A stretch of 64,000 nucleotides of DNA, taken from the NCBI GenBank assembly GCA_022483015.1, contig JAKVOB010000001.1:1-64000 (forward strand). The letters are read 5' to 3'. This stretch comes from Atopobiaceae bacterium. Lineage in GTDB: Bacteria; Actinomycetota; Coriobacteriia; Coriobacteriales; Atopobiaceae. The stretch's first letter is position 1. The number at the start of each line of letters is the position of its first letter. This document shows positions 1 to 64,000 of this stretch, piece after piece. The notes under the pieces are model-generated. The model was not told the DNA's origin, ran no database searches, and worked only from the letters and a program-made list of their open reading frames with translations. Both the position numbers and the translations under genes were made by a program.

Positions 1-2
1 GT

Positions 3-74
3 GGCAAGGGCAGCACGGCACGGGCGGCGCAGCCCACCATGGTCGCCGGGGCCCGCCGCGGGGTCGTGACCTAG
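3..74 (+). CDS. C-terminal end of an unknown gene (partial)
   Basis: A reading frame is open from the window edge and stops with TAG at 72-74. It gives about 23 residues ending in RRGVVT. Nearly every codon ends in G or C, as in the confident genes here, while the other two forward frames look worse. It would run tail-to-tail with the next, minus-strand gene, the two stop codons overlapping. No family can be recognised from so little, and a non-coding edge cannot be excluded. Confidence 0.3.
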   Translation, partial: GKGSTARAAQPTMVAGARRGVVT

Positions 75-301
75 CGGATGCCGCCGCCGAGCTCGTAGTG
101 ACGAGCGGCCTGCTCTGCGTTGATCTCGCTGATCTCCTTGAGGCCATCGACATAGGGCTGGAAGCGGTCGAACTGGTCGCCCGCACCCAGGCTGCAGCCG
201 CTGCAGGTCTCGCAGCCCTCGCCGCAGAAATCGAGCGACGCACGGATGATCTCGACCCGCTGCTCGCGTGTGGTGTCCTTGATCAGGATGCTCTCTGCCA
301 T
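71..301 (-). CDS. Small cysteine-cluster protein (76 aa), function unknown
   Basis: The ATG at 301 is preceded by a good ribosome site (AGAGGGG, about 7 nt upstream). The 76-residue product has one cluster, CGEGCETCSGC, with cysteines at 26, 30, 33 and 36, followed by an acidic, helix-prone tail. Four closely spaced cysteines suggest a bound metal (zinc or an Fe-S cluster) or a redox centre. There is no signal peptide or membrane helix, so it is probably cytoplasmic. The promoter side faces the two palindromic repeats at 409-547. I do not recognise a family; metal binding is inferred only from cysteine spacing. Confidence 0.7.
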   Translation of the reverse strand: MAESILIKDTTREQRVEIIRASLDFCGEGCETCSGCSLGAGDQFDRFQPYVDGLKEISEINAEQAARHYELGGGIR

Positions 302-408
302 GATGCTTCCCCTCTGGCCGGACGCGGCCTCGTCTGTTGGCACCGACGGTAGCAGACGCATGTGATGGCCACGTCGCAACGTATGGGGATGCGGGGTGGG
401 CGGCCGCC

Positions 409-547
409 GGTCACTCTGGGCAGGCAACGCGAGTCGGTGGGCACGTTGCCTGGCGATGGTGACCCTGGGCGGGGCCATGTGGGGCACCATCGGTCACTCT
501 GGGCAGGCAACGCGGGCCGACATGCACGTTGCCTGGCGATGGTGACC
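409..547. repeat. Two copies of a 56-bp palindromic repeat element
   Basis: Copies lie at 409-464 and 492-547. Each begins GGTCACTCTGGGCAGGCAAC and ends in CGTTGCCTGGCGATGGTGACC-like sequence, so outer arms (GGTCAC/GTGACC) and inner arms (CAGGCAACG/CGTTGCCTG) pair into a hairpin. Arms are conserved between copies while loops differ. They sit in the 269-bp gap after the thioesterase gene. This is the pattern of REP-like or small non-autonomous mobile repeats; a terminator role is possible. Confidence 0.75.
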
Positions 548-570
548 CTAGGTGGAGACGAACCCGGCCC

Positions 571-1299
571 CTACACGCGCAGGCGTACCACCGCATATGA
601 CTTGCCCGCCTCGTCGGTCAGGTTGACCACGCAGCCGTCCTCGGTCATGTGGACCGACGGCACGATGACGTCACCCAGCACCGCCGCCGTGCAGTACTGG
701 ACGTCAATCTCCCTGGGGGCCTTGCCATGGGCCTTCTGGTCGTCAAGCGCCGCAAGGGCCATCTCGACGTACTGGGCGTTGTTGACGTGATGGTTGGTAT
801 CGAGGTATGCCCTGCTCACCAGGATGGCGTCGCGAGGCGAGCCCTCGCCCTCCACCGGGATGCGCCGCTTGATGGGCCTCATGCCGAGGTCCGGCGCCGC
901 GGGGTCGAGATAGGCCTGGAACTCCTCCTCGCGCATCGGCAGGGGACGGTTCCTCTCGGTATCGAGGAGGAACCACAGCGACTCGGCCCGCACGAGGACG
1001 TCACCCGAGTCACCCGTCACCGTGAAGCATCGGGTGCCGAACATGCGGTCATGGGACTTGGCCCAGGTCGAGATGCGGATATGGTCGGCGAAGGCAGGAA
1101 GATCCACGATCTCGATATCCCATGCGGCCAGGAGCCAGGCGAAGCCGTTCTCGCGCATGTAGTCGAAGCCCCGGCCGATCGAGCAGGCCTGGAACGTCGA
1201 GCAGTCCTGCAGGTAGTTGATGAGCCCAAGCACGGAGAGATGGGCCGACTCGTCCGTCTCGCTGTAGCGCACCGTGCTGTCAAACGAGTACATGCCCAC
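571..1299 (-). CDS. Acyl-ACP thioesterase family protein
   Basis: The 242-residue protein has the two-hotdog-domain layout of acyl-acyl-carrier-protein thioesterases (Acyl-ACP_TE family). Such enzymes release free fatty acids from ACP in the cytoplasm. The N-terminal hotdog begins near YSETDES and the second carries TNHHVNNAQYVE around residues 170-180, matching the Asn-x-His catalytic region of this family. Length is normal for bacterial members. The start is ambiguous: GTG at 1299 has AGGA 8 nt upstream, while ATG at 1293 is two codons inside. The neighbour upstream is a nitroreductase with a 69-bp gap, so they may be cotranscribed. Chain-length specificity cannot be read from the sequence. 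Confidence 0.88.
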   Translation of the reverse strand: MGMYSFDSTVRYSETDESAHLSVLGLINYLQDCSTFQACSIGRGFDYMRENGFAWLLAAWDIEIVDLPAFADHIRISTWAKSHDRMFGTRCFTVTGDSGDVLVRAESLWFLLDTERNRPLPMREEEFQAYLDPAAPDLGMRPIKRRIPVEGEGSPRDAILVSRAYLDTNHHVNNAQYVEMALAALDDQKAHGKAPREIDVQYCTAAVLGDVIVPSVHMTEDGCVVNLTDEAGKSYAVVRLRV

Positions 1300-1368
1300 C
1301 CCCGACGTCCTGTCGCAGGGAGCCCGTTGCCCCTGCCTGCATATCTGCCATACCCCCGCACGCCACGC

Positions 1369-1953
1369 CTATACCAACAGGTCGTCAAGCTCCAGCTTGG
1401 GGACGTGGTTCACGCCGGCCTCGTCAAGCCAGTAGGCCTGGCCGTGGTCGGCGTCCACCGGCTCGAGCACGGGGGTCTCGGCAGGGCGCCCCAAGGCGAG
1501 CAGGAGCACCGGAGCGAAGCCCTTCTCGAGAAGGCCGAGATCAGCCCCGAGAGAGGCGCTGTAACTCTTGATCATGCAGCCGCCGATGCCTGCCGCCGTC
1601 GCGGCCAGCATGATGGTCTGCGCCGCGATGCCGGCGTCGAGGTTGTGGAGGGGTTTGTCCTCCATGCCCGCCGGCATGCAGATCACGATGTAACCCGTGG
1701 GACGCTCGCCAGCGGCAGGGCCGTCCCAGTCGGCGATGAGACCTGCCCAGTGGTGCGATGCCTCGATGCGCGCTACCTCTTCTGCCTCGGCTGTCACATA
1801 GAAGCGCAGGAGCTGCAGGTTGTTGGCGCTAGGAGCGAAGCGTGCGACGTCCACCAGCGCGAGGAGGTCCTCGGACGTGACGGGGTTCTCCTCGTCGAAG
1901 CGTCGGCATGAGCGAGAGGAACGGACGAGCTGCGCGAAGTCGTCCTGTGTCAT
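1369..1953 (-). CDS. Nitroreductase family protein
   Basis: This 194-residue protein belongs to the nitroreductase-like flavoprotein family, which uses FMN and NAD(P)H to reduce varied substrates. The N-terminus has the family's RSSRSCRRFDE motif (residues 11-21), then SANNLQ in the FMN-binding part and a Gly-rich AATAAGIGGC helix near residue 120. Length is typical of the short members. The ATG at 1953 has a near-perfect ribosome site (AAGGAGG). It lies between the suf-linked regulator and the thioesterase on the same strand, with a 256-bp gap on the suf side. The substrate is unknown. Confidence 0.88.
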   Translation of the reverse strand: MTQDDFAQLVRSSRSCRRFDEENPVTSEDLLALVDVARFAPSANNLQLLRFYVTAEAEEVARIEASHHWAGLIADWDGPAAGERPTGYIVICMPAGMEDKPLHNLDAGIAAQTIMLAATAAGIGGCMIKSYSASLGADLGLLEKGFAPVLLLALGRPAETPVLEPVDADHGQAYWLDEAGVNHVPKLELDDLLV

Positions 1954-2063
1954 GGGGCCTCCTTGGTCGCGTGCCGTTCCTCACAGGATAGTCCGAAACG
2001 GCCGTCGGTCCCCCGCGGATGGCAGGAGACCGACGGATGAGGGGCAATGGACGGTGGAGCGGT

Positions 2064-2198
2064 CTATCGTACGGCCCCGTCCGCGGGCCACACGCGCACG
2101 AGTTCCTCGCACACCACCGGCATGTCGGGCGAGAAGGCCCATGCCCCATGGCCGGCCACCGCGGCATCGGGGTTCGCAGCCACGTGATCGTCCCACAT
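2064..2198 (-). pseudogene. Possible 5' remnant of an ASCH-domain gene
   Basis: Just downstream of the Rrf2 gene is an open frame of 44 codons starting MWDDHVAANPDAAV and continuing to GAWAFSP and CEELVRVW, then ending in TAG. The W-x3-H/A-NP, AWAF and EELV pattern resembles the first 40 residues of ASCH-domain proteins, which continue into a GxKTAT motif that is absent here. GC3 usage is coding-like. It is best read as a truncated leftover of a deleted gene; chance resemblance is possible. Confidence 0.28.
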
Positions 2199-2209
2199 CC
2201 GCCGCTCGG

Positions 2210-2623
2210 TCAAGACGTCTCCACGATGTCCGCGAGCGTCTTGCCGTCGAGATATCCTGCCGTGACCTCGCCGAGCTCACGCCACATGGGACGCGTGGGA
2301 CAGGTCTCGGCACGGGGGCAGAGCTCTGAGGAGGTGCAGTCCAGGCAGGCGACCGGCGCCAGGCTCCCGCCCTCGGCAGCACGGAGGATCTCGCCCAGCG
2401 TGTAGTCCTTGGGCGCACGGGACAACTTGTAGCCGCCGCCCTTGCCACGCTGGGAGCTGACCAGGTCGGCCAGGGAGAGCAGGTGCATGACCTGCTCGAG
2501 GTACTTCCGTGAGATGTCCTGCCTCTGCGACACGTCGCCGAGCGAGACCCACCCGTCATGGACGGCAAGGTCCGCCATGACGCGCAACGCGTAGCGACCC
2601 TTCGTCGAGAACATGCCAGCCAT
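2210..2623 (-). CDS. Rrf2-family Fe-S regulator, IscR/SufR-like
   Basis: The 137-residue protein has an N-terminal winged helix typical of Rrf2 regulators (STKGRYALRVMADLA, then RKYLEQVMHLL and RGKGGGYKLSR). It also has cysteines at 96, 102 and 108, the exact Cx5Cx5C spacing that binds the [2Fe-2S] cluster in IscR, plus one more Cys at 93. The gene starts 27 nt after sufU on the same strand, so it is the last gene of the suf operon. By analogy with IscR it should sense Fe-S status and control suf transcription; a palindrome overlapping the suf promoter start region at 7727-7749 is the likely target. The family assignment is secure; the exact target is inferred. Confidence 0.92.
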   Translation of the reverse strand: MAGMFSTKGRYALRVMADLAVHDGWVSLGDVSQRQDISRKYLEQVMHLLSLADLVSSQRGKGGGYKLSRAPKDYTLGEILRAAEGGSLAPVACLDCTSSELCPRAETCPTRPMWRELGEVTAGYLDGKTLADIVETS

Positions 2624-2650
2624 CGTGCCCCCTTCCGTCGTATGTCCAGC

Positions 2651-3142
2651 TTAGCGCAGCCGGGGCGCCGCGACGTTCGCAGGCTCCCCATCCGCGAGCA
2701 TTTCCTCGAGCGTGCGCCACGCCAGCTCGGCACACTTCACGCGCGCGGGCATATGGGCCACCGAGACGAGCGAGGCCGCCTCGTCGAGGGGCTCGAGCGC
2801 CGCAGGGTCACTCACCTCGCCGCGGACCATCTCCCCGAAGAGATGGCATACCTCGGCTGCCTCGGCGGGGGTACGCCCCAGCATGGCATCGCAGGCCATG
2901 TCGGCAGATCCCTGGCAGACGGCACATCCCGTGCCCTGCCAGGCGGCGTCCGCGATGGTGCCGTCCGAGGCCAGCTCGAGCGAGAGCGTGAGGTCGTCGC
3001 CACAGCTGGGGTTCACGCCCTCATGGCTGCAGCACGACCGCGCGAGCTCCTCATGATGGTCGGGGTTGGTGACGTGCTCCATGAGGGCACCGGAATAGAG
3101 CGAGGCCGACCCCTGCGAGACGTTCCTCTCAGTCGTTGCCAT
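2651..3142 (-). CDS. sufU: Fe-S assembly sulfur carrier SufU
   Basis: This 163-residue protein matches SufU, the zinc-dependent sulfurtransferase that accepts persulfide sulfur from SufS and passes it to the SufBCD scaffold. The N-terminal LYSGALMEHVTNPDHHEEL motif is typical. The zinc/sulfur ligands are Cys47 and Asp49 in SCGDD, Cys73 in GTGCAVCQGS, and Cys137 in VKCAELAW. The ATG at 3142 lies inside the end of sufS (14-nt overlap), so translation is probably coupled. The N-terminus has about 14 residues before the conserved start. Confidence 0.95.
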   Translation of the reverse strand: MATTERNVSQGSASLYSGALMEHVTNPDHHEELARSCCSHEGVNPSCGDDLTLSLELASDGTIADAAWQGTGCAVCQGSADMACDAMLGRTPAEAAEVCHLFGEMVRGEVSDPAALEPLDEAASLVSVAHMPARVKCAELAWRTLEEMLADGEPANVAAPRLR

Positions 3143-4397
3143 GGAAGACCTCCCATACGTAGGCGAGCCCGTCGACAAGGGCGTCGACGTCACGCCGGTC
3201 GTTGTAGATGCCCACGGAGGCGCGGCAGCAGGTGCCCAGCCCGAGCCAGGCAAGCAGCGGTTGCGCGCAGTGGTGCCCCGCGCGTATCGCCACGTCGCGC
3301 GCGTCGCCGAGGATGCCCGCCACGTCGTGGGGATGGATGCCGCGGAGGTTGAACGAGACGACCCCATGGTGCGCCGTCGGGTCGGGCGAGCCCACGAGCT
3401 CGACGATTCGATTGCCGGCGGCGTCCGTGAGGCTGGCAAGCCCCTCCATGAGCGCGGCCACGAGCGTGGCCTCCCGCGCCTCGATGGTCTGCCAGCCGAT
3501 GCCCTCGAGGTAGTCGAGCGCGACGCCGGTGGCATAGATCCCCGCCGCATCCTGCGTGCCCGCCTCGAACTTCTGCGGTACGGGGGCCCACACCGCGCCA
3601 CCCTCCGTCACGGAGTCGATCATCTCGCCGCCCGTGAGGAAGGGCGGCATGGCCTCGAGCAGCTCGCGCCTGCCCCAGAGCACGCCCACCCCCATGGGAC
3701 CCCCCAGCTTATGGGCCGAGAGGGCCACGAGGTCGGCCCCGAGCGCGACGACGTCGAGCGGCATGTGGGCCGCGGACTGTGCCGCGTCCAGCACCACGGT
3801 GGCTCCCATGGCATGGGCACGGCGGGCGATGGCCGGGACGGGCAGCTCGCAGCCGAGCACGTTCGAGACGTGCGCGACCGAGACGACCCGTGCGTGCGGG
3901 CCGATCTTCTCGGCAATCTCGCCCTCGGTGATGCGGCCCTGGGCGTCGGGGCGCAGGAAGACCAGATGGGCCCCCGTAGCTGCACAGACCTGCTGCCAGG
4001 GCACGAGGTTGGAGTGGTGCTCCATGATCGAGACCACGACCTCGTCGCCCGACTGGAGCACGGAGCCGCCCAGCGACGAGGCCACGAGGTTGAGTGACTC
4101 GGAGGTGTTGCGGGTGAAGACGACCTCGCTCGGGTCCGCGGCGCCCAGGAAGCGGGCCACATGGCCACGGACGTCATCGATGGCCTCGGTCGCCGCCACC
4201 GAGAGCGGGTAGAGGCCCCGCAGCGGGTTGGCGTTCATCGTCTCATAGAAGCGGCGCTGGGCGTCGAGCACCACAGCCGGGCGCTGCGCCGTGGCCGCCG
4301 TGTCGAGGTAGGTGAGGCCGGGATGACCCGCCAGCAGCGGGAAGTCCGCCCGGTAGGGGTTGGTCGATATGTCGGAGGCATCCGTGGGACGGCTCAT
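3129..4397 (-). CDS. sufS: Cysteine desulfurase SufS
   Basis: A type II PLP-dependent cysteine desulfurase of 422 residues that takes sulfur from L-cysteine for Fe-S clusters. Visible hallmarks are His127 in MEHHSN, Asp204 in VVLDAAQS, the PLP lysine Lys230 in SAHKLGGPMG, and the catalytic persulfide Cys377 in RAGHHCAQPLL. The last belongs to the short loop typical of SufS rather than IscS. It overlaps sufD by 4 nt (ATGA) and the following sufU by 14 nt, so it is part of one tightly coupled operon. Confidence 0.96.
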   Translation of the reverse strand: MSRPTDASDISTNPYRADFPLLAGHPGLTYLDTAATAQRPAVVLDAQRRFYETMNANPLRGLYPLSVAATEAIDDVRGHVARFLGAADPSEVVFTRNTSESLNLVASSLGGSVLQSGDEVVVSIMEHHSNLVPWQQVCAATGAHLVFLRPDAQGRITEGEIAEKIGPHARVVSVAHVSNVLGCELPVPAIARRAHAMGATVVLDAAQSAAHMPLDVVALGADLVALSAHKLGGPMGVGVLWGRRELLEAMPPFLTGGEMIDSVTEGGAVWAPVPQKFEAGTQDAAGIYATGVALDYLEGIGWQTIEAREATLVAALMEGLASLTDAAGNRIVELVGSPDPTAHHGVVSFNLRGIHPHDVAGILGDARDVAIRAGHHCAQPLLAWLGLGTCCRASVGIYNDRRDVDALVDGLAYVWEVFHGND

Positions 4398-5464
4398 GAC
4401 CTGGTCGCCTCCCCTGCGGCCGACGTGGCTGGTACGAGGTCGGCCGCAAGGTCGGCATCCAGCGTGCCGGCGAAGCGGACCACCGCCTCGCGCGCCGGGC
4501 CATGTGTCTTGTCGGCCGCACGACGGACCAGCGACTCGCGCACCAACGCGGCGGCATCGGCCCGCGTGAGGCCACGGGCCACCAGGTAGGAGAGCTGCTC
4601 GCCCGCGACGGTGCCGATGGTGGCGCCGTGGTCGGCCGCGACGTCCTCCTCGTCGCAGAGGATGGTGGGAAGCGAGCGGTTGGAGACGTCCTCGCCAGCC
4701 AGCACCACCACCTCAGACTCCTGCCCCCGCGACCCCTTGCAACCATGACGCAGGTCGATGGTCTGGCGACTCGACTTGGCCGCATGCTCCCCCACCACGC
4801 CCGAGGCCTCGATGTGGGCACGCGTGTCATGCCCCCGCTGCCAGACCTGCTGGCCGAAGTCGACCGAGTGGGCCTCGTCTGCGAGGTAGCGCATGGTGAG
4901 GCGCGCGCTCGAGGCGTCACCGGCGAGGTCCGCGAGGCTCCCGAGCGCCGACGTGCCCGCGCCGAGCAGGTACTGCGTGACGTCCAGATGGGCACCCGTG
5001 CCGAGCGTCGCGCCGAGGCTGTCGAGGTACTGGTCCCTCTCGCCCAGGGCGACGACCGACGTGACGTCCACGTGGGCACGTGCGGAGAGCACGAGGCGGA
5101 GCTGCGAGCCGAAGGTCTTGGAGGCCTGGGCGTCGGCTGCCACCACGGTGACGTGGACGGTCGCCCCCTCGCCCACGATGATGCCGCACGAGCGGACCGG
5201 CGTCGTGGCGTCCATGCGGAGCTCCAGGTGAGCCGTCGTGCGCGCGGGCACCTCGATGAGGCGGGCCCGGGGCGCCATGGCGTCGAGCCAGGCCGTGGCC
5301 TCCGGGCCGGCGCCGCAGCTGACCCGCGCGACCCGCCCGTCGAGCACGACCTCCCTCTTCGAGGAGGCCGGCGCCGGCACCTCGAGGGTCGTGTCGTTCA
5401 CGCGGAGTCGGTTCCAGGTCTGGGTCGGCGTGGCATCCACGCCGGAGAGTGTGACGGTGCTCAT
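4394..5464 (-). CDS. sufD: Fe-S scaffold subunit SufD
   Basis: The 356-residue product is the SufB/SufD-family partner that forms the SufBC2D scaffold complex. The C-terminal helical region YLVARGLTRADAAALVRESLV is the family signature and parallels the same region in SufB. The middle is the beta-rich core (QTIDLRHGCKGSRGQ, LCDEEDVAADHGATIG). It is shorter than many SufD proteins (about 420), mainly at the N-terminus, as is common in Gram-positive relatives. It overlaps sufB and sufS by 4 nt each. It is called SufD rather than a second SufB because of length and operon order. Confidence 0.93.
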   Translation of the reverse strand: MSTVTLSGVDATPTQTWNRLRVNDTTLEVPAPASSKREVVLDGRVARVSCGAGPEATAWLDAMAPRARLIEVPARTTAHLELRMDATTPVRSCGIIVGEGATVHVTVVAADAQASKTFGSQLRLVLSARAHVDVTSVVALGERDQYLDSLGATLGTGAHLDVTQYLLGAGTSALGSLADLAGDASSARLTMRYLADEAHSVDFGQQVWQRGHDTRAHIEASGVVGEHAAKSSRQTIDLRHGCKGSRGQESEVVVLAGEDVSNRSLPTILCDEEDVAADHGATIGTVAGEQLSYLVARGLTRADAAALVRESLVRRAADKTHGPAREAVVRFAGTLDADLAADLVPATSAAGEATRS

Positions 5465-6870
5465 CCTATGGCCCCTTCCATCTCGAGCTTGATGAGGTTG
5501 TTCATCTCGACGGCGTACTCGAGCGGCAGCTCCTTCGAGATGGGGTTGGCGAACCCGTTGACCACCAGGGTGCGGGCCTCCTGCTCGGTCATGCCGCGAG
5601 CCATGAGGTAGCCCACCGTGTCGTCCGAGATGCGGCCAATCGTGGCCTCATGGCCCACCTGGGCGTCACCGCGTCGCACGTCCATGGCCGGGATGGTGTC
5701 CGAGCGGCTACGGTCGTCGAGCATGAGCGACTGGCAGCTCACCGTGGCCGTGGCATGGGCGGCCTCGGGCGTGACCACCACGGCGCTCCTGAAGGTGGAG
5801 ACGCCGCCGTCCTTCGAGAGCGACTTCGTCGAGACGGACGCCGTGCAGTCGGGAGCCGCGAGCACGACCTTGCAGCCGGTGTCGAGGTCCTGCCCGCCAC
5901 CGGCGAAGGTGATGGACGTGAACTCGCACGTGGCCTTCTCGCCAGCCAGGATCGAGGTGGGATACAGGTAGCTCACGTGGCTGCCGAACGACCCCGAGAC
6001 CCACTCGATGTCGCCGCCGGCCTCGACGCGCGCCCGCTTGGTGTTGAGGTTGTACATGTTCTTTGACCAGTTCTCGATGGTCGAGTAGCGCAGATGGGCG
6101 TCGCGCCCCACATAGAGCTCGACGCAGCCGGCATGGAGGTTGGCCACGTTGTACTTGGGAGCCGAGCAACCCTCTATGAAGTGCAGGCTCGCCCCCGGCT
6201 CCACCACGATGAGCGTGTGCTCGAACTGGCCGGCACCCGCAGCATTGAGGCGGAAGTAGCTCTGGAGCGGGAAGTCCAGGCTCACGCCCGCAGGCACGTA
6301 GACGAAGGAGCCGCCACTCCACACGGCACCATGGAGGGCCGCGAACTTGTGGTCGCTGGCCGGCACCAGGTGCATGAAGCGCTCGCGGATGAGGTCCTCG
6401 TAGGGACCATGGAGCGCCTCCTCGATGCCCGAGTAGACCACGCCCTGCTCTGCGACCTCGTCGCGCATGTTGTGGTACACGAGCTCCGAGTCATACTGGG
6501 CGCCCACGCCGGCCAGGCTCGTGCGCTCGGCCTCGGGGATCCCCAGGCGCTCGAAGGTGTCCTTGATGTCGGCCGGGACGTCGTCCCAGTCGGCCGACTC
6601 GCCCGCGTTGGCCGTGACGTAGGTCGAGATGTGGTCCATGTCGAGGCCGGCGATGGAGGGGCCCCAGTTCCTGGGCATGTCGAGCTTGCGGTAGGTCTCG
6701 AGCGAGGCGAGCCGCAGGTCGAGCATCCAGGAGGGCTCGTCCTTGCGCCTCGAGATGCGCTCCACGACCTCGGGTGTGAGGCCGTCGGCGAAGCGCTCGT
6801 AGCCCGCGCTGGCAGGCTCGGGCTTCACGAAGTCGTAGAGGCTCGCGTCGACCTCGGCGACCGCGCTCAT
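5461..6870 (-). CDS. sufB: Fe-S scaffold subunit SufB
   Basis: SufB, 469 residues, is the main Fe-S scaffold of the SUF system. It shows the conserved N-terminal block around WMLDLRLASLETY and WGPSIAGLDMD, the PAGVSLDFPLQSYFR strand, and CSAPKYNVANLHAG. Further along are TGCKVVLAAPDC and the C-terminal YLMARGMTEQEARTLVVNGF helix. The length is normal for the family. It overlaps sufC upstream and sufD downstream by 4 nt, so the scaffold subunits should be made in matched amounts. Confidence 0.96.
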   Translation of the reverse strand: MSAVAEVDASLYDFVKPEPASAGYERFADGLTPEVVERISRRKDEPSWMLDLRLASLETYRKLDMPRNWGPSIAGLDMDHISTYVTANAGESADWDDVPADIKDTFERLGIPEAERTSLAGVGAQYDSELVYHNMRDEVAEQGVVYSGIEEALHGPYEDLIRERFMHLVPASDHKFAALHGAVWSGGSFVYVPAGVSLDFPLQSYFRLNAAGAGQFEHTLIVVEPGASLHFIEGCSAPKYNVANLHAGCVELYVGRDAHLRYSTIENWSKNMYNLNTKRARVEAGGDIEWVSGSFGSHVSYLYPTSILAGEKATCEFTSITFAGGGQDLDTGCKVVLAAPDCTASVSTKSLSKDGGVSTFRSAVVVTPEAAHATATVSCQSLMLDDRSRSDTIPAMDVRRGDAQVGHEATIGRISDDTVGYLMARGMTEQEARTLVVNGFANPISKELPLEYAVEMNNLIKLEMEGAIG

Positions 6871-7685
6871 AGCGAGGCCGCCATCTGTGGGACGGATGCC
6901 TCGAGGCGCTCGAAGCCCTCCGCGTCGATCCGGCCGATGAGGCTCGCGTCACCCTCGGCCACGAGGCGGCCGTCCACCATGACGTGGGTACGGTCGACGT
7001 CGAGGCGCTCGAGGATGCGCGTGTTGTGCGTGATCACGAGGAGCGTGCCCGCACAGTCGGCGCGATAGGCCTCGATGCCGGCCGAGACCACGCCCAGGGC
7101 GTCGACGTCCAGGCCGGAGTCGGTCTCGTCCAGGATGGCGAGCTTGGGACGCAGGAGCAGCAGCTGGAGCATCTCGACCTTCTTGCGCTCCCCTCCCGAG
7201 AAGCCCACGTTGAGGTCGCGCGTGAGCCATGACTCGTCCATGTCGAGGCGCGCACAGAGCTCCGAGAGGTGGGCTCGGAAGGCCCGCCCGCCCATCTTGA
7301 GCTCGGGGCGCTTCTGGCAGATCGTGCGCAGGAAGCTGTAGAGCTGGACGCCTGGCACCTCCACGGGAGCCTGCCACGAGAGGAAGATGCCCGCGAGCGA
7401 GCGGACGTCGGGCGTGGCATGCGTGAGGTCCTGGCCGTCGAGCACGACGCTGCCGGAGCCCACCACGTAGGCGGGGTCGCCCATGATGACATGGCCGAGC
7501 GTGGACTTCCCGGCCCCGTTGGGGCCCATGAGGACGTGGCACTCGCCATGGCCGAGCGTGAGATCGATGCCATGGAGCAGCTCCTTCTTGCCCGCCGAGG
7601 CCGTGAGGCCCGAGACGACGAGAAGGTCCTCCCCGCCCTGGCATCGGGTCCCTGACATGGCGCCGTCGATGACTTCCTGGGGCAT
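6867..7685 (-). CDS. sufC: Fe-S assembly ATPase SufC
   Basis: SufC is the ABC-type ATPase that powers the SufBD scaffold. The 272-residue protein has a Walker A at 54-62 (GPNGAGKST), a Q-loop region in FLSWQAPVEVPG, the signature NVGFSGGERKK, a Walker B LAILDETDSGLD and the H-loop ITHN. The SWQxP and DETDSGLD wording is specific to SufC. The ATG at 7685 has GGGAGG 7 nt upstream; an inner ATG ten codons later is possible. It is the first gene of the operon sufC-B-D-S-U-rrf2. Confidence 0.96.
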   Translation of the reverse strand: MPQEVIDGAMSGTRCQGGEDLLVVSGLTASAGKKELLHGIDLTLGHGECHVLMGPNGAGKSTLGHVIMGDPAYVVGSGSVVLDGQDLTHATPDVRSLAGIFLSWQAPVEVPGVQLYSFLRTICQKRPELKMGGRAFRAHLSELCARLDMDESWLTRDLNVGFSGGERKKVEMLQLLLLRPKLAILDETDSGLDVDALGVVSAGIEAYRADCAGTLLVITHNTRILERLDVDRTHVMVDGRLVAEGDASLIGRIDAEGFERLEASVPQMAASL

Positions 7686-7705
7686 ATGTGCCTCCCTGTC
7701 CGAAT

Positions 7706-7719
7706 GTGCCTCTCGGCAC
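7706..7719 (-). other. Short hairpin in the suf leader
   Basis: A perfect 5-bp stem with a 4-nt loop (GTGCC GAGA GGCAC on the minus strand) lies about 20 nt upstream of the sufC start, just before the ribosome site. It may influence mRNA stability or initiation. No riboswitch class fits. Confidence 0.4.
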
Positions 7720-7726
7720 GCGTATT

Positions 7727-7749
7727 AATCCTACTTGTCGTATGGGATT
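7727..7749. promoter_or_regulatory. Probable operator for the suf regulator
   Basis: An imperfect palindrome, AATCCTAC-TTGTC-GTATGGGATT, overlaps and extends just downstream of the suf -10 box. A third half-site-like GTAGGATT lies at 7786-7793, upstream of the -35. The 10-bp core TCCTACTTGT recurs upstream of cysK (11814-11823). Position over the start region fits repression by the Rrf2 protein encoded at the operon end. The binding protein is inferred. Confidence 0.6.
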
Positions 7750-7775
7750 CTAATCCAGCATGTGACAGATAACAA
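7747..7775 (-). promoter_or_regulatory. suf operon promoter
   Basis: On the minus strand TTGTTA (7775-7770) and TAGAAT (7752-7747) are separated by exactly 17 bp, an almost consensus vegetative promoter. The expected transcript start is near 7740, giving a leader of about 55 nt to sufC. Confidence 0.7.
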
Positions 7776-7931
7776 CACCTATTTGGTAGGATTATGGAGG
7801 GGTACCGTTCCACAGCAACGGATGCGTACCTTCTGGCACAACCCCCCTCTCAAATACTTTGGTATGAGGCTCCCTGCGAGCCCCTCGGCTAGTCTCCCGC
7901 CAAGGAGGCTTCGACCAGGAAAGGGGACAGG

Positions 7932-8306
7932 ATGGCATTCGGATTCAAGCTCAAGACCGTAAGGACCAAGAACTCCTATGCGAGCAACGAGGAGCTCTTC
8001 GAGCGCATCAAGGACGAGGAGTTCGAGGCGGGGGCACCGAAGCTCGCGAAGAACGGCCTCACCGAGATCATCGTGTTCCCGCCGCTCGACCGACAGAACC
8101 AGGTCTGGGTCATGATGGCCGGAAAGAACAAGATCCAGGTTCAGAAGTCGGAGCTTGTGGGCGCCGGGAACATGGCGGCCAACGAGGTGCTCGAGCAGGT
8201 CACCGGGGGCATCTTCGGCATGAAGTCGATCATGGGCAAGAATGCGAAGCACATCGAGCAGCTCGTCGTGGCCACTGCCGACGAGCTTGAGGCCCTTGGC
8301 CTCTGA
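7932..8306 (+). CDS. Conserved-looking hypothetical protein (124 aa)
   Basis: The ATG at 7932 follows a good ribosome site (GGGGACAGG). The soluble 124-residue product starts MAFGFKLKTVRTK and has charged helical stretches (NEELFERIKDEEFEAG), a beta-like IIVFPPLDRQNQVWVMMAGKN segment and a C-terminal ATADELEAL helix. It has no signal peptide, membrane span or cysteine. It stands alone, divergent from the suf operon across 246 bp, and a stand-alone cytoplasmic role is all that can be inferred. I do not recognise the family. Confidence 0.75.
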   Translation: MAFGFKLKTVRTKNSYASNEELFERIKDEEFEAGAPKLAKNGLTEIIVFPPLDRQNQVWVMMAGKNKIQVQKSELVGAGNMAANEVLEQVTGGIFGMKSIMGKNAKHIEQLVVATADELEALGL

Positions 8307-8369
8307 CCAAGTCGGAACCCAGCAATTACAGGCTGACAAGATGCCTGTACAAGAATGAGAGGAACCAGC

Positions 8370-8982
8370 GTGAACAAGCACATCATCCATGAGGCATCCG
8401 TCCTTGGCGTCGCCCTGACCCTGATGGGCCTCCCGCTTGCCGGCTGCGGCTCAACCACGCAGAGCAACGCATCGGGAGCGGGCACCAGCAGCACCACCGC
8501 CTCGACGAGCGCGGCGGACCTCGACGAGCGCGGCGACGACCTCGAAGTCGTCCTCGGCTACGACGACGAGCGAGACCAGCGAGTCCACCGAGAGCGACAC
8601 GACCGAGTTCTCGATCAGCGAGAGCGAGATCGCCGAGGCCTATGTGGGCACCGACGAGGCCGGCGAGGCCGTCTACTGGATCTGCAACGCGGACGGCAGC
8701 AAGGCCGGGCTCTTCATCATCACGAGCTCGGGCGACTATGTGAGCTTCCTCGGGCCGACCGAGGTCGACGGGAACATCATCACCGTCACCGACGCCGTGA
8801 CCGGCAACGCCTGCGCCATCGGCGTGAGCACGAATGACGACGGCAGCATCGCGGTCACGGGCTCCGTCGCGACGACCGACGGTGCGACGGCAGACTTCAA
8901 CACCACCTTCGTCCCATGCGACATCTCGCAGGCGTTCTCGATCCTCCAAGGCGTCAGCGAGTATGCAAACATGATTGCATAA
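8370..8982 (+). pseudogene. Lipoprotein gene disrupted by a small tandem duplication
   Basis: A GTG start at 8370 with GAGAGGAA upstream begins a lipoprotein: a short signal ending in the lipobox LAGC, then a Ser/Thr/Ala-rich linker. The frame is lost at 8500-8537, where a 17-bp block is repeated with a 19-bp step. The correct C-terminal part (EAYVGTDEAGEAVYWIC to YANMIA) continues in the next frame to the stop at 8980-8982. Removing one 19-bp unit gives a continuous 197-residue protein whose linker reads through as TASTSAATTSKSSS. The globular domain is unknown to me. As written, the product ends early with an aberrant charged tail. This could be a phase-variable repeat, a recent mutation or an assembly artefact. 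Confidence 0.75.
8500..8537. repeat. Tandem duplication causing a frameshift
   Basis: The 17-bp block CCTCGACGAGCGCGGCG occurs at 8500-8516 and again at 8519-8535. The 19-bp period is not a multiple of three, so the extra copy shifts the lipoprotein frame by one. Confidence 0.85.
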
Positions 8983-9053
8983 TACAAACAACATGCTTTT
9001 ATGAAAGATGTACCATGGTTCTTCGCTCATGGCCTTGTCGTCCATCGTACGCC

Positions 9054-9092
9054 GAAGCACCGACACGCCGCTGGCTGTGTCGGTGCTTCTTT
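9054..9092 (+). terminator. Rho-independent terminator-like hairpin
   Basis: A perfect 13-bp stem, GAAGCACCGACAC/GTGTCGGTGCTTC (9054-9066 and 9077-9089), with a 10-nt loop and a short TTT run. It lies 70 nt after the lipoprotein gene and ends 14 nt before the next start, so it may end the lipoprotein transcript or attenuate the regulator gene. Confidence 0.65.
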
Positions 9093-9105
9093 GCGAGGAA
9101 CCAGC

Positions 9106-11679
9106 ATGTCTCCCCTTCCCACCAGCACATACCTCACTGACGACCTCTGCGAGTTGTTCGGTGACGCAGTCGAGGGGTGCCGCATCATCATGTTCAGCGC
9201 GCCCACTGGCTGCGGCAAGTCCGTCCAGTCACGGGGGCTCCTTCGTCTATACGGCATCCCGTTTGTGGAATGCCATGGTTCCGAGGCCGACCTGGCCGAA
9301 CATATAGAGAGCGGCATCGGAAGAGACGGCCACGCCGTGAGCGACCGGGGCGAGACGACTCTTCCCCCTGGGGACAGGGGCGTCCGCAGGGGCACCTGTC
9401 GTCGCGATGCCGTCCTGGTTGACGACCTCCAGCTCCTTGCATCACCATCCGACCAGCGCGTCCTTGCCGAGCTGATCGCCACTCATCCAGAGACGCTGTT
9501 CGTCCTTTGCGGCCGCTGCCCTCTGCCGGCATGGCTGTCCTCCTTCGAGGCCGCCCGCCAGACGCTGACCATCGAGCCAGAGGATCTCGTCCTCGACGAG
9601 GCGTCGCTCAGGCGCCTGTTCGATGGCCGTCATGCCAAGCATACGGACGATCTGCTCCATGAGATTATTGGATACACAAAGGGATATCCCCTGCTGACAA
9701 GCATCCTCATGGAGGGTCTTCGCAAGCAGCACGCAAGGGGAAACGACCTCGTCCTCTCGGACGAGCTCAAGGAACGGAGCATGCTCCGGCTCTACTCCTT
9801 TTACGACGAGATGGTCTATCGGGCCTTCACCGCGGACGAGAGGCACCTGCTCCTGTGCCTTGCGCCATTCGACCACCTCGACGATGGGTTCGCAGTCGCG
9901 CTGACAGGCGACTCCCGGGCCCCACAGATGATAGCCAGGCTACGGGTCGAGACGCGCATGTTCCGTACCAACTCATTGTCGACCCTCTCATTCTGGTCCG
10001 TCTTCCAGTCGTACCTCCTCTGGAGGATGCGTAAGGACTGGTCGTCGGACGAGCGCGAGGAGGTCTACTCGAACGCCGCGGGGTACTTCGAGGCATCGGG
10101 AGACATCGTCGATGCCGTCAAGTGCTACGACCTCTACGAGAACCGTGAGAAGGTCATCGAGCTCCTTTCACGACACTCCAGAAAGAACCCTCGCATGGGA
10201 AGCTATCGCGAGCTTGCGCCCTACTATTTCTCGCTCACGGACCAAGAGGCCCGTGTGTCTCCGGACCTCATGTCCGGACTCAGCATGGCCGAGATGCTGT
10301 TCGGGAACTATGAAAGGTCAGACCATTGGTATGACGTCCTAAGCGAATGCGTGAGCTCGGCTGATACCACTCCCCAAGATCGCAAGCAGGCCCAGTCCGA
10401 CCTCTACTACCTTGACATGGCCCTCCTACAAAGGACCTCCGGCCAGGAGACCGGGCTCATCATCTCGATGGTCAAGGCGATCGCCTCGGGGCTGCTCGAC
10501 CGCGAGTCCTTCTCGTTCTCGGTCACGAGCGGCCTGCCTTCGATTCTCAACGGGGGAAGGGACTTCAGCGCCTGGGTCGGTCGGGACCGACTGCTCTACA
10601 AGACGATGGCCAAGCCCATCGTGAGCCTCCTCGGCAAGGACGGGGCGGGACTCCCGCTCTGCGCCATCACGGAGAGCCTCTTCGAGAAGGGCGAGGAGGT
10701 CAGTCCGTACATCGTGAGCCTCGCATCAAGCGTCCCGGACGTAAGGCTCAGGGGGACGCCCGACATCGAGTATGCCATCGTCGGACTTCTCGCTCGCATC
10801 CACATCGCTCGGAATCGCCCACAGGAGGCACGTTCCCTCGTAGCCGACCTTCAAAGGCAGTTCCTCGCCGATGGCGACAGCGCCTTCCTCCCCAACATCG
10901 AGGCGAGCATCGTCCGTATCGCCCTTTACCAAGGAGATGGCGCCACGTGGAAGAGATGGCTGGCGACACGGGCACCGAAGGTGACGCTCAGCCCCTATGG
11001 CATGGATCGGTACCTCTATCAGACCCTTGCATTGGCCTACCTTGCCGAAGGCAAGAACGAGGCAGTACTCCTGGCGATGGCCCCTTGGCGCACCGTCTTC
11101 GAGAGATGCAATCGCACCATCGACCTCATCGGCCTCCATGCGCTCACCGCAATCGCCCTCTACAGGGCGGCATGCCCAAGCGAGGCACGGGGCGCGTCCG
11201 ATGCCCACATGCACGCCCCCTCTCCGGACCAGGTCCCCCACCAAGGGTCCCCATATGCTCCAGGCCCCGTCCCGTCGAGCTGGTCGATGGAACTGGCGAA
11301 GGCGTTGGAGGGGGCGCACGAGTTCGGATACGTTCGGCCCATCTCGCAGTATGGCATCGCGATCCTCCCGCTCCTCGAGCGCTGCGGCTACGGAGGGGAC
11401 CCCGAATGGTTCGATGACGTCATGTCAGACACCCGGCTCAGGGCAACCTATTACCCGCGCTATCTGCAACCTCGCCATAAGCTCTTGGAACCGCTCACCT
11501 CTACCGAGCAGAAGGTCCTGAGGCTGCTCGCCGGCGACATGTCGAACGCACGGATCGGAGAGGTCCTGGACATCAAGCTCCCGACCGTCAAGACCCACGT
11601 AAGCCATATCATGCAGAAGCTCGACGTCTCGTCGCGAGCACAGGCCAAGACGGCCGCACGGGAGATGGACCTCCTCTAG
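9106..11679 (+). CDS. Large LuxR-type ATPase transcriptional regulator (MalT-like)
   Basis: An 857-residue regulator. Near the N-terminus is a P-loop, APTGCGKS (32-39), and a Walker B-like VLVDDLQLL, forming an NTPase (MalT/LAL-type) module. A long alpha-helical middle of TPR-like character follows, and a C-terminal LuxR helix-turn-helix (LTSTEQKVLRLLAGDMSNARIG and TVKTHVSHIMQKL, about 797-857). These proteins bind an inducer through the middle part, hydrolyse ATP and activate transcription. ATG at 9106 is chosen because GAGGAACC sits just upstream and homology-like sequence begins there; the open frame extends to 9001 without a ribosome site. Neighbouring genes do not reveal the inducer. Large LuxR regulators of this kind are common in Coriobacteriia. 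Confidence 0.88.
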   Translation: MSPLPTSTYLTDDLCELFGDAVEGCRIIMFSAPTGCGKSVQSRGLLRLYGIPFVECHGSEADLAEHIESGIGRDGHAVSDRGETTLPPGDRGVRRGTCRRDAVLVDDLQLLASPSDQRVLAELIATHPETLFVLCGRCPLPAWLSSFEAARQTLTIEPEDLVLDEASLRRLFDGRHAKHTDDLLHEIIGYTKGYPLLTSILMEGLRKQHARGNDLVLSDELKERSMLRLYSFYDEMVYRAFTADERHLLLCLAPFDHLDDGFAVALTGDSRAPQMIARLRVETRMFRTNSLSTLSFWSVFQSYLLWRMRKDWSSDEREEVYSNAAGYFEASGDIVDAVKCYDLYENREKVIELLSRHSRKNPRMGSYRELAPYYFSLTDQEARVSPDLMSGLSMAEMLFGNYERSDHWYDVLSECVSSADTTPQDRKQAQSDLYYLDMALLQRTSGQETGLIISMVKAIASGLLDRESFSFSVTSGLPSILNGGRDFSAWVGRDRLLYKTMAKPIVSLLGKDGAGLPLCAITESLFEKGEEVSPYIVSLASSVPDVRLRGTPDIEYAIVGLLARIHIARNRPQEARSLVADLQRQFLADGDSAFLPNIEASIVRIALYQGDGATWKRWLATRAPKVTLSPYGMDRYLYQTLALAYLAEGKNEAVLLAMAPWRTVFERCNRTIDLIGLHALTAIALYRAACPSEARGASDAHMHAPSPDQVPHQGSPYAPGPVPSSWSMELAKALEGAHEFGYVRPISQYGIAILPLLERCGYGGDPEWFDDVMSDTRLRATYYPRYLQPRHKLLEPLTSTEQKVLRLLAGDMSNARIGEVLDIKLPTVKTHVSHIMQKLDVSSRAQAKTAAREMDLL

Positions 11680-11810
11680 GCCACGGTCACACGAGATGGC
11701 ACAGGTGGGCCGAGGGGCCTGGCCGTCCCCACCCATGCCCTGCCTTCCACCTTCCACCTTCCGAGCGTCGGCATCAGCCGGTCTTGGCCCGTCCGAAAGA
11801 GAAACTCTTT

Positions 11811-11831
11811 AATTCCTACTTGTTTACTAGG
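11811..11831. promoter_or_regulatory. Putative operator upstream of cysK, suf-like
   Basis: The sequence ATTCCTACTTGTTTACTAGG contains CCTA and TAGG arms nine bases apart. It shares the 10-bp core TCCTACTTGT with the suf operator at 7729-7738. It lies in an A/T-rich patch of the otherwise GC-rich 258-bp gap, about 107 nt before the cysK start. Control by the suf-linked Rrf2 protein is an inference. Confidence 0.45.
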
Positions 11832-11937
11832 TCTTGAAGTGGCACACTGTCTCACCAACGGACGGCGACGGCCCACGACACGACTCGGCCATGGTCTGGC
11901 GTACACTCGTCCGGAAGCAACGACCAGGGAGGTCATC

Positions 11938-12846
11938 ATGCACGTAGCAAACCACGTAGAGGCCCTCATCGGGCAAACCCCACTCATCGACCTGTCCGAC
12001 CTCTGCGACGGCGCCGCCCACGTGCTCGGCAAGTACGAGGCCACCAACCCCGGCGGCTCGGTCAAGGACCGCGTGGCCAAGGCCATGCTCGACGCCGCCG
12101 AGAATGACGGCACGCTGAAGCCCGGCGGCACCGTGATCGAGCCCACCAGCGGCAACACCGGCGTGGGCCTTGCCATGCTCACGGCAGCCCGCGGCTACAA
12201 GATGGTCCTCACCATGCCCGAGACCATGAGCATCGAGCGCCGTAAGCTCGCTGCCGCCTATGGTGCCCAGATCGTGCTCACCCCCGGCAAGGACGGGATG
12301 GCCGGCGCCGTGGCCAAGGCCAAGGAGCTCCAGGCCGCCACTCCCGGCTCCATCATCGCCGGGCAGTTCGACAACCCCGCAAACCCCCAGGCCCACTACG
12401 AGACCACCGGCCCCGAGATCTGGCGCGACACCGAGGGTGCCGTGGACGCCATCGTGGCCGGCGTGGGCACGGGTGGCACCGTCTCTGGTACCGGCCGCTT
12501 CCTGAAGGAGCACAAGGCCAGCGTGCACGTGGTGGCCGTGGAGCCCTCAGAGAGCCAGGTGCTCGCCGGAGGCGCTGCCGGACCTCATAAGATCCAGGGC
12601 ATCGGCGCGAACTTCGTGCCAGGCAACTTCGACCGCGACGTGGTCGACGAGATCCTGCCCGTGCCGTCCGACGAGGCCGTCTCCACCAAGGCCACGCTCG
12701 CCGACAACGAGGGCCTGCTCGTGGGCATCTCGTCAGGTGCCGCCGTGTGGGCTGCCGTGCAGCTGGCCAAGCGCCCCGAGTTCGCCGGCAAGACCATCGT
12801 GGCGATCCTGCCCGACACCGGCGAGAGGTACCTCTCGATGCAGTAG
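11938..12846 (+). CDS. cysK: Cysteine synthase (O-acetylserine sulfhydrylase)
   Basis: This 302-residue PLP enzyme makes L-cysteine from O-acetylserine and sulfide. The PLP lysine is Lys43 in NPGGSVKDR; other family motifs are TSGNTGVGL, the phosphate-binding GTGGTVSGTG, and SSGAAVWAA near the C-terminus, which ends LPDTGERYLSMQ. Length and motifs fit CysK rather than cystathionine beta-synthase, as there is no CBS extension. The ATG at 11938 has GGGAGG upstream. It is monocistronic, ended by the terminator at 12871. It supplies the substrate of SufS, which makes the shared operator motif sensible. Confidence 0.94.
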   Translation: MHVANHVEALIGQTPLIDLSDLCDGAAHVLGKYEATNPGGSVKDRVAKAMLDAAENDGTLKPGGTVIEPTSGNTGVGLAMLTAARGYKMVLTMPETMSIERRKLAAAYGAQIVLTPGKDGMAGAVAKAKELQAATPGSIIAGQFDNPANPQAHYETTGPEIWRDTEGAVDAIVAGVGTGGTVSGTGRFLKEHKASVHVVAVEPSESQVLAGGAAGPHKIQGIGANFVPGNFDRDVVDEILPVPSDEAVSTKATLADNEGLLVGISSGAAVWAAVQLAKRPEFAGKTIVAILPDTGERYLSMQ

Positions 12847-12870
12847 CGCCGAGACGAGACGAGGCATCGG

Positions 12871-12903
12871 GGGCCCGTCGGCAGAACGCCGGCGGGCCCT
12901 TCT
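12871..12903 (+). terminator. Terminator after cysK
   Basis: A 12-bp GC-rich stem (GGGCCCGTCGGC/GCCGGCGGGCCC, one G-U pair) with loop AGAAC at 12871-12899, followed by TTCT, 25 nt after the cysK stop. Confidence 0.75.
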
Positions 12904-13049
12904 CGGCGGTGATGAGATCGTGCCATGCCTCATGGCGCCGTCACGTAACGGGCCGGTCACATCAGGCCGATTTGCCCTCCCCGCAGGCGCGCCCCCGTCG
13001 TACCATAAGAGGGTCGCATCGGAGCACGCCCACCTGGAAGGGTCTTGCC

Positions 13050-16000
13050 ATGGTCTCCCGTATCTACGTTGAGAAGAAGTCCGGATTCGACGTCGAGGCA
13101 TCCCAGCTCACACACGAGCTCAAGGGCATCCTCGGCATCTCGGGCCTCACGCAGGTCCGCATCGTCAACCGCTACGACGTGGAGGGCATCGACGAGGGGC
13201 TCTTCTCGACCTGCGTCCCCACCGTCTTCTCGGAGCCCCAGGTCGACGTCGCGACCACCGACCAGCCCGACGCTGCCGGCGCCACCGTCTTCGCGGTGGA
13301 GTACCTGCCTGGGCAGTTCGACCAGCGTGCCGACTCCGCCAGCCAATGCATCCAGCTCATCAGCCAGGGAGCCCGTCCCGACGTGCGCTCGGCCAAGCTC
13401 TACTACCTCGCCGGCACCCTCACGCCCGAAGACGTCGAGGCCGTGAAGTCCTACGTGATCAACCCCGTCGAGGCCCGCGAGGCCTCGCTCGAGACGCGCG
13501 CGACCCTCAAGATGAACGTGGCCGTGCCCACCACCGTCGAGACCCTGACCGGCTTCCGCACCATGGACGAGGCGGCGCTCGCGGCCTTCATCGACGAGCG
13601 CGGCCTTGCCATGGACCTCGCCGACCTCGCCTTCTGCCAGGAGTACTTCACCGGCGAGCAGCGCGACCCCACCATCACCGAGATCAAGATGATCGACACC
13701 TACTGGTCGGACCACTGCCGCCACACCACCTTCGGCACGATCCTCGACGACGTCGCCATCGACGACGACATCGTGCAGAAGGCCTTCGACGCCTACCTGG
13801 CCATGCGCCACGAGCTCGGGCGTGACGAGAAGCCCGTCTGCCTCATGGACATGGGCACCATCGGCGCCAAGTGGCTCAAGCACCAGGGTGTCCTCAAGAA
13901 CCTCGACGAGTCCGAGGAGATCAACGCCTGCACCGTCAAGGTCAAGGTCGACGTGGACGGCGAGGACCAGGACTGGCTCTTCCTCTTCAAGAACGAGACC
14001 CACAACCACCCCACCGAGATCGAGCCCTTCGGTGGCGCCGCCACGTGCATCGGCGGGGCCATCCGCGACCCGCTCTCGGGCCGCAGCTACGTCTACCAGG
14101 CCATGCGCGTGACCGGCGCGGCCGACCCCACGGTCCCCGTGGCCGACACCCTTCCCGGCAAGCTCCCCCAGCGCAAGCTCGTGACCACGGCCGCGGCCGG
14201 CTACTCCAGCTACGGCAACCAGATCGGCCTCGCCACCGGCAAGGTCGACGAGCTCTACCACCCGGGCTATGCCGCAAAGCGCATGGAGATCGGCGCCGTG
14301 GTGGGAGCCACGCCGGCCGACCACGTGCGCCGCGAGGAGCCGGCGCCCGGCGACGTGATCGTGCTTCTCGGCGGGCGTACCGGCCGTGACGGCATCGGTG
14401 GTGCCACGGGAAGCTCCAAGGCCCACAACCTCGACAGCCTCGAGGAGTGCGGTGCCGAGGTCCAGAAGGGCAACCCCACGGTCGAGCGCAAGCTCCAGCG
14501 CCTGTTCCGCCGCGAGGATGCCTGCCGCCTCATCAAGCGCTGCAACGACTTCGGCGCAGGCGGCGTGTCCGTGGCCATCGGCGAGCTGGCCGACGGCCTG
14601 GCCATCGACCTCGACCGCGTCCCCAAGAAGTACGAGGGCCTCGACGGCACCGAGCTCGCCATCTCCGAGAGCCAGGAGCGCATGGCCGTGGCGCTCGCCC
14701 CGGAGGACGTCGACACCTTCATCGGCTATGCCCATGACGAGAACCTCGAGGCCACCGTCGTCGCCTCGGTCACGCAGCAGAAGCGTCTCACGATGACATG
14801 GGACGGCGCCACCATCGTGGACGTGAGCCGTGAGTTCCTCTCGTCCAACGGCGCCCCCAAGCACCAGCGCGTCCACGTGGAGGCGGCCAAGCCCTACTCC
14901 CGCACGTGGGAGGGCGACACCCTCGAGAGTCGCATGACCTCCCTCGTGAGCGACCTCAACGTCTGCTCCAACAAGGGCCTCTCCGAGCGCTTCGACTCCA
15001 CCATCGGTGCCGCCACGGTCCTCATGCCCTTCGGCGGCGCACGTCAGCTCACCCCGGCGCTCGGCATGGCCGCCAAGCTCCCCGTCGACGGCGAGACGAC
15101 CACCTGCTCCGGCATGGCCTGGGGCTTCAACCCCTACCTCATGGAGGCCGACCAGTTCGCAGGCGCCTACCTCTCGGTGGTCGAGAGCATGGCCAAGCTC
15201 GTGGCCACGGGCTTCGAGCACGAGAACGCCTACCTCAGCTTCCAGGAGTACTTCGAGCGCCTGCGCGACGAGGCCGAGCGCTGGGGCAAGCCCTGCGCGG
15301 CCGTGCTCGGAGCCCTCATGGCCCAGGTCGACCTGGGCGTGGGCGCCATCGGCGGCAAGGACTCCATGAGCGGAAGCTTCGAGCAGCTCGACGTGCCACC
15401 GACCCTCGTGAGCTTCGCCACCGCCGTGGGCACCGTCGACCACGTGACCTCCCCCGAGTGGAAGCAGGCCGGCTCGCGCCTGGTGGCGCTCGTCCCCCGC
15501 TACGCCCATGGCGGCCTCATGCCCGAGGCGGCCGGCGTGCTCGAGGCCTTCTCGATGGTCGAGGGACTCATCGCCGACGGCTCCGCACGTGCCGTGACCA
15601 CGCCAGGCTACGGCGGCATGGCCGAGGCGCTCTTCAAGAGCTGCCTTGGCAACCGCATCGGCATCGAGCTGGCCGCTGACTTCCCGGCGGACGCCCTGTT
15701 CGACCCGGCCTATGCCACCATGGTCGTCGAGCTTGCCGACGGTGCCACGCTGCCCGAGGCGACCGAGAGGGTCGCCGTGGTCCAGATCGGCCACACCACC
15801 GAGTCCTACCAGCTCGTGGCTGCCGGCGAGACGATCGACCTCGCCAAGCTCGAGGGGGCCTGGGCACGACCGCTCGAGGAGGTCTTCCCGTACCGCGCCG
15901 CCGGCGAGACGGTCACCACCCTCAACCACCAGCAGTCGGGCAGCCATGAGCGCCACAGCGCCACCCATGTGGCCAGGCCGCACGTCATCATCCCCGTGTT

Positions 16001-16775
16001 CCCCGGCACCAACTGCGAGTACGACTCCGCGCGCGCCTTCGAGCGTGCCGGCGCCGACGTCTCGACGCTCGTCATCAAGAACCTCACGCCCCAGAGCGTG
16101 GCCGAGAGCTGCGAGGCCCTCGTCTCCGAGATCCGTCGCAGCCAGATCGTCATGCTGCCCGGCGGCTTCTCGGGCGGCGACGAGCCCGACGGGTCCGCCA
16201 AGTTCATCACGGCCTTCTTCCGCGCGCCGGCCGTCACCGAGGCGGTACGTGACCTGCTGCAGGCACGCGATGGCCTCATGCTCGGCATCTGCAACGGCTT
16301 CCAGGCGCTCGTGAAGCTCGGGCTGGTCCCCTACGGCGACATCCGCCCCATGGACGACGCCTGCCCCACGCTCACGTTCAACACCATCGGACGTCACCAG
16401 AGCCGACTCGTGCGCACCCGCGTGGCGAGCGACCTGTCACCGTGGCTCAGCAAGTGCGAGGTCGGCGACATCCACACCGTGGCCATCAGCCATGGAGAGG
16501 GACGCTTCGTCGCAAGCCCCGACCTGCTCGCGCGTCTGGAGGGGGCAGGCCAGGTGGCGACCCAGTATGTGGACGCCGACGGCGTGCCGTCGCTCGACCT
16601 CGACGTGTGCCCCAACGGCTCGGTCGACGCCATCGAGGGCATCACGAGCCCCGACGGTCGTGTGCTGGGCAAGATGGGTCACACCGAGCGTAGCGGCCAC
16701 GGCCTCTACGAGAACGTCCCCGGTGACTGCTTCCAGCCGCTCATCGAGGGTGGCGTCGCGTACTTCACCGACTAG
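13050..16775 (+). CDS. purL: Phosphoribosylformylglycinamidine synthase, single chain
   Basis: A 1241-residue enzyme converting FGAR to FGAM in purine synthesis with ATP and glutamine. The N-terminal two thirds carry the two AIR-synthase-type halves (WSDHCRHTTF, KNETHNHPTEIEPFGGAATCIGGAIRD-type block near 310-340, then DFGAGGVSVAIGELADG). The C-terminal part, from about residue 975, is the glutaminase: VFPGTNCEYDSARAF, the nucleophile in GICNGFQAL, then ISHGEGRF and MGHTERSG. It fits the long single-chain class II type found in clostridia and Coriobacteriia. The ATG at 13050 follows GGAAGGG. No other pur gene is adjacent. Confidence 0.95.
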   Translation: MVSRIYVEKKSGFDVEASQLTHELKGILGISGLTQVRIVNRYDVEGIDEGLFSTCVPTVFSEPQVDVATTDQPDAAGATVFAVEYLPGQFDQRADSASQCIQLISQGARPDVRSAKLYYLAGTLTPEDVEAVKSYVINPVEAREASLETRATLKMNVAVPTTVETLTGFRTMDEAALAAFIDERGLAMDLADLAFCQEYFTGEQRDPTITEIKMIDTYWSDHCRHTTFGTILDDVAIDDDIVQKAFDAYLAMRHELGRDEKPVCLMDMGTIGAKWLKHQGVLKNLDESEEINACTVKVKVDVDGEDQDWLFLFKNETHNHPTEIEPFGGAATCIGGAIRDPLSGRSYVYQAMRVTGAADPTVPVADTLPGKLPQRKLVTTAAAGYSSYGNQIGLATGKVDELYHPGYAAKRMEIGAVVGATPADHVRREEPAPGDVIVLLGGRTGRDGIGGATGSSKAHNLDSLEECGAEVQKGNPTVERKLQRLFRREDACRLIKRCNDFGAGGVSVAIGELADGLAIDLDRVPKKYEGLDGTELAISESQERMAVALAPEDVDTFIGYAHDENLEATVVASVTQQKRLTMTWDGATIVDVSREFLSSNGAPKHQRVHVEAAKPYSRTWEGDTLESRMTSLVSDLNVCSNKGLSERFDSTIGAATVLMPFGGARQLTPALGMAAKLPVDGETTTCSGMAWGFNPYLMEADQFAGAYLSVVESMAKLVATGFEHENAYLSFQEYFERLRDEAERWGKPCAAVLGALMAQVDLGVGAIGGKDSMSGSFEQLDVPPTLVSFATAVGTVDHVTSPEWKQAGSRLVALVPRYAHGGLMPEAAGVLEAFSMVEGLIADGSARAVTTPGYGGMAEALFKSCLGNRIGIELAADFPADALFDPAYATMVVELADGATLPEATERVAVVQIGHTTESYQLVAAGETIDLAKLEGAWARPLEEVFPYRAAGETVTTLNHQQSGSHERHSATHVARPHVIIPVFPGTNCEYDSARAFERAGADVSTLVIKNLTPQSVAESCEALVSEIRRSQIVMLPGGFSGGDEPDGSAKFITAFFRAPAVTEAVRDLLQARDGLMLGICNGFQALVKLGLVPYGDIRPMDDACPTLTFNTIGRHQSRLVRTRVASDLSPWLSKCEVGDIHTVAISHGEGRFVASPDLLARLEGAGQVATQYVDADGVPSLDLDVCPNGSVDAIEGITSPDGRVLGKMGHTERSGHGLYENVPGDCFQPLIEGGVAYFTD

Positions 16776-16798
16776 CACCCTGGTCACAGTCCTCCAAA

Positions 16799-16843
16799 GG
16801 GACCCGCAGCAGCCCATCCGGGGCCGCTGCGGGTCCCTTCTTC
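16799..16843 (+). terminator. Terminator after purL
   Basis: A perfect 12-bp stem GGGACCCGCAGC/GCTGCGGGTCCC (16799-16810, 16826-16837) followed by TTCTTC, 24 nt after the purL stop. Confidence 0.85.
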
Positions 16844-17047
16844 AGACCGGTGGACGACCTTGCCCCTTCAGCTTCCTGGCACCTTGAATTCAGCTCCCCA
16901 AAAACGTTGCGCAAGCGGCGAGCATTCGGGGGAACTGTCCTCTCACCTGCCCTTCCACCCCCTACTCTGATGATGGGAAGGCAGCATCCCCCATCTCGAC
17001 GTGCCTCCCCGTGCCACGCACACCCCACCGGACGAGGAGCGACGGAC

Positions 17048-17911
17048 ATGGCAGACACCCTTCCCCCGAACCAGCTCGTCTTCAAGCGCAACGAGGTGAA
17101 GTACCTCCTCGGCCCCAAGGAGCGCGGCGCGCTCGAGGGCGCGATGGAGGACCGCATGGCCTTGGACGAGCATGGCCAATCCATGGTCACGAGCATCTAC
17201 TTCGACACGCCCACGGGCCTGCTCTGCCGGCGCTCCCTCGAGGGTGGCCCCTACAAGGAGAAGCTCCGCGTGCGCGCCTACGGACCGGTCATGCCCGACT
17301 CGTCGGCCTTCGTCGAGATCAAGAAGAAGTGCCGCGGCATCGTCTACAAGCGCCGCGTGGCGGTGAGGGCCGCAGGTACCCTGTCGGCGCTCACCGACCA
17401 TCGCTGTGACAGGCTCCTGCCCCCCGACGGCCATGACGCAGGTCCCACCGACCGCCAGATCCTCTCCGAGATCGACTACCTCCTCGGACGCTACCGCGGG
17501 ATGTCCCCTGCCTTCTGCATCACCTACCTGCGCAAGGCCTTCCTCGCCAGCGACGGCTCCGACCTCAGGATGACCCTCGACACCGACATCCGCTGGTATG
17601 CCTGCACCCCGGACGGCGGAAGCTCATGGACCGAGGGCCTCGCCTCCCCCCAGGGCTCACCGTTGCTCGGGACCGGCGAGGGCCTCCTCGAGCTGAAGAC
17701 CGCCTTCGCGGCCCCCCTCTGGCTCACCCACCTGTTCGACCGGCTCCGGGTCCGCCCCACGTCCTTCTCGAAGGTAGGCCGTGCCTTCATGGCCGACGAG
17801 GCGGCACATCTTGCCCCGGCGGCCCTCCACCTTGCCACGCTCCCGAACATGGGGGCCGAGTCTGACCATGACACCCATCCTGACCACCTAGGGAGCCTTC
17901 GCTATGCCTGA
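17048..17911 (+). CDS. VTC-domain protein (polyphosphate polymerase-like)
   Basis: The 287-residue protein has the VTC domain of CYTH/TTM-fold enzymes, which in yeast Vtc4 makes polyphosphate. Family features are the N-terminal RNEVKYLL, SIYFDTP, then a basic KEKLRVRAYG and FVEIKKKCRGIVYKRR. Late in the chain is GEGLLELKT with the acidic residues that bind metal. Positively charged and acidic strands alternate as in a tunnel enzyme. It starts at ATG 17048 (GAGGAG upstream) and overlaps the next gene by 8 nt. Polymerase activity in bacterial stand-alone VTC proteins is inferred; a role in the synthesis or export of a surface polymer is equally possible. Confidence 0.85.
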   Translation: MADTLPPNQLVFKRNEVKYLLGPKERGALEGAMEDRMALDEHGQSMVTSIYFDTPTGLLCRRSLEGGPYKEKLRVRAYGPVMPDSSAFVEIKKKCRGIVYKRRVAVRAAGTLSALTDHRCDRLLPPDGHDAGPTDRQILSEIDYLLGRYRGMSPAFCITYLRKAFLASDGSDLRMTLDTDIRWYACTPDGGSSWTEGLASPQGSPLLGTGEGLLELKTAFAAPLWLTHLFDRLRVRPTSFSKVGRAFMADEAAHLAPAALHLATLPNMGAESDHDTHPDHLGSLRYA

Positions 17912-18599
17912 CCTCTTCTCGAGCGTCTTCGCCACCACGTCCACCACCACCGAGACGCTCTCGGTAGGTGGGTTCCTCGCCTGCGTCGGCGTCGCGCTGC
18001 TCATCGGACTCTTCCTCGCCTACGTGCATGCGCGGTCGAGCAGGGCCTCCAAGAGCTTCACGACCACCATCGCCCTGCTCCCTGCCATCGTCTGCGTCGT
18101 CATCATGATGGTGAACGGCAACATCGGTGCCGGCGTGGCCGTGGCCGGCGCCTTCAGCCTCGTCCGCTTCCGCTCGGCCCCCGGCACCGCCCGCGAGATC
18201 TGCTCGATCTTCCTCGCTATGGGCACCGGCCTCATCTGTGGCATGGGATACCTGGGCTATGCGGTCCTGTTCGCCGTCGTCCTGGGCTTCGTGATGCTCT
18301 TCTACAACCGCATCGGCCTGGGAGGAGAGGGGTCCGGCAAGCTCACCCTTGCCATCACCATCCCCGAGGGCCTCGACTACGTGGGCGAGTTCGATGACCT
18401 CTTCGAGACGTTCACCTCGGCCCATGAGCTCATGGGCGTCAAGACCACCAACATGGGCAGCATGTACAAGCTCACCTACGCCATCGTCATGCACAACGAC
18501 GATGCCCAGCAGGCCTTCATCGACCAGCTGCGCTGCCGCAACGGCAACCTCGAGATCTCGATCACCCATCCCCAGGAGGAGGTCGGCTATGAGCTCTAG
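17904..18599 (+). CDS. DUF4956 family membrane protein
   Basis: A 231-residue protein with about four membrane segments in its first 145 residues (LACVGVALLIGLFLAYV, TIALLPAIVCVVIMMV, the glycine-rich NGNIGAGVAVAGAFSLVRFRSAPGT block, and GYLGYAVLFAVVLGFVMLFY) and a cytoplasmic alpha/beta tail. The AGAFSLVRFRSAPGTAREI block is typical of DUF4956. Members nearly always sit next to VTC-domain genes, as here, and probably form a membrane partner or channel for them. It overlaps the VTC gene by 8 nt and the next gene by 11 nt. The biochemical role is unknown. Confidence 0.85.
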   Translation: MPDLFSSVFATTSTTTETLSVGGFLACVGVALLIGLFLAYVHARSSRASKSFTTTIALLPAIVCVVIMMVNGNIGAGVAVAGAFSLVRFRSAPGTAREICSIFLAMGTGLICGMGYLGYAVLFAVVLGFVMLFYNRIGLGGEGSGKLTLAITIPEGLDYVGEFDDLFETFTSAHELMGVKTTNMGSMYKLTYAIVMHNDDAQQAFIDQLRCRNGNLEISITHPQEEVGYEL

Positions 18600-20292
18600 G
18601 ACCAGGACCGCGCCTGCGCTCGCCCTCACCTGCGTGCTCGCACTCGGCCTCAGCGCCTGCTCGGGCAGCGGCACGACCACGGCTGCCACGACGACCGCAT
18701 CCTCGACCGAGGCCTCCACGTCGTCCGATGCCACCACCGACACCGGCACGACCACGACCGTCGCCGCGACCGACCTCGACACCACGAGCATGTTCACCGA
18801 CCGCGACCTCTCGGGCAAGACCGACAGCACCTCGGCCACCATCACCCTCTCGGGCTCAGGCGCCACGAGCACCTCGAGCTCGGGCGTCTCGATCGACGGG
18901 AGCACCATCACCATCACCGACGAGGGCACCTATGTCATCACCGGCTCCGGCACCGACGTGCAGGTCGTGGTCGCAGCCGAGGACACCGACAAGGTCCAGC
19001 TCGTCCTCGACGGCGCCACGATCCAGAACTCGACCCTGCCCGCCATCCGCGTGGCCACGGCCGACAAGGTCTTCCTCACCATGGCCGACGGGACCACCAA
19101 CGCGCTCTCCGTGAGCGGGACCGTGGCCGACCCGTCCGACGAGAAGGCCGACGCCGTGGTCTTCTCGCACGACGACCTGACCGTGAACGGGACCGGCGCC
19201 CTGAAGGTCAGCGCCCAGGGGGGCCATGGCATAGTCTCGAAGGACGACCTGGTCTGCGCCGGCGTGACACTCGAGGCCGACGCCTCGGGAGCCTGCCTGA
19301 AGGCCAACAACAGCGTGCGCATCGCAAGCGGGACCTACACCCTCACCTCTGACGACGACACCATCCATGCCGACTCCAACGACACCGTCGGCGGCTTCGT
19401 CTACATCCAGGACGGCACCTTCACCCTGGACGCGGGCGATGACGCGATCCATGCCGACGGGGCCACCCTCGTGGCCGGCGGCACCGTGGACGTCGAGAGG
19501 AGCTACGAGGGCATAGAGGGGACGACCGTGGCGCTGACGGGAGGCGACGTGACCGTCGTCTCGAGCGATGACGGCATCAACGCCGCATCCTCCGACGCCT
19601 CGGGCGACACGAGCACCGACCAGGTCGCGGCCGGCAACACCACCACCTCCACGGGTTCGGGCCAGGGTGGCCAGCAGGGTGGTGCCATGCAGGACTTCCA
19701 CTCCAACGACTCCGCCAACGCCAGCAGCGGCGGCATGATGATGGACACGGACGACAGCTGCGTGGTCACCATCTCGGGTGGCACCCTCACCATCACGGCC
19801 TCGGGTGATGGCATCGACTCCAACGGCACCGTCGACGTCACCGGAGGCACGACCTACGTCTATGGCCCCGAGAGCGGTGGCAACAGCTCGCTGGACTATG
19901 GCACGGGGGCCACGATCTCGGGCGGCACCTTCCTCGCCGCGGGTTCGACCGGCATGGCCGAGAACTTCACCGACGGCACGCAGTGCACGGGCCTCGTGAC
20001 CCTCTCCGGCTCGGCGGGTGACACCATCACCGTGAGTGACTCGTCCGGCACCACCATCGCACGCACGACGGTCGCCGCGTCGTACGGCTGCGTCATCGTG
20101 AGCTCGCCCGACCTGACCCAGGGTTCCACCTATACCGTGAGCAACGGCAGCACGAGCACGCAGGTCACCTTCGACAGCACGATCGAGAGCAGCATCTCGG
20201 GCGGCGGCACCAACATGGGCGGCGGACAGACCTCTGGTGGCATGGGCAGCGGGCAGGCCCCTGGCCAGAAGTCGTCCTCGAGCGCAGCCTAA
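18589..20292 (+). CDS. Cthe_2159-type carbohydrate-binding beta-helix lipoprotein
   Basis: A 567-residue exported lipoprotein: the signal ends in a lipobox (LGLSAC), then a long Thr/Ser/Ala linker. From about residue 110 come repeated short beta strands with motifs such as GTYVITGSGTDVQVVV, GGHGIVSKDDL, YTLTSDDDTIHAD, DAGDDAIHADG and ASGDGIDSNGTVDVTGG. The recurring DD-x-I-H/N-A/S-D/N turns are typical of the Cthe_2159/DUF4353 calcium-dependent polygalacturonate-binding right-handed beta-helix. A Gly/Gln/Met-rich loop interrupts it, and the tail is Gly/Ser-rich. ATG 18589 has AGGAGGAGG upstream and overlaps the DUF4956 gene. The ligand here is not known. Confidence 0.85.
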   Translation: MSSRTRTAPALALTCVLALGLSACSGSGTTTAATTTASSTEASTSSDATTDTGTTTTVAATDLDTTSMFTDRDLSGKTDSTSATITLSGSGATSTSSSGVSIDGSTITITDEGTYVITGSGTDVQVVVAAEDTDKVQLVLDGATIQNSTLPAIRVATADKVFLTMADGTTNALSVSGTVADPSDEKADAVVFSHDDLTVNGTGALKVSAQGGHGIVSKDDLVCAGVTLEADASGACLKANNSVRIASGTYTLTSDDDTIHADSNDTVGGFVYIQDGTFTLDAGDDAIHADGATLVAGGTVDVERSYEGIEGTTVALTGGDVTVVSSDDGINAASSDASGDTSTDQVAAGNTTTSTGSGQGGQQGGAMQDFHSNDSANASSGGMMMDTDDSCVVTISGGTLTITASGDGIDSNGTVDVTGGTTYVYGPESGGNSSLDYGTGATISGGTFLAAGSTGMAENFTDGTQCTGLVTLSGSAGDTITVSDSSGTTIARTTVAASYGCVIVSSPDLTQGSTYTVSNGSTSTQVTFDSTIESSISGGGTNMGGGQTSGGMGSGQAPGQKSSSSAA

Positions 20293-20311
20293 GGCCGCCC
20301 ACCGCGCATGT

Positions 20312-20340
20312 TTGCGTTCCTCCCCCGTGGGGCATACTAT
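20312..20340 (+). promoter_or_regulatory. Promoter of the tlpA-like operon
   Basis: TTGCGT (20312-20317) and TACTAT (20335-20340) are 17 bp apart. The -10 box lies inside the left arm of the inverted repeat 20329-20374, so the promoter is probably controlled. Confidence 0.6.
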
Positions 20341-20374
20341 ATGTTACCTTGTAGGTAATCATATGGTATGCCCC
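20329..20374. promoter_or_regulatory. 46-bp inverted repeat over the promoter
   Basis: GGGGCATAC and TTACCT on the left pair with AGGTAA and GTATGCCCC on the right around a TTG centre, with one short mismatched stretch. The repeat covers the -10 box and the expected transcript start, and ends 16 nt before the tlpA-like start. It looks like an operator or leader hairpin. There is no U-run, so a terminator of the upstream operon is less likely. Confidence 0.65.
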
Positions 20375-20390
20375 ATGATAGGAGACGACC

Positions 20391-21011
20391 ATGTCCCACG
20401 GACGCCCCCGCACGTCACTGCCCGGCATCACGCTCGTCGCGGCCCTCGCCCTCGCCACCCTCGGCATCACGGCCTGCGGCTCGGCAGGTGCCGCCTCGAC
20501 CGCGACCACCTCGTCAGAAGCCACCTCGACCTCGGCCGTGACCAAGGCGGACTCGGCCATCCTGGGTACCTTCTCGGCAGATGACCTCGACGGCATCACG
20601 CATGACCAGTCGGCCCTCCAAGGCCACAGGCTCACCATGGTCAACGTCTGGGCCACCTACTGCAGCCCCTGCATCAGGGAGATGGGCTCCTTGGGCGAGC
20701 TCTCGGACGACTATGCCGACAAGGGTCTCCAGGTGATCGGCGTGGTGTCCGACACACTGAACTCCGATGGCTCGATCAGCTCGGACCAGGTGAGCACCGC
20801 CAAGAGCATCGTCGCGGCCACCGGGGCCGACTACCTGCACCTGGTCCCCTCGTCCGACCTCTATCCCCTCATCAGGACGGCGACGGCCGTACCCACGACC
20901 ATCTTCGTCGACGAGACGGGCACGCAGGTCGGCAGGACCTATACGGGTGCCAAGAGCAAGGACGCCTGGGCGGCCATCATCGACGAGACCTTGGCGGCGG
21001 TGACCTCATGA
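20391..21011 (+). CDS. TlpA/ResA-like thiol-disulfide lipoprotein
   Basis: A 206-residue lipoprotein with signal and lipobox ITAC (lipidated Cys29), a Ser/Thr/Ala linker, then a thioredoxin fold of the TlpA/ResA type. The redox motif is YCSPC (Cys91 and Cys94) after VNVWATY, and the cis-proline region is TAVPTTIFVDETG. It should act outside the membrane, reducing or isomerising disulfides of exported proteins or c-type haem sites. It overlaps the next gene by 4 nt and shares a promoter with it. No cytochrome-maturation genes are near. Confidence 0.88.
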   Translation: MSHGRPRTSLPGITLVAALALATLGITACGSAGAASTATTSSEATSTSAVTKADSAILGTFSADDLDGITHDQSALQGHRLTMVNVWATYCSPCIREMGSLGELSDDYADKGLQVIGVVSDTLNSDGSISSDQVSTAKSIVAATGADYLHLVPSSDLYPLIRTATAVPTTIFVDETGTQVGRTYTGAKSKDAWAAIIDETLAAVTS

Positions 21012-21166
21012 GGAGGATCATCTCGCTCGTCCGCCATAGCCCGCTGGCACTCGTGGTCGCCGCCGCTGGTGTCGTGCTCATCGTGATCGGCGTGCAAGGT
21101 GGGGAGGCCCAGGTCGTCTTCCGCAAGGCCTCCCAGGTCTGCATGGAGTGCATCGGCCTTGGCTAG
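21008..21166 (+). CDS. One-helix CxxC mini-protein (CD1871A-like, 52 aa)
   Basis: A 52-residue protein starting at the ATGA overlap with the TlpA-like gene. It has a basic N-terminus, one membrane helix (LALVVAAAGVVLIVIGV), then a short extracytoplasmic segment ending SQVCMECIGLG. The layout matches the CD1871A family of small CXXC-motif proteins found between thioredoxin-like and polyferredoxin genes in clostridia. A role as an electron shuttle between its two neighbours is inferred from position and the CxxC; no activity is established to my knowledge. Confidence 0.8.
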   Translation: MRRIISLVRHSPLALVVAAAGVVLIVIGVQGGEAQVVFRKASQVCMECIGLG

Positions 21167-22076
21167 GACATCCCACACAGACGGGCGCCGACCGCTCCTG
21201 CACGGGCACGCACGCCTGGTGGTCCAGGCTGCGGCCACGTTCCTCTCGAATGCCGACCTCGCCGGATTCGCCGAGGGCACCATCCACACGGGCCCGAGCA
21301 AGGCCGTCTGCGTACCGGGCCTCAACTGTTACTCATGTCCCGGGGCCGTGGGCGCCTGTCCCATAGGGTCGCTGCAGGCCGTCCTCGCGAGCCGCGGCCG
21401 GTGGGCCTCGTTCTATGTGACGGGGTTCCTCGTCCTCGTAGGGTCGCTGCTGGGCCGCCTCGTCTGCGGCTGGCTCTGCCCGTTCGGGCTCGTGCAGGAC
21501 CTCCTCCACAAGATCCCCTTCCCCCACAAGCTCAAGGTCCTTCCCGGCGAGCGCTGGGCGAGACGCCTGCGCTACGTGGTCCTGGGCCTGCTCGTCATCG
21601 TGCTGCCGCTCACCGTGCTCGACCTGGCGGGCCAAGGCCAGCCCTGGTTCTGCGAGTACCTGTGCCCGTCCGGCACCCTCTTCGCGGGCATCCCCCTCGT
21701 CGCCGCCAACCCTGGCCTCCAGGCAGCCTTGGGCTGGCTCTTCGACTGGAAGGTCGCCATCCTCGTGGCGTGCCTGCTCGCCTCCGTGGTGCTCTGGCGC
21801 CCCTTCTGCCGCTACCTCTGCCCGCTCGGTGCCGTCTACGGCCTGTTCAACCCGATCGCGCTCTATCGCTACCAGGTCGACGAGCATGCCTGCACCGACT
21901 GCGGGGCCTGCCATGCGGCCTGCCCCATGGACATCGACGCCCACGCCACCCCCAACAGCCGCGACTGCGTGCGGTGCGGGGCCTGCAAGTCGGCCTGCCC
22001 CACGGGCGCTCTCATGAGCACCTGGGAGGCGGCCGTGAGCGACCGCCTGTCCGAGGACGCGAGGCCGAGGGGCTAG
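21159..22076 (+). CDS. Polyferredoxin-type 4Fe-4S membrane protein (NapH-like)
   Basis: About 305 residues with four to five membrane helices and several cysteine motifs: CYSCPGAVGACP, then CGWLCPFG, CEYLCPSG and CRYLCPLG at helix ends. Two classical clusters follow, CTDCGACHAACP and CVRCGACKSACP, near the C-terminus. This is the NapH/RnfB-like layout for moving electrons from cytoplasmic donors to the membrane. The most likely start is TTG at 21159, 8 nt inside the preceding gene with GGAG 10 nt upstream; no better start is seen. It closes the three-gene redox operon. Confidence 0.85.
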   Translation: MARTSHTDGRRPLLHGHARLVVQAAATFLSNADLAGFAEGTIHTGPSKAVCVPGLNCYSCPGAVGACPIGSLQAVLASRGRWASFYVTGFLVLVGSLLGRLVCGWLCPFGLVQDLLHKIPFPHKLKVLPGERWARRLRYVVLGLLVIVLPLTVLDLAGQGQPWFCEYLCPSGTLFAGIPLVAANPGLQAALGWLFDWKVAILVACLLASVVLWRPFCRYLCPLGAVYGLFNPIALYRYQVDEHACTDCGACHAACPMDIDAHATPNSRDCVRCGACKSACPTGALMSTWEAAVSDRLSEDARPRG

Positions 22077-22135
22077 CCCATCACCACCCCATCGCTTGCG
22101 CTACCCTGAGAGGCACCCTGACCCAAGGAGGCCCC

Positions 22136-22558
22136 ATGTACGGACTCAAGACCGAGAGCTACTTCGACAGCGCGCACTTCCTCGCCGACTATCACGGCAA
22201 GTGCGAGAACCTCCACGGTCATCGCTGGCGCGTCGTCGCCTACATAAGCCAGGACGACCTGGGAGATGCCGGCACCGAGCGCGACATGGTGCTCGACTTC
22301 GGCCGCTTCAAGGCAACGCTGCGAGAGCTCACGGCGGAGTATGACCACACCTTCCTGGTGGAGGAGGGCACCCTCAAGCCCCAGACCATGGCGTGCCTCG
22401 AGGAGGAGGGCTTCTCGCTCACCATCCTGCCCTTCCGGACCACCGCCGAGAACCTCGCACGCCACTTCTTCGACCGCCTGGCCGAGAAGGGCCTGCCCGT
22501 CTCGCAGGTCGACGTCTACGAGACGCCGCTCAACTGCGCGACCTATCGTCGCGACTAG
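22136..22558 (+). CDS. queD: 6-carboxy-tetrahydropterin synthase (QueD-like)
   Basis: A 140-residue 6-pyruvoyl-tetrahydropterin synthase-fold enzyme. Zinc ligands His14, His27 and His29 are present (DSAHF, NLHGHRW), and Cys23 in GKCENLHGH is the catalytic cysteine expected in QueD rather than the Glu seen in PTPS-III. QueD makes the 7-deazaguanine precursor of queuosine from dihydroneopterin triphosphate. An AAGGAGG ribosome site precedes ATG 22136. No other queuosine gene is in the window, so the assignment rests on motifs. Confidence 0.88.
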   Translation: MYGLKTESYFDSAHFLADYHGKCENLHGHRWRVVAYISQDDLGDAGTERDMVLDFGRFKATLRELTAEYDHTFLVEEGTLKPQTMACLEEEGFSLTILPFRTTAENLARHFFDRLAEKGLPVSQVDVYETPLNCATYRRD

Positions 22559-22585
22559 ACCCATCCCATCGCAAACGGAGTGACC

Positions 22586-23704
22586 ATGACCCAGCTCGAG
22601 ACCGCACGTCTCATCCTCAGACCCTGGCACGAGTCAGATGCCCCCGCGCTCTTCTCGCATGCGAAGGACCCAGCCGTCGGCCCCGTCGCCGGCTGGCCCG
22701 CCCACAAGGACGTCGCCGAGAGCCGCCAGGTCATCCGCGACGTCCTGGCCGCCCCCGAGAGCTATGCCATCGTCATCAAGCGCCACGCCCTTCTCGACCG
22801 CCCCGTAGGCAGCATCGGCCTCATGATGGGCGACACGTCGGACATCGGGCTGCCTCCCGACGAGGCCGAGATCGGCTACTGGATCGGACGCAGCCACTGG
22901 GGTCACGGATACATGCCCGAGGCCGTGGTCGAGCTCATGCGCCATGCCTTCGTCGACCTCGGGATCAAGGCCGTGTGGTGCGGCTATGACGAGGGCAACG
23001 ACAGGAGTCGACGCGTCCAGGAGAAGGTCGGCCTCAAGCCCCACCACATCCTCCACGACCGCGTGCGGCCCATCATGGGCGACGTCAGGACCGAGTACCT
23101 CACGAGGCTCACCCGCGAGGAGTGGTCGGCGGCACGTGCCGCTGACCCCGTGGACGATGCGACCATCGCAGCCCAGCAGGCCGAGAAGGACGACATCGAG
23201 GCGAACGTCGAGCTCGTGTCATTCGTCCGCAGCGGCGGGCAGACCGGGGCGGACCGGGCGGGACTCGATGCCGCGCGCGAGGCGGGGGTTCCCATCTGCG
23301 GATGGTGCCCGAAGGGGGGCCTTGCCGAGGACCTCCCCGACGAGCCTGGGGTCATGTCGGGCTACCCCGAGCTCAGGGAGACCCCGTCGGCCGGCTATGT
23401 GCAGCGGACGGCCTGGAACGTGCGCGACAGCCATGCCACGCTCATCGTGGCCCCCGACGGGCTCGAGCCCAAGAGCGGCACGGCCATGACGGTCGAGTAC
23501 GCGCACGACTACGGCAGGCCCGTGTTCGTCGCGACCAAGCCCGAGGACCTCGCCGGCGCACGGAAGTGGCTCGAGGGCGTCGGACGCGGCATCACGCTCA
23601 ACGTTGCCGGTCCCCGCGCCTCCAAGGTCCCCGAGGCCTACCCCATGACGAAGGACCTCGTCCTGTCCCTCCTGGAACACGACGACGGGCCAGCTCGGCC
23701 CTAG
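22586..23704 (+). CDS. Fusion of a GNAT acetyltransferase and a putative molybdenum-carrier domain
   Basis: The 372-residue protein has two domains. Residues 1 to about 180 are a RimJ/RimL-type GNAT N-acetyltransferase (LETARLILRPWHESDAP, EIGYWIGRSHWGHGYMPEAV, then NDRSRRVQEKVGL). After a charged linker, residues 213 to about 370 match the putative molybdenum-carrier/LOG-like Rossmann family: VRSGGQTGADRAGLDAA, GWCPKGGLAEDL, YPELRETPS, RTAWNVRDSHATLIV. ATG 22586 follows GGAG. It runs tail-to-tail with the ATP-grasp gene, stops overlapping by 4 nt. The ligand of the second domain is uncertain, since the family name comes from one structure. Confidence 0.85.
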   Translation: MTQLETARLILRPWHESDAPALFSHAKDPAVGPVAGWPAHKDVAESRQVIRDVLAAPESYAIVIKRHALLDRPVGSIGLMMGDTSDIGLPPDEAEIGYWIGRSHWGHGYMPEAVVELMRHAFVDLGIKAVWCGYDEGNDRSRRVQEKVGLKPHHILHDRVRPIMGDVRTEYLTRLTREEWSAARAADPVDDATIAAQQAEKDDIEANVELVSFVRSGGQTGADRAGLDAAREAGVPICGWCPKGGLAEDLPDEPGVMSGYPELRETPSAGYVQRTAWNVRDSHATLIVAPDGLEPKSGTAMTVEYAHDYGRPVFVATKPEDLAGARKWLEGVGRGITLNVAGPRASKVPEAYPMTKDLVLSLLEHDDGPARP

Positions 23705-24888
23705 GCCAGGGCGTATCCCTTGAATGCCTCCATCGCAGCCTCGTCGGGCTCGCGGGCCATGAAGAACTCGTTGCCCATGTCATCGGAGATGGCATCAGGC
23801 ATACGCCCGGACATCCGGACGTCTCCCCCGAAGCGGGCAAGGACGTCGTCGAAGGAATGCCGGTAGGTATGGATGTCACGGCGGCCCACATAGACGCAGT
23901 ACTGGTCGTCGCCGCTCCTCGGTAGCGTCCGCGACCCGTGGCAGACCATGTCGGCCCAGATCTGGTAGACGTCGGTCGAATGCGCGATGTCCATCATGTC
24001 AGGTGTGTAGCCTCCGGCCGGCCGCATGTTCACCTCGAGCCCCACGAAGTCCCCCGGCCCACCGAGGCCCGGATGCTCCTGCTCGAGGCGGAAGAACTCC
24101 ATATGGACGAAGCGGGCACGGACGCCGAACGAGGCGACCGTGGCGCGCCCGCGCTCACGAAGCTGCTGGGGGACCTCGGGCAGCGTGCAGTACGTGAAGT
24201 CGAGCCTCTGCTCGACGATCCTCGCCATGGAAGGTGGGAAGCAGCAGCTGCTCTCGAAGAGGGGCGTGCCGTCCTGGTCGATGATGGCATCGTAGCTGTA
24301 GATGTCCCCCGTGACGTACTCCTCCATCACGTATGGGACCATCGTCTTGGCCGCGAAGAAGCTCGCGAGGCCGGCGTCGTCCTCGATCTTGAACGTCCCC
24401 TCGGCGCCCACGCCCACGTCAGGCTTGGCAAAGACCGGATAGCCCCCGACCTCGCGGACGAAGTCCGCGGCCGCCGCCTGCGTGGAGACCTTGCAGGACC
24501 GGGCCGACGGCACACCCGCACGCTCGTAGAAGGCCTTCATGCCCCGCTTGCTCTTGAAACGGGCGACCCCAGCCGTATCGACCCCGGTGGTGATGGCGAA
24601 GTCGGTGCGGAGACGTGCGTCCTGCTCGAGCCAGTACTCGTTGTTCGACTCGAGCCAGTCGATGGCGCCATGGCGCGAGATGAGGTATGCGACGGCACGC
24701 TGCATCTCGTCATAGTCCGAGAGGGAGTCGACCCGGTAGTACTCGGCAAGCGATGCCTGGAGGTCAGCACCGAGGCTGTCGTAGGAGGCGTCCCCGATGC
24801 CGAGCACGGTGGCGCCGTCGCGGCTGAGACGGTCACAGAACCGACGGTAGTTCAACGGAAAGTTCGGAGACACGAAGACGAAGTTCAT
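23701..24888 (-). CDS. ATP-grasp domain protein, ligase of unknown substrate
   Basis: A 395-residue enzyme with an N-terminal pre-ATP-grasp fold (MNFVFVSPNFPLNYRRF) and the ATP-grasp core: GYPVFAKPDVGVGAEGT for the nucleotide-binding loop, PYVMEEYVTG, and a metal-binding end at VGLEVNMRPAGGYTPDMM. Such proteins join a carboxylate to an amine or thiol through an acyl-phosphate. The gene follows the esterase gene on the same strand after 48 bp, so the two likely form an operon. It resembles the carboxylate-amine ligase group, but the substrates are unknown. Confidence 0.85.
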   Translation of the reverse strand: MNFVFVSPNFPLNYRRFCDRLSRDGATVLGIGDASYDSLGADLQASLAEYYRVDSLSDYDEMQRAVAYLISRHGAIDWLESNNEYWLEQDARLRTDFAITTGVDTAGVARFKSKRGMKAFYERAGVPSARSCKVSTQAAAADFVREVGGYPVFAKPDVGVGAEGTFKIEDDAGLASFFAAKTMVPYVMEEYVTGDIYSYDAIIDQDGTPLFESSCCFPPSMARIVEQRLDFTYCTLPEVPQQLRERGRATVASFGVRARFVHMEFFRLEQEHPGLGGPGDFVGLEVNMRPAGGYTPDMMDIAHSTDVYQIWADMVCHGSRTLPRSGDDQYCVYVGRRDIHTYRHSFDDVLARFGGDVRMSGRMPDAISDDMGNEFFMAREPDEAAMEAFKGYALA

Positions 24889-24936
24889 GGCACCACCCCC
24901 ACAGCTGCAACCACGTGCTACCGCTCAGCCGACCCC

Positions 24937-26052
24937 CTACTTGGTCGGCTTCCGCGTTGCAGGCTTGGGTGCAGGCTTCTTGGCGGCAGGCTTCACGGCT
25001 GGCTTGGGCGTGGCCTTCTTCGCAGCAGGCTTGGCGGCAGGCTTCACGGCTGGCTTGGGCGTGGCCTTCTTCGCAGCAGGCTTGGCGGCAGGCTTCACGG
25101 CTGGCTTGGTCGCAGGCTTCGCGGCGGGCTTGGTCGCGGGCTTCGCGGCCGTCCTTGCCGCTGGCTTGGATGCCGGCTTTGCTACCGGCTTCTTGGCTGC
25201 CGGCTTCTTTGCAGCGGACCTCTTGGGTGCGGCCTTCTTTGCGGCAGGCTTCTTGGCAGTGGCCTTCTTGGCCGCGGCCTTCTCCTCCGCGTACGACGTC
25301 TTGGCAGAGGGGTCGCCCAGGATCTCCTCCATGAAGTAGGGGAGCTGCTTCTGCCACCATGGCCAGTCGTGTGCCACGTCGGTTCCCCAATAGTCGAACC
25401 AGGCGGGGATGCCCTTCTCGGCAAGCACCGTGTCAAGACGACGCGTCGAGGCGAGGAGGTCATCCTCCCAGGCACCCTGACCGACGCAGAAGATGATGTC
25501 GGAGTCACGATACAGGCTCATCCAGTCATGGTCCTCGGGCATGTTGGGCAGGAAGTCCAACGGCGAGTTGTCATAGACCAGGGGCTCCTGGTAGTTCGGG
25601 AAGAAGTAGTCCGCGTTGTAGATGCCCGAGAGGCCGATGACCGTGTCGAACAGGTCCGGGCGACGGAAGAAGAAGTTGGCCGCGTGGAGCGCTCCCATCG
25701 AGCAGCCGGTGACCATGGCCTTGTCGAACTGATGGTTGCGCCTCTCGAGCGTGGGGAGGAGCTCGTCGGTCACGTAGGAGAACCATGCCTCCTGGCGGTT
25801 GATGCGGTCGAGCTCGTCTGCATCGTCGTCACACCAGGACTCGTTGTCGATGGCATCCACGAGCACGAGCTGGAGCTTGCCGGACTCGATCCAGGGCATG
25901 ACGGTCGCGACCATGCCGAAGTTCTCGAAGTCCGTGTAACGCCCGCCCATCGGCGGGAACGCAAGGCAGATCTTGCCCTTCGTCCCATAGACCTCATAGT
26001 CCATGTCACGGTCAAGCTTCTTGCTGTGCTCGCTGAAATGCTTCGCGTCCAA
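24937..26052 (-). CDS. Putative esterase with a long Lys/Ala/Pro tail
   Basis: Residues 1 to about 245 form an alpha/beta-hydrolase of the putative-esterase (esterase D-like) type: nucleophile elbow GCSMGALHAA, an acidic-residue region in DIIFCVGQGAWEDD, and a catalytic-His candidate in VAHDWPWWQ. The remaining roughly 125 residues are almost only K, A, P and T (KPAAKKATPKPAVKP units), strongly basic and disordered. This is like histone H1-type or PhaF tails that bind DNA or polyanions. No signal peptide is present. TTG 26052 is chosen because GGGAGG lies 6 nt upstream in the right register. It is probably cotranscribed with the ATP-grasp gene. The esterase substrate is unknown. Confidence 0.85.
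   Translation of the reverse strand: MDAKHFSEHSKKLDRDMDYEVYGTKGKICLAFPPMGGRYTDFENFGMVATVMPWIESGKLQLVLVDAIDNESWCDDDADELDRINRQEAWFSYVTDELLPTLERRNHQFDKAMVTGCSMGALHAANFFFRRPDLFDTVIGLSGIYNADYFFPNYQEPLVYDNSPLDFLPNMPEDHDWMSLYRDSDIIFCVGQGAWEDDLLASTRRLDTVLAEKGIPAWFDYWGTDVAHDWPWWQKQLPYFMEEILGDPSAKTSYAEEKAAAKKATAKKPAAKKAAPKRSAAKKPAAKKPVAKPASKPAARTAAKPATKPAAKPATKPAVKPAAKPAAKKATPKPAVKPAAKPAAKKATPKPAVKPAAKKPAPKPATRKPTK
24980..25109. repeat. 51-bp tandem repeat in the esterase tail
   Basis: Two full 51-bp units (24980-25030, 25031-25081) are essentially identical, and a third copies the first 28 bp. Each unit encodes 17 residues of the K/A/P tail, so copy number can change without breaking the frame. Confidence 0.85.
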
Positions 26053-26081
26053 GGCATGCCTCCCGGTCGAAGTTTTCAGTC

Positions 26082-26087
26082 ATTATA
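26082..26087 (-). promoter_or_regulatory. -10 box of the esterase promoter
   Basis: A perfect TATAAT on the minus strand lies about 30 nt upstream of the esterase start in the 158-bp divergent gap. No convincing -35 is seen. Confidence 0.5.
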
Positions 26088-26210
26088 GCCATATCAGGTC
26101 ATGGTGGTGTTTCTCGGCAGTACGAACGCGCAGGCCTCTGCGCATTCCACCTGCCGGCATGGGGTACTACTATCTAGACAGATGATGCACGTACGACGCA
26201 AAGGAGCGAC

Positions 26211-26657
26211 ATGGCATTCGACGCGAGCGACCTCTTCAGGAAGGCCGGCAGCCTCGCCGGTCAGGCCAAGCGGGCGGCCGAGGAGGCCGGCACCAAGGCC
26301 AAGCCCTTCCTCGACGACGCCGCCGAGAAGGCCAAGCCCCTCATGGAGCAGGCGGGAACCAAGGCCCAGGAGATGGCGGAGCAGGCCAAGCCCAAGGTCG
26401 AGGAGGCAGCCAAGCAGGCCGGCGACCTCCTCTCGACCGCACGGGACCAGTTCTCGCAAGGGTTCGAGAACTCCCAGGACGACGAGAAGGACGGGCTCGG
26501 CGATGTCGAGGGCAAGGCGCTCGAGGAGGGCTCTGCCGACGGGGGCGAATCCCCGGTGACGGCCTCGGAGCCGCCCGCTGACACGCCCGACCCGACCACG
26601 TCCGAGGATGTCGTGACCCCCTCGGAGGACGCTCCTGACGCCGACACCCAAGCCTAG
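26211..26657 (+). CDS. Amphipathic helical protein (phasin/LEA-like), function unknown
   Basis: The 148-residue protein starts at ATG 26211 with AAGGAG upstream. Residues 5-85 are one long helical stretch of A/K/E-rich near-repeats (GSLAGQAKRAAEEAGTKAKP, DDAAEKAKPLMEQAGTKAQE, EQAKPKVEEAAKQAGDLL), followed by an acidic, Pro/Ser/Asp-rich disordered tail. The 11-residue periodicity is like apolipoprotein, LEA and phasin proteins that coat surfaces or membranes. It is divergent from the esterase with the basic tail; opposite charges may let the two interact, which is speculation. No family is recognised with confidence. Confidence 0.75.
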   Translation: MAFDASDLFRKAGSLAGQAKRAAEEAGTKAKPFLDDAAEKAKPLMEQAGTKAQEMAEQAKPKVEEAAKQAGDLLSTARDQFSQGFENSQDDEKDGLGDVEGKALEEGSADGGESPVTASEPPADTPDPTTSEDVVTPSEDAPDADTQA

Positions 26658-26674
26658 CAGGCACCCATGTCCGC

Positions 26675-26721
26675 ACCTGCCTGCGACGGACCCTCCGAGG
26701 AGGCATCCGCCGCAGGCAGGT
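26675..26721. terminator. Bidirectional terminator-like hairpin
   Basis: Arms ACCTGCCTGCG (26675-26685) and CGCAGGCAGGT (26711-26721) pair perfectly, with an inner CCTCC-GA-GGAGG stem. It lies between two convergent genes. There is no clear U-run on either side. Confidence 0.6.
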
Positions 26722-26754
26722 CATCCGACCTCATCCACACGCGAGGGGCCCTCG

Positions 26755-27714
26755 TCAGAGGTTGTCGACCGCGTACTGGGCCTCGTCGGCCGTGAACTTC
26801 TCGCCATAGCTCGATGTGAGCTGGTCGTAGATCGCATCAGGTGACATGTTCATCTGCTCCTGGTAGCTACGGGCCTTGGCAAGCGCGTTGGCGTCATAGT
26901 CGACCTGGAGGTTGTCGACCGCATACTGCGCCTCGTCGGCCGTGAACTTCTCGCCGTTGTCCGATGTGAGCTGGTCGTAGATTCCCTGCCTCGACATGTG
27001 CATCTGGTCGGAGTAGCTCTTGCCCTTGGCAAGGGCATTCGCGTTGTAGTCGGCCTGCAGGTTGTCCACCGCATATTGGGCCGCATCGGTCGAGAACTGG
27101 TCACCGTACTCGGACGTGAGCTGGTCGTAGATTCCCTGCCTCGACATGTGCATACGCGAGGAATAGGACGCAGCCCTCGAGAGCGCCGAACGATACTCGG
27201 TGGGGACGTCAGCCGCGGCACTGCTTGACGCCGCAGGTGCCGAGACGGCCACCTCGCTCGATGCCGCGGATGCCGATGAGGGTGCCTCGCTCGATGCCGC
27301 AGACGTCTGGGCAGCCACGGGTGCCGCCTGGGTAGTCGCCGAGGTCGAGGTGCTGCCAGAGCGGCCGCCCGAGCATGCCAGCGCGACCGAGGAGAGCCAG
27401 CTGATGGTCCAGAACGCCATGAGGACGGTGACGATGACGCGGCCCACCGTTCCAGCGGGGACCTTGTTACGCCAGATGAGCCAGATTCCCACCGGTGGGA
27501 GGAAGATGCACATGAGGACCAGGAACCAGGTCCTGTCGAGGACGGACGCCTTCCTCCTCGGAGGCACCGCCGGAGCAGGCGTGGACGGAGGGCTCGGCTG
27601 CTGGCCTTGTGGCGACTCGGATGCCTGGGACTGGCCAGGCACCTCCCGCCTGGCAGAGGGTTGGCCGTCGGTCGCGCCGTCAGGGGGAATGGGTTGGTGG
27701 TCGTTGCTGTCCAT
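26755..27714 (-). CDS. Membrane protein with three Ltp-type repeats
   Basis: The 319-residue protein begins with a Pro/Gln/Ser-rich cytoplasmic region, then two hydrophobic segments (WFLVLMCIFLPPVGIWLIW and VIVTVLMAFWTISWLSSVAL) followed by CSGG and an Ala/Ser/Thr stalk. The C-terminus holds three near-identical repeats of about 48 residues: xxYSxxMHMSRQGIYDQLTSxYGxxFxxDxAQYAVDNLQ, shown here only as a pattern. This is the host-cell-surface-exposed lipoprotein (Ltp) domain. One phage Ltp blocks DNA injection by other phages, while chromosomal copies are common in Actinobacteria and Firmicutes. Whether this one affects phage is unknown. Confidence 0.88.
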   Translation of the reverse strand: MDSNDHQPIPPDGATDGQPSARREVPGQSQASESPQGQQPSPPSTPAPAVPPRRKASVLDRTWFLVLMCIFLPPVGIWLIWRNKVPAGTVGRVIVTVLMAFWTISWLSSVALACSGGRSGSTSTSATTQAAPVAAQTSAASSEAPSSASAASSEVAVSAPAASSSAAADVPTEYRSALSRAASYSSRMHMSRQGIYDQLTSEYGDQFSTDAAQYAVDNLQADYNANALAKGKSYSDQMHMSRQGIYDQLTSDNGEKFTADEAQYAVDNLQVDYDANALAKARSYQEQMNMSPDAIYDQLTSSYGEKFTADEAQYAVDNL

Positions 27715-27852
27715 GGGAATCTCCTTTGGTCGTATGGCGGCTCACGCCGTCAGGGACCATGCTAGGAACGCCCAGGACATTAATTCAGGTTCCCAACAGC
27801 CTGTGGGGACAGGCCACCCCCACGGTCGGGAGAACGAGCGGGGGCATTCCCG

Positions 27853-28458
27853 TCAGACCGAGAGCACGATGGCCATGGCCAGCGAGAACACGCCCACGGC
27901 CACGAGCGGCGCACATCCATCGAGGAAGGCAGGCACGGGAGGGAGCCGGTAATACAGCACGTAGCAGACCATGCTCCCCGCGAAGAGCGCGATCACCAGC
28001 ACGAGCAGCACGGCACTTGCGCCGGGCGTCAGGGCACCGACCCCCGCCAGGCAGTCGAGGATGTCGAGCTCGAGCGCGAACCAGGCCACGATGAGGAGCA
28101 GCTCCGTGGTGACCTGCCTGGAGAAGACCCGATTGGTCACGACCAGGGCCACCACATAGACCAGCGCGCCACCCACGAAGAAGACCCAGCCCGGGAGCGC
28201 CCATGAGGTCACCCCGCTGGACGTGATGGCCGCGTCGACCGCACCCAGGCCGTCGGTGATGCGATAGACCCCCCAGGCGCCGCATGCCACAGCCCCCAGG
28301 ATGCACGCCACGCCCACCCCGTACAGGACGCCTGTCGGCCTCTCTCGCCGCGGGTCGAAGAAGAGCCACCACCAGACGAGGTACAGGGCGGCACAGGCCA
28401 CGAGTGCCCCATGCCCATGGGCGATCCCCCATACCGGCCATGCCTCGTTCGCAGCCAT
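27853..28458 (-). CDS. Polytopic membrane protein, function unknown
   Basis: About 201 residues with five or six membrane helices (ALVACAALYLVWWWLFF, VGVACILGAVACGAWGVY, PGWVFFVGGALVYVVALVV, TELLLIVAWFALEL, SAVLLVLVIALFAGSMVCYVL, LVAVGVFSLAMAIVL) joined by short loops. The ATG at 28458 is preferred over one eight codons upstream because GAGAGGAG lies 6 nt before it. A short hairpin (GCCTGT/ACAGGC, 27799-27814) follows the gene. It stands alone between the Ltp gene and the diguanylate cyclase gene. I do not recognise a family. Confidence 0.75.
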   Translation of the reverse strand: MAANEAWPVWGIAHGHGALVACAALYLVWWWLFFDPRRERPTGVLYGVGVACILGAVACGAWGVYRITDGLGAVDAAITSSGVTSWALPGWVFFVGGALVYVVALVVTNRVFSRQVTTELLLIVAWFALELDILDCLAGVGALTPGASAVLLVLVIALFAGSMVCYVLYYRLPPVPAFLDGCAPLVAVGVFSLAMAIVLSV

Positions 28459-28765
28459 CCCGGCTCCTCTCCCCTGCCCCATGAAGGTCCCAGACAGGTA
28501 ACCGTATCCAGCCTAGCACGCATGCCGACAGGCAGGGGCCCGTCCTGCCGAGGCGCACCCATCAGCTCAGGCCCAGCAGAGAGGGCCCCATCCTGCCAGG
28601 CCCGAGGCACGTCCAGGAGGGTGCGTCGGCCCCTCCACCACGTTTGTCGCCATCCCATGTCACCCCGCCGAATCCCATGAACACGTACCTTCCAATCGGG
28701 GATAAACCACTCATGGGGAGGCGCCTGCTCCGATCGCGACGTCCATCACGGGGAGAGGACCCAAG
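28459..28765. other. 307-bp divergent intergenic region
   Basis: The gap between two divergent genes. Besides the two ribosome sites I see no coding frame, no tRNA and no recognisable riboswitch. I looked for a cyclic-di-GMP riboswitch because a GGDEF gene follows, and did not find its conserved core. It must hold both promoters, but no convincing -35/-10 pair stands out. Confidence 0.5.
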
Positions 28766-29921
28766 ATGTATGGCACCGTCACAGACGTGCTCGACATCGA
28801 GATCGGCGCCTTCTGCCTCTTCATCCTCATCATGGTCCTGACCAAGGTAACCGAGGGGTTCGGCTCCGAGGGCGAGCGCCTGGACTTCAAGGTCGTCGTC
28901 GCCTCCGCCTGCCTCATCGTCGTATGCGACGTGGCCACCCGCGTGCTCGAGTCCCAGACCATCCCGGAATCCCTCGTCGCGGCCGACCTGCTCATCAATG
29001 CCCTCTACTTCCTCTCCCCTGGGATCATGTGCTTCACCTGGTTGCTCTTCGCCCACAAGCGCCTTGGCTGGCACCGCCTGTGGTCGCGTCCCCACCAAGG
29101 TCCTGTTGGGCCTGCCCTGTGGCATCCTGGCCGTCGCTGCCGTGCTGTCGCCTTGGACGGGATGGCTCTTCTACGTCAGCGAGGGGGCCTACCATCGAGG
29201 CCCCATCTACCCGCTCCAGTTCCTGGTGCTTGGCTTCTACTTCCTGTCCAACCTCGTCATGTGCCTTCGCGCCGCCCGGTCGGCTGCGAACCGCTGGGAC
29301 CGCCAGGCCGCGCTCACGTTGTCCAGCTTCATGCTGCCGCCGATACTGGGCCTGCTGCTCCAGGTGGTCTTGCCGGGTTATCCCTTCGACATCGCCTTCA
29401 TCACCGCGGCGATCCTCCTCGTGTTCATGAACCTCCAGAGCGCCGAGATCCTCCACGACCACCTCACCGGCATCAACAACCGCCGACGGATCGAGTCGAA
29501 GCTCCAGGAGCAGCTGGGGTCGTTGGGCATGGGCGAGCGCCTCGTCCTGCTCATGATCGATGTCAACGACTTCAAGGTCATCAACGACACGTTCGGCCAC
29601 CCCGAGGGGGACCGAGCCTTGAAGCTCGTGGCCAAGGCACTCACCAGCACCTGCGGGAACCTCAGGACCGTGGTCGGCCGCTTCGGCGGGGACGAGTTCG
29701 AGGTCATCTGGAGACCGAAGCGCAAGGACGCCGCAGACCTGCCCGGCCTCATCGACGCCGCGATGCTGGACCTGAGCGAGTCCCATGAGCTGCCCTATGA
29801 ACTCACCTTGAGCATCGGTATGGCAGAGGAGACGGGACCCACCGACGCGACTCCCGACGAGCTGCTCAAGAGGGCGGATGCCGACCTCTACCGGAAGAAG
29901 AACCGCTTTCATCAGAGGTGA
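28766..29921 (+). pseudogene. Membrane diguanylate cyclase (GGDEF) with a one-base frameshift
   Basis: From ATG 28766 (GGGGAGAGGA upstream) the frame encodes five or six membrane helices up to LLFAHKRLGWHRLW. Near 29090-29093 (a run of four Cs) the frame is lost, and the correct sequence (VPTKVLLGLPCGILAV onward) continues in another frame to 29921. Deleting one C restores a 384-residue protein. The C-terminal half has the GGDEF domain intact: HDHLTGINNRR, MIDVNDFKVINDTFGHPEGD and the active-site FGGDEFEV. It would make cyclic di-GMP at the membrane. As written, the product would lack the catalytic domain. No EAL/HD-GYP partner or PilZ gene is in the window. Confidence 0.82.
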
Positions 29922-30010
29922 TGGTGCGGCCAGCGCACCCAGAGGGCCTTGATGGGCATGCACCACGAGGACCATCCACCACCGTCGGACGAGGATCCTC
30001 CATGGTCCCC

Positions 30011-30047
30011 TTCCCATCTATAACTGTGTCTGCTATGATTACAGTTA
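30011..30047 (+). promoter_or_regulatory. Promoter and operator of the hypR/rclA-like operon
   Basis: TTCCCA (30011-30016) and TATGAT (30034-30039), 17 bp apart, form a plausible promoter. Perfect 7-bp inverted arms TAACTGT (30021-30027) and ACAGTTA (30041-30047) flank the -10 box with 13 bp between. That is the expected size and position for a dimeric Rrf2 repressor. Autoregulation by the next gene is inferred. Confidence 0.65.
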
Positions 30048-30068
30048 ATCGGGAGGGGAGGTCATGCC

Positions 30069-30575
30069 ATGAACGCAGAGTTCGCGACCGCGACCCACGC
30101 CTTGGTCTATCTCTTGCATGTAGGACGCTGCGTCACAAGTGACGAGCTCGCAGACAACATCTGCACCAACCCGGCACGCGTGCGCAAGATCATGGCAAAG
30201 CTCTGCAAGGCCGGCCTCGTGAGCTCCGGCGCTGGCCGGGCAAGCGGCTATTCCGACGCCGAGGACCACGACCTGGCCCGCATCACCCTCCGCGACGTGA
30301 TCGAGGCCTTGGGCGAGAGTCCCGTCTCACCCTCCTGGCATCCCGGTGACGTGGACCGTCCCTGCCTCGTCTCCTCGGGCATGGGTGAGGTCATAGACGA
30401 CGTCTACGACAGGCTCAACGAGCGGTGCCTCGAGGAGCTGGCCAGCATCTCGATCGGACAGGTCCTGCACACCCTCGAGGAGCGGGAGGCAGGCCTCACG
30501 ACAGGCCCCACCGAGGCCGACCGGCACGATGTCGGCCTCGCGCACGCATGGCAGGCAGACACGTCTGGGGCATGA
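30069..30575 (+). CDS. Rrf2-family redox regulator, HypR-like
   Basis: A 168-residue Rrf2 regulator with an N-terminal winged helix (ATATHALVYLLHVGR, TSDELADNICTNPARVRKIMAKLCKAGLV). It lacks the Cx5Cx5C Fe-S motif. Instead it has Cys32 in the recognition-helix region and Cys99 in DRPCLVSS. In the Staphylococcus aureus hypochlorite sensor HypR, Cys33 and Cys99 form the sensing intersubunit disulfide, so the positions match well. It lies 28 nt before an RclA/MerA-type flavoprotein gene, just as hypR precedes merA. A role as thiol-based hypochlorite/electrophile sensor is inferred from these two facts. Confidence 0.85.
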   Translation: MNAEFATATHALVYLLHVGRCVTSDELADNICTNPARVRKIMAKLCKAGLVSSGAGRASGYSDAEDHDLARITLRDVIEALGESPVSPSWHPGDVDRPCLVSSGMGEVIDDVYDRLNERCLEELASISIGQVLHTLEEREAGLTTGPTEADRHDVGLAHAWQADTSGA

Positions 30576-30603
30576 CCCGGACGCGACCCCGGAAGGGAGC
30601 ACC

Positions 30604-32043
30604 ATGACCAGCTACGACGCGATCGTCATCGGGTTCGGCAAGGCAGGCAAGACCTTGGCAGGATCTCTCGCCAAGCGGGGGCGCACGGTCGCCCTCATCG
30701 AGCGCGACGCCGACATGTATGGCGGCACCTGCATCAACGTGGGATGCATCCCCTCGAAGTCCCTCGTAGGCAGCGCCGCCGAGGCGGCACGGCACGCGGA
30801 CGAGTCCGTTGAGGCCAAGGCGGAGCGCTACGCCGCCGCCATCGCCGAGAAGCGCCGCGTCACCTCCCTGCTCCGCGGCAAGAACTATCACAAGCTCGCC
30901 GACCTCGACACCGTGGACGTGATCGACGGGACCGCAAGCTTCGTCGCCCCAGGCACGGTCCTGGTCACACGGCCCGACGGCACGAGCGAGCGGGTCTGCT
31001 CACGGCAGGTCTTCGTCAACACGGGCGCCCGCCCGTCAGACCCTGGCATCCCTGGCATCGAGGGCAACCCCCATGCCTACACCAGCGAGACCCTCATGGA
31101 CGAGGACGTCCTTCCCTCCCGACTCACCCTCGTGGGGGCCGGCTACATCGGCATGGAGTTCGCCTCGATGTACGCGAGCTTCGGCTCGACCGTCACCGTG
31201 CTCCAGCAAGGGGAGACGTTCCTCCCCCGTGAGGATGCCGACGTGGCCGAGGCCATACGTGGGCTCCTCGAGGGCCAGGGGGTACGGTTCGTGCTTGGGG
31301 CTGACATCACCGCCATCGAGGGCGGCAACGTGCGCTACCGCGGTGGCCATCCCGCCGGCGAGGAGGCGGACGAGGCAGGACGGGAGCACGTCCTCGCCGG
31401 TGACGCCGTCCTCGTCGCGACGGGAAGGAGGCCCAACGTGGCCGACCTCGACCTCGCCGCCGCCGGGATCCAGCTCACCGAGCGCGGCGCCATCAAGGTC
31501 GACGGGCTCCTCCGCACCACGGCCCCTGACGTCTGGGCGATGGGCGACGTGGCCGGGAGCCCCCAGTTCACCTATGCCTCGCTCGACGACTTCCGCATCG
31601 TCGCCCAGCAGCTCCAGACGGGCGACCCCCTGGCCGCAGGCACCACGGACGGCTCATGGGGCACGCCAGACACGAGCTGGCGCACCACGTCCCAGCGCAC
31701 GAACGTCCCCTACTCGGTCTTCATGGCGACGCCCCTGGGGCGAGCCGGCATCACCGAGGCACAGGCATCCCGCGCCGGCCTCGACTTCCACGTGCTCAAG
31801 ATGCCCACGGCCGCCGTCCCCAAGGCACAGGTGCTCCGCCAGACCGGTGGGCTCCTCAAGGCGGTCGTGGAGGATGGGACCGACCGCATACTAGGCGTGG
31901 CGCTGCTCATGCCCGAGGCGCACGAGGTCGTGAACCTGGTCTCGCTCGCCATCGACCAGGGCCTCACCGCAGGCGACCTCGCCAGTCGGATCTACACGCA
32001 CCCCGTCATGTGCGAGGCGCTGAACGACCTGTTCGCACTGTAG
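30604..32043 (+). CDS. rclA: RclA/MerA-like flavin disulfide reductase
   Basis: A 479-residue class I pyridine-nucleotide disulfide oxidoreductase. The opening YDAIVIGFGKAGKTLAGSLA and redox pair Cys43/Cys48 in MYGGTCINVGCIPSKSL are those of RclA. RclA protects E. coli from reactive chlorine and reduces Cu(II). Other motifs are the second Rossmann VGAGYIGMEFASMY, DVWAMGDVAGSPQFTY, and the C-terminal dimer interface THPVMCEALNDLF, which lacks the glutathione-reductase-type His-x4-Glu-Glu wording. ATG 30604 follows GGAAGGGAG. The gene forms an operon with the Rrf2 gene upstream. HOCl defence is inferred; mercury reduction is unlikely, as no mer genes are nearby. Confidence 0.88.
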   Translation: MTSYDAIVIGFGKAGKTLAGSLAKRGRTVALIERDADMYGGTCINVGCIPSKSLVGSAAEAARHADESVEAKAERYAAAIAEKRRVTSLLRGKNYHKLADLDTVDVIDGTASFVAPGTVLVTRPDGTSERVCSRQVFVNTGARPSDPGIPGIEGNPHAYTSETLMDEDVLPSRLTLVGAGYIGMEFASMYASFGSTVTVLQQGETFLPREDADVAEAIRGLLEGQGVRFVLGADITAIEGGNVRYRGGHPAGEEADEAGREHVLAGDAVLVATGRRPNVADLDLAAAGIQLTERGAIKVDGLLRTTAPDVWAMGDVAGSPQFTYASLDDFRIVAQQLQTGDPLAAGTTDGSWGTPDTSWRTTSQRTNVPYSVFMATPLGRAGITEAQASRAGLDFHVLKMPTAAVPKAQVLRQTGGLLKAVVEDGTDRILGVALLMPEAHEVVNLVSLAIDQGLTAGDLASRIYTHPVMCEALNDLFAL

Positions 32044-32070
32044 GATACCGACCCATCCGACCGACCGAGA

Positions 32071-32110
32071 GACGACGCCCCCATGACCGTCGGGTCATGG
32101 GGGCGTCGTC
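32071..32110. terminator. Bidirectional terminator hairpin
   Basis: A perfect 18-bp stem (GACGACGCCCCCATGACC and its complement, 32071-32088 and 32093-32110) with a 4-nt loop, between convergent rclA and gltD. No U-run, so termination strength is uncertain. Confidence 0.7.
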
Positions 32111-32130
32111 GTGGGCCATCAGGTCATCCG

Positions 32131-33609
32131 TCAGAGCTTGAGGTCAGCAGCCACCTCAGCGGCCGCGGCGAGACCGTCGGCAAACGCGGTGACCACGAGC
32201 GTCGAACCATCTCGTGCGTCCCCTGCCGCATAGACGGGCGTGCCCTTGGGACCGGCAGACGTCCTCACGCGGTGCGAGCCGTCCTTCTCGGCGACCGGGC
32301 GTATGCCGCCGCGGACGCTCGTCACATCAGCACCGAGCGCATCGTAGACACCCTGCTCGGGACCGCTGAACCCGCAGGCGATAAGCACGAGCTGGGCTGG
32401 GAGCTCATGCTCGCTGCCCTCGATGCGCTCCGGCTTGCCGCTGGCCCAGTCGAGGTCGACCACCCGGAGTGCGGAGGCGTGGCCCGCCTCGTCCTTCTCG
32501 ACCTCGAGGGTGTCGACACCCCAGGAGCGCGGGTCCTCGCCCTGGATCTGCGTCGCCTCGACCTGACCGTAGTCGGTCTTCTTGACGTTGGGCCACTCGG
32601 GCCAGGCGTTGTCGGGACGGGGCTCGTCGGGAGGCGCGGGCATGAACTCGAGCTGGTGGACGCTCGCAGCACCCTGACGCAGGGCCGTGGCCACGCAGTC
32701 GGTGCCGGTGTCGCCACCGCCGATGACCACCACATCCTTGCCCTTGGCACTCACGGCAGGGTCGCCACCGTCGAGCACGGACTTGGTCGAGGACGTGAGG
32801 TAGTCGACGGCGAAGCAGACGCCGTCGGCATCCATGCCGTCGGCCTTGAGCGAGCGGGGGCTTGCGGCACCCACCGCGACCACGACGGCATCGAACTCGG
32901 AGACGAGGCGCTTGGCGACGGCCTCGTCGCTCGCATCGACCCCGCACTCGACCGAGATGCCGCTCTTGCCCATGAGCTCGACACGACGTGTGACCACGTC
33001 CTTGGGGAGCTTCATGTTGGGGATGCCGTACATGAGCAGGCCGCCGGCGCGGTCGTGACGCTCGAGCAGGGTCACACGGGCGCCCCTGCGGGCGAGCTCC
33101 CAGGCACAGGCCATCCCGGCTGGGCCAGAGCCCACCACGGCGACCTTGGGTGCGGCATCGTCCGCCTGGGGCAGCACGGCAGGTCCGCCGTTCGACCACT
33201 GGTGGTCGGAGATGGCGCGCTCGTCGTCCTTGATGGTCGTGGCCTCCTCGTCACGACCGAGGTTGCAGGCCGCCTCACAGAGTGCCGGGCACACGCGGCC
33301 GGTGAACTCCGGGAACGGGTTGGTGAGCGAGAGGCGTGCGGCAGCCTCGTCCCAGAGGCCCCGATAGACGAGGTCGTTCCACTCGGGGATGAGGTTGTGC
33401 AGGGGGCATCCGCTCGTCCGCGCATGGCCGAAGCCATAGCCCGTCTGGCAGAAGGCCACGCCGCACATCATGCAGCGGCTCGCCTGCTCACGCTGCTCGC
33501 ACTCGGGCAGCATGACGGCGAACTCATCGAAGTCGTGCACGGTCTGCGCGCTGCTGCGCTCGTTGTGGGCGCGGCGGTCATGCTCGAGAAACGCACCTGG
33601 CTTTCCCAT
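32131..33609 (-). CDS. gltD: Glutamate synthase small subunit
   Basis: The 492-residue GltD feeds NAD(P)H electrons into glutamate synthase. Its N-terminus has two cysteine groups for 4Fe-4S clusters (ASRCMMCGVAFCQTG with a later GCPLH, and CPALCEAACNLG). FAD binding is at VVGSGPAGMACAWELARRGA, the NADPH Rossmann fold at VVIGGGDTGTDCVATALRQG, and the C-terminal FAD contact at VYAAGDARDGSTLVV. Length and motifs are those of the beta subunit of NADPH-GOGAT. It follows gltB by 2 nt and is surely cotranscribed. Confidence 0.95.
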   Translation of the reverse strand: MGKPGAFLEHDRRAHNERSSAQTVHDFDEFAVMLPECEQREQASRCMMCGVAFCQTGYGFGHARTSGCPLHNLIPEWNDLVYRGLWDEAAARLSLTNPFPEFTGRVCPALCEAACNLGRDEEATTIKDDERAISDHQWSNGGPAVLPQADDAAPKVAVVGSGPAGMACAWELARRGARVTLLERHDRAGGLLMYGIPNMKLPKDVVTRRVELMGKSGISVECGVDASDEAVAKRLVSEFDAVVVAVGAASPRSLKADGMDADGVCFAVDYLTSSTKSVLDGGDPAVSAKGKDVVVIGGGDTGTDCVATALRQGAASVHQLEFMPAPPDEPRPDNAWPEWPNVKKTDYGQVEATQIQGEDPRSWGVDTLEVEKDEAGHASALRVVDLDWASGKPERIEGSEHELPAQLVLIACGFSGPEQGVYDALGADVTSVRGGIRPVAEKDGSHRVRTSAGPKGTPVYAAGDARDGSTLVVTAFADGLAAAAEVAADLKL

Positions 33610-33611
33610 GG

Positions 33612-38201
<4,590 letters not shown>

Positions 38202-38350
38202 GTTGTTCCTCCTCTAAGGATGCGTGCCCCCAAGGCTTTGGGCCCGCTGGGGAACAAATGCTAGTCGCGTAACGTAACCGATGTGTTTCAAGCAATACAA
38301 TCGAAGCAATCTCGAAACGTGACGCAACAAATGCCCACAAAGGAGACACC

Positions 38351-39661
38351 ATGACCATCGCCCTCACGCATGCGACCATCCTCGACGGCACGGAGCACAT
38401 GGAGGCCCAGCCAGAGATGTCCCTCCTGGTCACGGACTCGGGTACCATCGGCCAGGTCGCCCCTTCGGCCGACGTCACCGTGCCATCAGGGGTCCGGGAG
38501 GTCGACCTCGCCGGCAGCTACCTCCTGCCGGGCCTCGTCAACATGCACGTGCACTTCTGCGGTGACGGCAAGCCACATAGCGCGGGCGGTGCCTCCGACA
38601 TCATCGGCAAGGTCACGGGCAACCCGCTGGGGCGTGCCTACCTCCGCCATGTCATCGAGCGCAGTGCCAACACCGACCTCATGAGCGGCGTCACGACGGT
38701 GCGCGGCATGGGAGACCCCTCTTGGGCCGACGTCACCATCCGCGACCACATACGCGCCGGCAACCTCACGGGGCCGCGCATGCTCTGCCCCGGTTGGGGC
38801 GTCACACCACCCGACGGCCATGGCGTGGGCCTCATCGCCCAGGTCTGCGAGACGCCCGACGACGCCCGCGCCCTCGTGCGCGAGGTCTTCGCCCATGGCT
38901 GCGACCTCGTCAAGCTCTTCATCACCGGAGGCGTCTTCGATGCCACGGTCGCAGGCGAGCCCGGCGTGCTGCGGATGCCGCTCGAGATGGCACAGGCCAC
39001 CGTCGACGAGGCGCACAGGCTCGGGCTGCCCTGCGCCGCACACGTGGAGAGCACGGCCGGGGTCGAGCGCGCGCTCCTCGCCGGCGTGGACACCATCGAG
39101 CACGGCGCACCCATGACGCCCAAGATCATCGAGCTCTTCCATCACAACGGGGTCGGCGGCACCTCGAGCCTCACCACGACCATCTCGCCGGCCATCCCGC
39201 TCGCCCGCATGGACGCCGAGAGGACCCACTCCACCGACGTCGTCATGACCAACGCGAAGGTCGTCTTCGACGGGATCGTGGAGTGCGCTCGCCAGGCGCT
39301 CGACAACGACATCCCGGTCGGCCTCGGCACCGATGCCGGCTGCCCTTACGTGACCCAGTACGACCTCTGGCGCGAGCTCGTCTACTTCCATGAGCTCGTG
39401 GGGGTCACCAACGCGTTCGCCCTCCATACCGCCACCGAGGTGAACGCCCGGCTCCTGGGTCTTGGCGAGACCTGCGGCACCATCGCCGAAGGCAAGGCCG
39501 CGGACCTCGTCGTGGTCGACAAGGACCCGCTCGACGACCTCGAGGCCCTGCGCGACGTCAGGATGGTCTGCATGGGAGGCAAGCTCATCGAGCGCCCCCA
39601 CGTGCGGCACCTGACCGACCTCGACGCCGAGCTTGACCAGATCCTTCACGCAAAGGCATAG
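38351..39661 (+). CDS. Metal-dependent amidohydrolase
   Basis: A 436-residue amidohydrolase-superfamily TIM barrel of the imidazolonepropionase/prolidase-like group. The metal site is complete: His66 and His68 (NMHVHF), the carboxylated-lysine candidate Lys188 (LVKLFITGG), His231, His251 and Asp328 (GLGTDAG). The C-terminal GTIAEGKAADLVVVDKDPL strand is typical. It probably hydrolyses a cyclic amide or dipeptide bond; the substrate cannot be told. It is divergent from gltB across 149 bp, with AAAGGAG before ATG 38351. A TACAAT -10-like box lies at 38296-38301. Confidence 0.88.
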   Translation: MTIALTHATILDGTEHMEAQPEMSLLVTDSGTIGQVAPSADVTVPSGVREVDLAGSYLLPGLVNMHVHFCGDGKPHSAGGASDIIGKVTGNPLGRAYLRHVIERSANTDLMSGVTTVRGMGDPSWADVTIRDHIRAGNLTGPRMLCPGWGVTPPDGHGVGLIAQVCETPDDARALVREVFAHGCDLVKLFITGGVFDATVAGEPGVLRMPLEMAQATVDEAHRLGLPCAAHVESTAGVERALLAGVDTIEHGAPMTPKIIELFHHNGVGGTSSLTTTISPAIPLARMDAERTHSTDVVMTNAKVVFDGIVECARQALDNDIPVGLGTDAGCPYVTQYDLWRELVYFHELVGVTNAFALHTATEVNARLLGLGETCGTIAEGKAADLVVVDKDPLDDLEALRDVRMVCMGGKLIERPHVRHLTDLDAELDQILHAKA

Positions 39662-39685
39662 GTCCCGGCACCGGTGGGACCAGGT

Positions 39686-39719
39686 CGGGCCAGTCCATCC
39701 TCTCGGACGGCCTGGCCCG
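39686..39719. terminator. Terminator-like hairpin between convergent genes
   Basis: CGGGCCAG (39686-39693) and CTGGCCCG (39712-39719) pair, with a short inner TCC/GGA stem. A smaller GGTCCC/GGGACC hairpin precedes it at 39661-39681. It serves the amidohydrolase and GH1 genes. Confidence 0.55.
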
Positions 39720-39741
39720 TACGCTCCCGCGAGGTCCTCCC

Positions 39742-41208
<1,467 letters not shown>

Positions 41209-41262
41209 TCATGCGCCCGACCTCGTCGGGAGCAGCCTATGCCTTCGCCCATAAGTCTAGGC

Positions 41263-41292
41263 GGCATGGGGAGGTGCGCCCCACCCCATGCC
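41263..41292. promoter_or_regulatory. Inverted repeat upstream of the GH1 gene
   Basis: Perfect 9-bp arms GGCATGGGG (41263-41271) and CCCCATGCC (41284-41292) lie in the 211-bp gap between the RpiR gene and the GH1 gene. It could be the RpiR operator or a terminator for the regulator gene; no U-run favours the former. Confidence 0.5.
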
Positions 41293-41407
41293 AGGAGTTG
41301 GCGCAATGTAACAGGGCATGGTGCCGACCGGTCGAGCCGCAGGCCAGAGCGAACGCCCCGCCCCTCGTCCTATGCACCATCTTCGCACCCGGCAGATGTC
41401 GCCCCAC

Positions 41408-42295
41408 CTAGAGCCCGCTCACCTGGTGCTGGGACGCGTTCTCGTCCTCGAGCAGACGGGCGCGGTCGAGCCTGGTGCGATACAGGTCGGCGTATCGGCT
41501 GGCGAGCTGAGAGACGTCGAGGTAGGACCCGGACAGCACGAGTGCGGCCAAGGTGTCGAAGAGATACTTTGCCGAGGTCGCGAAGACGATGTCGCCCTGC
41601 CTCATGGCCTCGTGGTCGAAGAAGAGCTCGAACGTCATGGAGCAGGCATCGGCCAACGGAGAGGAGCCGTTCGCCGTCACCGCGATGGTTGCCACACCCC
41701 TCTCGGCAAGGTTCAGCGCCGTCTGCACCACGGTCTTGTCAGTCCCACTCCTGCTGAAGAGGAAGACCACATGATCATTCGGCACCACGAACGAGAGGTA
41801 GATCATCTTGTCCATGCTGGAATAGACCGTGGCGAGACGACCCTCCTGGGCCAGGATGTGCGAGGAGTACGACGCAAGCGAGGCAAGCGCGTCCTGTGCC
41901 ACGAAGTCGACGTAGGTGGCCCTCACCACCAGGTCGGCAGCCTCCTGGAGCTGCTCGGGTGAGAGCTTCTCGCGCGTGCGGTCGATCACGGTATGTTGGA
42001 GCTCGGCCATCTTGTTGAGGACGGCAGGCGCCGAGTCCCGCTCATGGATGGCGACATCACCCATGCGGGAGCGCTTGAGGTCCGAGACGATGTTGACCTT
42101 GAAGGCGTTGTAGTTCTCGTAGCCCAGCTTGCGCGAGAGGCGCAGCACCGCGGTCGGGCTCGTGAGGGTGCGACGGGCCAGCTCACGTGAAGAGACGCGC
42201 GCCGCCTCCTCGGGATGGTCGAGCACATAGGCCACGATGGCGCGCTCGCCCTCGGTGAGGTCCTGGCTGGTGCGCAGACGCTCGAACGAATCCAT
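41408..42295 (-). CDS. MurR/RpiR-family sugar-phosphate regulator
   Basis: A 295-residue regulator with an N-terminal RpiR helix-turn-helix (ERAIVAYVLDHPEEAARVSSRELARRTLTSPTAV region, residues 17-52, then RLSRKLGYENYNAFK). A C-terminal SIS domain spans about residues 120-260 (FVAQDALASLASYSSHI, VVFLFSRSGTDKTVVQTALNLAERG). It should bind a phosphosugar and control the neighbouring glycosidase gene. ATG 42295 is chosen because AGGAAGGG precedes it; an in-frame start 24 codons upstream has no such site. The GH1 gene is the obvious target. Confidence 0.9.
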   Translation of the reverse strand: MDSFERLRTSQDLTEGERAIVAYVLDHPEEAARVSSRELARRTLTSPTAVLRLSRKLGYENYNAFKVNIVSDLKRSRMGDVAIHERDSAPAVLNKMAELQHTVIDRTREKLSPEQLQEAADLVVRATYVDFVAQDALASLASYSSHILAQEGRLATVYSSMDKMIYLSFVVPNDHVVFLFSRSGTDKTVVQTALNLAERGVATIAVTANGSSPLADACSMTFELFFDHEAMRQGDIVFATSAKYLFDTLAALVLSGSYLDVSQLASRYADLYRTRLDRARLLEDENASQHQVSGL

Positions 42296-42546
42296 GATGG
42301 GACCCTTCCTGACGAGAAGCACGGAGGAGCAGGCTGGTCCTGCCTGCCCCCTGCCATTATCCGTCATCTGGGGTGGCCTGGCGCAACGTCACGCGCGATG
42401 CCAGGCATGGATGCCCCGCCTCGGTAACATCCATCCGAACCCGGGCGCCATCCCCGAAAGGAGGGTGCCCGCACCATAGGATGGTCCCATCGATACCCCA
42501 AGCAGCCCCGCGGGCGACAGACGTCGGCGGGAAGGAGAGGGACCCC

Positions 42547-42879
42547 ATGCCAGACATCCAGATGGTCAGCGTCATCGCCGCCGTGCTGTGCTGCGCCTCG
42601 TTCGTGCCCGACGCCGCACGTGCCATCGTCCACAAGGACGTCGCCGGGATCAACCTGGTCATGTACGGCATGTTCGTGGCAGGGGTCACCTGCTGGTTCG
42701 TCTATGGCCTCGTCACGGCACAGCCGAGCCTGGCCGTGGCCAACGGCATCACGATGGTGCTCTCGGGTGTCACGTTGGCGACCAAGGTGCGCGTGGATGT
42801 GCTGCCAAAGCGGTACGAGGGGCAGGACGGGACCTGCGAGGCTATCGCCGATGACACGACGGCTCCGGAGCATGTCTGA
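42547..42879 (+). CDS. SemiSWEET-type sugar transporter
   Basis: A 110-residue protein with three membrane helices (VSVIAAVLCCASFVPDA, GINLVMYGMFVAGVTCWFVYGL, LAVANGITMVLSGVTLAT) and the PQ-loop-like SFVPDAARAIVHKDVAGIN. This is the three-helix SemiSWEET layout, which dimerises into a sugar uniporter. Trp in CWFVYG and Asn in VANGIT match the conserved pocket residues. AAGGAGAGG precedes ATG 42547. It is divergent from the RpiR gene, so it might carry a sugar for the same pathway, although that enzyme is expected to use phosphorylated sugar. Confidence 0.8.
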   Translation: MPDIQMVSVIAAVLCCASFVPDAARAIVHKDVAGINLVMYGMFVAGVTCWFVYGLVTAQPSLAVANGITMVLSGVTLATKVRVDVLPKRYEGQDGTCEAIADDTTAPEHV

Positions 42880-42997
42880 CCGCTCGTTCATCGCATCGGT
42901 CGACCAGCGAGTCGTGGCAGCAGAATATCGGTACCATCCCGTTTCTGGTAGAAGCATGAGACCTGGACCGGCACGACACTCCCGGACTGGAGCCGCC

Positions 42998-44113
42998 ATG
43001 ACCAAGCAGAGGACCACCTCGATAGAGCTCATGCGCCTCATCGCGGCCATTGGCATCATGATTGTCCATTTTGGCAGCATCTACCTCGGAGCAAATCACA
43101 TCTGGGCACCCTTTGCGTATGTGTTCGTGGAGCTCTTCTTCATCCTCGGCGGCTTCTTCATGATGAGACATCTCGAGACCGCCTCGGAGCCCATGAGTAC
43201 TGGGGCCTTCCTGTTGCACAAGGTCAAAGGCTTCTACAGCGTCTTCATCATCGCTTTCTCAGCGCAGTTCGTCCTGTTCGTGATCACCAACCAGGTCCAG
43301 GGCCTCGATGGCTACCTTCACTCCCTCCTGCACTTCAAGTGGGAGGCCCTGCTCCTGCACTGCTCTGGCGCAATCAAAGACCCGGCCTTCAACGCTGACT
43401 ATCTCCTCGGGACGAGTTGGTACCTCTCGGCAATGATGCTCGCCTTCGTCTTCGTGTATCCCCTTGCGAAGGGGTACCGCAAGCTCTTCAAGGGGTTCAT
43501 CGCCCCCGTCCTGGTCATCCTGCTCTATGCCATCATCATCCAGTACTATGGCACCCTCGATGTGGGCAGCGAGTACCTGGGCATCGTCACGCTCGCCATC
43601 ATGCGAGGAGTCGCCGGGGTCTGCCTCGGGGCCCTCTGTTGGGAATGCCTGCAGGCGCTACGCGATTGGGAGCCAAGTGAGTCCGTGCTCAGGGCGCTCT
43701 CCACGATGGAGGTCCTCCTCTGGCTTGCCGCGATTCTCCTCCTGACGCAGCTCGACTTCACGACCGACGAGGACGCCCTCTTCTATGTTCTCGTCTTCTC
43801 AGGCATCGTCGTCTTGGGCTTCTGGGACAAGACCGCATTGGCCCACCTGCTCAACCACCATATGGTGCGTGCCCTCACCATGGCTGGCCGGCTCTCGCTC
43901 TATCTCTATCTCTTCCATTGGACGGTCATGACTGCCATGAACCTCTGGCTGCCAGGGCTGCCGACGCCTTGGGCATGGGCGCTCTTCTTCGCGATCACGT
44001 TAGGGCTCTCCCTGCTCTGCATGGCCTTCGATGCGAGAAGGAAGACCTCGAAGCCGGTGCTTGCGCTCGTGGCTGGCTTCCTTGGAATCGCACTGATCCT
44101 GACCCTGGCCTGA
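42998..44113 (+). CDS. Membrane acyltransferase (acyltransferase 3 family)
   Basis: A 371-residue protein with about ten membrane helices of the acyltransferase 3/OafA family. It begins with the usual SIELMRLIAAIGIMIVHFGS, where the His is the expected catalytic residue, and continues with FVELFFILGGFFMMRH. These enzymes O-acylate surface polysaccharides or related molecules. ATG 42998 follows GGAG; longer starts lack a ribosome site. GC content is a little lower than in the housekeeping genes around. It converges on the surface-protein gene with a 47-bp gap, and lies 118 nt after the SemiSWEET gene. Confidence 0.85.
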   Translation: MTKQRTTSIELMRLIAAIGIMIVHFGSIYLGANHIWAPFAYVFVELFFILGGFFMMRHLETASEPMSTGAFLLHKVKGFYSVFIIAFSAQFVLFVITNQVQGLDGYLHSLLHFKWEALLLHCSGAIKDPAFNADYLLGTSWYLSAMMLAFVFVYPLAKGYRKLFKGFIAPVLVILLYAIIIQYYGTLDVGSEYLGIVTLAIMRGVAGVCLGALCWECLQALRDWEPSESVLRALSTMEVLLWLAAILLLTQLDFTTDEDALFYVLVFSGIVVLGFWDKTALAHLLNHHMVRALTMAGRLSLYLYLFHWTVMTAMNLWLPGLPTPWAWALFFAITLGLSLLCMAFDARRKTSKPVLALVAGFLGIALILTLA

Positions 44114-44160
44114 TACTCGTTCAAAAGGAGCAGGGGATGCATGTCATGGAGGGGAGAGCC

Positions 44161-47100
44161 CTATCGACGGGCCCGCCGCCGGCCGATGAGCAGCGCGAGC
44201 AGGAAGGCCGACGCGCCCACCACGACGCCCGACCACAGGTTGGAGTTGCCTAGGTCGACACCGGTCGGAACGACGTCGACCTTGGTGTTCGTGTAGGCGA
44301 CGGTGGTCTTCCCGGCCTGCGTGTCAGTCCCATAGGCCATCGTGCCCGTCACCGTGAGGCCATCGCCGCTGACGTTCGCCGACCCCCCATCGGGCAGGGT
44401 CGTGACAGGCGAGGCCGTATATCCGTCAACCGCGGTCTCCGTGACGGTATAGGTGGTTCCGAGGTCGACGTTCTCGAAGGTCGCGGTGCCGCCATCTGCC
44501 AGGTCTGCGGTCAGGTTCTCGACGATGCCATCCCGCGTGACCGTCACGGCGTAATGGAACTCCCTGGTCTTGTCGGCATAGTCCCCCGTGGTCGCCTTCG
44601 TGATGACAAGGGTCCCCTTGCGCGTGTCGACGGCCCATCGGGCATAGACGTCGAGGTTGCCGTCCACGAGGGCCGACGACTCGCGCATGGTGTCGGTGGC
44701 ACCCACCGGCTTGGTGAAGTCGGTGTCGTAGTACCAGCCCACGAAGGTATAGCCCGCCTTCACCGGGGTGGATAAGGCGAGCGGCTCGCCGTAGAGGAGG
44801 TCCTTCGATTCGAAGAGCTTCGTGGAACCGTCAGAGTCATACATGTTGAGGGTGCCGCTCGTACGGGTGTAGTACAGGCACAGCACCAGGTTGTCATCGG
44901 CAGTGGTGATGGTGCCCGAGTCGTTGGAGAACGCGGTGACGCCATCCGCGTAGAACCCCTTGTACTCGTAACCCGCATAGGACGGATGGGTCACCGGGTC
45001 CGTGGGCAGCTCGGTGACCGAGGCGGGGAGCTCGCTCACGTTGACCGGGTAGGAGCTCGCGCTTGTCAGGGAGTACTGTGTCTTGTCCTCGGCATTCGTG
45101 CTATCGACGTCTTGGAGGTAGATCTCCACCTGATAGGAATAGCTGGCATTCTCCTGCCACAGCGCATAGTAGGTCTGGTCCGCCGCGGCGATGCGCGCAC
45201 CCGCATCGTAGTCGGGACGGGTGGTGCTCGTCTGGTAGGCAGGGGCGACGGTGGTCCAGCCCATGAACGTGTAGCCATCACGGGTGGGGACGCCCGTGGG
45301 AGCGGAACCTATCACGTCGCCGTCATAGAGGTCGTCATGCTTCTCGTAGAGCGTGGTGTCCGTCCCATCGTAGGAACGGAAGGAGACCTTGTACGAGGGG
45401 TCCTTCTCGAAGGTGACACGGATGCTCACCGCCTTCGGGAGCTTGGTGACCAGGAGCGTGCCGTATGTCCTGTCGGCGTTCAGCGACAGCGTGGCCTGGG
45501 CCCCCGAGCTGTCATCAGGGTTGAGGGTCGTGACCGTCCCGTCGGCGACGGTGACATCCGTGACGTTGGTGTCCCCGGACGCCGCCGGACGTACCGTCGA
45601 GATGCCCGAGATGTGGTAATGGGGCTCGGCACGGAAGGCACCTGCAGCCGCGAAGGACGTCTGTGTCCCAGCCGTCCATTCGTACACGTCGCTCAGCTGG
45701 CCGTCGGGCACGTCCTCGGCCGTGGCCCCCGAGGTGACGGAGACGGAACCCCCGCCGGAGGTGATGATGCTCGCGAAGGGCTGCTTGGCAAAACGGGCCG
45801 TGAAGACCGTGGCCCCCTCGATGGGGACGGTCGAGTAGTCATAGGCATAACCAGAGCTCGTCGTCTCGTCATCATAGGTCGTGACGTAGCTCCACCCCGT
45901 GAAGAACCAGTCATCGGCGGTTTCGGCGGTCACGGTCACGGTACCGCTAGCCACCTCCTGGCCGGTGGCGACATCCTGTGTCGTGGTCCCTCCCACGGTG
46001 CCTCGTGCAGCATCCTCCGAGACGAACGTGACCTTGTAGGTGATCGGGTCGTAGAGCACGCGGATGAGCGTGCCGTCCGCGTCGGGAAGGGCATAGCCTT
46101 TAGGCATGTCAGTCCAAGTGACCCCACTATCGGTGCTGTACTGCAGCTTGTTGAACTTATAGCCCGAGAAGGACCTCTCGATGCCAGCCTGGTCGATGAC
46201 GGTGCCGGCGTAATCGACGTCATCCGTACGAAGCGTCTCGTCCTCGGCATAGTCGGACGTCCCCTTAAACCAATACTGCACCTGGTACTGGGATCCGCCC
46301 AGCACATAGGTGGAATCGGTCGAGTTCCAGACGATGAGGCGGGCATTGTCCTCCCCGCGTGTCACGCGGTCATGTGAGAAGTAGGCGATGTCGCTCGTCT
46401 CGGTGAGGGTATAGGCGGTCGACCCCGTCGTCGTGCTTTCCGCAGCGCCCTTCACGCAGAGCTCGCCCTTGGCACCATCGCGAGTGATGATACCGATGGA
46501 GCTGCCGTCAACGAGCGCTCCCTCCACCTCGACCGAATAGGTGGAGAGGAGGTTGCTTCTGTTGTAGACCTCGGTGTTGGAGATGAGGCCGGCAGCGGTC
46601 TTGTTGTCCTTGACGACGACCTTGCCGCTGACATAGATGTGCGAGCCGGACTTCGTCATACCGATGCCACCACCCAGCGCCTGGCGGCCACAGACGTTCC
46701 CTGTGATGGTGACACCGTCACCGAGGTGGAGGTACGGGGTCCCATAGTTGCCCATGAGCAGGATGCCGCCACCATCGGCGGTCGAAGACGTAGCTGTGTT
46801 GCCAGAGATGGTCGTGTTGGTGATGGTGAGAGACGCGGTGTTGTTGGTGTCGATGCCACCTCCACCGGCGGCGCAGACGTTGTCCGAGATCGTGCAACCG
46901 TTGATGGCAGTGGGCCGCCCATAGGTCTCGAGCCCGCCGGCACGGGCCGTCTTGGCCTCATTGCCGGTGATGGTGCAGTTGGTCAGAGTGGCACCGCAGG
47001 TATAAGCTCCTCCAGCATATTTCGTGGCAACGTTGTCCTTTATCGTCACGTCGGTCATCTTGAGACGGTCAACGCCACCGGTCGTACCATCCACAAACAG

Positions 47101-48438
47101 GCCACCACCGCTGTTGCCCGACGTACATGACGAGATAGTCACATCGGCCATGGTCGCCGATGCGGCAGACGTGCCAAGGTATACCCCACCGCCGTTGCCA
47201 CTCGAGGAACAGTTCTCTATCGTCAGCGACCTCTCGGCTGTCCCCTTGATCGTATTGATCGGCGCGCCGCTTGTGATGGCTCCTCCCTTGCCTCCGGATG
47301 ACGTGCAGTAGCTGAACGCAGAGTTGGTCACCTCAAGCGAGCTCGAATCGGATGGAATGTAGATGGCTCCACCATCACTCGCGGCCGAGCAACCCGAGCC
47401 CTCCTTGCCGAACGTGCAGCCGTCCACGCTCACGGAAGTGGTCTGCTCGCAGCTAATGGCACCTCCGGTGGCGGCGGTGCAACCATAGAACTCGGAACTC
47501 CGCACCGTGAGGGACCCGCCATTGCCAACATAAAGCGCACCGGCCGCCGAACCCGTCGTCACACATCCGTTGAATTTGCAGTCGGTCGCCGTGACGGTGC
47601 CGTACGAGAGGACAGCGCCACCGAACCATGCAGAGCAGCCGTCAAAGGAGCAACCGGTGAGAGAGAGCGTATTCACGCCCGGCTGGCCATAGAAGACGCC
47701 ACCTCGCCGCTGATCCCCACCGCTGATCTTTGTGTTGTTGATATTCTGGAAGGTGCAATTCGTAACCGTTATCGCTGAGTTGGCCGCAGTCATGCCGAAG
47801 GCATAGCATTGGGCTCCCATGGCCGTCCCGCCGCCATCGACCACCAGGTTGTCCAACGTGAGGGTGTTCGCGGTGGTGACCTTCATCATCGGGTTTCCCG
47901 CTCCGACAGCACTGGTGCGGTTAATCTGGCACTTCACGTTGCCCGTGGCCGTCAGGTCAGTGGTGAGCTTGACGGCCTTGCTCGCAAGCGTGATACATGA
48001 GGGTAGGTCATACGAGGCCACCAACATCTCGATGGTGTCGCCGTCAGCAGCAGCAGTGAAGGCCGCTGCCAGCGTTTCGTATGTCGTCGTCCCGATCTTG
48101 CACACCGCGTCGGCCTGGGGTGTGAGCTCGTCATCGGACTGGACCTGGAGCAGAGGGGTCGAGGCCTGTTCGGCGGCATCCGTGGTCGCCGTTCCATCGG
48201 CTTCGGTGACGGCAGCGGCGAGCGTCTCCGATGATGCGACGGCAGTCGTTGCCGCCCCTTCCCCCGTGATGGCTGCGTCCGATGTCAGGACCGTCTGCGA
48301 CGAGGAGGGGTCGACGGACTCCTGGGCTGCCACAGGCACGAGCACGACCGAGGTGAGGCCGATGACGAGGGCAAGCAGGAACAGCAGGACAGGAAGGGCA
48401 GACGTACGCCTCGCCCCACCTCTGTCCTGCCTGCGCAT
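44161..48438 (-). CDS. Large cell-surface beta-helix protein with sortase-type anchor
   Basis: A 1425-residue exported protein. A signal peptide spans about 1-42 (LPVLLFLLALVIGLTSVVL). Residues 150-700 form a parallel beta-helix with repeated GGAI/GGGI and Cys-containing turns, like Pmp-type repeats. Two to three InlB/Listeria-Bacteroides-type repeats follow (about 800-880, 1014-1110 and 1190-1260, each ending GYTFxGW and ALW/ARW). A SpaA-like stalk domain starts near 1274 (KGTLVITKATTGD). The end is VPTGV, a hydrophobic helix and RRRARR, a non-canonical sorting signal. ATG 48438 is preferred over TTG 48471 because GAGG precedes it. A/T-rich DNA upstream (GATAATAATATATT on the minus strand) probably holds the promoter. 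It is likely an adhesin. Confidence 0.87.
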   Translation of the reverse strand: MRRQDRGGARRTSALPVLLFLLALVIGLTSVVLVPVAAQESVDPSSSQTVLTSDAAITGEGAATTAVASSETLAAAVTEADGTATTDAAEQASTPLLQVQSDDELTPQADAVCKIGTTTYETLAAAFTAAADGDTIEMLVASYDLPSCITLASKAVKLTTDLTATGNVKCQINRTSAVGAGNPMMKVTTANTLTLDNLVVDGGGTAMGAQCYAFGMTAANSAITVTNCTFQNINNTKISGGDQRRGGVFYGQPGVNTLSLTGCSFDGCSAWFGGAVLSYGTVTATDCKFNGCVTTGSAAGALYVGNGGSLTVRSSEFYGCTAATGGAISCEQTTSVSVDGCTFGKEGSGCSAASDGGAIYIPSDSSSLEVTNSAFSYCTSSGGKGGAITSGAPINTIKGTAERSLTIENCSSSGNGGGVYLGTSAASATMADVTISSCTSGNSGGGLFVDGTTGGVDRLKMTDVTIKDNVATKYAGGAYTCGATLTNCTITGNEAKTARAGGLETYGRPTAINGCTISDNVCAAGGGGIDTNNTASLTITNTTISGNTATSSTADGGGILLMGNYGTPYLHLGDGVTITGNVCGRQALGGGIGMTKSGSHIYVSGKVVVKDNKTAAGLISNTEVYNRSNLLSTYSVEVEGALVDGSSIGIITRDGAKGELCVKGAAESTTTGSTAYTLTETSDIAYFSHDRVTRGEDNARLIVWNSTDSTYVLGGSQYQVQYWFKGTSDYAEDETLRTDDVDYAGTVIDQAGIERSFSGYKFNKLQYSTDSGVTWTDMPKGYALPDADGTLIRVLYDPITYKVTFVSEDAARGTVGGTTTQDVATGQEVASGTVTVTAETADDWFFTGWSYVTTYDDETTSSGYAYDYSTVPIEGATVFTARFAKQPFASIITSGGGSVSVTSGATAEDVPDGQLSDVYEWTAGTQTSFAAAGAFRAEPHYHISGISTVRPAASGDTNVTDVTVADGTVTTLNPDDSSGAQATLSLNADRTYGTLLVTKLPKAVSIRVTFEKDPSYKVSFRSYDGTDTTLYEKHDDLYDGDVIGSAPTGVPTRDGYTFMGWTTVAPAYQTSTTRPDYDAGARIAAADQTYYALWQENASYSYQVEIYLQDVDSTNAEDKTQYSLTSASSYPVNVSELPASVTELPTDPVTHPSYAGYEYKGFYADGVTAFSNDSGTITTADDNLVLCLYYTRTSGTLNMYDSDGSTKLFESKDLLYGEPLALSTPVKAGYTFVGWYYDTDFTKPVGATDTMRESSALVDGNLDVYARWAVDTRKGTLVITKATTGDYADKTREFHYAVTVTRDGIVENLTADLADGGTATFENVDLGTTYTVTETAVDGYTASPVTTLPDGGSANVSGDGLTVTGTMAYGTDTQAGKTTVAYTNTKVDVVPTGVDLGNSNLWSGVVVGASAFLLALLIGRRRARR

Positions 48439-48672
48439 GGCCAGCCCTCGTCTCAGAATCAGATAGTCCAATGGTCACAATATATTATTATCCCTTTTTC
48501 ACGTCCCCTGCACCAGATGATTCCGCCTGATATCAGGGAGACGCGTGCCAGGAGGGCGCCTACGGACGCAACTCGGACGGTCGGCACCCGACTCGTACGT
48601 ATTCCCTGAACTCCCAGGGGTATCATCAGGGACACCACAGCAGCGCACGATGACGTATGACCGAGGAGGTGC

Positions 48673-49848
48673 ATGGACGTCATGGCAACGAGACACCATG
48701 CTCCCAAGGTCAAGGTCGGTGACGAGGAGGACCAACGCAGGGGCCAGGCCCGCAAGGGCGCCGCCTTCATCGGGGTGGTCCTTCTTGCCTACGTGCTCTA
48801 CCTCGTCCTCACCGGTCAGATGGGCAGCTTCGTCGACGCCCTCGGCAACGTAGACGGCGGGTGGTTCGCAGGTGCCGTCGTCTGCTGTGCGCTCTATTAC
48901 GTGTTCGGCGTGCTCGCCTATGTCATCGCCGTGTGGCTCGACCCCGACTCGCCGGTGGGCATCCGCGACCTCATGAGCGTGGAGGCATCAGGTCTGTTCT
49001 TCGGCAACCTCACGCCCCTCATGGCGGGCTCGGTCCCCGCCCAGATCTTCCGCCTCATGCGCGCCGGCCTCGACGTGGGCGAGGCCACGGCCACGCAGCT
49101 CACACGCTTCCTCATGTTCCAGTTCGCCGAGGTGCTCTTCTCGGCCCTCATGCTGGGCCTGCGCTTCCAGTTCTTCGTCGACACCTACGGCGACATCCTC
49201 TACCTCAACCTCATCGTGTTCTGCCTGCACCTGCTGCAGCTCGCCTGCTTCCTCGTGATCTGCCTGTGCCCCAGGTTCGTCACCAAGGTGGGCAACGCCG
49301 GCATCCGCTTCCTCGAGAAGCATGGCTGGTTCAAGAAGCAGCTCAACTACTCCGAGCTGTATGAGATGACCAACACGCAGGTCTCGGAGTTCTCGGCAGC
49401 CTTCCGCAACGCCGCGAGCCACGTGCCGAGCATGCTGCTCACCTGCCTGGTCACGATGATCCAGCTGGGGTGCCTCTACTCCATCGGCTTCTTCGTGGTG
49501 AACGCCTTCGGCAACCACAGCATCGACTACCTGTCGTGCCTGGCCGCCGGCTCGATGGTCGAGCTCCTGGCAAACGCGGTGCCCCTTCCTGGCGGCACCG
49601 GCGGCGCAGAGGGCGGCTTCGCCTTCTTCTTCGGTCCCATGCTCGGTGGCCAGGCTGCCGCCGCCTTCATCGTCTGGCGCTTCCCCGAGTTCATCATGCC
49701 CACGGCCATCTCGGGCCTGCTGCTGGGTCTGCGCAGCTCCCATCAAGAGAGCATCCGTCACCGTTGGGACCGCATGGTCCACGGCCACGGTCGCGTCGCA
49801 CGCTTCGTGCCCAGGAAGGCCCCGAAGCGCATCCACGTGGGACACTGA
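48673..49848 (+). CDS. UPF0104 / LPG-synthase-like membrane protein
   Basis: A 391-residue polytopic protein of the UPF0104 group, related to the flippase half of MprF (lysylphosphatidylglycerol synthase). It has about eight helices, with family signatures SGLFFGNLTPLMAGSVPAQIF, YLSCLAAGSMVELLANAVPLPGGTGGAEGG and IMPTAISGLLLGLR. There is no C-terminal aminoacyl-transferase domain, so it probably moves a lipid or lipid-linked sugar. The start is ATG 48673, close to GGAGG (3 nt), or ATG 48682. Its lipid is not known; it is divergent from the surface-protein gene. Confidence 0.85.
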   Translation: MDVMATRHHAPKVKVGDEEDQRRGQARKGAAFIGVVLLAYVLYLVLTGQMGSFVDALGNVDGGWFAGAVVCCALYYVFGVLAYVIAVWLDPDSPVGIRDLMSVEASGLFFGNLTPLMAGSVPAQIFRLMRAGLDVGEATATQLTRFLMFQFAEVLFSALMLGLRFQFFVDTYGDILYLNLIVFCLHLLQLACFLVICLCPRFVTKVGNAGIRFLEKHGWFKKQLNYSELYEMTNTQVSEFSAAFRNAASHVPSMLLTCLVTMIQLGCLYSIGFFVVNAFGNHSIDYLSCLAAGSMVELLANAVPLPGGTGGAEGGFAFFFGPMLGGQAAAAFIVWRFPEFIMPTAISGLLLGLRSSHQESIRHRWDRMVHGHGRVARFVPRKAPKRIHVGH

Positions 49849-49981
49849 GCCGGACCACCTCTGCTCTTGGGCGGGCACGCATGGCATTATCCAGGCCATT
49901 CTCACGTCATGCTGTTCGGAGATGTGCGGCAGCGAGGCAGGTGGCTTCACTGGCTCACGAACTGGTAATTCCGTGCTAGAT

Positions 49982-50009
49982 ATAACATTATTTCCGGAAA
50001 TAATGTTAT
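49982..50009. promoter_or_regulatory. Perfect 28-bp palindrome upstream of the DUF4143 gene
   Basis: ATAACATTATTTCC and its exact complement meet at a CCGG centre. A direct copy of one half, ACATTATTTCCGGA, follows at 50017-50030. Both lie within 70 nt of the ATPase start. The A/T richness stands out against the GC-rich surroundings. An operator, or a site bound by the encoded ATPase, is likely. Confidence 0.8.
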
Positions 50010-50050
50010 TATGACGACATTATTTCCGGATTGGCTAGAAGGTGAGCCCT

Positions 50051-51349
50051 ATGCGACGCAAGGTTTCTGATGCCCTACGAGCCTGGAAAGACTCTCCCAC
50101 CCGCAAGCCGCTTGTCCTCAACGGCGCACGGCAGACGGGCAAGACCTACTCCGTGCTCGAGTTCGGGCACGACTCCTTCGCTCAGATGCTCCACATCGAC
50201 TTCTCCGCCCGAAGGGACCTCTGCGCGCTGTTCGATGGTGACATCACACCTGAGACGCTCCTCCCCCAGCTTGAGGCCGCATGCAGGATGTCCATCGACC
50301 CCCAGACCACGCTCATCTTCTTTGACGAGGTCCAGGCATGCCCCCGCGCACTCACCTCGCTCAAGTACTTCTGCGAGCGCACGCCGGAATACCACGTGAT
50401 TGCCGCTGGTAGCCTGCTCGGCGTCGCGCTGGGCCGACGGAACTACTCGTATCCCGTCGGCAAGGTGGACGTTCTCGCCATGCACCCGCTCGACTTCGAG
50501 GAATACCTCTGGGCTCACGACGAGGGGCGGCTCGTCGAACTCATCAGAGCCTCCTATGCCGATGGCTCCGCCCTCGGTCTGCATGACCACGCACTCGAAC
50601 TCTACCGTGATTACCTGCTGGTCGGAGGCATGCCCGAGGCGGTACATGCCCATGTCGAGGGGCAGGGACCGACTCAGGTGCGGACCATACTGGCGACCAT
50701 CACGGACGCCTATCTCGCAGACATGACAAAGTACGCGAGTCCCCTGGATTCCGCCAAGATTCTCAACGTATGGCGAAGCGTGCCTGAGCAGCTTGCCAAG
50801 GAGAATCACAAGTTCCAGTATTCGACCATCGCCAGCTCTGCGCGGGCCCATCAATACGAGGCTCCCATAAACTGGCTCCATGCGGCAGGGCTCGTGTCGT
50901 TCTGCTATCGCGTGAGCGAGGGAAGGAAGCCGCTCAGGGCCTATGCCGAGCACGACTTCTTCAAGCTCTATCTGCTAGACACCGGTCTGCTCACGCAACT
51001 CGAGGGTCTAGATGCAAACGACCTTGCGCCAACGGCGGACAAGGGCTCGCGCTTTCGCGGCGGAGTTGCCGAGAACTACGTCATGCAGCAGCTCGTGGCG
51101 AACGACCTCGATCCTTTCTACTGGGGAACCAGCAGCAAGGCCGAGGTCGATTTCGTCATCCAGCTGGAAGGCGAGGGAGCGGTGCCCGTCGAGGTCAAGT
51201 CGGAAAGGAACGTCACCTCACGCAGCCTGGAAGGCTATCGCAGGCGATACGATCCTCCAACGGTGATTCGCCTCTCCACCAAGAACTTCGGATACAAGGA
51301 CGGCATCAAGAGCGTGCCGCTGTATGCCGCGTTCTGCCTGGGGACGTGA
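50051..51349 (+). CDS. AAA-type ATPase with DUF4143 domain
   Basis: A 432-residue protein with an N-terminal AAA domain: Walker A GARQTGKT (25-32), Walker B TTLIFFDEV, sensor-like VIAAGSLLG. The C-terminal DUF4143 domain, with the PD-(D/E)XK-like core (AENYVMQQL, EVDFVIQL, VEVKSERN), follows. This arrangement is widespread and scattered among gut bacteria, often in variable numbers, and the function is unresolved. ATG 50051 is preferred over GTG 50042, as AAGGTGAG precedes it. The palindrome 49982-50009 and its half-copy lie directly upstream. Codon choice and A/T content differ slightly from neighbours, hinting at transfer. Confidence 0.87.
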   Translation: MRRKVSDALRAWKDSPTRKPLVLNGARQTGKTYSVLEFGHDSFAQMLHIDFSARRDLCALFDGDITPETLLPQLEAACRMSIDPQTTLIFFDEVQACPRALTSLKYFCERTPEYHVIAAGSLLGVALGRRNYSYPVGKVDVLAMHPLDFEEYLWAHDEGRLVELIRASYADGSALGLHDHALELYRDYLLVGGMPEAVHAHVEGQGPTQVRTILATITDAYLADMTKYASPLDSAKILNVWRSVPEQLAKENHKFQYSTIASSARAHQYEAPINWLHAAGLVSFCYRVSEGRKPLRAYAEHDFFKLYLLDTGLLTQLEGLDANDLAPTADKGSRFRGGVAENYVMQQLVANDLDPFYWGTSSKAEVDFVIQLEGEGAVPVEVKSERNVTSRSLEGYRRRYDPPTVIRLSTKNFGYKDGIKSVPLYAAFCLGT

Positions 51350-51357
51350 GACTGATC

Positions 51358-51385
51358 CCCTGCCAAGCCGGAAGGCTCAGCAGGG
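51358..51385. terminator. Hairpin between DUF4143 and trpA genes
   Basis: CCCTGC-CA-AGCC, loop GGAA, GGCT-CA-GCAGGG pair with one mismatched step. It lies 9 nt after the ATPase stop and could also end the trp operon on the other strand. Confidence 0.45.
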
Positions 51386-51449
51386 AACGTGCTTCTGTCA
51401 GCTTCCGCGCCATCCATCAGACTCCGCCCGCAAGACGGCTGGGGTATGC

Positions 51450-52253
51450 TCACCCGACTGCGGCCTTCATCTGGCGGACGTAGTCGGCGACCCTCCCGAC
51501 CATGTCGTCGCCACCCGCGTCGACCATGCGGACGATGGCCGAGCCCACGATGGCGCCGTCAGAGAGCGCTGCCATATGCGCTGCCTGCTCGGGGGTCGAG
51601 ATGCCGAAGCCCACGGCCACCGGCACGTCCGTGACGCTGCGCACGAGCTCGACCATCCCTCCGATGTCCGTCGTGATGGCGCTCCTCACACCCGTGACAC
51701 CGAGCGAGCTCACGCAGTAGATGAACCCCTTGGCCTGGGCCGCGATCATCCTGATACGGTCCTCGGATGTCGGGGCGATCATCGAGACGAGCTCGACGCC
51801 ATGTGCGGCAAAGGGCACCGCGAACTCCTCGCGCTCCTCGAAGGGGACGTCCGGCAGGATGATGCCGTCCACACCCACCTCGCCGGCGCGCGCGGCGAAC
51901 GCCTCGATCCCGCGCGAGAAGATCACGTTGGCGTAGGTCATGAACACCAGCGGCGTGTCATAGTCACGCCGCAGGCGCTCGACCAGTGCGAAGACGTCGT
52001 CGGTCGTGGTGCCGGAGGCCAGCGCCCTCACGTCCGCCTCCATGATGGTCGGCCCCTCGGCCGTGGGGTCCGAGAAGGGAATCCCCAGCTCGACCAGGTC
52101 GGCACCGGCGTCGATCATGGCACGCACGAGCCGCTCGGTGGTCTCCATGTCTGGGTCGCCACAGGTGACGAAGGGGATGAACGCCTTGCCCCTCTCGAAG
52201 GCGCGACCGCACCCGCGCGTGCCCTTGGTCCTGTCCGAAGTAGATGCGCTCAT
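51450..52253 (-). CDS. trpA: Tryptophan synthase alpha chain
   Basis: The 267-residue TIM barrel cleaves indole-3-glycerol phosphate and passes indole to TrpB. Catalytic residues lie in [17 protein letters not shown], which holds both Glu and Asp, and the phosphate site is at [12 protein letters not shown]. The [12 protein letters not shown] loop is typical. It overlaps trpB by 4 nt and is the last gene of the operon. Confidence 0.95.
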
Positions 52254-54148
52254 TCCGAGATGTCCTCTCCACGATAGCGGGCGATGGCGGTGCAGTCCTT
52301 GTCGCCCCTGCCCGACAGGGTCACGATGATGCTCTGGTCCGGACGCATGGTAGGGGCCAGCTTCATGGCATAGGCCATGGCATGCGCGCTCTCGATGGCG
52401 GGGATGATGCCCTCCATGCGGCTCAGGTACTCGAAGGCGTCGACCGCCTCGTCGTCGGTGATGCCCACGTACTCGGCACGGCCGATGTCGTGCAGGTAGG
52501 CATGCTCAGGGCCCACGCCCGGGTAGTCGAGTCCTGCCGAGATGGAGTAGACCGGCGCGATCTGCCCGAACTCGTCCTGGCAGAAGTAGCTCTTCATGCC
52601 GTGGAAGATGCCGAGCCTGCCGGTGTTGATGGTGGCCGCGGTCTCCGCCGTGTCGATGCCGCGACCGGCCGCCTCGCACCCGATGAGGCGGACGTCGGGG
52701 TCATCGATGTAGTGATAGAACGAGCCGATGGCATTGGAGCCGCCACCGACGCAGGCGATGATGGCATCGGGCAGCCTGCCCTCGGCCTCGAGGATCTGGG
52801 CGCGGCTCTCACGCGAGATCACGGCCTGGAAGTCACGGACCATCGTGGGGAACGGGTGCGGCCCCATGACCGAGCCCAGGCAGTAGTGGGTGTCCTCGAT
52901 GCGGCTGGTCCACTCGCGCATGGCCTGCGAGACGGCATCCTTGAGGGTCGCCGTGCCAGTGGTCACCGGCACCACCTCGGCCCCCAGGAGCCTCATGCGA
53001 TAGACGTTCAGGGCCTGGCGCTCGCAGTCGACCTGACCCATGAAGACCACGCACTCCATGCCGAAGAGGGCAGCGGCCGTTGCCGTGGCCACGCCGTGCT
53101 GCCCTGCACCCGTCTCCGCGATGAGGCGGGTCTTGCCCATGCGCTGGGCGAGAAGGGCTTGTCCCAGGGCGTTGTTGATCTTGTGGGCGCCGGTGTGGTT
53201 CATGTCCTCGCGCTTGAGGTAGACCTTGGCACCTCCCAGGTCAGCCGTGACGCGCTTGGCCAGGGTGAGTCGGCTGGGACGGCCAGCATAGCCGTCGAGC
53301 AGCTCCTTGAGCTCGGCGTTGAAGGCAGGGTCGTCCTTGTACCTCTTATAGGCGGCCTCGAGCTCAATCACGGCGTTCATGAGCGTCTCGGGGATGTACT
53401 GGCCGCCGTGGATGCCGAAGCGTGCCGGCATGTCTGTGGTCTCTGGCATGGTGCTCCTCTCGGATGGGTGGTGCTCGGTCGTTGTCGATGGTTCGTCATG
53501 GGCAGGAGCGGATGGCAGCGTCCTGCCGTGTGCGGTGCGTACCGCCGCCAGGATGCGGGCGGGGTCCTTCACGCCGTCGGTCTCCACGCCGGAGCTGAGG
53601 TCGACGCCCCAGGGGTGCGTGAGGTCGATGGCCTCGGGCAGGTTCTCGGGAGAGAGACCTCCGGCAAGGAGGAAGGGACGCCCGAGGTCGGCCGCGAGCG
53701 ACCAGTCGAAGGCCTCGCCCGTGCCGCGGCCGTTGTCGAGAAGGACGAGGTCGGCAGAGCTCCTTCGGGCCGCCTCCAGGTCCTGGGCCCCGCGGACGAC
53801 GAAGGCCTTCCAGACGACGCATCCGGGTGCGAGCACGCGGAGCCGCACGATGTAGGCCTCGTCCTCGGACCCGTGGAGCTGTGCGACGTCGATGGTACCG
53901 TCCGCGAGGAGTGCCGCCACACGCTCCGCGTCCTCGTCCACAAAGACGCCCACGAGCGGGACCCGGCCGGCAAGGCGCTCGTGGATGGCACAGGCCTGGC
54001 CCGCGCCCACGCACCGGCGGCTCCCCTCCCAGAGGACGACGCCCGCATAGTCCGCCTCGGCCGCGAGCACGGCGTCGGCATCGGTCGGGCCCATGAGCCC
54101 GCAGACCTTGATGCGCACGGAATCGGTCCGTGCCCCCCGGCTGCTCAT
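52250..54148 (-). CDS. trpFB: TrpF-TrpB in one open frame (PRA isomerase / tryptophan synthase beta)
   Basis: One 632-codon frame contains two complete enzymes. Residues 1-208 are phosphoribosylanthranilate isomerase TrpF, with Cys16 in IKVCGLM, AQLHGSE, and the second acid in VDLSSGVE. A linker of about 25 Pro/Ser/Thr/Glu-rich residues leads without a stop to TrpB (about 399 residues). That part starts [18 protein letters not shown] and has its PLP lysine in [17 protein letters not shown] and GGGSNAIG. A strong ribosome site, GAGAGGAGCACC, lies right before the internal ATG at 53449. Separate TrpB synthesis is therefore possible alongside, or instead of, a fusion protein. Overlaps of 4 nt join it to trpC and trpA. 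Confidence 0.9.
53447..53465 (-). promoter_or_regulatory. Internal ribosome site and ATG for TrpB
   Basis: Inside the trpF-trpB frame the sequence GAGAGGAGCACC ATG gives an ideal Shine-Dalgarno and spacing for TrpB alone (start 53449). This feature decides whether TrpF and TrpB are really fused. Confidence 0.65.
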
Positions 54149-54930
54149 CGGGCCGCCGCCTCCCTCATCCGCGCCATCGTCGCCGCACGGTCGTCGCTCC
54201 TCATGAGGAACTCCCCCACGAGCGCCGCGTCGACCCCCTGCGAGACGAGGCCCTCGAGGTCCGCCGCCGCGCCCACGCCGGACTCGGCCACGAAGAGGAC
54301 GTCGTCGGGGACGAGCCGTCGGAAGCGCTCGGCCCGGTGCGGGTCCACCGTGAAGTCGCGCAGGTCACGGTTGTTGACGCCGATGATGCGGGCGCCAGCG
54401 GCCAGGGCGCGCTCGACCTCGGCCTCGTCGTGGGCCTCCACGAGGGTGTCGAGGCCGAGCTCGTCCGCGAGGGCGAGGCCATGGGCCAGCTCGGCGTCAT
54501 CGAGGATCGCGCAGATGAGCAGCACCGCGTCCGCCCCCATGAGTCGTGCCTCGTAGAGCTGGTAGGCATCGACCGTGAAGTCCTTGCGAAGCATCGGGCA
54601 GGTCACCTGCCCGCGCACCGCGCGGAAGACGTCGTCCGACCCCAGGAAGCGTGAGGGCTCGGTGAGGCACGACACGGCGTCGGCGCCCGCCGCCTCGTAG
54701 TCGGCCGCGATGGCACGGTAGTCGAAGTCCGGGTCGATCACCCCCTTGGAGGGGCTTGCCTTCTTGACCTCGCAGATGAGCGAGAGCCCCGGCTTGGCGA
54801 GCGCCGCGGCAAAGCCCAGCGGGCGCCTCGGGAAGGCAAGCACCTCCGCACGCAGCTCAGACTCCGGCACGCGCTCGCGTGCCGCGGCGACCCTTCCGCG
54901 GGCCGTGTCTGCCAGCTCGTCGAGGATCAT
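54145..54930 (-). CDS. trpC: Indole-3-glycerol phosphate synthase
   Basis: A 261-residue TIM barrel that closes the indole ring. Family motifs are [13 protein letters not shown] (catalytic Lys and Ser), [37 protein letters not shown], and [12 protein letters not shown] followed by FVAESGV. The start MILDELAD at 54930 overlaps trpD by 4 nt (ATGA) with AAGGACG upstream; a start seven codons earlier is less likely. The gene is not fused to trpF, unlike the E. coli arrangement. Confidence 0.94.
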
Positions 54931-55967
54931 CGTGCGTCCTTGGGCGCGCACGCCTGGGTGGCAGCCACGAACTCGTCGAGCTTGGCTAGGGCGGAGCCGT
55001 CGTCGACGAGCGCGGCGGCCCGCTCGATGCCGGCGGCCATCGTGTCGGCGTGACCGGCGACGTAGAGGGCGGCGCCGGCGTTCATCAGGACCGCCGTGCG
55101 GCGGGGCCCCTGCTCGCCGGACAGGACCGCGCGCACGATCGCCGCGTTCTCGTCGGGCGTACCACCTGCCAGGTCGGCCCTCTCGCAGCGCGTGAGGCCG
55201 AACTGCTCGGGCGTCACCTCGATCGTGCGATAGAAGCCGTCCCGCACCTCGCAGACCATCGTGGGAGCCGAGGCCGATATCTCGTCCAGGCAGTCCGTGC
55301 CGTAGACCACGAAGGCCCGGCGGACGCCCAGGTCGGTGAGCACCTTGGCGAGCGGCTCCGCCAGCGCCCCGTCATAGACGCCGAGCACCATGTAGGCGGG
55401 GTGGGCCGGGTTGGTGAGCGGCCCCAGGATGTTGAAGACGGTGCGGATGCCCAGCTCCCGACGGATGCTGCCGACGAAGCGCATGGAGGCGTGGTACTTC
55501 TGGGCGAAGAGGAAGCACATCCCCACCTCGTCCACCATGCGGGCCGCGTCCGCCGGCTCCACGGCGATGGTGGCGCCGAGGGCCTCCAGGCAGTCGGCCG
55601 TCCCGCACTGGCTCGAGGCCGCGCGGTTGCCGTGCTTGGCCACGCGCACGCCGTCGGCCGCGATCACGAAGGCCGAGGTGGTGGAGATGTTGAAGGTCTG
55701 GGCGTTGTCTCCGCCCGTGCCTACGATGTCGAGCACGTCAGGTCCCGCGTCCACGGCCAGGGCGTGGTCGCGCATGGCCGCGGCCGAGCCCGAGATCTCG
55801 TCGATCGTCTCGGCGTGGGTCGACTTGGTGGAGAGAGCCGCCAGGTAGGCGGCATTCTGCACCTGTGAGGTCTTGCCGTCCATGATCTCGCTCATGACCT
55901 GGTAGGCCTCGTCATAGTTCAGGTCCTGCTTGTCCACGATCTTCTTGATTGCCTCTGCGATCATCAT
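54927..55967 (-). CDS. trpD: Anthranilate phosphoribosyltransferase
   Basis: A 346-residue enzyme joining anthranilate to PRPP. Motifs are [22 protein letters not shown] for PRPP binding, [46 protein letters not shown]-type block, and NILGPLTNP. It begins MMIAEAIKK at 55967 (GGGGGAG upstream); the frame extends further but lacks a ribosome site. It is 72 nt after trpG, the only real gap inside the trp operon. Confidence 0.95.
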
Positions 55968-56039
55968 CGGTCTCCCCCTTGCGGCCGCAGCCGCGTCGTC
56001 CGTATGCGTATTCCGTACCGTCCTGCTCACGGGTCGCCC

Positions 56040-56621
56040 TCACCATCGCCCGCCTGGCGGGAGCGCCAGGAAGTTCCCGAGCATGGCCGCCCCCGCAGGG
56101 GTCATGATCGACTCGGGATGGAACTGCAGCCCGTAGACGGGCAGCTCCGTATGGGCGACGGCCATGACCTCCCCGTCATCGGCACGGGCGGTCACGCGCA
56201 GGCAGTCGGGCAGCGTCCCCTCCACGACCGCGAGCGAGTGGTAGCGCGCCACCGTGGCCGGCGAGTCGACGTCTGCGAAGAGAGGGCAATCTCCATCGAG
56301 CTCGCAGGTCGACTGCTTCCCGTGCATGAGCTTCGAGGCATGGTCCACCGTGGCGCCGAAGGCGACGCAGATCGCCTGGTGTCCCAGGCACACGCCCAGG
56401 ACGGGGGTCTCGCCCATGCCGGCAGCCACCTCGCGGCAGATGCCGGCGTCCTCGGGGCGACCCGGTCCCGGCGAGAGGATCACATGGGTCGGGGCCAGGT
56501 CGCGCACACCCGCGAGGTCGAGCTCGTCGTTGCGCACGACGGTGACGTCCGGGTCGATGGCTCCCACCATCTGGAAGAGGTTGTAGGTGAAGCTGTCGTA
56601 GTTGTCGACGATGAGGATCAT
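56040..56621 (-). CDS. trpG: Anthranilate synthase glutaminase subunit
   Basis: A 193-residue class I glutamine amidotransferase that supplies ammonia to TrpE. It opens MILIVDNYDSFTYNL, has LSPGPGRPEDAG, the nucleophile in VLGVCLGHQAI, and the His-Glu pair in GLQFHPESIMT. The start at 56621 overlaps trpE by 4 nt. Such a stand-alone TrpG may also serve PabA's role; no pab genes are seen here. Confidence 0.95.
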   Translation of the reverse strand: MILIVDNYDSFTYNLFQMVGAIDPDVTVVRNDELDLAGVRDLAPTHVILSPGPGRPEDAGICREVAAGMGETPVLGVCLGHQAICVAFGATVDHASKLMHGKQSTCELDGDCPLFADVDSPATVARYHSLAVVEGTLPDCLRVTARADDGEVMAVAHTELPVYGLQFHPESIMTPAGAAMLGNFLALPPGGRW

Positions 56622-58144
56622 CGGTCCAGACCTCCCTGCGCGGCCTCGAGCGCCTCGACCACGGCTCGGGCCTTGTTGTGGCACTCCTGGTATTCCTTCT
56701 CGGGCACGCTGTCGGCCACGATGCCGGCACCGGCCCGCACGTACACGCGGCCCCCTCGGTGGTAGGCGAGCCTGATGCCGATGCAGACGTCGAGGTTGCC
56801 CGTGAGGTCGAGGTAGCCCACCGTGCCTCCGTAGATGCCGCGCCGGTCGCCCTCGAGCTCGCGGATGACCTGGCAGGCGCGGATCTTGGGCGCACCCGAG
56901 AGGGTGCCTGCGGGCAGCAGCGACCCGACGGCGTCGAGCGCGTCGAGCCCGTCGCGGATGCGGCCTCGCACCGAGGAGGCCAGGTGCATGATGTGCGAGT
57001 AGCGCTGCACCTCGAGGTGACGCTCCACGGACACGCTCCCGAACTCGCTTATGCGGCCGAGGTCGTTACGTCCCAGGTCCACGAGCATGTTGTGCTCGGC
57101 CAGCTCCTTCTCGTCGGCGAGCAGCTCGGTCGCCAGGGCCTCGTCGGCCTCGGGGGTGGCCCCACGGGGACGGCTCCCGGCGAGCGGGAAGGTATGGAGC
57201 ACGCCGTCCTCGAGCTTGACGAGGGTCTCGGGGCTGGCACCTGCCAGCTCGAGGTCGGCGCTCGCCAGGTAGAACAGGTAGGGAGAGGGGTTGGTCGTAC
57301 GGAGCACGCGATAGCAGTCGAGCAGGCTCCCCTCGAAGTCCGCGGCAAGCCGGTTGGAGAGCACCACCTGGAAGATGTCACCCTCCTGGATGTGGCGCTT
57401 GGCGGCCGCGACCATGTCGCAGTAGGCGGCCTCGCTGAAGCGGGGCGTGAGCGGGCTCGTCATGCGGCCGGGTACGGACGTGGCAGGCTCGCCATGCCTC
57501 ACGAGGTCGCGGAGGCGGAGAAGGTCGGCGCAGGCTCGGTCGTAGGCCTCGGCGACGCGCGTCGGGTCGGACACGTCGACGTTCGCCACGAGCACGATCT
57601 TCTGGCGGTATGAGTCATAGGCGACGACGCGCTCGAAGAGCATGAGGTCGACGTCGTTGAAGCCCTCGTCATCCGTGGCATCGGGCAGGTCTGGCAGGGC
57701 TGTGGGCTCCACGTGCCCGAAGTACTCGAACGAGAAGTACCCCACGAGACCGCCGGCGAAGGGCGGCATGCCCTCCACGCGAGGCGCGCGATGCTCCGCC
57801 AGCACGCGACGGATGACCTGTGCCGGGGGCTCGTCGAAGGTCCGCTCCGTGCCGCCCTCGCGCACATGCGTCCCGGCACCACGGCACGAGAGCTCCAGCG
57901 AGGGGTCGAAGCCCAGGAACGTCCAGCGGCCACGAGCCGCCCCCGGCTCGGCCGACTCGAGCAGGTAGCAATGGCCGCTCACCCGCTGCAGGCGACGCAG
58001 GCACTCGATGGGACTGGCCACATCGGAGAGCATCTCGCACGCGATGGGCACACGGGCGTAGTCCCCCGCGGCAGCGAGGCCCGACACCTCGTCGAGCGAG
58101 GGTGCGACCCTGACGTTCCTCTCGGCCTGGTCCTCTTCGCGCAT
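56618..58144 (-). CDS. trpE: Anthranilate synthase component I
   Basis: A 508-residue chorismate-utilising enzyme. The tryptophan feedback-binding LLES is present near residue 60 (CYLLESAEPG), as is the catalytic core: IQEGDIFQVVLSNRL, PSPYLFYL, AGSRPRGATPEAD, LVDLGRNDLGR, and GTLSGAPKIRA and VRAGAGIVADSVPEKEYQE near the end. Being first in the operon, it is controlled by the T-box directly upstream. Its own start is ATG 58144 with GGAAGGGGA 7 nt away. Confidence 0.95.
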   Translation of the reverse strand: MREEDQAERNVRVAPSLDEVSGLAAAGDYARVPIACEMLSDVASPIECLRRLQRVSGHCYLLESAEPGAARGRWTFLGFDPSLELSCRGAGTHVREGGTERTFDEPPAQVIRRVLAEHRAPRVEGMPPFAGGLVGYFSFEYFGHVEPTALPDLPDATDDEGFNDVDLMLFERVVAYDSYRQKIVLVANVDVSDPTRVAEAYDRACADLLRLRDLVRHGEPATSVPGRMTSPLTPRFSEAAYCDMVAAAKRHIQEGDIFQVVLSNRLAADFEGSLLDCYRVLRTTNPSPYLFYLASADLELAGASPETLVKLEDGVLHTFPLAGSRPRGATPEADEALATELLADEKELAEHNMLVDLGRNDLGRISEFGSVSVERHLEVQRYSHIMHLASSVRGRIRDGLDALDAVGSLLPAGTLSGAPKIRACQVIRELEGDRRGIYGGTVGYLDLTGNLDVCIGIRLAYHRGGRVYVRAGAGIVADSVPEKEYQECHNKARAVVEALEAAQGGLDR

Positions 58145-58171
58145 CTCGGTCCCCTTCCTTGTCAGGTCAGG

Positions 58172-58220
58172 GAAGACAAGAAAGAGCCCACCCCTGACTG
58201 TGTAGTCAAGGGCGGGCTCT
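58172..58220 (-). terminator. Regulated terminator of the trp T-box
   Basis: On the minus strand a 17-bp stem (AGAGCCCGCCCTTGACT with AGTCAGGGGTGGGCTCT, two mismatches/wobbles) with loop ACAC is followed by TTTCTTGTCTT. It sits 39 nt upstream of trpE and directly after the T-box sequence. Confidence 0.92.
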
Positions 58221-58440
58221 CTGAGCTCGCGGTGCCACCTTGATTCACGGGGGAGGACCCCCGTGCGCTTAGTAGGATACCGACATATCCCTGGCAGCTC
58301 ACGCGTGCCTGACGTCGTGGATACTGAGTGGGCAAGCCACCGTTCCCCGCGCCCTCAGCGGCCCATTTGCTGGTTTGGGTCCGGCCTGGATCTCACCACC
58401 CCAGGCTCTCTTTGCGTCCATCGCCAGCGTTACTTCCGCT
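58183..58440 (-). ncRNA. Tryptophan-specific T-box leader
   Basis: The leader RNA has the hallmark T-box AAGGTGGCACCGCG (58241-58228), whose UGGC bulge pairs with the NCCA end of uncharged tRNA. UGGC fits a GCCA end, as expected from the G73 of bacterial tRNA-Trp. Stem I runs from AGCGG (58440-58436) to CCGCT near 58360, with the GA-motif AGTA on its 5' side. The specifier UGG is at 58365-58363 in AAATGGG. Low charged tRNA-Trp should favour the antiterminator over the adjacent terminator and turn on trpE-G-D-C-FB-A. Confidence 0.93.
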
Positions 58441-58474
58441 TCATAGGTTTCTTGGTGCTATTCGATTGGTTGGC

Positions 58475-58503
58475 AGTCTAGGAGCATCAGGCGCCGATGT
58501 CAA
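58475..58503 (-). promoter_or_regulatory. trp operon promoter
   Basis: A perfect TTGACA (58503-58498) and TAGACT (58480-58475) with a 17-bp spacer. The expected start near 58468 gives a leader of about 325 nt, in line with a T-box. The -35 lies inside the hairpin 58490-58520. Confidence 0.85.
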
Positions 58504-58520
58504 ACGACGATGTCGGCGCC
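58490..58520. terminator. Hairpin after yccF, overlapping the trp -35
   Basis: GGCGCCGA (58490-58497) and TCGGCGCC (58513-58520) form a stem that begins 2 nt after the YccF-family stop. It probably ends that transcript; it shares DNA with the trp promoter. Confidence 0.5.
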
Positions 58521-58522
58521 CT

Positions 58523-58882
58523 CTACACGACCTCGGCCCCGAAAGGCATGAGGGCGAGCTTTGCCTGCTTGAAGCACTGCAGGCCGAAGGGGATCCCGAT
58601 GATGGTGACGCAGCAGACAGCCCCTTGGATGAGGAAGGCGATCGCCAGCTCGACACCGCCGAAGACGATCCAGAGGACGTTGAGGAGGAACGAGCCGGCT
58701 CCCCCACCGTAGCTGACCTCACGGCCGAAGGGCAGGAACGAGAGGCTTGCCAGCTTGAAGCACTGCGTCCCCACGGGGATCCCTACGATGGTGATGCACC
58801 AGATGAGTCCCACAAAGGCCCAGGCCAGCCCTTGCCAGAGCCCGCAGAGGACGAACCAGAAGACGTTGCCGACCGTAGACAT
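58523..58882 (-). CDS. YccF-domain membrane protein
   Basis: A 119-residue protein with two copies of the short YccF repeat (CITIVGIPVGTQCFKLASLSFLPFG and VTIIGIPFGLQCFKQAKLALMPFG, each followed or preceded by hydrophobic helices, shown here as domain marks). The family is of unknown function, in the inner membrane. ATG 58882 is chosen as MSTVGNVFWF is the normal start and GAGAGGTGGG precedes it. It is the last gene before the trp promoter. Confidence 0.85.
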   Translation of the reverse strand: MSTVGNVFWFVLCGLWQGLAWAFVGLIWCITIVGIPVGTQCFKLASLSFLPFGREVSYGGGAGSFLLNVLWIVFGGVELAIAFLIQGAVCCVTIIGIPFGLQCFKQAKLALMPFGAEVV

Positions 58883-58922
58883 GACGCCCACCTCTCCCTG
58901 CACCGCATGGGTGCATGTCGAC

Positions 58923-59546
58923 TCAGACGATGGTGACCCCCAACAGCATAGCAAGCCCCACGGCCTGCTCGGGGCTCACCTTGGCGCCCTTGAGCTCACG
59001 GAAGTCCTCCGATACCGAGATGCCGTCGATGGTGCACCCCGAGAGGTCGACCCCCTTGAGCGACGTCCTGAAGAAGTCGGCGCGCGTGAGGTCCACGCCA
59101 TCGAGACGCGTGTGCTTGAGGCGGGCCTCCTGCACGAAGGCCTCCTTGCAACGGGAGTCGGTGATGCTCGTGCGCTCGAGGATGGTCTTGCCGAGGTTGG
59201 CGTAGACGGCCGAGCAGCCATCGAGCGAGCAGCCGCGGAGCAGGGCCTCGACGAGCTCGATGCCGTCGAGGCGGCAGCTCCTGAGGGAGCACCCCACCCA
59301 CCAGGTCCCATGGGCCTTCGCGTTGGAGAGGTCGCACCCCTTGAAGGTGCAGTTGGTGAGGCTCGCGCGCTTGAGCTGGACCCCCGAGAGGAGGCAGTGG
59401 TCGAAGGTGCAGTCGGTGAACTCGGCCTGCGTGAGGTCCACCGCAGTGATGGCGTCCGCGGGGTCATCCGTCGAGAGGTCCTCCCCCGTGAAGGTGAGGC
59501 CCTCCGCATAGTTGCCGCCCTCGGCCAGCGCTTCGATCATGGACAT
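58923..59546 (-). CDS. Pentapeptide-repeat protein
   Basis: A 207-residue cytoplasmic protein made largely of A(D/N)LXX-type pentapeptides (VDLTQAEFTDCTFDHCLLSG, CDLSNAKAHG, VDLTRADFFRTSLKGVDLSG), predicted to fold as a four-sided right-handed beta-helix. Some family members, such as Qnr and MfpA, mimic DNA and protect gyrase, but most have unknown roles, so nothing more can be claimed. The start at 59546 has GGAGGG 9 nt upstream; a second ATG is two codons inside. It lies 24 nt after the phosphatase gene on the same strand. Confidence 0.88.
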   Translation of the reverse strand: MSMIEALAEGGNYAEGLTFTGEDLSTDDPADAITAVDLTQAEFTDCTFDHCLLSGVQLKRASLTNCTFKGCDLSNAKAHGTWWVGCSLRSCRLDGIELVEALLRGCSLDGCSAVYANLGKTILERTSITDSRCKEAFVQEARLKHTRLDGVDLTRADFFRTSLKGVDLSGCTIDGISVSEDFRELKGAKVSPEQAVGLAMLLGVTIV

Positions 59547-59570
59547 GTGCGTCTTCCCTCCTGTGTGGCC

Positions 59571-62714
<3,144 letters not shown>

Positions 62715-64000
62715 CTATCCGCAGACCACCTCCGCGACGCTTCCCCCGGACTCCCTGGTGACCCGCACCTGGTTGGGGATGCGGTCCTCGAGCTCGGCCA
62801 CATGGCTGATGACGCCCACCAGGCAGTCCGCCGAGGCGAGCCCCGAGAGCACGTCCATGACGGCCTCCAGCGTATCGGGGTCGAGCGTGCCGAATCCCTC
62901 GTCGATGAAGACGGAGTCGATCTGGACGCCACCGGCGACGCGCTGGGCATAGTCTGACAGGCCGAGCGCGAGCGACAGCGATGCCTCGAACGACTCGCCA
63001 CCCGAGAGGGTCCCAGCGGGCCTCGAGGCCCCCGTGCGATGGTCGAGCACGTCGATGCCGAGGCCGGCCTTGGCAGAGCCCTTCTCGTCCGCCCTACGGA
63101 CCAACTCGTAGTTGCCGTCCGTCATGCGCGAGAGACGCTGGTTGGCACAGGCCAGGACCTGGTCGAAGTAGAACCCCATCACATAGCGCTCGAAGGAGAG
63201 GCGGGAGGTTCCGGAGAGCTGTCCGTTCGCGACGCCAGAGAGGCGCGAGGAGGCCGCGGACGCCCTCTCGAGCTCGATGAGGCGTGGACAGGCCCCCTTG
63301 ACCTGGCCGAGCACCTTGCGGCTGGACATCAGCAGCCCCTGCTCTGCGGACAGGGATGCCGCGGCCTCACGCTCGGAGGCGGAGGCCTCATCCATCAGGC
63401 CACGAGCCTCGTCGAGGTCGGGCGCCTGGTCCTCCTGGGAGAGTCCGAGGGCATCGCGCCGGCGCCCGCGCTCGGCGAGCGTCGAGCCGGCAGCGGCCTG
63501 AGCGGCGGCCGCGGAGAGGTCGGCCTTCCGGGCATCCTCGAGGGCATCCTCGATGGCGGCCCGATGCCTTCTGATGTCTGCGAGCTCTGACGTCGCGGAG
63601 GCCGCATCGGGAAGGGGCAGGTCACGGGCCAGAGCCGAGGCACGCTCGCCAGCCGTCGCCACGGTCGCGGAGGCCGCGGAGACGGCGTCCCTCGCGGACG
63701 AGAGCGAGTCCTGCGTCGTGGCAAGGTCCCGCTCGAGGCCACCTTGACGCCGCTCGATGCCGTCAAGCTCCTCCTTTGCCCGATCGAGCTGCTTGAGCCG
63801 CTCGTCGAGGCGACGGTAGTCCTCGGCCACCCGGTCTCGCTCCGCATGTGCCCTCGCGAGCGCGCCCCGCACGTCATCAGGGGTCACGTCGGGGAGGAGC
63901 CCGGCGGCACGGGCGAAGGCCGTGCGCGTGTGCTCGTCGAGCGTGGCCTTCTGGGAGGCCGCGTCCTGCTGCGCCTGGGACTCGGCCTCGACGGCCTCGT
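62715..64000 (-). CDS. sbcC: Nuclease SbcCD subunit C, C-terminal part (partial)
   Basis: The frame is open to the window edge and ends at 62715. The visible part has a long coiled coil (repeated Ala/Glu/Arg/Asp-rich heptads), followed by the C-terminal ATPase half: the signature RPAGTLSGGESFEASLSLALGL, the Walker B SVFIDEGFGTLDPDTLEAV, and an H-loop in VGVISHVAEL. This matches SbcC/Rad50, which with SbcD opens hairpins and processes broken ends. The ATP-binding N-terminal half and sbcD, which should lie upstream beyond 64000, are not seen. Confidence 0.92.
   Translation of the reverse strand, partial: EAVEAESQAQQDAASQKATLDEHTRTAFARAAGLLPDVTPDDVRGALARAHAERDRVAEDYRRLDERLKQLDRAKEELDGIERRQGGLERDLATTQDSLSSARDAVSAASATVATAGERASALARDLPLPDAASATSELADIRRHRAAIEDALEDARKADLSAAAAQAAAGSTLAERGRRRDALGLSQEDQAPDLDEARGLMDEASASEREAAASLSAEQGLLMSSRKVLGQVKGACPRLIELERASAASSRLSGVANGQLSGTSRLSFERYVMGFYFDQVLACANQRLSRMTDGNYELVRRADEKGSAKAGLGIDVLDHRTGASRPAGTLSGGESFEASLSLALGLSDYAQRVAGGVQIDSVFIDEGFGTLDPDTLEAVMDVLSGLASADCLVGVISHVAELEDRIPNQVRVTRESGGSVAEVVCG

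Follow-up and report, generated by a model that had tools for sequence, protein, structure and literature searches.

An overlapping gene trio encoding a TlpA-like lipoprotein, a 52-residue CxxC protein and an Fe-S membrane protein as a candidate route for electrons to extracytoplasmic thiols

The operon described here raises the question of whether reducing power can reach the outer side of an anaerobe's membrane through Fe-S clusters instead of CcdA or DsbD. It is located in the 64,000-nt stretch of Atopobiaceae DNA that was analyzed as a whole (the window) and comprises three successive, overlapping genes on the + strand. The initial annotation had placed a TlpA-like lipoprotein, a one-helix CxxC protein and a polyferredoxin membrane protein at 20391 to 22076, and all three are present and overlap as it described. 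The gene of the 206-residue lipoprotein occupies positions 20391 to 21011, that of the CxxC mini-protein 21008 to 21166, and that of the 305-residue, NapH-related Fe-S protein 21159 to 22076. ATGA (21008 to 21011) holds both the stop of the lipoprotein gene and the start of the mini-protein gene, and the mini-protein stop is overlapped by the TTG start of the Fe-S gene in TTGGCTAG (21159 to 21166). This TTG is likely the genuine start of the Fe-S protein rather than a GTG at 21099, because it fits the lengths of the homologues better. Checks of the host genome (2.28 Mb, 96% complete) were run family by family.

The lipoprotein has a lipobox (LGITAC, with Cys29 as the lipid site) and a CSPC active site (Cys91-Cys94; 20661 to 20672, + strand), whose cysteines are invariant in an alignment of 45 sequences (A3), as is Pro168. 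It matches the Pfam families AhpC-TSA (42.7 bits) and Redoxin (42.2 bits). The best fold match of its predicted model (pLDDT 86.9) is ResA (2f9s; Z 18.3, 134 residues, 2.2 A), followed by M. tuberculosis DsbF/DsbE, Etrx1 (Z 16.1) and CcmG (Z 15.9), with a weaker resemblance to glutathione peroxidase-like proteins (2p31, Z 14.5). The thioredoxin fold, CxxC, conserved proline and lipobox are those of a TlpA/ResA-type thiol-disulfide lipoprotein, in agreement with the initial assignment; the scores stay below the curated cut-offs for ResA (NF002854, 47.7 against 170) and TlpA (NF047696, 52.7 against 230). The protein is the sole match of its kind in the genome. ResA/Etrx1-like lipoproteins form a class that is fed electrons by CcdA-type proteins. 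Two of the loci collected from other genomes (L098 and L101) encode two TlpA-like lipoproteins each, one of them without a CxxC.

The mini-protein is exactly 52 residues long, with a single hydrophobic stretch and the C-terminal sequence CMECIGLG, so that its length, its hydrophobic stretch and its CxxC were all borne out. It belongs to the NCBIfam family NF040920, "CD1871A family CXXC" (51.3 bits, curated cut-off 32), for which we found a name but no function in the literature searched; no paper using the name CD1871A was found in the open-licence literature. The CMEC motif (Cys45 and Cys48; 21140 to 21151, + strand) lies at the extreme C-terminus and both cysteines are invariant. The protein terminates as C[LM]EC[IV]G[ILV]G, last residue included, in 110 of 110 sequences from the window and from two of the samples described below, the Fe-S-selected and the Coriobacteriia loci. 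The Bacillota sample holds further C-terminal variants, such as CLSCIGIQ and CLQCIGIG. One divergent branch (L160 to L178) has CLSCIGIQ or CTSCIGLR in place of C[LM]ECIGIG, and the Fe-S protein still adjoins it. No fusion of the mini-protein to the Fe-S protein or to TlpA was seen among the loci examined.

The third protein shows three Fer4_5 stretches and two Fer4 motifs in Pfam, as expected from its description as a polyferredoxin membrane protein. It falls inside the PF12801 Fer4_5 superfamily (67.6 against a gathering score of 22; Fer4, 40.1 bits) and below the thresholds for NapH/MauN (TIGR02163, 74 bits against 213) and NapH (NF007013, 63.2 against 234). The genome holds no second full-length match of this kind. 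Across an alignment of 74 Fe-S proteins (A2), 14 cysteines are invariant and 4 more are each missing in one row only. They are arranged as an N-terminal quartet, CVPGLNCYSCPGAVGAC (C51, C57, C60 and C67; 21309 to 21359), invariant except for C67 (73/74); three invariant CX3CP motifs (C103 and C107, 21465 to 21479; C165 and C169, 21651 to 21665; C217 and C221, 21807 to 21821); and a 2[4Fe-4S] ferredoxin domain with eight cysteines, C245 to C280 (21891 to 21998), all on the + strand. The structure was modeled for the protein alone, with a pLDDT of 87.1 and a pTM of 0.84; it is confident except for residues 1 to 7 and around 41 to 70, and the quartet region has a low pLDDT of about 50 to 70. In the model, the ferredoxin domain resembles 2[4Fe-4S] ferredoxins such as 1dur (Z 5.6, 52 residues, 2.1 A). 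Foldseek and profile searches matched this domain only and yielded no solved structure for the membrane part.

With the ferredoxin domain predicted to be cytoplasmic and three hydrophobic helices following the quartet, parity would place the quartet and C165/C169 on the outer face and C103/C107 and C217/C221 on the inner face. The 18 invariant or almost invariant cysteines would then be distributed as six outward and twelve inward, as in a transmembrane electron wire. Loop charges agree with this topology after C107 (predicted inner; K+R 4.7, D+E 1.1) and around C165/C169 (predicted outer; K+R 1.3, D+E 2.0). However, the quartet loop is not depleted of K and R as expected of an outer loop (K+R 4.2, D+E 0.8), and because of this disagreement we treat the topology as a prediction.

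The initial annotation had called for a survey of gene co-occurrence, which we conducted on three samples of loci with flanks of 1.5 to 5 kb: 80 loci from GTDB genomes picked with the Fe-S protein as bait (L037 to L116), 30 Coriobacteriia loci picked by the mini-protein, and 50 Bacillota loci picked by the mini-protein with weak matches deliberately included. The mini-protein was adjacent in 79 of the 80 Fe-S-selected loci, the lone exception being a contig edge, and a TlpA-like neighbor was present in 77. Both the Fe-S protein and TlpA accompanied the mini-protein in 30/30 Coriobacteriia loci. The Bacillota sample gave the Fe-S protein in 50/50 loci and a TlpA-like protein in 33/50; for the other 17, no match was detected in scanned flanks of 1.5 to 3 kb, and some TlpA genes may lie just outside. 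Divergent TlpA proteins may also escape this count, because the profile was built from TlpA neighbors. Pairs with no TlpA nearby include L112, L114, L163, L165, L168, L172 to L175, L178 and L179. The genes are thus regularly, not rarely, neighbors, and given these counts the arrangement is far beyond chance and not a local accident. The figures also set the mini-protein and the Fe-S protein apart as an invariant core, of which TlpA is a frequent, rearranged partner. The constant pairing agrees with the three-part relay of the initial annotation, but TlpA is not an obligatory part of it.

The Fe-S-selected and Coriobacteriia loci show the order TlpA-mini-FeS in 60 cases and mini-FeS-TlpA in 42 (12 + 30); since several orders occur, the linkage of TlpA outlives rearrangement. 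The pair of mini-protein and Fe-S protein spans Bacillota, Coriobacteriia, Spirochaetota and Synergistota, and among the genomes sampled, 58 of 298 from Coriobacteriia and 60 of 398 from Bacillota gave a match to the mini-protein family. At L123 (5386 to 7137, - strand), a continuous reading frame of 584 codons covers both the Fe-S protein and TlpA, and a lipobox-like segment separates the two; whether this is a true fusion is uncertain, because the TlpA part is preceded by an internal ATG that has an AGGAGG upstream of it. No conserved client gene was found near the trio in the 80 Fe-S-selected loci, where only two-component regulators and common transporters recur beyond the trio itself. Genes resembling response regulators and histidine kinases, all identified by eye, occur close to the trio in 14 to 16 of these 80 loci and also in L117, L118 and L119.

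The Fe-S protein of the window is about 60 to 67% identical to homologues of the Agathobaculum/Christensenella type and about 46% identical to those of other Coriobacteriia. In the Fe-S tree it groups with clostridial and Treponema sequences, apart from other Coriobacteriia, and this set of 20 rows is supported (95/90). Together, the identity pattern and the tree placement suggest horizontal acquisition. Upstream of the operon, the window carries genes that we take to be VTC-like, DUF4956-like and Cthe_2159-like (17048 to 20292); at one Agathobaculum locus (L042), homologues of these genes precede the same trio in the same order. A 48-bp near-perfect dyad, TGGGGCATACTATATGTTACCTTGTAGGTAATCATATGGTATGCCCCA (20328 to 20375, + strand), ends 15 bp ahead of the lipoprotein start and is a candidate operator or mRNA hairpin (RNA fold -42.4 kcal/mol, z -6.8); its core is unique in the genome, allowing up to one mismatch. 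A 6-pyruvoyl-tetrahydropterin-synthase/QueD-like gene, identified by eye, follows the operon (22136 to 22558); a search of other trio loci yielded no homologue of it.

Another question is whether CcdA or DsbD could serve the lipoprotein in this organism. No operon member has PF02683 (DsbD_TM) among its Pfam matches, and no canonical CcdA/DsbD was found in the host genome. The sole DsbD_TM match there, at G000:C1:2232832-2233599 (L036:1297-2064), is a DsbD_2/UreH-like membrane protein (PF13386, 127 bits, against 28.7 for PF02683) that adjoins a P-type ATPase and a frame with a heavy-metal-associated domain, and it was rejected as a canonical CcdA/DsbD. Among 298 Coriobacteriia, DsbD_TM was matched in 7 of 58 carriers and in 139 of 240 non-carriers, over half of the latter belonging to other orders; phylogeny strongly confounds these counts, and we therefore do not claim mutual exclusion. 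It was also matched in 6 of 18 carriers outside Coriobacteriia. Because some carriers also have DsbD_TM proteins, the trio is no simple replacement for CcdA/DsbD everywhere. The proposed lack of CcdA and DsbD thus holds for the operon and, as regards canonical forms, for its own genome, but it does not extend to all carriers.

Searches of the host genome also bear on the electron donor. Neither MenA (TIGR00751) nor the MqnA/D family (PF02621) gave a match in the 96% complete genome, so that the quinone pool expected of a NapH-type quinol dehydrogenase was not apparent, allowing for possible uptake of quinones from outside. MenA was missing from 17 of 19 carriers, and a strong PF02621 match, indicative of the futalosine pathway, occurred in one of the 19, Syntrophomonas. 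Quinol is therefore an unlikely donor in this host. As the menaquinone genes were not found, a low-potential cytosolic carrier is the better guess, and we infer that it would be ferredoxin. VKOR and MsrB were searched for as well and neither was found in the genome; MsrB was therefore rejected as a client.

These observations lead to a working mechanism, to which we assign a probability of roughly 0.5. The Fe-S protein and the mini-protein would form a membrane conduit that brings reducing power to the extracytoplasmic side, with the TlpA/ResA-like lipoprotein usually accepting the electrons. Reduction of the C-terminal 2[4Fe-4S] domain would fall to a cytosolic carrier of low potential, most likely ferredoxin. 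The CX3CP cysteines, as ligands of Fe-S clusters or as thiols, would carry the electrons across to the outer group formed by C51, C57, C60 and C67 with C165 and C169. The C-terminal CxxC of the mini-protein would take them next, converting one-electron into two-electron thiol chemistry, and would reduce the CSPC disulfide of the lipoprotein, which in turn would reduce disulfides in the envelope. The whole chain would do the job of CcdA/DsbD plus Etrx1 or ResA, with Fe-S clusters replacing cytosolic thioredoxin. Since TlpA was missing near 17 of the 50 mini-selected Bacillota loci, the conduit may serve other or distant acceptors as well. Co-occurrence, the predicted two-faced distribution of cysteines, the C-terminal CxxC and the ResA/Etrx1-like lipoprotein all speak for the relay as first interpreted; what had to be given up is an obligatory TlpA and a general freedom from DsbD and CcdA.

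The mini-protein might have a different role, that of a structural subunit whose two cysteines, added to the six outer ones, complete two outer [4Fe-4S] clusters (6 + 2 = 8). The eight ferredoxin cysteines and the four inner CX3CP cysteines would give three more clusters, and an outer cluster would feed TlpA or another acceptor directly. The cysteine count closes exactly, the mini-protein is tied more strictly to the Fe-S protein than to TlpA, and a C-terminus fixed to its last residue would suit a buried docking end. Yet such arithmetic is merely suggestive, and the conserved C-terminal CxxC fits a mobile thiol pair equally well; we regard this role as possible but doubtful. If the chain is right, its purpose may still be another one, a terminal sink such as the removal of peroxide or other oxidants outside the cell by the TlpA/redoxin-like protein, instead of the reduction of protein disulfides. 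The AhpC-TSA/Redoxin matches, the glutathione peroxidase-like fold resemblance and the lack of a conserved client near the trio would be compatible with such a sink, but AhpC-TSA also includes TlpA-type proteins, and the CxxC, the invariant proline and the best match to ResA indicate thiol-disulfide exchange, making an oxidant sink improbable.

The direction of flow could also be inward, with TlpA oxidizing secreted thiols and the conduit dumping the electrons on a cytosolic carrier in place of DsbB/VKOR. Such conduits are reversible in principle and VKOR was not detected, but ResA, CcmG and Etrx1, among the closest folds of the lipoprotein, are known reductants, and the flow of thiol electrons toward ferredoxin is thermodynamically unfavorable according to established potentials. 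We thus hold an inward chain to be quite improbable. Least probable is a NapH-type system in which the membrane module oxidizes menaquinol and passes the electrons to outer thiols. The Fe-S protein is related in sequence to NapH/MauN, and NapH-type proteins have been proposed to take electrons from quinol through their membrane segments (PMC5928378), but the lack of MenA and MqnA/D matches in the host, the absence of MenA from 17 of 19 carriers and the conservation of a cytosolic 2[4Fe-4S] domain argue against it. The ferredoxin-to-thiol mechanism is a plausible one and has better support than any of these alternatives.

The trio shares features with several known systems. The NapH/NosR/PceC family (TIGR02163, PF12801) has a membrane module with CX3CP motifs, and NapH and NosR have two C-terminal [4Fe-4S] motifs, as does the Fe-S protein. 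In contrast to them, the latter has three CX3CP motifs rather than two, an added N-terminal cysteine quartet, and a CxxC mini-protein and TlpA as partners instead of FMN domains or NapG; it also scores far under the NapH cut-off, in a host where quinone genes were not found. Like CcdA/DsbD acting with Etrx1, ResA or CcmG, the trio would feed an extracytoplasmic TlpA-like lipoprotein, but its membrane component is an Fe-S protein and not a thiol shuttle. PMC8238504 describes NapH-like systems and DsbD systems that have flavinylated partners; with the NapH-like ones the trio would share a modular delivery of electrons across the membrane. No description of the trio appears in the excerpts of that paper. 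The same excerpts report DUF4266, also a small secreted protein of an envelope redox cluster with a C-terminal cysteine motif; however, the motif is CXC rather than CxxC, and the protein is DsbD-linked and occurs with flavinylated partners in thioredoxin-like/flavinylation clusters.

The trio itself is not new. A preprint of November 2025 (PMC12637426), in its excerpts, reports a three-protein operon (4Fe-4S protein, TlpA and CxxC) from Clostridia/Firmicutes contigs, with the CxxC gene central in all but one case, and calls it previously uncharacterized and probably devoted to redox homeostasis; it is the only paper on this combination of proteins that turned up in the open-licence literature. 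The operon served there as a biomarker predicting immune-related adverse events, a statistical link to the side effects of immunotherapy. The donor, the mini-protein/Fe-S core and an analysis of wider distribution do not appear in these excerpts. Thus, the initial remark that such a route was not known as a described pathway has to yield as regards the operon, already reported, and the mini-protein, already named in NF040920, whereas it stands as regards function: no experimental or functional study of any trio member was found in the open-licence literature. Because of this coverage, the novelty of the mechanism is provisional.

We tentatively propose, at somewhat less than even odds, that the trio represents a route that is widespread and independent of CcdA/DsbD, where a low-potential cytosolic carrier, a transmembrane Fe-S wire and a mini-protein CxxC acting as a one-to-two-electron converter would supply thioredoxin-like lipoproteins. 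The carriers include many oxygen-avoiding gut bacteria. If the proposal is true, it would explain reduced envelope thiols in anaerobes without canonical CcdA or DsbD and would tie their fermentative low-potential electron pool directly to the redox chemistry of the cell surface. Knowledge of the mechanism would be directly useful, given how common the mini-protein family is and the reported association of the operon with immunotherapy side effects. With 52 residues and conservation up to the final one, the mini-protein would also offer a compact model for electron transfer from Fe-S clusters to thiols.
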